From a virus: 25,841 nucleotides of DNA. How positions within the stretch are numbered: the stretch's first letter is position 1; each line of letters begins with the position of its first letter. The stretch lies in IMG/VR virus record IMGVR_UViG_3300001460_000173, positions 1-25,841 of that record, one strand, 5' to 3'. Below the pieces are notes generated by a model. The model was not told where the DNA came from and did not search any database. It was given only the letters and a program-made list of their open reading frames with translations. The translations under genes were made by a program, and so were the position numbers. Shown here in pieces: positions 1-25,841 of this stretch.

Positions 1-1604
1 CTTAGGTTAATTGTAGCTGCGTTGGAGCTAGAAGAAACTACTGTGCTTTCTTCAGTTGTGCCGTTGTCAAAGCCAACTACGCCATTAGCGTCAGAAGTTA
101 CAAAAGCACTTGCGCTTGTAAGACCAAGAGAATTTGGAAGCTTAACAGTATAGGTTGCAGATGCGCTGTGCGGTGCAGACTGTATTGTTATGCCATGAGA
201 GTTATTCTCGCAGTTAAGAACAATCGAGCCTTGGTTTGTATTGCCTTTGACTACAACACGACCAGTACCATTTGGCGCAAGGTCAATATCTGCGTTAGAA
301 GTGGTGACAATATCCTGACCGTTCATGTCGAGATTGCCACCTAGTTGCGGTGTTGTATCAGCAGCTAGACTTGCTAAACCTGCCGATAAACTAATCCATG
401 CAGATCCGTTGTAATATTTTAAAACATTTGAAGTACTGTTATATGCTAAATCACCTTCGTCTAAGCTACTAGAAGGATCTGAACTTGCAACTCTGTACCG
501 TTCTGCAAAGCTATTAACACCAGATATATTAGTAGCAACAGTATTTACATTAGCTATTGCACCAGAAACATTAGACATTGCAGTAACATTTGAAGATGTA
601 CCCAAAGTATTCATTGCAGTAACATTTGCAGAAGAAGCCAATGTGTTCATATCACTTACAGCATCAGAAGTTGCTAGAAGAGCCATATCAGCAACAACGG
701 CAGATGCAGACAAAGTAGCAATATTTGTTAAAACACCAGAAGCAGCAAGAGTATCCAAATCTGCTACAATACTAGACGTTGCTAATGTGTTAAGGTCAGC
801 AATAACATCAGTTGTTAAGGTGTTAAGATCAGATATAAAATCAGAAGTAAGCAAAGAAGCCTTTGAAGCTACAGTAGTAATCTCACTTGCTTTACCTGCA
901 ACAGTTGTAACATTTGATGATATACCTGCAACCGCTGTTACATTAGAATTGTTACCTGCTACAGTAGTTATATTAGAATTGTTTCCTGCAACCGTATTAA
1001 TATTAGTATTATTACTTGCAACAGTTGTAATTGCATTAGTTGCCGTAGTTCCATCTTGAATATTAGCAAGTAATGCTATGTCAGCAGACGCAGCAGAAAC
1101 AGTTTGAACATCCGTAATACTTGGACCTGCTTCTACCGCGCCAGTTGATGCGTTAAAAGCAAGAGTCTTACCTTTACGAGTGTCAGCAGCGGGGAGGACG
1201 AGTGACACAGCAGCATCAAAATCTGTAAGTTGTAAGGCTCGACTAGCTTTATCTTCGAGGTCAGCAGCAATACCAACAATTCTATCTAACTCTGTATTCA
1301 AAGCTACAATGTTAAATGCACCAGAAACAGGAAAGTCAGTAGTTCTTTCTAAAGCAATATCACGAGTAATAACAACAGTAGAACCACCAGTTGCACCAAC
1401 AACAGTTGTTGTCACTGTACCAGTAGAACCATCGCCACCCGAAACAGTATAGTGAGTAGTAATTGTTTTAAGTGTACCATCTACAAAAACATTAAGATCT
1501 GCATTATCAAAAAACTCGAATGGTACTGCAAAACTTGTTTGAGTTGCACCTTGTGCTACTGCGTAAGAAATACGTGGCGAATTGTCTGCAATGTTAATTG
1601 TCAT
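1..1604 (-). CDS. Tail fibre protein, T7 fibre-like N-terminus (3' end outside window)
   Basis: The reading frame runs open from ATG at 1604 to the left edge (534 codons seen). The first ~150 residues (MTINIADNSPRISYAVAQG, then FAVPFEFFDNADLNVFVDG) match the N-terminal pattern of T7 gp17-like fibres, which anchors the fibre to the tail tube. It is followed by tandem 10- and 12-residue repeats (see the repeat entry), and then by TTPQLGGNLDMNGQDI and a DLAPNGTGRVVVKG segment, which are common in marine phage fibres just before the receptor-binding part. That part is not in the window. A GAGGG ribosome site precedes the ATG. The gene is last in the virion series, as in T7, and has its own putative promoter pair at 1652-1676. 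Plus-strand open frames here are shadows. Confidence 0.85.
   Translation of the reverse strand, partial: MTINIADNSPRISYAVAQGATQTSFAVPFEFFDNADLNVFVDGTLKTITTHYTVSGGDGSTGTVTTTVVGATGGSTVVITRDIALERTTDFPVSGAFNIVALNTELDRIVGIAADLEDKASRALQLTDFDAAVSLVLPAADTRKGKTLAFNASTGAVEAGPSITDVQTVSAASADIALLANIQDGTTATNAITTVASNNTNINTVAGNNSNITTVAGNNSNVTAVAGISSNVTTVAGKASEITTVASKASLLTSDFISDLNTLTTDVIADLNTLATSSIVADLDTLAASGVLTNIATLSASAVVADMALLATSDAVSDMNTLASSANVTAMNTLGTSSNVTAMSNVSGAIANVNTVATNISGVNSFAERYRVASSDPSSSLDEGDLAYNSTSNVLKYYNGSAWISLSAGLASLAADTTPQLGGNLDMNGQDIVTTSNADIDLAPNGTGRVVVKGNTNQGSIVLNCENNSHGITIQSAPHSASATYTVKLPNSLGLTSASAFVTSDANGVVGFDNGTTEESTVVSSSSNAATINL
561..1022 (-). repeat. In-frame tandem repeats in the tail fibre gene (30-bp then ~36-bp units)
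   Basis: Read on the minus strand, 843-1022 holds six 30-base units encoding VAxNNxNxxT-type decapeptides (VASNNTNINT, VAGNNSNITT, VAGNNSNVTA, VAGISSNVTT and so on). 561-842 holds eight 11- or 12-residue units of the type xVxADLxTLAxS. Frame is kept throughout. Such repeats usually form a trimeric fibrous shaft (beta-helix or coiled coil). This is protein-coding repetition, not CRISPR. Confidence 0.8.
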
Positions 1605-1651
1605 AATAAACCCTCATTTGAATACAAATTAACTCTGTTTGTATTTTCTAT

Positions 1652-1676
1652 CAACGCACAAAAAAAGACGCACAAA
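1652..1676 (-). promoter_or_regulatory. Two tandem copies of the late motif (putative promoter) before the tail fibre
   Basis: On the minus strand the segment contains TTTGTGCGTC (1667-1676) and TTTGTGCGTTG (1652-1662), 14 bases apart, between the end of the 1308-residue virion protein and the fibre ATG at 1604. The same 11-mer occurs before the small terminase (20654), after the large terminase (16963, one base different) and before the capsid gene (13248). The placement at block heads, always on the transcribed strand, suggests a promoter; direct proof is lacking. Confidence 0.5.
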
Positions 1677-4600
1677 TTACATAGACCTAGACATGCCAAG
1701 AGTAATTGCGTTCATGTCACCCTTCCAAAGCCAAAGCCTCATAAATGGCAAGTTACGGGTAAATGTTTTTAAACCCTCTCCTGCATTTCCATTTAAAAAA
1801 TCTTCTATAGGATTAATTGTAAGATCAGCTGCAATGCTTGGACCTGCACCCATAACACCAGTAAACGCATCTAACATATTAGGCTCTTGAGGAAACTTAG
1901 GCTCAATAACACCTTCTAAAAAATTACCGCCACCAAGAGCCATGCTAGTATTTATAGAGGTATAAAGTATATCTGAGTACATAGCAGCTAATCCGCTTTG
2001 ATCGAAAGATCTAGCAAATCTATCTGAGTATGACATTTCATCCCACTGCCTTGCAGCACCGTCACTAAGCTGACTCTTAATAGCAATAGACATATACCCA
2101 AGACCCATTGCAGTAATAACCCCTGCCGCTCTGTTCTTAATTTGACCCTGAGAGTAGGCACCAGTTACCTTATTCATTGCAGCAAACGCATACGAAAAGA
2201 ATTGGAATGGTAATCCAAGAATACCTGACTCCATTCTGGAATATCCAGTAACAACATCATCTTCATCATAACCAAATGCCTTGGCTATTCTGTGAGGAAC
2301 ATAAACAACACCATCTGTAATCAGTGGTTTATCAGCAGGAGTACCCATCATAATAGCATTTAGTATTCCGCTTTGAAGTGCAGACCTAAATGTTTCTGTA
2401 GTTTCTTCACTTATTCTTGGATGCTTTTTAATTTCTTCTATTGCTAGTTTATTAATAGCATTTTCGTAGTCTGCTTTGCCTTGTTTAGTTCTAGAGTCAA
2501 AACCTAAACTTTTAGCACTATTTTTATTGTGCATTATTTCATGCATTTTAACAAACTGCACTAGATCATCTGGTGATTTTATAAACCCTTCTGGCAACCC
2601 CTTAACACCTTCTACTTTTGTAGAGTCTTTTGCCCATACTCTAGATTCATAATACTCACCACGAATATAATCTTCATCTATAAATATTTTTTTTGAGTTT
2701 TTATTATAAAATGCAGGAACATATCTTCCGTCTTTTGCAAATTTATTTGTAGGTCCTGTAACTATTGTGGCTGTATGATCTGGAAATCTAACAGTACCAG
2801 ACCATGAAGATGTATTAGGAATATACAAACCTCTTGCACTATGTTGAACAGGAGCTTCTGCTATCTCTCGAGCTATTTCTTCTGTAATATTATATCTAGC
2901 TAGATAAGATGCTTCTTGCTGTGTAATTAAATTATTTTTTTCTTTAGCTGTCCATTTTTTAGAAAGAGAAACAAGAGTATGCCCACGAATTAATCCGTCT
3001 AACTCTTTTGAAATTTGTGTAACTGGACCTAGAAGGTTAGCAACATTGTAAATACTTCTAGCAGTATCCCAAGCTGAAGATTGCATTGGATTATTTGTCA
3101 TATTCTCTGTAAATTTTAAATGAGCAGAGCCTTGGAGTATCTCAATAGCTTCAGCTATTCCATCAAGTTCTTGTCTGTTTAAGTTCCTAGTGTTTTTATC
3201 AAAAACATCTAACAGACCTTTTAAAACGTCACCAAGTTCATGCTCCATAATAATACGAGAAAAATCAGGTATAGCAGAAAAACCTGCCGCACCCATATAG
3301 TTCATGTATGCTAAGTCTTTCATTATTTGTGCAGCTTGAAAGTCTATCCTGTCAAAGTTTCTAACAGGTGAACCTGCAATTCTATCATAAGCACCCTTAA
3401 AGTTTTTCTTAAATGTATTAATATCTTTAGCTGAGTTACCTGCTATAAGCATTTCTAACTCAGTATCTTCAACAACCTCTTTAACAGACCTACCGCCATA
3501 CATTTTGTGAAACTGATAAATGCCACCAGTTCTATGAGCGTAGGCTTTCATTATAGCCATTGGGTCAGTATGAATAAACTCAAGAACAAGACTGTTAGGT
3601 ATATCTAGTTCTCTATGTCTAAGATGTTTTGATTTACCATACCCATAAGCTATTTGTTCTGGATCAACTATATCTTTAATACCTAAGATATTATCTACAG
3701 TTTTCTTAGCTCTATCTTCAGCAGCTTTAACACTGCCATCTAATTCTTTTTTAACATACTTACCATTTTCTTTTACATAAACAGTAGGATTCCTCATATA
3801 CCATTCTGCAATAATCTTTTCTAAATCAGCTCTGTTCTTTTTAATTTTACCTATGTCCCAATATCTAGGCATAAACACATCTTCATTAGCTGGCATAATT
3901 CCACGTGGAAAGTTCTCTAAAGAAAGTTCATCTTCTTCTATAGCTCTAGTAAGATTAACAATTCTATTTCTGTAACTATCATTAATCTTATTAAAATTTG
4001 CTTTGTATTTCTTTCTCCACTTTTTTGAATTTGCTTCAAAGTTTGCAAAAGTTTCTTTAGCTCTTTCTAGCTTTATTTTGTTTTGCCTAACTTTAGCATC
4101 AATACTTTTTTCAGTTCCAAGAAGTCCAACTTCTTCTAATCTATCTGCATACTTACCAAAGAAATCATCTATAATATTTGCAGCCTGTCTTTCTTGATCT
4201 GTTAAATTATCAACTTTATTAATTCTTTTGTTATTAACTTCTGTAAGCCATTCACTATAAGATCTACCGCTAGGTTCTTTACCTCTTCTTTTTCTTGCAA
4301 CATTAGCCACACGTTCAATAGCATCGTTTACATTGATGCCAAGAGGTCTACTAGGGTCTTTAATACCAAGACTTTCAGACCACAGTCTAATTAAACTATT
4401 GTTAGATGTTACCCATTCACCTTCCATAAGTTTAGCTTTTTGCAAAACAGAAGGACCAATAGACAAACCAAACTTATTCATTACAAGAAGTAATCCGCTA
4501 TCACCTGTAAGTTGCAATATAGCTTTCTTAGCTGAGTCAGCAGCATCAGATTGAAGAACACTTTTTATAGGCGTTGGTATAAATTTAAAGAATGGACTGT

Positions 4601-5603
4601 TTATAAATAAGTTAGGAGCAATATCATAAGGATCATCTATTCCTTCAATCTTTGCATCTTCTACTTTTCTTAATGCTCTTTCTCTATTTATATTTGAAAC
4701 AGAAATTTCTGCCTCAGATCTTTTAGAAGTTAATGCGTTTTGTTCTCTGAGTAGATCTTCTATTTTTTCATCATCTAACTCATCCATATTTTTTTTAAGA
4801 GTTTCGTCTATTTCTTCTATTCTTTTAGTAGAGCCAAATACAATTTGTTCTTCTACAACAATAGTATCATCTAAGTTTTGATCTGTTCTACCTTTGTAAG
4901 TTCTTTCTTCTCGAGGTCTAAGGTTAACAACATCGTTTGCAGTAAGTGTATTTACTTCTTCAGTAATACCTGCCTCTCTTAAAAACTCTTTATGTGATTG
5001 CTCTGTCTTACGAAAAGCATCTGCTCTTCTTGTTAAAGGGATACTAACTGCACTATTTAATAATGCACCAAATACAGTTGTTGCCCCAATGTTTAATGCA
5101 GCCTCTCCAAACGTGCCAGTAGGATCATAAGGTGCTCTTATGCCTTCGAGAAAAGCCTGAGTAGTACCTGCCGCAACACCACCTCTTACAGCAGATCTTG
5201 CAAGACCAATAGTTGCGCCACCAAAAGGTAGAGCTATTAAGTTTACAGGATCAAAGAAACCTGCTCCTACGTTTGTCCAGAAACCTGCCCTTGCCATTAC
5301 CTCCCTGTTATCTTCAAGATCAAATAACTGAGATTTTAAGACACTCATATGTTCAGAATTTTTAGCATGAACTAATGTATCAAAATATTGTTCATAACCT
5401 TCTATGTCTGGTCTAGGATCATAACTGAAATCAGTTTCTACATTGCCAAACTGCGCTTCATTTCTAGCTTGATTTATAATTGGCTGATATGTGTAACCTA
5501 ACTGCGCGCCAACAACATCAAAGAACTTAGGGTCTTTTTCATTTGCATCAAAGTTATTTAGAGCACCTAACTGACCTTCTTGAAATAGAATATTTACAGC
5601 CAT
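1677..5603 (-). CDS. Large internal virion protein (T7 gp16-like position) with HExxH peptidase motif
   Basis: This 1308-residue protein sits between the gp15-like gene and the fibre, the position of T7 gp16, whose family is ejected into the host envelope with the DNA. Hydrophobic/glycine stretches near residues 105-145 and around 1165-1185 could contact membrane. Residues 1021-1025 read HEIMH, a zincin-type HExxH zinc site, with E1047, E1056 or E1057 as possible third ligands. The segment before it (about 960-1020) is flanked by PNTSSW and TFRSALQSGIL, as if a peptidase domain had been inserted. After it comes a conserved-looking block with IMMGTPADKPL and GLPFQFFSYAF. No lytic transglycosylase signature like that of T7 gp16 was recognised at the N-terminus. 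The start overlaps the previous stop as TAATG, so translation is probably coupled. Confidence 0.8.
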   Translation of the reverse strand: MAVNILFQEGQLGALNNFDANEKDPKFFDVVGAQLGYTYQPIINQARNEAQFGNVETDFSYDPRPDIEGYEQYFDTLVHAKNSEHMSVLKSQLFDLEDNREVMARAGFWTNVGAGFFDPVNLIALPFGGATIGLARSAVRGGVAAGTTQAFLEGIRAPYDPTGTFGEAALNIGATTVFGALLNSAVSIPLTRRADAFRKTEQSHKEFLREAGITEEVNTLTANDVVNLRPREERTYKGRTDQNLDDTIVVEEQIVFGSTKRIEEIDETLKKNMDELDDEKIEDLLREQNALTSKRSEAEISVSNINRERALRKVEDAKIEGIDDPYDIAPNLFINSPFFKFIPTPIKSVLQSDAADSAKKAILQLTGDSGLLLVMNKFGLSIGPSVLQKAKLMEGEWVTSNNSLIRLWSESLGIKDPSRPLGINVNDAIERVANVARKRRGKEPSGRSYSEWLTEVNNKRINKVDNLTDQERQAANIIDDFFGKYADRLEEVGLLGTEKSIDAKVRQNKIKLERAKETFANFEANSKKWRKKYKANFNKINDSYRNRIVNLTRAIEEDELSLENFPRGIMPANEDVFMPRYWDIGKIKKNRADLEKIIAEWYMRNPTVYVKENGKYVKKELDGSVKAAEDRAKKTVDNILGIKDIVDPEQIAYGYGKSKHLRHRELDIPNSLVLEFIHTDPMAIMKAYAHRTGGIYQFHKMYGGRSVKEVVEDTELEMLIAGNSAKDINTFKKNFKGAYDRIAGSPVRNFDRIDFQAAQIMKDLAYMNYMGAAGFSAIPDFSRIIMEHELGDVLKGLLDVFDKNTRNLNRQELDGIAEAIEILQGSAHLKFTENMTNNPMQSSAWDTARSIYNVANLLGPVTQISKELDGLIRGHTLVSLSKKWTAKEKNNLITQQEASYLARYNITEEIAREIAEAPVQHSARGLYIPNTSSWSGTVRFPDHTATIVTGPTNKFAKDGRYVPAFYNKNSKKIFIDEDYIRGEYYESRVWAKDSTKVEGVKGLPEGFIKSPDDLVQFVKMHEIMHNKNSAKSLGFDSRTKQGKADYENAINKLAIEEIKKHPRISEETTETFRSALQSGILNAIMMGTPADKPLITDGVVYVPHRIAKAFGYDEDDVVTGYSRMESGILGLPFQFFSYAFAAMNKVTGAYSQGQIKNRAAGVITAMGLGYMSIAIKSQLSDGAARQWDEMSYSDRFARSFDQSGLAAMYSDILYTSINTSMALGGGNFLEGVIEPKFPQEPNMLDAFTGVMGAGPSIAADLTINPIEDFLNGNAGEGLKTFTRNLPFMRLWLWKGDMNAITLGMSRSM

Positions 5604-8600
5604 TAATTCATTCCTGCTCCTGCGTATGGTGATCTTTGAGCATCTTCTGGAACAATATAGCCTTGTTCTGGACCTGATTGTGTACTGTCAATAATTTCAT
5701 CAGCAGTTATTTTATTACGTCTAATGTCATTTAACTCATCCATGCTTAAAGTTTTCATATAGCTTTCTTTATTGATAGACTTTGCAAATGCAGCAACATC
5801 TGGCTCTGATGTGCTAAAGCCTATTGGATAACCTGTTTTATCTAATACAGGAACTAAGTTATTATTGTCTCTATAGACAGCCATAAATCTTACACCACCA
5901 CCTTGAGACACACCCATTGGCATTAAGAAAGCTCTATTCTCCACAGTATCATCTGTAGATAATTTTAAAGCTATTCGAGAATCATTTGGTGTTGATGTAT
6001 CAATCATTAAGTTCATTAACTCATTGTTAACTTTGTTAATAAAGAAATCTTTCATTCTTTTATCTGCAAACAAATGATTAAAAGAATACCTAGATCTATT
6101 GCCGCCTTCAGAAGCAACGTCCATTACATAACCTTCTGTTTCAGAAAACATTCCTTCATAATACGCTTGTAAATTACCTTCTATAGTATCCGCTTCTATT
6201 CCCAAAGAACCCATATACATAGCAAAAGAACCCAACATTCTTATTGCTTGTGGGTTTGTTCTTGCATCAGGTACTGCTCTTTGAACAAAATCATTAGCAC
6301 TTAAAGACTCTTTATCATAAAGATCTCCAAACTTTCGCATCATAGATATTCTTACTTCTTCAGTATCAGCTTGAGCTAATCTAGTAGATATATCTGCAAT
6401 GTCTTCACCAGTAACTTTTCTTGCAGCAGAAATAGAAGCAAGCCTTGCTAATGTTTTGTCTCCTAATCCTATGCCACTAAAAAGATTTACTTTTGCATTT
6501 GTTCCTCTTGGTTGCTGAGAAAACTGTTCATATAAAGTAAGAATGTTAAGGTCTTGTTCAGTTCCCTTAACTGCTCCTGCGGCTAAATCTTGAAACATTT
6601 GCTTTAAAGCAGGTGGCAATATTCCTGCTTGCATAGATTTTGATAAAAGAAGTGCGCCTGTATTATTAGGATTAAATGCTTCTTGGCTAAAGAAAAACTC
6701 TTCTCCCATTCCTGCGGCTTCAAGAATAAAATCTTGAACTTCACTTGCATTAGAAGCGTTTCTTTCTATAAAGTTTCCACTAATTAAATCAGTTCTTATA
6801 TTAACAGATTCTTGTATTGCTTTATTATCTGCCTCTACTCCGCTAATAATAGTTTGTCTAAAATTTAATTGAGAAGCTATTGCTTCTTTATTAGTAAATT
6901 TAAGAGCTTCATCAACAACAGCCTTAAGTTCTGGTGGTAAGTTTTCTTCAATTCCATTTACTGCATAGTTCATAGCAGCTTGCAAACCTATTGATGTTGT
7001 CTGATCTGTAATAGCATTACCAATAATGTTATCAGATTTAGCTCTTTGAAGATTAGTTAAAGCTGTTTGTCTTTGTGTTTCAGAAATAAATTCAGACTTA
7101 GTTATAAACTCAACACCTTCATCATATTGAGTTGATACATTTTCTGTATAAGTTTTGATTGCATCACTTACTAATGTTCTTTGTTCTTGTTTGTATTTTT
7201 CTGTAGTTCTAAAATCAGTATCAGATAAATCATTAATAAATTCATCTATATTAGCAGAGCTCATAGCTCCACGTTTTGTTAATTCTATAAAAGTTGACAT
7301 AGCAGTATGTGCTTTGCCTGTAAGTCCAGTAACAGCACCTCTTCTTATAAAGCTTCCTTTAATAGCATCTACTATTTCCGCAGGGGATAACCCACTAGCT
7401 TGAAGATCGTCATATGCTGCAATAATTAAACCTTTAGATATTTCTGTTCTTAACTCTTGTTTTTGTGCAGTAGTTATTGCAGTGCCAAGTTTTCTAGATT
7501 CATCTGATTCTCTTGAATCTAATTCTGCTTCGGCAGCATCATATCTATCTAATATTAATTTCTTTTTATTTTCTGGACCTTTTACTTCGTTAGATTCAAG
7601 AACTCTACCGCCAAGATTTCTTGCATTAAAAGCCATAGAGTCATAGTTCTCTTGATCTAAAATATTATTTGTAACTTGATTTTCTTTTTCATTTCTAAGT
7701 ATTTCTAATCTTTGCTGCTCAACAATAGGTGCTAATGCTCTAATAGAATCAAAGTCAGTTACCTCAGTTCCGTCTTCTGATTTTGTTCTAAAATATCTTA
7801 AAGCATCACCAAGAATGTTTAGTTCTTCTGAATGTTGTTCTTCATTTAAATTAGTTATACTGCCAGAAGCTATAGCTCTTAAAACTGTTTCTGCTTGAGT
7901 AGAGCTTAAATTTGACATCCTACTTCTAAGCGTTCCTATTGCAAATCTTGTTGCGCTATTAGTTTCAAAAGTTTGCCTTTGTGAAGCAGTAAAGTGATTA
8001 GATGCCTCTGCATTTTTTGCTGTACTAACTATATCATTTATAAGAAGTTGAGCTTTATCAGTTTCACCAGCAGAGGTAAGAGTTTCTATTGCATCTAGTT
8101 TTTCATCAAGACCTAAAACAATACTATTGGTTGTTTTAATACGTTCTCTTGTTGCTGCCTTATCCATAAGGTTAATGCTTGTTGTTGTTGTAAGGCTTAC
8201 ACCTGACTGCATAATATAGTTACTATAACCAGTAGCCTCAGAACCAGTTGCCATATTATCAATGTATTGGTGCATTTGATCCTTAAATAATTCTACACCA
8301 CCATCTTGATCCTGATATTTAATAGCAAGTTCTTTGGCTTTTACCTTTAACTGGTTATCAATTTCAAACTGAAATCGTTTAGCTATTGTTTCTTCGTAAG
8401 CTTCTTTACCTACTCGACCTAAAAAACTATTATCGTTTACCCAACTTAAAGCTTGTGGCTTGTTTGTAATAGGATCAAGTGTCGTGATCTTTGATGTTTC
8501 TTCTTCTTGAGCAAGCTTCTTACCACTAATAGCAGACTGCCTACCCATCTCACCAATAGCTAGTTCTGTTAGTTTATTTGTAGCAGCAGCTATTCTTTGG

Positions 8601-8680
8601 TATTGATTGCTACTTTGTTGTCGAACAACACCTACAACACCAAGACTACCTACCTGTCTCTTTTCTCTAATAACGCCCAT
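5603..8680 (-). CDS. Internal virion protein (T7 gp15-like position)
   Basis: A 1025-residue, mostly helical, Glu/Lys/Ala-rich protein without recognised catalytic motifs. Size class and place (after the small internal protein, before the largest one) match T7 gp15, part of the internal core ejected to form the DNA channel through the cell envelope. The N-terminus (MGVIREKRQVGSLGVVGVVR, then QQSSNQYQRIAAATNKLTEL) is of a type I associate with marine podovirus internal proteins. The start ATG directly follows the TAA of the upstream gene with no gap, and its own stop overlaps the next start (TAATG), so the three internal proteins form one coupled set. Function is inferred from gene order; sequence similarity to T7 gp15 itself is not obvious by eye. 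Confidence 0.75.
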   Translation of the reverse strand: MGVIREKRQVGSLGVVGVVRQQSSNQYQRIAAATNKLTELAIGEMGRQSAISGKKLAQEEETSKITTLDPITNKPQALSWVNDNSFLGRVGKEAYEETIAKRFQFEIDNQLKVKAKELAIKYQDQDGGVELFKDQMHQYIDNMATGSEATGYSNYIMQSGVSLTTTTSINLMDKAATRERIKTTNSIVLGLDEKLDAIETLTSAGETDKAQLLINDIVSTAKNAEASNHFTASQRQTFETNSATRFAIGTLRSRMSNLSSTQAETVLRAIASGSITNLNEEQHSEELNILGDALRYFRTKSEDGTEVTDFDSIRALAPIVEQQRLEILRNEKENQVTNNILDQENYDSMAFNARNLGGRVLESNEVKGPENKKKLILDRYDAAEAELDSRESDESRKLGTAITTAQKQELRTEISKGLIIAAYDDLQASGLSPAEIVDAIKGSFIRRGAVTGLTGKAHTAMSTFIELTKRGAMSSANIDEFINDLSDTDFRTTEKYKQEQRTLVSDAIKTYTENVSTQYDEGVEFITKSEFISETQRQTALTNLQRAKSDNIIGNAITDQTTSIGLQAAMNYAVNGIEENLPPELKAVVDEALKFTNKEAIASQLNFRQTIISGVEADNKAIQESVNIRTDLISGNFIERNASNASEVQDFILEAAGMGEEFFFSQEAFNPNNTGALLLSKSMQAGILPPALKQMFQDLAAGAVKGTEQDLNILTLYEQFSQQPRGTNAKVNLFSGIGLGDKTLARLASISAARKVTGEDIADISTRLAQADTEEVRISMMRKFGDLYDKESLSANDFVQRAVPDARTNPQAIRMLGSFAMYMGSLGIEADTIEGNLQAYYEGMFSETEGYVMDVASEGGNRSRYSFNHLFADKRMKDFFINKVNNELMNLMIDTSTPNDSRIALKLSTDDTVENRAFLMPMGVSQGGGVRFMAVYRDNNNLVPVLDKTGYPIGFSTSEPDVAAFAKSINKESYMKTLSMDELNDIRRNKITADEIIDSTQSGPEQGYIVPEDAQRSPYAGAGMN

Positions 8681-9157
8681 TTATCCCGTTCCTTTAAAAA
8701 ACTTTGGATCTAAGTTCTGAGCAATATCTGTAATGCCTGTAATAAGATTTGCAGTTGCTTCTGCTTTTAATCCTGCCGATGCGCCTTGCCCATACTTGTA
8801 AGCAACAGCAGCAGCCGTAGCTAACTTAGCCGTTTGAAGTTCAGCAGATCTCTCTATGCCTTCTAAATCCTCAGATGCAATTCTTCTATTCTCTTTAAGA
8901 AGCGCACCAACAGATCTATCTTCTCTCCCCAATGCACTAAAGAAAGCAATGTTCTGAGATTCAGCAATTTGCATATCTCTAATACGTCTATTAGATTCAT
9001 CTATTGCTTGAGCCTTAGTAAGAAACAAATCATTAACATGTTGCCTTGCTTCAAAGACACCTATCTCAGCCCTACGCTTTGCCTCTGCTCTTGTAGCATC
9101 ATAAGACTTCTTTGTGCCAAGCAAACTTAAACCTGCTAAAAATACATTTAAACCCAT
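8681..9157 (-). CDS. Small internal virion protein (T7 gp14-like position)
   Basis: A 158-residue protein with a hydrophobic N-terminus (GLNVFLAGLSLLG), a long charged helical middle rich in Arg/Glu/Ala, and an Ala/Gly-rich C-terminal stretch (LATAAAVAYKYGQGASAGL). Length and position between tail tube B and the large internal proteins match T7 gp14, which is ejected into the outer membrane as the first part of the DNA channel. The start overlaps the stop of tail tube B. The assignment rests mainly on order and general character. Confidence 0.7.
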   Translation of the reverse strand: MGLNVFLAGLSLLGTKKSYDATRAEAKRRAEIGVFEARQHVNDLFLTKAQAIDESNRRIRDMQIAESQNIAFFSALGREDRSVGALLKENRRIASEDLEGIERSAELQTAKLATAAAVAYKYGQGASAGLKAEATANLITGITDIAQNLDPKFFKGTG

Positions 9158-11397
9158 TAGAAAGATACCTCTGCAACTAAACCATTAACTTGAATAAACA
9201 TAGGTGCGGTTTGTGTAACTGTCACCTGTGGGTCTTTATTGTACCCAAGTAAATAAAACTCTCGTTTACCTGTGACTGCCTGTCTTGGTTTGCTGAAGTC
9301 ATTGTTTACTTTTCTTATAATTAGTTTCTTGTTGTTTACTGATACAGATAATGTCTCAGACATATCAAGTATAACTCTACTTAAACTTCTAGGCTGTCCT
9401 GTTTCTGGACCGATTGCAGTATTAACATCTATAGGATTGGTCTTTAACTCTACATCAAAACCAAAACCTACCTGACAGCTTGTAAGAGAAGCGTCTACAG
9501 CCGAAACATTAATCTGACCACCAGACACAGTAAACTTACCTAAGTAGTCCGTAGCACTGATTACATCGACCTGTGCGCCATTCTCAAAAAAGTTTGATAC
9601 AGTAAACACTCCTGCTGTTCCAGTATATGTGTTTCCAAGATCTAAACTTACATTCTGATTTAGCTCAGTAAATACAAAACTATTTGTACCTGATCCAAGA
9701 TTCGTCTTAATGACAGCAAAAACCCTATTACCAATAGCAGTAACAGAATGAAAAGAACCGTTCGTCTCAAACCTTGTCCAACCTGCAACACCCTCAACTC
9801 TATTTAGATTATAAACAGCAATCTCTCCTGTAAAGTTTTGAGCAAACACAAATGACTCAGCTGTGTTTACTGCGCCACTTATTACGCACATTTGAACAGG
9901 ATCGCTTATTAAATGAGAAGAAAGCAATGAAATAGGATCGGCTTTGTAAGCTTGCTGACTATCATCAAACACAAATTGACGTATCATCTTGCCACCAATC
10001 TGACTAAAGATAGTAGCACCATAAAAAGGTTGCGGCCTTACAAAGCTAGAACCAAAAGATGTTTGTCTTTTAACCCTAGCATTAGAAGGAGTAATAGGTT
10101 GGTTCTCAAATGTAGGAATAAAGAACTCCGAACCTGCGGTAAAGATATGTATATCCCTATTAGAAACAAAGTGACGTATAGTAGCCACTTCACCAATACT
10201 CATAACAAGTTCTAAACCATCATCATCTTGAGCAGTACCAATATCAAAGTTATAAAACAATCCTGACTTACTAGCCCAAACTGTATCAGGTTGAGATAAC
10301 GTACCGCCAAACCATAATCTGTTTTCATGGAAACCAACAGCAGCAGGATAACCTCTTAGTTGAGAATATGACTGTTCCATCCATTCAGTAGTAGGTGCAT
10401 GAGTAACAATCTGTATAAATCCACCACCATCTTCAGATGTATTAGCTGAACCACCACCTACAACAATATATCTATTCTCATCAATTATAGATGTTATTGA
10501 TCTAGCTCCATTTACATTACCTGCGCTTACACCACCAACAGATGTTGCATTTCGTATGGTAATAGAATCACCAGTAGACATGCCATGATTAATCTGTGTT
10601 ATTTCTAGATTGGTAGATCCATCAGTAGTTCTAACAGCATTAGGATCTAACTCGACAAAAAGCTCATCAACAACTCTACCAGTTGCTTGTGTACTAGATT
10701 GAACAGAAGTTATGTATATTTCTGACCCATGATACAACAATGTTATACCAACATGTTTACCTGTAGTATCAAAGTATGCAGCACTAGTTGTTACAGTAAT
10801 AGAGTTACCAGTACTTGCAGACGGATCAAGAGTCATTCCTGTTGGGTGAAAGTGATAGTAAGGCTGAAAGATCTTAGCTCCTCCTGCCTGTAAAACAAAA
10901 TTAAACTGCTCTACTTGGAAACTATTAAGTCCAGTTCTTACTATTTGTTGACACATAAAAGTATTGTGGCTGAGAAAAAGAATATCGCCACCTTGGGCAT
11001 ATGTCATTTCATGTAGGTAAGCATGATCCCATTGCAAAGCATTACTATCTACATCTTGAGTTAATGTTGTTGCTAGACTCAATGCACCTGTCACTGGATG
11101 TATAAAAAAGATTTCACACTTCTGATGGGAGAACGCTATTACATATTGCTCATCATCTGAGAATATAAAAGGTATAAGCCTTATTTGCTGACGTATAGCA
11201 GTGTTCTCTGTAATACCAGTAAAGTCATGCAGAGCTTGAAACCCACCACGTTTAGCTACACCACCTTCTGTTCTTATAAAAAAATTCTTAACGCTTTGCG
11301 CTGAAGAGTTATAAATAGCAGAGTCCGTTCTCGAAACCAAAGACGGACTTATTTCACCATATTGAAAATTTGTAATTGGTATTCGTGCTTTTTGCAT
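9157..11397 (-). CDS. Tail tubular protein B (T7 gp12-like nozzle)
   Basis: A 746-residue protein beginning QKARIPITNFQYGEISPSL and continuing with SVKNFFIRTEGGVAKRGGF, a typical opening of podoviral tail tube B/nozzle proteins (gp12 family). Further family-like parts are FSDDEQYVIAFS, GDILFLSHNTF, PAAVGFHENRLWFGGT and FTAGSEFFI. The protein forms the distal nozzle of the short tail, to which fibres attach. The start overlaps the stop of tail tube A as TAATG, and the two are paired in all T7-like virion operons. Length is close to that of T7 gp12 (about 790 residues). Confidence 0.9.
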   Translation of the reverse strand: MQKARIPITNFQYGEISPSLVSRTDSAIYNSSAQSVKNFFIRTEGGVAKRGGFQALHDFTGITENTAIRQQIRLIPFIFSDDEQYVIAFSHQKCEIFFIHPVTGALSLATTLTQDVDSNALQWDHAYLHEMTYAQGGDILFLSHNTFMCQQIVRTGLNSFQVEQFNFVLQAGGAKIFQPYYHFHPTGMTLDPSASTGNSITVTTSAAYFDTTGKHVGITLLYHGSEIYITSVQSSTQATGRVVDELFVELDPNAVRTTDGSTNLEITQINHGMSTGDSITIRNATSVGGVSAGNVNGARSITSIIDENRYIVVGGGSANTSEDGGGFIQIVTHAPTTEWMEQSYSQLRGYPAAVGFHENRLWFGGTLSQPDTVWASKSGLFYNFDIGTAQDDDGLELVMSIGEVATIRHFVSNRDIHIFTAGSEFFIPTFENQPITPSNARVKRQTSFGSSFVRPQPFYGATIFSQIGGKMIRQFVFDDSQQAYKADPISLLSSHLISDPVQMCVISGAVNTAESFVFAQNFTGEIAVYNLNRVEGVAGWTRFETNGSFHSVTAIGNRVFAVIKTNLGSGTNSFVFTELNQNVSLDLGNTYTGTAGVFTVSNFFENGAQVDVISATDYLGKFTVSGGQINVSAVDASLTSCQVGFGFDVELKTNPIDVNTAIGPETGQPRSLSRVILDMSETLSVSVNNKKLIIRKVNNDFSKPRQAVTGKREFYLLGYNKDPQVTVTQTAPMFIQVNGLVAEVSF

Positions 11398-11984
11398 TAG
11401 CTGCGCCTATTCGTGATAAACCTCGATGTTGTAACTTTTCTAGTTGTCTGTTGTTGAGAATCAGTTGATCTAGCTTTTGCTATTAGAAAGTCATACTGAC
11501 CAGACATTAAAGATGATAACGCAGTGTCTCTTATTAAAGCAGTAGAAAATACAGTTGCCATTGCATATTCAACACAAACAGAAAAGTAAGAAGGCCAATC
11601 AACTTCACTAGCTCTATATGTAAAGTCTATAACCAACTCATCATTTGGACTCGCATCACAAAAAACTTTATTACCATATATATTATATTCTATTAGATGA
11701 TCTCTTACTGTTACAGCATGAACAAAAAGATAATCTGGAAGCTGATATGCAGCATCAAATCTACCAGTAGGAACATCTGTTAATCTATTTAAAACAGCCT
11801 GATTTGAAGCAAACCGCCAACGTGTAGAAGTAAGATTAGTTCTTGCAATATCTTCATACATATTCCCTGCGATTAGGGCTTCTGTTGTATCATCTTCAAA
11901 AGAAGTAATAGGCTCTGCACCAACAAGGATAAGCGCCCGACTGCAAATATCAATTGCGCTATTAGCAGGTGTACTTAATGCCAT
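11397..11984 (-). CDS. Tail tubular protein A (T7 gp11-like adaptor)
   Basis: The 195-residue protein begins SAIDICSRALILVGAEPI and continues with ITSFEDDTTEA, the characteristic opening of gp11-type tail tube A/adaptor proteins (ICNRAL..iGa.pI.sf.d.t..A). It also has the internal LTSTRWRFA and YQLPDYLFVHAV segments expected for the family. It forms the ring linking portal and nozzle. It begins 12 bases after the terminator hairpin that follows the capsid block and lacks a clear ribosome site (only GGGG well upstream), so it is probably reached by read-through of that terminator. Confidence 0.9.
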   Translation of the reverse strand: MALSTPANSAIDICSRALILVGAEPITSFEDDTTEALIAGNMYEDIARTNLTSTRWRFASNQAVLNRLTDVPTGRFDAAYQLPDYLFVHAVTVRDHLIEYNIYGNKVFCDASPNDELVIDFTYRASEVDWPSYFSVCVEYAMATVFSTALIRDTALSSLMSGQYDFLIAKARSTDSQQQTTRKVTTSRFITNRRS

Positions 11985-11997
11985 TCTAAACCCCTAT

Positions 11998-12021
11998 AAA
12001 AAGAGGGGGGCTAATGCCCCC
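11998..12021 (-). terminator. Rho-independent terminator after the capsid block
   Basis: On the minus strand, GGGGGC-ATTA-GCCCCC forms a perfect 6-pair GC stem with a four-base loop, followed by CTCTTTTT. It lies six bases after the stop of the small capsid-associated gene and before tail tube A. This is the same place as the terminator after the capsid gene in T7. It would leave capsid transcripts more abundant than tail transcripts. Confidence 0.85.
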
Positions 12022-12026
12022 ACTCA

Positions 12027-12290
12027 TTAGTCACTATCAGTTTCCGCAACAGCAGTACCATTAGATACATCTACAACTGTTCCAGTATTGGAAAGAACAG
12101 TACAGAAGTTAGTTGTTGGAACGTTTGTATCGCAAACAATAATCAAGTCACGAACAGCAACCATATTAGCTGCGCTGTTAAAGTAACCCTCTGTGTTCAC
12201 AGTAGCAATCGCATCAGCAGATGTGTACATCCACAAACTACCATTTGAGTCGCCACCGATACGAGCAAGACCACTTGCACTATAAGCCAT
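12027..12290 (-). CDS. Small capsid-associated protein (putative decoration protein)
   Basis: An 87-residue protein, MAYSASGLARIGGDSNGSLW onward, ending in AVAETDSD; glycine/serine/threonine-rich and probably all-beta. Proteins of this kind follow the major capsid gene in many marine podoviruses, as far as I recall, and are usually left unnamed or called head decoration proteins; the role is inferred from place and composition. Its ribosome site is the strongest in the window (AAGGAGGAGAT ending 5 bases before the ATG), in line with high expression together with the capsid protein. A terminator follows directly. Confidence 0.75.
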   Translation of the reverse strand: MAYSASGLARIGGDSNGSLWMYTSADAIATVNTEGYFNSAANMVAVRDLIIVCDTNVPTTNFCTVLSNTGTVVDVSNGTAVAETDSD

Positions 12291-12304
12291 TTTAGATCTC
12301 CTCC

Positions 12305-13114
12305 TTAGTTATTGTCTAGGACTTCGTAGATACCGTTATCATCGATAGCTACTGCGCCCATTGACATCATTGATGTTGAAAGGTGCGCGACCTTTTCAGC
12401 AACATAATTGATTTCAGTTGAAACATCTGAATTAACACCAATGCCAATTGCAGTTGTATGATAAGCAAAGTTCTTACCACCTGAGACAGCATTTGTAGAA
12501 AAGATCTTAAAGCCTAAGAACTCTTTCATTGTAATGCCACCTGCGAATGGTAGGTTTTGATCACCAACAAAATCAGATGAAGCAAATTCATTTATGTTGT
12601 AAAGATCTGCAAATCCTTTTGGAGACATTACTAAGTAACGCTGTCCATCTTCGGGAATGTCAGCAGCACCAAAAGTCTCAAATACTGTTAATAGATCTGC
12701 CTTACCTAAAGCAGAACCAGTGTCATGTATCTGAGTAGAGTTAGCTCCTGCATCCATTGCAGCAACAATGATTTCATCAGTCTTACGACCTAATGCAGCA
12801 GCAGAAGATTGTGTTACAGCCTGACGTTCATTGATGTTTGTTTTCAACTCATCAAGTTTGTCAATGTATTCAGCAGCATAGAAGTCGCTCATTGATACTT
12901 CAACATTGGTATGTGCAAGTTCCATTGGAGTTACATTACCATTACGAGATTTTGTTGACGCTGATCCAGTGCCTATTTTCTGGAATCGTGCAGTTGAACC
13001 TGACACATTTGTAGAACGAATAGTATTCCGTAGCTTGGAACCCATACGCTGATACGCCATGTGAACTTCAGTTTCAAACTGCTTTATAAAGGCGTTAGTT
13101 ATTGTATTAGCCAT
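12305..13114 (-). CDS. Major capsid protein
   Basis: A 269-residue protein placed directly after the scaffold gene. It has features expected of an HK97-fold capsid protein of the small podoviral type: an N-terminal helix (TITNAFIKQFETEVHMAYQR), a segment MSDFYAAEYIDKLDELKTN typical of the E-loop/spine region, repeated Ala-rich helix AAALGRKTDEIIVAAM, a loop RYLVMSPKGFADLY, and GFKIFSTNAV. It is shorter than T7 gp10 (about 345 residues). It is preceded by a 153-base leader carrying the late promoter motif. The ribosome site (AGGACT) is modest. Fold assignment is from pattern and gene order. Confidence 0.85.
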   Translation of the reverse strand: MANTITNAFIKQFETEVHMAYQRMGSKLRNTIRSTNVSGSTARFQKIGTGSASTKSRNGNVTPMELAHTNVEVSMSDFYAAEYIDKLDELKTNINERQAVTQSSAAALGRKTDEIIVAAMDAGANSTQIHDTGSALGKADLLTVFETFGAADIPEDGQRYLVMSPKGFADLYNINEFASSDFVGDQNLPFAGGITMKEFLGFKIFSTNAVSGGKNFAYHTTAIGIGVNSDVSTEINYVAEKVAHLSTSMMSMGAVAIDDNGIYEVLDNN

Positions 13115-13267
13115 TTTACAGTCCTAAATTGAGTTTCCGATTGCTACGAGTATCCACTCTTACATATCAATTCGGGTATCCAATAAGGGCCAATCAATGC
13201 GATATGGGTCGTAATAACCCATTCAAACAACAGTTTTATTCAAAATGCAACGCACAAATTAAATTTA
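13115..13267 (-). promoter_or_regulatory. Capsid gene leader with late motif and inverted repeats
   Basis: The longest gap in the virion block. The late motif TTTGTGCGTTG lies at 13248-13258 and is followed 13 bases on by ACTGTTGT, which also follows the copy before the small terminase at nearly the same distance (12 bases). Downstream, ATGGGT/ACCCAT (13204-13222, 7-base loop) and CATATC/GATATG (13163-13206) can pair. This would give the capsid message its own promoter and a folded 5' end; both are inferred. Confidence 0.5.
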
Positions 13268-14017
13268 TTAACCATGAAGTTTCTCAAAACCCTCATCAAC
13301 CTGCTTTATAAAGTCTGGATTTCTACGTGCAGGATGCCAATATCTTTCATCAGCCATAAGATCTTTAAGAGATTGTTCTGTAATTCTACCTACTGGCGTA
13401 CCATCAGATCCAATTGCAGGAGATTGAAGTTTAGCCATAATAAATTCTAATGTCTTAACCCCATCAGCAGTAGCAGCCAAATCTTCTATAGACTCTATAT
13501 GCTCTTCTGGAAAGAATTGCCTAGCAAATAAATCAACAGCTTCTAGTCTTACATTAGCATTATCACCAAGTTTTTTAACTTCTTCTTCTGGATTTGGAAG
13601 GTAAGCATCTTGAGCTTGCATTACTTTTTCTAATCCTTCAGCAAATTCTTCTTGGTCAAGACCATTAGAAAATGCGTGGTCAGCCCACCATCTTAATGTA
13701 TCATCATTTGTGTCAATACTATCTGTGTCTACAAAGTCTGGTAACTGATACTCGTCAGCAGAACTTGGTCTACCCTTAAAGCTTTCTTCTTCTATTTCTT
13801 TTAAAAGCTCATTTCTAATATCAACATCTTTAGTTCCAAGCTTAGACTCTAATTCTTTATAAGCCTTTGCTAAGTCTTCGCCTGTTTTATATTTTTCTGG
13901 CAACCACTCAGGACGTCCTTCCGTTTTGGTTTCCAAATCTTCAGCAACTAAAAAATCTTTTTCTTCTTGAGGTTGTGACTCTGTTGTTGCTTCTGTTTCT
14001 TGAACTTCTTCATTCAT
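13268..14017 (-). CDS. Capsid scaffolding protein
   Basis: A 249-residue, very acidic protein with a disordered start (MNEEVQETEATTESQPQEEK), then WLPEKYKTGEDLAKAYKELE, a motif widely seen in T7-like scaffolds, a helical middle, and a more basic C-terminus (ERYWHPARRNPDFIKQVDEG) that would bind the capsid protein. Position directly before the capsid gene and after portal supports the call. It overlaps the preceding small gene by 8 bases. Confidence 0.85.
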   Translation of the reverse strand: MNEEVQETEATTESQPQEEKDFLVAEDLETKTEGRPEWLPEKYKTGEDLAKAYKELESKLGTKDVDIRNELLKEIEEESFKGRPSSADEYQLPDFVDTDSIDTNDDTLRWWADHAFSNGLDQEEFAEGLEKVMQAQDAYLPNPEEEVKKLGDNANVRLEAVDLFARQFFPEEHIESIEDLAATADGVKTLEFIMAKLQSPAIGSDGTPVGRITEQSLKDLMADERYWHPARRNPDFIKQVDEGFEKLHG

Positions 14018-14273
14018 TGTTTTTTACCTTATGTGATCTCTGAATATGACGCTCTATTAAGCCAACAAGATAACGCTGACCTTCCAAATGCCTTAACTCA
14101 TCTGTAGAAATATTAGGACCGCTAACCATTTCTATAGTTACACTACGCAAATATTTAATAATTTCTTTACCAGTAGGTTGGGAAAATAAAGACCCAAAGT
14201 TAAGACTAATCTTATCTTCTTCTGATTTATTTCTTGCTATTCCGTCTAGACAAATATGACTATTCTGCCGCAA
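14010..14273 (-). CDS. Small protein between portal and scaffold, unknown
   Basis: Up to 87 residues; overlaps portal at its start by 14 bases and scaffold at its end by 8. The core FGSLFSQPTGKEIIKYLRSV and the later DELRHLEGQRYLVGLIERHI look like two amphipathic helical segments. No in-frame ATG exists near the start; TTG at 14273, with AGGT seven bases upstream inside portal, is the best candidate. I remember similar small proteins at this place in marine podoviruses but know no function. The gene is real by frame preservation and tight overlaps; the exact N-terminus is uncertain. Confidence 0.65.
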   Translation of the reverse strand: MRQNSHICLDGIARNKSEEDKISLNFGSLFSQPTGKEIIKYLRSVTIEMVSGPNISTDELRHLEGQRYLVGLIERHIQRSHKVKNNE

Positions 14274-15807
14274 TCTGTGGACCTGCTGCTTGTTGTTGCT
14301 GTTGTTGCATTTGCATTTGCTGCATCATTGCAACTATCTGTCTACGCTCTTCTGCGTCACGAATCAAGGTGTCAGGTACACCAAATTTTTTCGCAAGGTG
14401 AATGGCTGTCTCTTCAGAGTTAATTAATATGTTCGTAGTCTCAGGGCCAAAGTAAGCATTAACCAGTTCAAGAAACCTAGATACTGAGGTTATATCTTGA
14501 TTAGATTGTGCTTGAGCCAATGGAGAAACTGAGCGTATTTTAACCTCTCGACCATTGACTGTTGGCATTTCTATACGCCCCTGTTTCTTAAGAATATAGA
14601 TTACTCTCTTCAATACAGGTTGCACTAATTCAGCTTGCAGTCTACCAAATGCTGATCCTATCCTGCGTGACAAATCTGCCATACGTTCAGCTACTTCTGT
14701 AGCAGATGCAGGAGTTCTATCTGGATTTCCTAGCATATCATTGTATAGTGCGCGTTTTATATTTAGGCGCATATCACCTAAAACTATATCTGCAACATCA
14801 AATCTTCCTGCTGCCTGTATAGGTTGCAATCCGCTAGACTGCGGAGACTTTGGTATTATAGTGCCTGGGACTAAATTAATAGTATCTGGGTTAATAATAC
14901 CATCATCGTCCATCTGATAAATGCCAGATATAGCCATCTGAGCATTTTCCAAGATAAGTTGAATAGTTAAGTTTGTGGTCTTAATGGCAGACAAAGCATT
15001 GATTAATGGCCCTCGACCATACACTTCTCCTGCACATTTAGACCATCTAAAGCAAACATATGGATTAGAACCAACACCAGAAAACTTTCTTTCTACTATC
15101 GCTTCTTTTGTAGACATATCTATTACATAATATAAGTAAGCTTCTTCATTACGTTTTGTATAATCTTTGCATACTATCTCAAGAGTATTGCACTTACCCT
15201 CTGGATCTCTTTCAATTCTATTCTGTATCTTCATGTCAAACTTTGCATCTTCATAAAGTATAGGAAGATCAGAGTTTCTAATGTTTTTTCTTTCTCTAAA
15301 CACATGATCTATCTTATCATCAGGGCCAGTATCTAAAACAACGTGAGGCAATGGTATTGCTGAGAACACTATAGGATTAATTGCATCGCCTTCATCTACG
15401 CAAAGCACACCAGTACCTACTGCTAGATCCATAAAAGCTTCATGTACTTCTTGAGAAAAGTTAGAGTTCTGTAGTATCTCAAATACATATTCTGTTACTT
15501 CATCAAGATCATTCTCAATAAAATCTCTCTCAGATTCTGGAACTTCTGATCCTGCTGTAAAGTCTGCCCAACGTGCAAAGTTCGGAACTAATCCCGATTG
15601 AAGCCTCGAAGCAAACTCTTGAACGCCAACCACCGCTGTCTCATCAAAGATCTTATCATCTCTACGTTGACCTGCTGTTTCGTAATAAAAAGACTCACGC
15701 TGCGGTAAAGCATACTCATAACATTCTTCAAAAAGATCAACAAAGTTCTGCCTATGTGCTTTAGCTTTCTCATATCTATCTAAATACTTTTTTGAATTTT
15801 CTATCAT
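14260..15807 (-). CDS. Portal protein (head-tail connector, T7 gp8-like)
   Basis: A 515-residue protein with the hallmarks of the podoviral head-to-tail connecting family (PF12236 type): RQNFVDLFEECYEYALPQR near the start, FDETAVVGVQEFASRLQSGL with PNFARWADFTAG, GPLINALSAIKTTNLTIQ in the middle, and TPASATEVAERMADLSRRIG toward the end. Twelve copies form the channel for DNA entry and exit at the capsid vertex. The C-terminus carries a glutamine/methionine-rich low-complexity tail (QQMQMQQQQQQAAGPQ) encoded by CAA/CAG repeats. The start overlaps the preceding gene by 4 bases (ATGA). Confidence 0.95.
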   Translation of the reverse strand: MIENSKKYLDRYEKAKAHRQNFVDLFEECYEYALPQRESFYYETAGQRRDDKIFDETAVVGVQEFASRLQSGLVPNFARWADFTAGSEVPESERDFIENDLDEVTEYVFEILQNSNFSQEVHEAFMDLAVGTGVLCVDEGDAINPIVFSAIPLPHVVLDTGPDDKIDHVFRERKNIRNSDLPILYEDAKFDMKIQNRIERDPEGKCNTLEIVCKDYTKRNEEAYLYYVIDMSTKEAIVERKFSGVGSNPYVCFRWSKCAGEVYGRGPLINALSAIKTTNLTIQLILENAQMAISGIYQMDDDGIINPDTINLVPGTIIPKSPQSSGLQPIQAAGRFDVADIVLGDMRLNIKRALYNDMLGNPDRTPASATEVAERMADLSRRIGSAFGRLQAELVQPVLKRVIYILKKQGRIEMPTVNGREVKIRSVSPLAQAQSNQDITSVSRFLELVNAYFGPETTNILINSEETAIHLAKKFGVPDTLIRDAEERRQIVAMMQQMQMQQQQQQAAGPQIAAE

Positions 15808-16466
15808 AAGAACCTACTATAGTATCCGATTCCACCAGTAGAACCAGTAATTAAAGATCTTCTACCTGCACCACCACGTTTGCCGCTTCCCGATTGTTTT
15901 GTCTGAACATTAAGATCTCTTTCAGTTCCAGATAAAACTCTACGCCCAGAACCTACTTCCTGAGTTCTTTCTAATCTTTTTCTAAGCAAAGATTGTTTTG
16001 TTCTGGCTCGTTTTATTCTTTGTCGTTTTAGTTCTTCTGCTGCCAATCTTTCTTGATCTGATATAGCTTCTTCTGGATCGCGTGTGTAAATACTTTCTGT
16101 TGTTACAGATGTATCACCAATAGTTCCACCTGATGATGTAGTCGTATCTTTTACTGCAACTGTAGAATTATCATCAACTTCAACAGTGCTGTCTCCAGAA
16201 GTATCAGTAGAGGTATCTGTAGTTGTTGTGGTAGTAGTTGCTTCTCTAAGCGCAGCTTGTTTAGCTTTCTTTTTTCTTTTTGCTTTATTAGCAACTTGTT
16301 GTTGACGCGCAGGATTAGCGTCAAACGCTTCTTTACCTGTAAGCGGTCTTGGTGTTGGTTTAGTTACAGGTTTGGATACTGTTACTAATTTGCCAGAAGA
16401 GGTAACTCTTTTAGCCGTTGAGCTTTTTTTGGTTTCTACTTTTTTCTTTTTAAAACAACTACCCAT
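15804..16466 (-). CDS. Low-complexity, Thr-rich and basic protein, unknown
   Basis: 220 residues: MGSCFKKKKVETKKSSTAKR at the start, a central Thr/Ser/Asp-rich tract (TTTTTTTDTSTDTSGDST), a charged helical part (EERLAAEELKRQRIKR-like), and a basic Gly/Ser C-terminus. It lies between GNAT (8-base overlap) and portal (4-base overlap). Cys-4 near the N-terminus resembles a lipoprotein end, but no hydrophobic signal precedes it, so lipidation by the usual route is unlikely. Composition suggests a disordered virion or packaging accessory protein. No function can be given. Confidence 0.65.
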   Translation of the reverse strand: MGSCFKKKKVETKKSSTAKRVTSSGKLVTVSKPVTKPTPRPLTGKEAFDANPARQQQVANKAKRKKKAKQAALREATTTTTTTDTSTDTSGDSTVEVDDNSTVAVKDTTTSSGGTIGDTSVTTESIYTRDPEEAISDQERLAAEELKRQRIKRARTKQSLLRKRLERTQEVGSGRRVLSGTERDLNVQTKQSGSGKRGGAGRRSLITGSTGGIGYYSRFL

Positions 16467-16926
16467 TTAGATCTCTCCTGTACTCAGAACCTACAGATTC
16501 ATACCCAAGTCTTTCTATTAGTTTATGTGTTCTTTCTAAGGATATACCTGATGAACTACCATTAACTAAGAACCTAGCCCCTTTATTCATTGCCCATTTC
16601 TCAAAGTTTCTAAGCAAAAGAACGCCAATCAAACCACCACGATACTCAGGACGAACATACCATATGTCGCTATTAGCAGCAAAAGTTGTGGAAAAGTAAA
16701 GCTGATATATACTTCCAAATATAAATCCTACATTCTCTCCATCTACTTCAGCAACGAATATACAAGACATATCATCTTCTATCTGACCTTCTAAGTAACT
16801 AGCAAACACACGATCATCAAAAGGTATATTACTTAGCTCACTTTCAGCATGGAAGTCTCTTGCCATCTCAAAGATACAGAGAACATCATCTCTTGCAGCG
16901 CGTCTATATATTGCTTTTCGGTTCAT
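16459..16926 (-). CDS. GNAT-family N-acetyltransferase
   Basis: 155 residues with the acetyl-CoA-binding motif A of the GNAT fold around residues 88-101 (IWYVRPEYRGGLIG), preceded by beta strands CIFVAEVDGENVGFIFG and followed by the usual helix LLLRNFEKWAMNKGA and ERLGYESVGSEYRRDL. The enzyme would transfer acetyl from acetyl-CoA to an amine, but the substrate is unknown; in a virion operon it may modify a phage or host protein. AAGGA lies six bases before ATG 16926 (a second ATG at 16929 is also possible). The gene sits between large terminase and portal, right after a copy of the late promoter motif. Confidence 0.85.
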   Translation of the reverse strand: MNRKAIYRRAARDDVLCIFEMARDFHAESELSNIPFDDRVFASYLEGQIEDDMSCIFVAEVDGENVGFIFGSIYQLYFSTTFAANSDIWYVRPEYRGGLIGVLLLRNFEKWAMNKGARFLVNGSSSGISLERTHKLIERLGYESVGSEYRRDLNG

Positions 16927-16961
16927 CATGTTTCCTTGCAAAACATAGATTTAAAATAATT

Positions 16962-18491
16962 TCAACGCACAAGTGACCATATGCTAGGTTTTTTAGCAGA
17001 GCTTCTTGGCTTTCTGGTAAATACATCAAAGTCTTTTCTAGCATTTACAATCTGTGCAGGTTTCTGATTTGACATTAAAGCACGACCTTCTCCTGCTCCC
17101 AACATTAGATACTGTAGTGCATCGTGTATGTGTGAGTACATATTCTTATCAGGTTTATCTGCGTATCGTTCACCGCTTACTTCCATACGTTTATAACCAT
17201 AGCCGCCTTCAAATCCCTTAAGAAGCTGAGAACAACGTCTGTCAATTAAAAACGCAGGTTTGCCTTCAACCATTTTATTAAGTTGCTGCGCCACTGATTC
17301 CAAGCGGAGATCCACCGAATTACTCGGGGCGGGAAAAGCACGTAGACCTGCACCCCTAAGTATGTGGAAAGGGGTAGATTCGTCCGTCTGCGCCCTAAAA
17401 TCACCTGCTGGATCACCATATATATAGACATCGGAAGCTTCAGAAAACCTAGTAGCAATTTCATTTCTTAGCACCTCTGCAAATCTAACAATGCCCATAT
17501 CAAAAGCAACAACCTCTGACTGTATTAACCATCTGTTTCTAACCTTTTGACCAATAACAGCAGCAGGAGTAAGGCCAAAGTCTATTCCTATATACAATGG
17601 AGTTCCTGCGGCTACTGGTATTTCTTCTTTAGCAACATGAGTTTCACTAGCAAACATTGGGTATACTGGCTTTCCATCTTTTATAGTTCCAAGTCTATTC
17701 ATTACATAGACATCAATCCAAGATTTAGTCTTACCTTGTATTAAGTTTGTATAATAATTCTGAAGCATGTTCTTTTTGTTTTCAGCCTTATCATTGGACT
17801 TATAATTATCTACCTCACCATCTTCATTGTATACTTCTTTCATGCCAGATGGCTGTGTAAAGAACTGCCAGTTATTAGGCTTAACCAACATCTTGGCCTG
17901 ATCTCTAGGAATATGATCTGGTACTGGAACTTCACCAGACATAATCGGCCACCAATGGTCTTCTTCTGGTGCGTTGGTATCTGCAATAACGCCTGTCCAA
18001 CTAGGCCCACCTTCACGCATAGAAGGGAATCGTCCAACCCTCATTGTGCAAGCATCAATAATACTCTTGGGTATCTCCCTTGCCTCGTTAATCCAGATGC
18101 CTGTTAGTTCGAGGGACAGTAGTTTTTTAACATCTTCTGGACGATCAAGAGCAAGGAAGATAACCTCTAGGTCTATGTCTCCTTTCTTTATGTGATGGGT
18201 ATAAGGCACAGACCAAATAAATTTACCCCATTCATTTTCTGGAAACCAATCAAGCCAAGTCTTAATAGTAGTCGTTCTAAGCTGTGGGTTTGTGTTTCTT
18301 ATGATAGCCCATCGACTTCTGCGTATGCCACTATCGTTTTTACTCTGAGAAAGAGCGCGTCTAAATACTTCGATGCAGCAACCAACAGACTTACCAGAAC
18401 CAACAGGACCGCGAATACCACGAAAGAATGTATCGTCTTTCATAAAAGTCTTTAGGACTTCACCATCAGGTTTGTATTTAAAGTCTGTCAA
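16962..18491 (-). CDS. terL: Terminase large subunit (packaging ATPase/nuclease)
   Basis: About 509 residues. Walker A GPVGSGKS lies at residues 28-35 and the Walker B-like segment GIWINEARE at 131-139, with Asn where Asp is common before the catalytic Glu. The C-terminal RNase H-like nuclease has acidic residues in YIGIDFG (D304), YGDPAGD (D360) and HIHDALQYL (D457). The protein drives DNA into the procapsid and cuts concatemers. No ATG starts the frame: TTG at 18491 (giving MTDFKYKPDG) fits the family start best, with TTG at 18509 as an alternative. Either overlaps the upstream small gene, so expression is probably coupled. Confidence 0.95.
   Translation of the reverse strand: MTDFKYKPDGEVLKTFMKDDTFFRGIRGPVGSGKSVGCCIEVFRRALSQSKNDSGIRRSRWAIIRNTNPQLRTTTIKTWLDWFPENEWGKFIWSVPYTHHIKKGDIDLEVIFLALDRPEDVKKLLSLELTGIWINEAREIPKSIIDACTMRVGRFPSMREGGPSWTGVIADTNAPEEDHWWPIMSGEVPVPDHIPRDQAKMLVKPNNWQFFTQPSGMKEVYNEDGEVDNYKSNDKAENKKNMLQNYYTNLIQGKTKSWIDVYVMNRLGTIKDGKPVYPMFASETHVAKEEIPVAAGTPLYIGIDFGLTPAAVIGQKVRNRWLIQSEVVAFDMGIVRFAEVLRNEIATRFSEASDVYIYGDPAGDFRAQTDESTPFHILRGAGLRAFPAPSNSVDLRLESVAQQLNKMVEGKPAFLIDRRCSQLLKGFEGGYGYKRMEVSGERYADKPDKNMYSHIHDALQYLMLGAGEGRALMSNQKPAQIVNARKDFDVFTRKPRSSAKKPSIWSLVR
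16963..16973 (-). promoter_or_regulatory. Late motif (putative promoter) overlapping the end of the large terminase gene
   Basis: The minus strand reads CTTGTGCGTTG, ten of eleven bases like the other copies. It overlaps the last codons (LVR, stop) of the large terminase gene and lies 37 bases upstream of the GNAT start, so it would start a GNAT-portal-scaffold transcript. Confidence 0.45.
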
Positions 18492-18672
18492 TTTTGTGAT
18501 CCACAGCAAACCTAATCATACGCTCAATCATATCAGGGGCAATAACATCAATAAGCTTATCAGCCTCTATGTTAGTCTGAAAATCTTTAGGGTAATGTTT
18601 AAAGTGTACCTTTTTTACAATAGTACGAAGTAACTCTCGATCACGCATAGAAATAGAATGGCTGAAACTCAT
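18478..18672 (-). CDS. Small protein before large terminase, unknown
   Basis: 64 residues, MSFSHSISMRDRELLRTIVK onward, with KKVHFKHYPKDFQTN, EADKLIDVIAPDMIERMIRF and ending AVDHKIDRL. It reads as a compact helical, partly basic protein. I recall similar sequences directly upstream of terL in marine podoviruses; function unknown. It overlaps the upstream gene by ATGA and the terminase frame by 14-32 bases. The N-terminus could instead be the internal Met at 18648 (MRDREL), but that one lacks a ribosome site. Confidence 0.7.
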   Translation of the reverse strand: MSFSHSISMRDRELLRTIVKKVHFKHYPKDFQTNIEADKLIDVIAPDMIERMIRFAVDHKIDRL

Positions 18673-18917
18673 TCGTCCTCTAACTCTACCCTCTTAGGCG
18701 CAGCCTTCTTCTTGGGCTTTTCATACGCCTCGTTTATATTTGGTGTAGAAGGATCATCACCCTTGAGTCTGCCGTTGGAGCTTCTGGCTCTCTCAGGCTC
18801 TGGCCCTTCTACTAACCTGCGAGACTCTGAAGTTCTTGTCTTACCACTATAAGTTATCCCTGCTAGAACATGAGTTTCGCCTGTATACAATTCCCCACCT
18901 GTTAAATACCAAGCCAT
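18669..18917 (-). CDS. Small protein MAWYLTGG type, unknown
   Basis: 82 residues. The N-terminal half (MAWYLTGGELYTGETHVLAG, then GKTRTSESRRLVEG) looks like a short beta-rich unit; the C-terminal half is Pro/Lys/Glu-rich and ends in the basic-acidic tail KPKKKAAPKRVELEDE. A good ribosome site (AAGGAA, 5 bases before ATG) supports the start. I associate this opening with phages of marine alphaproteobacteria, without known function. It shares the ATGA junction with the next gene. Confidence 0.7.
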   Translation of the reverse strand: MAWYLTGGELYTGETHVLAGITYSGKTRTSESRRLVEGPEPERARSSNGRLKGDDPSTPNINEAYEKPKKKAAPKRVELEDE

Positions 18918-18918
18918 A

Positions 18919-19161
18919 TTATTTCCTTGAATAAAAATTCTTTAAAGTTTGCCGTTGTTTTTTCATTTTAGAAAAAGAAACATTGCTCTCACTAGGAGGA
19001 GGTCCAACCCTCATAGCGTCTGTTCCAAGCTTTTTAGTCATAGCCCTTTTATATGGAAGTCTTCTAGGCTTAGAAGATTTAAAAGGCTCTGCAACTGGAT
19101 CATTAGGAAATGAAGTGTTAGAACCGCCTCCCCTAATAAATTCTAATAAATTTATACCCAT
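18919..19161 (-). CDS. Small basic protein, unknown
   Basis: 80 residues, MGINLLEFIRGGGSNTSFPN, with SSKPRRLPYKRAMTKKLGTD and a C-terminal basic end FSKMKKQRQTLKNFYSRK. It is strongly positively charged, so it may bind nucleic acid or capsid proteins; this is inference. The start overlaps the previous stop (TAATG) and one base separates its stop from the next ATG. Part of the eight-gene chain between the two terminase subunits. Confidence 0.6.
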   Translation of the reverse strand: MGINLLEFIRGGGSNTSFPNDPVAEPFKSSKPRRLPYKRAMTKKLGTDAMRVGPPPSESNVSFSKMKKQRQTLKNFYSRK

Positions 19162-19289
19162 TAGTAATTTCCTGTCATTAAAGTCTTCTTCTTATTCTTC
19201 ACAGGCTTCTTCTTTTCATCTGAAGTTTTCTTAGCCGCAGCTATTCCCTTCTTAGTGTATGGGAACTTCTTTCCATTAACATTAGGCAT
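19161..19289 (-). CDS. 42-residue Lys-rich protein (MPNVNGKKFPYT type)
   Basis: A small gene between two others: MPNVNGKKFPYTKKGIAAAK followed by a Lys-rich tail and ending TLMTGNY. The opening PNVxGKKFPYTxxG is a recurring small phage protein pattern that I recognise, without known function. It has a strong ribosome site (AAGGAGA, eight bases before the ATG). The ATG lies inside the 3' end of the upstream gene (8-base overlap) and the TAA overlaps the next ATG. Confidence 0.75.
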   Translation of the reverse strand: MPNVNGKKFPYTKKGIAAAKKTSDEKKKPVKNKKKTLMTGNY

Positions 19290-19521
19290 TTCTATATCTC
19301 CTTACCTTGTTAGCAATTTCTTTCGGTTGAGCCACAAACTGTTTACCCTTTGCCTTACCCTTTCGTTTGGCTCTGGTTGTAGCGCGATACTCAGCATCAC
19401 TAAGAGCAGTGATAGCCTTAGAAGGTAAGTAGCGTTCACCAGTTTCGCTAGACTTCTTACCAGACTTAGTTCTCCACTTCTGTTTGCCCCAGTTTAGTAA
19501 TGATCTTTGTGGTGCTTTCAC
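19282..19521 (-). CDS. Small basic protein (KAPQRSLLNW type)
   Basis: 79 residues starting at GTG 19521 (VKAPQRSLLNWGKQKWRTKS, first residue Met when initiated), with TGERYLPSKAITALSDAEYR and a basic end QPKEIANKVRRYRNA. The pattern W..QKWRTKSGK..S.TGERYLP..A...L...EYA.TTRAKR recurs in phage small proteins and, as far as I recall, in a Pfam DUF. Function unknown; the high charge suggests nucleic-acid or virion binding. The start shares a base with the upstream stop (TAGTG). Confidence 0.75.
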   Translation of the reverse strand: MKAPQRSLLNWGKQKWRTKSGKKSSETGERYLPSKAITALSDAEYRATTRAKRKGKAKGKQFVAQPKEIANKVRRYRNA

Positions 19522-19685
19522 TATGAACCAACCTGTTGTTGCGCTTTCTTATGAGAAGCAGAGAAAGTAGTACCACCCTTCATAAGCCTTTTCATTAAAG
19601 ACATATGTTTCTTTGTATGATGATTACTATGCTTCTCTAATGTTTTCTTTTGCTTCTTACTTAAAGCATCACCTACACTCTTCAC
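19521..19685 (-). CDS. 54-residue His/Lys-rich protein (KKHM repeat type)
   Basis: Starts at GTG 19685: MKSVGDALSKKQKKTLEKHS, then NHHTKKHMSLMKRLMKGGTT and ending QQQVGS. GGAGG lies nine bases upstream. The pattern LSKKQKK.L..HS.HH.KKHM..M...M..G.[ST]FS.AH..A...VG is one that I recognise from many phage genomes near terminase and capsid genes, still unnamed. The GTG overlaps the upstream TGA (GTGA), and its TAG overlaps the next GTG. The family match and junctions make a spurious call unlikely. Confidence 0.75.
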   Translation of the reverse strand: MKSVGDALSKKQKKTLEKHSNHHTKKHMSLMKRLMKGGTTFSASHKKAQQQVGS

Positions 19686-19855
19686 GATTTGTAACCTCCA
19701 CCTCTAGACTTATAAGTCTTAGCAAGCAATTGTGCCTTTCGAGCCGACCATTGTCCTGCCGCAGTGCCATGAGTAGCCCTACCTTTAATAGACTTAAATA
19801 AACTCTCACGCATTTTAGGCTTCGTGTAAACCCCTGCCTGATTAACTTTACTCAT
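19682..19855 (-). CDS. 57-residue basic protein (MSKVNQAGVYTKP type)
   Basis: MSKVNQAGVYTKPKMRESLF, then KSIKGRATHGTAAGQWSARK, ending AQLLAKTYKSRGGGYKS. The pattern VN.AG.YTKP.MR..LF..IK....G..AGQWSARKAQ.LA..YK..GGGY is a small phage family that I recognise, without function. The ATG overlaps the upstream stop (ATGA). Its 3' end encodes the ribosome site of the following GTG-started gene (GGAGG), so translation of the two is linked. Confidence 0.75.
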   Translation of the reverse strand: MSKVNQAGVYTKPKMRESLFKSIKGRATHGTAAGQWSARKAQLLAKTYKSRGGGYKS

Positions 19856-20121
19856 GTCTGCCTGTTCCTTCTAACAAATGACTTGGCAGCAGCAACACTT
19901 CCAAACCCCCACTTCTTCAATGCCAAAGCCTTCCTAGTAGGCTCACCCTTCTCATCCTTCATCGGACCCTTCATCCCAGAAAACCTAGCAGCAAAAGACA
20001 CACGCCTAGGATTCTTACCCTTAGAAACAGGAGGCTTTAAATCCGCACCCTCAGTGCGTTTAAAATATCTCCTGCCATCTGGTGTTAACCCACCTGTAGA
20101 ACTCTTGTGTATCTTTCTCAT
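19852..20121 (-). CDS. Small basic protein (DUF6321-like)
   Basis: 89 residues, MRKIHKSSTGGLTPDGRRYF, then KRTEGADLKPPVSKGKNPRR, VSFAARFSGMKGPMKDEKGE and PTRKALALKKWGFGSVAAAK. The block SF.AR..GMKGPMKDEKG.PTRKALAL.KW is highly recurrent in phages and I believe corresponds to Pfam DUF6321 (number from memory). No activity is known. It is first in the chain of small genes after the small terminase and has a good ribosome site (AAAGG five to six bases before the ATG). Confidence 0.75.
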   Translation of the reverse strand: MRKIHKSSTGGLTPDGRRYFKRTEGADLKPPVSKGKNPRRVSFAARFSGMKGPMKDEKGEPTRKALALKKWGFGSVAAAKSFVRRNRQT

Positions 20122-20146
20122 CTCGTACCTTTCTAGAAAAAAATGC

Positions 20147-20168
20147 TAGTGATAGACCCCTGTCACTA
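20147..20168. other. Small inverted repeat between small terminase and the small-gene chain
   Basis: TAGTGA and TCACTA are separated by ten bases (TAGACCCCTG) in the 77-base gap after the small terminase stop. No T-run follows on either strand, so it is a weak terminator candidate at best; it may be an RNA processing hairpin. Confidence 0.3.
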
Positions 20169-20198
20169 TGTAACGCGCAGTTTTTGACCCTACCCCCC

Positions 20199-20585
20199 TC
20201 ACGATAGGTCGATGGACACTTTAATGTCCCCAGCTACTTGCACCTGTGAGCGATCTATAGGCTTGAACCCAGCACGATCTAACAGATCCTTCGATGCTTC
20301 AAGCTGCACATACTCTGACTTAGCCCCACCTGATAACTGCACTACCCTGCCTAATGCTTTAGCTGCACTCAGTCCAAATGCCTCACTCATTGCTTCCATC
20401 AGGTACATTCGCACATGTGCAGTTTTCATAGCCTTGTATGCTGAGACTCTACCGCTATTGCCTTCAGCGTATCCTGCTTCATGTGCAGCCTTTGTCAAGT
20501 TACCACCATTTGATACATACGCTTCAACCAATCTACGTTGTCGATCAGTTAGATCACGCTTAGTCTTTACTGCAATCTGTGTCAT
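20199..20585 (-). CDS. terS: Terminase small subunit
   Basis: 128 residues from ATG 20585, chosen because GGAG lies just upstream (GGAGATAAA then ATG); a longer frame from 20684 lacks this. LTDRQRRLVEAYVSNGGNLT, KAAHEAGYAEGNSGRVSAYK and the following Met-rich helix have the form of the helix-turn-helix DNA-binding N-terminus of small terminases (ltekQ..FveaYv..gN.t.AA..AGYs), followed by an oligomerisation helix (SKDLLDRAGFKPIDRSQVQV). It would recognise the packaging site and hand DNA to the large subunit. Unusually, eight small genes separate it from the large subunit. Confidence 0.85.
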   Translation of the reverse strand: MTQIAVKTKRDLTDRQRRLVEAYVSNGGNLTKAAHEAGYAEGNSGRVSAYKAMKTAHVRMYLMEAMSEAFGLSAAKALGRVVQLSGGAKSEYVQLEASKDLLDRAGFKPIDRSQVQVAGDIKVSIDLS

Positions 20586-20628
20586 TTTATCTCCTGCACT
20601 GAACCCCCTCTCCCTCTCTCCCCCTTTC

Positions 20629-20664
20629 ATAGCACAACAGTATAAACCCTTGTCAACGCACAAA
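20629..20664 (-). promoter_or_regulatory. Late promoter region before small terminase (late motif plus sigma70-like elements)
   Basis: The late motif TTTGTGCGTTG is at 20654-20664 on the minus strand. Its last bases overlap a consensus-like -35 box TTGACA (20651-20656), with TGCTAT sixteen bases downstream (20629-20634) as a possible -10; TATACT also occurs closer. This is the only copy with a recognisable sigma70 layout, so it could be served both by host polymerase and by whatever reads the motif. Confidence 0.45.
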
Positions 20665-20789
20665 TGACACATACGCAACAACATTCATACTATAAGACTC
20701 TATAAAGGGATCTAGAACAACAAGCTTTCTTCCTTCCTCACTCCAGTATTCTCTCAGTCATTGCATGTATCCCCCAAGCTATAAGCTGC

Positions 20790-20990
20790 GGTCATCCTCG
20801 CCAAAGACCTTGACAACTGAGAAAAGTCATTCGCAACAACTTCCCTTTTGCATTGGCTAGATTGTTCTTGTGGTTGCTGTGTCTAGTTGTGGCTAGGTCA
20901 ACTGGTGTGGGAAGAAGTTGCGAATAACAACCTGTCGTGGACAGGTTTTCTCTGCTGTCTTGTTAAGGTCTGTGTCGAGGATGGTCCTCG
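20790..20990 (+). other. Nested long inverted repeats (candidate structured leader RNA or operator)
   Basis: The outer arms 20790-20811 and 20965-20986 can pair over 22 positions with two mismatches and two G-T wobbles. The inner arms 20829-20845 and 20909-20925 pair at 15 of 17. Between inner and outer right arms sits a perfect 8-pair hairpin (20929-20947). CGAGGA at 20976-20981 can pair either with the left outer arm or with TCCTCG at 20985-20990, giving two exclusive folds, ending 12 bases before the GGAG of the first early gene. The strand is assigned because the structure leads into that gene; it could also act as DNA. Confidence 0.5.
20929..20947 (+). terminator. Perfect hairpin, attenuator-like
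   Basis: AACCTGTC-GTG-GACAGGTT is an 8-pair perfect stem with a three-base loop, followed by TTCTCTG, which is only a weak U-tract. It lies ~70 bases before the first early gene inside the larger fold. It may be an attenuator, a processing site or a protein-binding dyad. Confidence 0.4.
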
Positions 20991-21015
20991 CAAATATAAC
21001 TTGGAGAATACAATT

Positions 21016-21420
21016 ATGACTAAGAAAACACTTACACTCGTAGAAAGAAAGCTTGCCGTTCTAGATTGGTTTAACGGACTACAAGATGTTGCACCGAATG
21101 AGCGATTTATCGAAAGCATCGCCAAGGACGAATGCTATACCTCAAAGAACTCTCTCGACTATAAGAAAAGAATGTTAGCTGATAGATTGGCTGACTATGA
21201 AGATGCAGCTGAGCAGAAACAGCACATCAAAATGGATGCACTGCAAAAGCTTATAGATAATGTCGAAGATGAACTGGCATTACTTGAAACCAGACATGAG
21301 GCTGACCTCAGTGTTTATGAACAAGTAACAGGTAAATCTTGGGAACCTGCTCCTAAAAAGACACGTCCAGTGTCTATGTCAAAAGAAAGACTAGCAGCCC
21401 TAAAAGCAAGGGTGGCGTAG
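21016..21420 (+). CDS. First early protein, unknown
   Basis: 134 residues from ATG 21016 (GGAG nine bases upstream); a longer frame from 20887 would run through the inverted repeats and is less likely. MTKKTLTLVERKLAVLDWFN is followed by a charged coiled-coil-like middle (ADRLADYEDAAEQKQHIKMD, then ALQKLIDNVEDELALLETRH) and a basic C-terminus ending SKERLAALKARVA. The family is not recognised. Being first in the early block, just behind the structured leader and directly followed by a terminator, it could be an early host-takeover or regulatory protein; this is only inferred from place. Confidence 0.75.
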   Translation: MTKKTLTLVERKLAVLDWFNGLQDVAPNERFIESIAKDECYTSKNSLDYKKRMLADRLADYEDAAEQKQHIKMDALQKLIDNVEDELALLETRHEADLSVYEQVTGKSWEPAPKKTRPVSMSKERLAALKARVA

Positions 21421-21432
21421 ATAGCTACCGAC

Positions 21433-21461
21433 AAGGGGTAGCAATCAGCTGCCCCTTTCTT
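21433..21461 (+). terminator. Rho-independent terminator after the first early gene
   Basis: AAGGGGTAGC-AATCA-GCTGCCCCTT forms a ten-pair stem with one wobble and a five-base loop, followed by TCTT (the right arm itself ends in Ts). It begins 12 bases after the stop of the first early gene and would separate that transcript from the genes beyond, so the first early gene forms its own short unit. Confidence 0.75.
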
Positions 21462-21575
21462 AACAACCAAGCGTCAACCTAATCTCCCACCTCAAGCATT
21501 GCAAATGCGGAGAGGGGGCGTCACTTCCCGTCAGCATTCAAACTTTGACGCAACTACAACGGAGTACATTAGCGA

Positions 21576-21665
21576 ATGAAAAAAGCATTTGATATTATGA
21601 TTGAGTTAGCGAAAGCTATTATCATATTTGTTTTACTATATCTTTTTATATCAACATTTACATAG
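21576..21665 (+). CDS. 29-residue single-pass membrane peptide
   Basis: MKKAFDIMIELAKAIIIFVL followed by LYLFISTFT: a short positively charged start and one strongly hydrophobic helix (about residues 11-27). GGAG lies 11 bases before the ATG, somewhat far. The stop is nine bases before the next ATG, and the TAG overlaps that gene's GGAG. Such a peptide could act at the inner membrane (holin-like, superinfection exclusion or host-inhibitory), but nothing decides. The 155-base gap before it shows only small inverted repeats (GCATT/AATGC near 21499). Confidence 0.5.
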   Translation: MKKAFDIMIELAKAIIIFVLLYLFISTFT

Positions 21666-21674
21666 GAGTTAGAC

Positions 21675-22517
21675 ATGTTGGACTTTACTAATCCTACTTG
21701 GGATTTCCCAGTAGAACTACAAGAAACTTATGATCGTACTGGTCGTAAGATCGAAGGCAATCGTGTGGTTGTACGCACTGACACTGGCGAACACATGAGC
21801 CGTGGACTTGGCGACAAGTACAAGATCATTACACACAGTGATGTAGTCAATAGTATTATGGATTCTATTGATGAAACAGCTAACACTCTTGGCACTAGCT
21901 ACGAAGAAAAGTTTCATCTTGTTGATGGTGGTCGTAAACTACGAGGTGAAGTAAACTTTCCTGATCTTAAGATAGAACCACAACTTGATGACATCATTAC
22001 ATTTCGTATTCAGTTTTATAATTCATACGATGCTAGTTGGGCATTCCAACAACAGGCTGAAGGCTTGCGTCTTTGGTGTATGAATGGTTGCACTACGCCA
22101 CATACTGTAGCTAAGACTTGGGCAAAGCATACTACTAATGTATCTGTTCAATCATCAGCAGCTAAGATTCAAGCAGGTCTTGAAGCATTCAAAGATTCAG
22201 ATTCTTTGTTTAAATCTTATATCAATTGGAAGATAACTAATGATGATGCTGAAAGATTTCTTAACGATGCCTTGTGCAAAGTAAAGCAACGAGGCAATCC
22301 ACAGTATGCTCACTTCAATAAAAGCAGACGCGAAGACCTCTTGCGTATGTGGGATGGCAACCGAGCACACATTGGTAACAATCAATGGGCATTGTACAAT
22401 ACATTGACTGAGTGGGCTACACATACGGATCACTTGGGCAATCCAGAGAATGCTCGACGCTTACGAGAAAATGAGATTGCAAAAGCAATGAGCTCAGACA
22501 GGTGGTATGATCTATGA
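21675..22517 (+). CDS. DUF932-family protein
   Basis: 280 residues matching the DUF932 / phage-plasmid-like protein pattern: RTDTGEHMSRGLGDKYKIIT with an SDVVNSIMDSID segment, FRIQFYNSYDASWAFQQQAE, LRLWCMNGCTTPHTVAKTWA (the conserved R..C.NG....), and a long helical C-terminus. The family occurs on phages and plasmids; its molecular role is unknown, with links to DNA replication or repair suggested only by neighbours. GGAG lies seven bases before the ATG. The stop overlaps the next start as ATGA. Confidence 0.85.
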   Translation: MLDFTNPTWDFPVELQETYDRTGRKIEGNRVVVRTDTGEHMSRGLGDKYKIITHSDVVNSIMDSIDETANTLGTSYEEKFHLVDGGRKLRGEVNFPDLKIEPQLDDIITFRIQFYNSYDASWAFQQQAEGLRLWCMNGCTTPHTVAKTWAKHTTNVSVQSSAAKIQAGLEAFKDSDSLFKSYINWKITNDDAERFLNDALCKVKQRGNPQYAHFNKSRREDLLRMWDGNRAHIGNNQWALYNTLTEWATHTDHLGNPENARRLRENEIAKAMSSDRWYDL

Positions 22518-22726
22518 AAGTACAATTCAAACCTCATCAACTTAGATTTATAGCTGAACAGATATGTCCACATGTTCACTGGCCTACAGGTATTGAAGCA
22601 ATAGCTACTGCTTTGACCAGTGAGTGCGATGACTTTAATTTAGTTCAGTTTATTAATGAAGCTAATGAAGCTTGGGAAGCAAACTATCAATTAAACCTAG
22701 AGGAGATTGACGATTGGGTAGACTAA
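22514..22726 (+). CDS. Small acidic protein, unknown
   Basis: 70 residues, MKVQFKPHQLRFIAEQICPH, with HWPTGIEAIATALTSECDDF and an acidic Trp-containing end EEIDDWVD. The overlap ATGA with the DUF932 gene indicates coupled translation. The family is not recognised. Its 3' end contains GAGGAGA, which serves as ribosome site for the next gene. Confidence 0.65.
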   Translation: MKVQFKPHQLRFIAEQICPHVHWPTGIEAIATALTSECDDFNLVQFINEANEAWEANYQLNLEEIDDWVD

Positions 22727-22968
22727 AACAAATGCTTATCAACATGGATCATATAAAATGTACTGAGTGCAATGGCGATGGCGATTTAGAAAAAGTAACT
22801 TGGCATCCGCAAGGCTTTGATCGTGACATTGGATACGAGAGTTCAACTATAGTTGTATGCAATGAGTGCGATGGTGAAGGTTTTATTGAAGTGCCAAAGC
22901 CAGAAAAAACAGGACTAGAAAAAGCATTAGATGCTCTTTGTAGATCCACTCATCCACCAAGAGTATAA
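22714..22968 (+). CDS. Small protein with two DnaJ-type CxxCxGxG zinc motifs
   Basis: Up to 84 residues with CTECNGDG and CNECDGEG separated by 29 residues. This is the CxxCxGxG pair of the DnaJ cysteine-rich zinc-binding domain; the two would bind one zinc ion. There is no J-domain, so this is not a co-chaperone of the usual kind. I recall that some marine phages (HMO-2011 type) carry DnaJ-like zinc segments associated with replication proteins. A TTG start at 22714 has GGAGA seven bases upstream; ATG at 22732 or 22744 are alternatives without such a site. Confidence 0.7.
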   Translation: MGRLKQMLINMDHIKCTECNGDGDLEKVTWHPQGFDRDIGYESSTIVVCNECDGEGFIEVPKPEKTGLEKALDALCRSTHPPRV

Positions 22969-22977
22969 GGAGTAACT

Positions 22978-23067
22978 ATGTTAGACATAAATACAATTCT
23001 TAACCAAGCATTCAAAGCATCGTTCTGGAAATACTTAGAGGAGAAGTACAATGGAGTCACAGAATAG
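22978..23067 (+). CDS. 29-residue peptide, unknown
   Basis: MLDINTILNQAFKASFWKYL, ending EEKYNGVTE, starting after a strong ribosome site (AAGGAG six bases before the ATG) and ending with a 17-base overlap into the next gene. It encodes one amphipathic helix. The strong site and the fact that it bridges the gap make expression likely; it may also serve to feed ribosomes to the helix-turn-helix gene that follows. Confidence 0.5.
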   Translation: MLDINTILNQAFKASFWKYLEEKYNGVTE

Positions 23068-23281
23068 ATTAATTCAAGCACATCTTAAACAGGGCAATAC
23101 AATAACTGCGATACAAGCTCTTGCAAACTTCAATTGCTTTAGACTAGCAGCACGTATCAAAGATCTAAAAGATAGTGGTATGTCTATTGAGAAACGTATG
23201 ATTAAAAACAAACATGGCAGACGATATGCTATGTACTGGCTAGACCCAACACAAATTAATGAGATGGACTTGACTATCTAA
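23051..23281 (+). CDS. Helix-turn-helix protein (HTH_39-like)
   Basis: 76 residues: NRLIQAHLKQGNTITAIQAL, ANFNCFRLAARIKDLKDSGM, then KHGRRYAMYWLDP. This is the pattern of the helix_turn_helix domain PF14090 (r.ILahL..G..IT...Al..fg..RLaarI.dLr..G), a small winged-helix type seen in phage and prophage early regions. It presumably binds DNA as a regulator or replication accessory. GAGGAGA is placed just before the ATG inside the preceding peptide gene. Confidence 0.8.
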   Translation: MESQNRLIQAHLKQGNTITAIQALANFNCFRLAARIKDLKDSGMSIEKRMIKNKHGRRYAMYWLDPTQINEMDLTI

Positions 23282-23283
23282 CT

Positions 23284-23299
23284 GCATATGTGCATATGC
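23284..23299. promoter_or_regulatory. Palindrome at the start of a regulator gene (putative operator)
   Basis: GCATAT-GTGC-ATATGC is a perfect 6+6 dyad whose left arm includes the start codon of the following gene. It lies three bases after the stop of the preceding helix-turn-helix gene. It could be an autoregulatory operator of one of the three DNA-binding proteins here, or an RNA hairpin that masks the start codon. Confidence 0.4.
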
Positions 23300-23569
23300 T
23301 GCGGCATGTTAAAAAGTTATTGGGATCAAATCCTAGAGAAACATCGCTATGTAGATATGCCTTTGCATAAAGTTTTTGTTGCTGCAAAGATACCTACCTC
23401 AACTTACTATCGAACAGTCAATGGACGTAGTGAAATAAGTTATGAGACTGCAAAGAAAGTCTATCAAACATTAGATAGATTGTCTAAGCGATGGCCTACA
23501 GGTTTGATTACACCAAAGAAAATCAATGGCGCAGTTTCAAAACTACACAAAAGCAACAGAAGTAACTGA
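23288..23569 (+). CDS. Small DNA-binding protein, Cro-like
   Basis: 93 residues. The segment 27-65 (HKVFVAAKIPTSTYYRTVNG, then RSEISYETAKKVYQTLDRL) has the shape of a lambda-Cro/XRE-type helix-turn-helix (A.i..stYyR...G..eisy.TA.kv...L). The C-terminus is basic. Start: ATG 23288 follows the upstream stop by seven bases but has no clear ribosome site; ATG 23306 (MLKSYWDQI) is an equal candidate, and would drop the odd MCICCG start. It overlaps the next gene by 44 bases. Confidence 0.65.
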   Translation: MCICCGMLKSYWDQILEKHRYVDMPLHKVFVAAKIPTSTYYRTVNGRSEISYETAKKVYQTLDRLSKRWPTGLITPKKINGAVSKLHKSNRSN

Positions 23570-23774
23570 GAGTTACACAGATCTTGTTGATGCTTTGATA
23601 GCAAGACGTAATTATCTTGGGCTATCACAGGAAAGACTTGCAATGGAGATTGGCTGCACCTTATCCTTAATTCACAAATGGGAACAATACAAACGTGTGC
23701 CATCTGGTTTCATGTTAACGTGTTGGTTAGATGCACTTGGCGCGAAGATCAAAGTCTGTTCGTACAAAGATTAA
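23526..23774 (+). CDS. XRE-family helix-turn-helix protein
   Basis: 82 residues with a standard XRE/Cro-CI HTH at about 22-72: LIARRNYLGLSQERLAMEIG followed by CTLSLIHKWEQYKRVPSGFM. It is a likely transcriptional regulator. It begins 44 bases inside the previous gene and ends 44 bases inside the next, without its own clear ribosome site, so translation presumably depends on its neighbours. No integrase or CI-like peptidase partner is seen here, so a lysogeny role cannot be claimed. Confidence 0.75.
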   Translation: MAQFQNYTKATEVTESYTDLVDALIARRNYLGLSQERLAMEIGCTLSLIHKWEQYKRVPSGFMLTCWLDALGAKIKVCSYKD

Positions 23775-24057
23775 ATCAGGCACATGTGAGTGTGATAGTT
23801 GTGGTATTGTAACTGAATATTTTGTTGCAATATTACACAGCGAGAAACCTGCAAGCTATCATATGGTTTGCTTAGACTGTTATGAAAGAGACATATGGGA
23901 AATAAGAATAAGCAAAAAGGTAGCTATCACGAAAGGTGGTTCGTCAAGTGGCTCGAAGACCAAGAGATCGAAGCAAAGAAAGTCCCACTCTCAGGATCTC
24001 TCGGTGGAGAATACTCAGGAGACATCCACCTCCCTTCACTGGTGGGACGAAATCTAG
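23731..24057 (+). CDS. Zinc-ribbon protein overlapping the nuclease gene
   Basis: 108 residues; cysteines at 19, 21, 24 (CECDSC) and 47, 50 (CLDC), with FVAILHSEKPASYHM between, make a two-knuckle zinc ribbon. After residue ~60 the sequence becomes Ser/Lys-rich and lies wholly within the next gene in another frame (163-base overlap), which suggests this tail is poorly constrained. The start at ATG 23731 lies 44 bases inside the XRE gene. The ribbon part is credible; the full length and the tail are less so. See findings for a possible frameshift. Confidence 0.55.
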   Translation: MHLARRSKSVRTKIKSGTCECDSCGIVTEYFVAILHSEKPASYHMVCLDCYERDIWEIRISKKVAITKGGSSSGSKTKRSKQRKSHSQDLSVENTQETSTSLHWWDEI

Positions 24058-24218
24058 TAGCTGAAGTTAAGTATCGCACAACATCTAGTTTTCCTAATGC
24101 TTTCAAGGTCTTAGAAGGAAGAGACATAGCTTTTTATAAAAGAAAAGATGGCAAAGAAAAAGTTTGTGTGATATTGTCAGAAGATCTTTTCAAGGAGTTA
24201 GTTAAGAAAATTAAATAA
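23895..24218 (+). CDS. PDDEXK nuclease, Holliday junction resolvase-like
   Basis: 107 residues with an archaeal-Hjc-type arrangement: GSYHERWFVKWL with E13, then KKVPLSGSLGGEYSGDIHLP with D43, and VAEVKYR with E57-x-K59. Together this is the E...(P)D...ExK core of PDDEXK nucleases that cut branched DNA. In a phage it would resolve junctions before packaging or take part in recombination with the YqaJ-type exonuclease further on. The ATG lies inside the zinc-ribbon gene; no strong ribosome site is seen (GAAAGAG is nearest). The stop is followed at once by a hairpin. Confidence 0.8.
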   Translation: MGNKNKQKGSYHERWFVKWLEDQEIEAKKVPLSGSLGGEYSGDIHLPSLVGRNLVAEVKYRTTSSFPNAFKVLEGRDIAFYKRKDGKEKVCVILSEDLFKELVKKIK

Positions 24219-24220
24219 AA

Positions 24221-24246
24221 CCCTGCCAAAAAGGAGAATGGCAGGG
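24221..24246 (-). terminator. Hairpin after the nuclease gene; terminator form on the minus strand
   Basis: CCCTGCCA and TGGCAGGG form a perfect 8-pair stem. On the minus strand it is followed by TTTTATTT, as in an intrinsic terminator, so it could stop antisense transcription into the early genes. On the plus strand there is no T-run, but the ten-base loop AAAAGGAGAA displays a Shine-Dalgarno-like AAGGAG, which may matter for the message. Confidence 0.55.
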
Positions 24247-24268
24247 CTCTACATATAAGGAGTCAAAC

Positions 24269-24298
24269 ATGTCAAAGCATAAGCATGTTGTACGCTGA
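24269..24298 (+). CDS. 9-residue leader peptide overlapping the replication gene start
   Basis: ATG 24269 has an ideal AAGGAG six bases upstream and encodes MSKHKHVVR, then stops at TGA 24296-24298. The start of the replication gene (ATG 24285) lies inside it in another frame and has no ribosome site of its own. This would couple the two, or it could mark a frameshift or sequencing difference at the real start. Confidence 0.4.
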   Translation: MSKHKHVVR

Positions 24299-24938
24299 GA
24301 TATTACTACGAGAAGTAGTTCAATGGCAAGTTGAAAATGCTCAGGCAAAACTAATTATGTTGCTCATAGCGGACCATACGGATCTATATGGTATAGCTTA
24401 TCCAACGATACCAAGGCTGTGCAAACTGTCAGGGTTGAGTAGAAGTTCTGTAATTAGAGCAGTAAATTATTGTGTTAAGCACAACTATCTAACTAAGGTT
24501 GCAGGTAGAACAGGTCTTGCAACTGTATATCAATTCAATTGTTTAAAAGAGGAGGGTGTCAGTGTGACACACCAAGATAATAATAATATTACTAAGTTAA
24601 ATAATAATACTACTTGGGGTGTCAATGAGACACCTACCTTCGATGACTTCTGGAATACTTATCCAAGAAAGATAGCCAAAGGTCATGCTCGACTTGCTTT
24701 TGAAAGAGCACTGAAGAAAACAGATGCAGTAACTATACTTACAGCTGCATCTAAGTTTGCTGAGAATGTTGAGCACAAAGAGAAACAATACATACCGCAC
24801 CCAACAACGTGGCTCAATGGTGAGCGATGGGATGATGAAGTAGATGATGTATCAGGTAGATCAAACACTGATCGCCTTGATGATATTATTAACTTCGATA
24901 GGTACGCATTCGAGAAGCTGAGTATATACAAAAAATAA
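24285..24938 (+). CDS. Phage replication protein, DnaT/DnaD-like with winged helix
   Basis: 217 residues. The N-terminal winged helix-turn-helix (about 12-85: YPTIPRLCKLSGLSRSSVIR, then AVNYCVKHNYLTKV) resembles the HTH_36 domain of phage replisome organisers; a linker is followed by the C-terminal FDDFWNTYPRKIAKGHARLA, FERALKKT, and YIPHPTTWLNGERWDDE (119-185), a signature of phage replication/helicase-loader proteins. It would bind the origin and help load the replicative helicase. The start is uncertain because the good ribosome site serves the overlapping 9-codon frame. Confidence 0.85.
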   Translation: MLYAEILLREVVQWQVENAQAKLIMLLIADHTDLYGIAYPTIPRLCKLSGLSRSSVIRAVNYCVKHNYLTKVAGRTGLATVYQFNCLKEEGVSVTHQDNNNITKLNNNTTWGVNETPTFDDFWNTYPRKIAKGHARLAFERALKKTDAVTILTAASKFAENVEHKEKQYIPHPTTWLNGERWDDEVDDVSGRSNTDRLDDIINFDRYAFEKLSIYKK

Positions 24939-24950
24939 AGGAGTAAGATA

Positions 24951-25118
24951 ATGGATAACAGAGTATGTATGCACTACGTCTTGGATCGATTGGAGGGTTG
25001 TCTAGAAAAAGATCTAGACAAGATGCGTAGGGAACTAGAGGACTTTAAACGAGAATGCATTTACAACTTAGGCGTTAATCTACGCATTGATTATAAAGAA
25101 ATACATGATGAAATATGA
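24951..25118 (+). CDS. 55-residue coiled protein, unknown
   Basis: MDNRVCMHYVLDRLEGCLEK, DLDKMRRELEDFKRECIYNL, then GVNLRIDYKEIHDEI. It is a short, charged helical protein with a heptad-like middle. GGAG lies seven bases before the ATG and it fills the gap between two longer genes, with its stop inside the next gene's start. No family recognised. Confidence 0.6.
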   Translation: MDNRVCMHYVLDRLEGCLEKDLDKMRRELEDFKRECIYNLGVNLRIDYKEIHDEI

Positions 25119-25575
25119 TGATCGCACACGTATCGTAGGTTCATGGCTACAGCAATTACTTCGTAGATATACACCGCCTACTGGCATGGACAATGAGACA
25201 CTCAAAGATGAGATGGTTCTTATTGTAGAAGATGTAAATAAACACATACCTTCTCAGTTTAATGACGAGATGTTCAAAGGTGTATTGATAAGGATTGATG
25301 GACAGATCCGCGCCATTCATGGAGCGCGGACATGGCCGACAATCAAGACCTTTATTAATGCTACACAAGAGGGTGTTAAAGCTTATGATGTAAAACAAAT
25401 TACAGATGGCACAGAGTTTACGCTTGATAGATTTCGCTTGGCAGAGAAAAGAATACTGGCAGGCGAAGATGTAGATGAATTGTATATCAAAGATAGTTTA
25501 TCCAGAGATCAATTGCTTGAGCGTGGCGTTGTAACTATAGATGATATAAATAAGTATGTTGACCCTGCTGCGTAA
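25105..25575 (+). CDS. Early protein next to the replication gene, unknown
   Basis: About 156 residues from ATG 25105 (ATG 25108 equally possible; an in-frame codon at 25087 lies deeper in the upstream gene). KYDDRTRIVGSWLQQLLRRY is followed by TPPTGMDNETLKDEMVLIVE, HIPSQFNDEMFKGVLIRIDG and ARTWPTIKTFINATQEGVKA, a mostly helical protein. Its place between a replication protein and a YqaJ-type exonuclease suggests a role in replication or recombination, but no family is recognised. No clear ribosome site; coupling to the upstream gene is likely. Confidence 0.7.
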   Translation: MMKYDDRTRIVGSWLQQLLRRYTPPTGMDNETLKDEMVLIVEDVNKHIPSQFNDEMFKGVLIRIDGQIRAIHGARTWPTIKTFINATQEGVKAYDVKQITDGTEFTLDRFRLAEKRILAGEDVDELYIKDSLSRDQLLERGVVTIDDINKYVDPAA

Positions 25576-25612
25576 ATGCAGTAGAACTATACATATATAA
25601 GGAGCAAATGTT

Positions 25613-25841
25613 ATGGATAGAAAAGGATTTATTGGCGGCAGCGATGCCGTTAAGATAATGAATGCTGAGTGGTATGAGCTTTGGCAAGTCAAGATGGGCT
25701 TAGAAGAACCAGATGATTTGAGCAGCATACTTGCAGTACAACTTGGTTCTCACACTGAAGACTTCAACTTAAAATGGTTTGAAGAAAACACTGAGCAAAC
25801 TGTAGACTCAAAGCAAATGATATTCGAGAATACTATATCCG
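25613..25841 (+). CDS. YqaJ-like recombination exonuclease, N-terminal part (cut by window end)
   Basis: 76 codons are visible: DRKGFIGGSDAVKIMNAEWY, ELWQVKMGLEEPDDLSSILA, VQLGSHTEDFNLKWFEENTE. The pattern igGSDa..imng.w..Lw..K.G...p.dls....v.lG...E..nl.wfe..t is the N-terminus of YqaJ-type (lambda exonuclease-like) viral recombinases, which resect double-stranded DNA 5'-3' for single-strand annealing. AAGGAG lies eight bases before ATG 25613. An annealing protein would be expected further right, beyond the window. Confidence 0.85.
   Translation, partial: MDRKGFIGGSDAVKIMNAEWYELWQVKMGLEEPDDLSSILAVQLGSHTEDFNLKWFEENTEQTVDSKQMIFENTIS

Follow-up and report, generated by a model that had tools for sequence, protein, structure and literature searches.

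The 25,841-base IMG/VR virus record analysed here in full (the window) raises the question of how a phage of this type switches on its late genes. An 11-base motif lies at the heads of several late gene blocks, and an earlier note, made from the letters alone, had proposed that its copies form a set of phage promoters. In marine metagenomes, phages of the Hodr/MEP301 type are well represented; they have no RNA polymerase or recognisable sigma factor of their own, and the motif bears on how their late genes are timed.

Gene organization of the window

The nearest cultured phages were Pelagibacter phage EXVC031P Hodr (TerL 65%) and Methylophilales phage MEP301 (42%). Megablast of the window against phages gave no match, the Rfam search of the window gave none either and ARAGORN found no tRNA. 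The minus strand encodes, leftward from position 20585, the small and large terminase subunits, GNAT, portal and capsid, and also tail tube proteins, an internal virion protein and a tail fibre. Early-type genes (DUF932, HTH proteins, a PDDEXK nuclease and a replication initiator) are located on the plus strand, rightward from about 21000. The minus-strand blocks were labelled late from their gene content. Three of their genes serve as reference points:

20199-20585, minus strand: small terminase subunit, heading a late block (PHROG matches)
16962-18509, minus strand: large terminase subunit, TerL (PHROG matches)
12305-13114, minus strand: major capsid protein (PHROG matches)

Copies of the motif in the window

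The earlier note had listed three exact minus-strand copies of TTTGTGCGTTG, a copy one base off at 16963 and a variant at 1667, with no further copy elsewhere. All were found in place, the variant reading TTTGTGCGTC at 1667-1676, and the window holds no further exact copy on either strand. The copies precede the small terminase, GNAT, capsid and tail fibre genes, as had been claimed, and the ACTGTTGT reported downstream of two of them was seen at 12 and 13 nt. The sites, with the TG dinucleotides discussed below, are as follows:

20654-20664, minus strand: motif TTTGTGCGTTG, 68 nt before the small terminase ATG (20585), followed by ACA, which gives an overlapping -35 reading TTGACA
20635-20636, minus strand: TG 17 nt downstream of the small-terminase copy, start of the second element (extended -10-like)
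16963-16973, minus strand: motif copy CTTGTGCGTTG, 33 nt before GNAT (ATG at about 16929)
16944-16945, minus strand: TG 17 nt downstream of the copy at the end of TerL (CTATGTTTTG)
13248-13258, minus strand: motif TTTGTGCGTTG, 133 nt before the major capsid ATG at 13114
13228-13229, minus strand: TG 18 nt downstream of the capsid copy (ACTGTTGTTTGAAT)
1652-1662, minus strand: motif TTTGTGCGTTG, 47 nt before the tail fibre ATG at 1604, with no TG at 17-19 nt
1666-1676, minus strand: degenerate copy TTTGTGCGTCT, immediately past the stop codon of the preceding gene and in tandem with the copy at 1652

The CTTGTGCGTTG copy forms the last three codons of TerL and part of its stop codon (CTT GTG CGT TGA; Leu-Val-Arg-stop). 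At the small-terminase site another TG is found 2 nt beyond the 17-nt TG (TGCTATGAA), and the tandem pair before the tail fibre gene recurs in two relatives (G1 and G2).

Judged from the window sequence alone, the case for the motif is weak: allowing up to two mismatches there were 9 matches against 7.3 expected, and six 11-mers occurred three times on one strand, against about one per simulated sequence.

Distribution of the motif among related phages

The motif was searched for in 156 IMG/VR loci, some of them overlapping, which had been fetched with TerL and capsid, and in Hodr and MEP301. In the 156 loci TTTGTGCGTTG occurred 139 times on the late strand and TTGTGCGTTG 216 times, and neither occurred on the opposite strand; the reversed-sequence control gave 4 and 10 matches, respectively. 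Since these counts settle what the window alone leaves weak, the motif was accepted as real.

Up to five copies per contig were found in the longer relatives. In 13 longer contigs the copies were located almost exclusively at four homologous points, all of them heads of late blocks: 67-78 nt before the small terminase gene; at the stop codon of the large terminase gene, with the next gene beginning 33-50 nt further on; 133-145 nt upstream from the major capsid gene; and mostly 43-47 nt upstream from the tail fibre gene (33 nt in M19). The sole clear exception was a copy antisense to an early ORF (G5:248). The small-terminase site lacks the motif in G6, G7 and G8, and in G4 and G6 the first late copy comes after the small terminase gene instead of before it.

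The motif is nearly unchanged across more than 100 relatives of this common uncultured marine phage group. It is conserved in contigs of 35-51% G+C while the flanking sequences diverge, and a Rhodobacterales-MAG contig of 51% G+C carries three late-strand copies. The motif also offers a simple tag by which late operons of this group can be picked out in metagenomic contigs. No copy was found in 57 loci of Hodr-type relatives, and when 9-mers were searched de novo for a motif that might take its place in that clade, A-rich words alone came up.

A second element at fixed spacing

Site statistics were obtained from 40 exact, non-redundant sites. A TG was located exactly 17 nt downstream of the motif in 25 of them (background 7.6%, binomial p about 1e-18); the 15 sites lacking it include the tail fibre copy of the window, and some of the 15 have a TG at 18 or 19 nt. 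An unconstrained EM search over a 60-nt span placed a second element at the same offset, with a log-likelihood of 62.7 compared with 16.2 (sd 4.1) for shuffled sequences. The conserved region extends over about 37 bp, as two blocks separated by a variable spacer. The base preceding the motif is mostly A or T.

When the -35 hexamer is counted from the last TTG of the motif, the spacer is 17 nt long and the TG falls in the position of an extended -10. The -35 consensus was matched at no fewer than four of six positions in 33/40 sites, a figure that arises partly by construction, since the TTG lies within the selected motif. The octamer TTTGTGCG, immediately upstream from the -35, is invariant. 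The hexamer following TGn agreed with TATAAT at 1.7 of six positions on average, not above background, and its key second position is T (0.76), not A. Of the features of a sigma70 extended -10 promoter, the sites thus have a TTGACA-like -35 and a TGn at the optimal 17 nt, and they lack a TATAAT-like hexamer. A generic promoter scan did not flag the late-strand motif sites and gave fewer promoter-like matches than in shuffles.

Read as a promoter, TTGnnn, a 17-nt spacer and TGn is the geometry of bacterial extended -10 promoters, with a poor -10 hexamer. The putative promoter appears built for sigma70, though weak, and carries an additional invariant block upstream from the -35. It shares TTGnnn, the spacer and TGn with host sigma70 extended -10 promoters and differs from them in the TTTGTGCG octamer and in the hexamer.

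A literature search using the letters of the motif returned primer or oligonucleotide matches and binding sites of PhaR (AniA), the alphaproteobacterial PHB regulator, with no phage paper among the matches listed. The same promoters might accordingly be controlled by a host protein. PhaR binds TGCRNYGCA-type sites (PMC6201568, PMC12542648), and one strand of one S. meliloti phaP1 site has the sequence TTGTGCGTTGCAAT (PMC12542648), identical to many capsid-site copies of the motif. The two kinds of site have the letters TTGTGC...GCAA in common, at or near a -35. Related capsid genes are found on contigs of alphaproteobacterial MAGs; Hodr infects SAR11, and its clade does not have the motif. However, PhaR operators are palindromic, whereas the phage motif is asymmetric and conserves the left half only: TTGTGC is kept throughout, the right half-site GCA is found in 10/40 sites, and both the weak dyad TGC-GTT-GCA and the palindrome YGCRNYGCR are complete in only 10/40. 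The motif is moreover unchanged over the whole G+C range, probably in different hosts, and PhaR mainly represses PHB metabolism genes (PMC6201568, PMC12542648). Control by PhaR is therefore improbable, and we favour a regulator of phage origin.

Search for a phage-encoded RNA polymerase or sigma factor

The earlier note had compared the late promoters with those of T7-like phages and had offered two readers, a phage RNA polymerase or a phage-modified host polymerase. No T7-type RNA polymerase (PF00940) was detected in 17 related IMG/VR records, including the window, or in Hodr, allowing that fragments may miss genes; the positive control, HTVC019P, was recovered at 4e-106. MEP301 likewise gave no PF00940 match, and its authors found no RNA polymerase (PMC8024684). 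Sigma region 2 (PF04542) was found in 0/24 and sigma region 4 (PF04545) gave one sub-threshold match of 12 bits in a single contig. For Skadi, another pelagiphage, dependence on the host polymerase has been described by the authors (PMC10504331).

Given these results and reports, host polymerase is the default reader. The motif sites probably act as late promoters at which host RNA polymerase works together with a dedicated regulator. The proposal of a late-promoter set is well supported by the strand and position specificity, by the conservation across differing G+C contents and by the second element at fixed spacing, and its T7-like part was not upheld. With the T7/SP6-type late promoters of Autographiviridae such as HTVC019P the sites share a conserved repeat on the coding strand at the heads of late blocks; they differ in that no single-subunit RNA polymerase gene was found and in having two blocks and a spacer, longer than a T7-type promoter, instead of one contiguous block, about 23 bp long, that extends to the start site. 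The second of the two readers, a host polymerase modified by the phage, gave the best fit.

A phage sigma factor or polymerase so divergent that the profiles miss it could read the whole bipartite element. For sigma70 the -35 block is unusually long and invariant, the second block is not TATAAT, and the podoviruses phiEco32 and 7-11, whose late genes also have a dedicated promoter class, encode their own sigma factor (PMC8948821). Against this, near-complete contigs contain neither sigma region 2 nor a T7-type polymerase, the early proteins are small, and the single region 4 match is below threshold, so that in this respect the group differs from phiEco32 and 7-11. We regard such a divergent reader as very unlikely and retain host polymerase with a dedicated regulator.

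A candidate regulator

The proteins considered include two neighbouring products of the early region:

23526-23774, plus strand: XRE-type helix-turn-helix protein P0001, 82 aa, candidate regulator (PF13560/PF01381 above cut-off)
23288-23569, plus strand: 93-aa protein with STYYRT (fam19), HTH-like

Profile searches of six-frame translations found the XRE-type protein in 13/13 motif-bearing contigs; each of the other HTH families tested was missing from at least one. The STYYRT protein was rejected as a universal regulator, since G7 lacks fam19 and yet has three perfect motif copies, and the HTH family at G3:25002 (f38) and the HTH_39 proteins were rejected, not being present in every motif-bearing contig. 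An SSB-like early protein (fam20), found in the fuller motif-bearing contigs except M20 and absent from Hodr types, is a weaker candidate than the XRE-type protein.

The XRE gene overlaps the 3' end of the 93-aa gene by 44 bases in a different frame, and the pair is kept in many relatives, an arrangement which suggests coupled expression of the two HTH-like genes.

A structure model of the XRE-type protein, built from an alignment of nine motif-clade proteins only, had a mean pLDDT of 81.5 and resembled HipB, P22 c2 and the controller protein C.AhdI (Foldseek E 0.003-0.012). For several such XRE proteins the site of action is beside a -35. XRE proteins usually bind palindromes, a point against this candidate given the asymmetry of the motif. 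Alongside an intact motif the recognition helix reads mostly SL[IV]HKWE, and in M20, which has a frayed motif, it reads GLVGKWE. In Hodr-type relatives, which are free of the motif and also have an XRE homologue, it reads SLITAWE, SLVSLWE or SLVGDWE. This correspondence tracks phylogeny, and the link between the XRE-type protein and the motif is correlative, not proof. Tentatively, the XRE-type protein at 23526-23774 is our best candidate for the regulator of the late blocks.

Proteins of this size and fold, such as P22 c2 and HipB, are often repressors. The block overlaps the -35 itself and could therefore be a repressor operator; late genes would then be silent until the repressor is diluted or removed. 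The weak -10 hexamers suggest promoters that need help, not strong ones to block, and we consider such an operator unlikely. We infer positive regulation at the site instead, the need for a dedicated regulator following from the poor -10 hexamer.

Proposed organization of the late promoter

The overall explanation that we judge probable is a bipartite late promoter used by host polymerase with a dedicated regulator, for which the XRE-type protein is a tentative candidate. The motif would be its upstream half, with TTTGTGCG at about -43 to -36 running directly into the -35 (TTGnnn); the TGn extended -10-like element would follow after the 17-nt spacer, and the host RNA polymerase holoenzyme would initiate there. 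The dedicated regulator, presumably phage-encoded and made early, would be bound at TTTGTGCG, beside sigma region 4. The four late blocks, headed by small terminase, the post-terminase gene GNAT, capsid and tail fibre, would thereby be switched on together.

This arrangement resembles T4 middle promoters, in which a MotA box is combined with a sigma70 extended -10 through sigma appropriation: both have an asymmetric phage-specific box at the -35, a TGn downstream in many cases, host RNA polymerase as the reader and a location at several operon heads (PMC2988021). As in the MotA type, the box replaces or overlaps the -35. The block described here, unlike that of T4, overlaps a recognisable TTG -35 and extends upstream from it; its -10 is poor, whereas MotA promoters need a good one; and the genes are late, with a candidate regulator of the XRE type. 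No MotA or AsiA homologue was recognised among the early proteins listed.

In its most specific form, the proposal is that a widespread uncultured marine podovirus lineage uses a late-promoter code of its own, in which an invariant 10-bp block is fused to the -35 and TGn lies at 17 nt, and by which a single XRE protein of about 80 aa redirects host RNA polymerase to four structural-gene blocks. This stronger form is rather doubtful. If true, an XRE-only late-promoter code would parallel T4 sigma appropriation in minimal form, with one protein. With a near-invariant, position-specific element and a named candidate regulator, the timing question becomes testable in vitro using synthetic DNA and one small protein.

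Leaders and terminator-like hairpin of the late blocks

Two further features accompany the capsid block:

13115-13247, minus strand: capsid mRNA leader with covarying RNA structure, downstream of the motif and not part of it
12004-12021, minus strand: intrinsic terminator-like hairpin GGGGGCATTAGCCCCC-CTCTTTTT, then T-rich, closing the block of capsid and an 87-aa gene

In the capsid leader 94% of cells were paired, and 7 of 14 pairs showed changes on both sides. The covariation was 0.385, compared with 0.166 in shuffles and at most 0.145 in slid controls; the leader had no Rfam match. The structure could be a regulatory or stability element acting at the level of capsid. Terminator-like sites overall were not above shuffled expectation.

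The structured leader, together with the coding-strand location of the motif before late genes, would agree with a role of the motif in RNA, as a processing or translation signal. The 17-nt spacing to TGn and the overlap with a -35 are promoter features, and the predicted start lies downstream, so that the motif would be outside its own transcript. Given the fixed spacing, an RNA-level role is highly unlikely, and the bipartite promoter is preferred.

The small-terminase leader (20585-20653, minus strand) contains G-rich runs, AAAGGGGGAGAGAGGGAGAGGGGG, which recur in relatives; a packaging site is one possibility. TTGACA is kept upstream from the small terminase gene even in G7 and G8, where TTTGTGCG is lost.

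In the 43.9-kb G4 contig (L168-L170) the early region is present twice, the two diverged copies being about 29 kb apart; this contig may be a chimeric assembly. An early protein of the M19 contig (L258), encoded at 13165-13476 in the orientation of the late strand, contains a DnaA C-terminal DNA-binding domain (PF08299, 5e-17).
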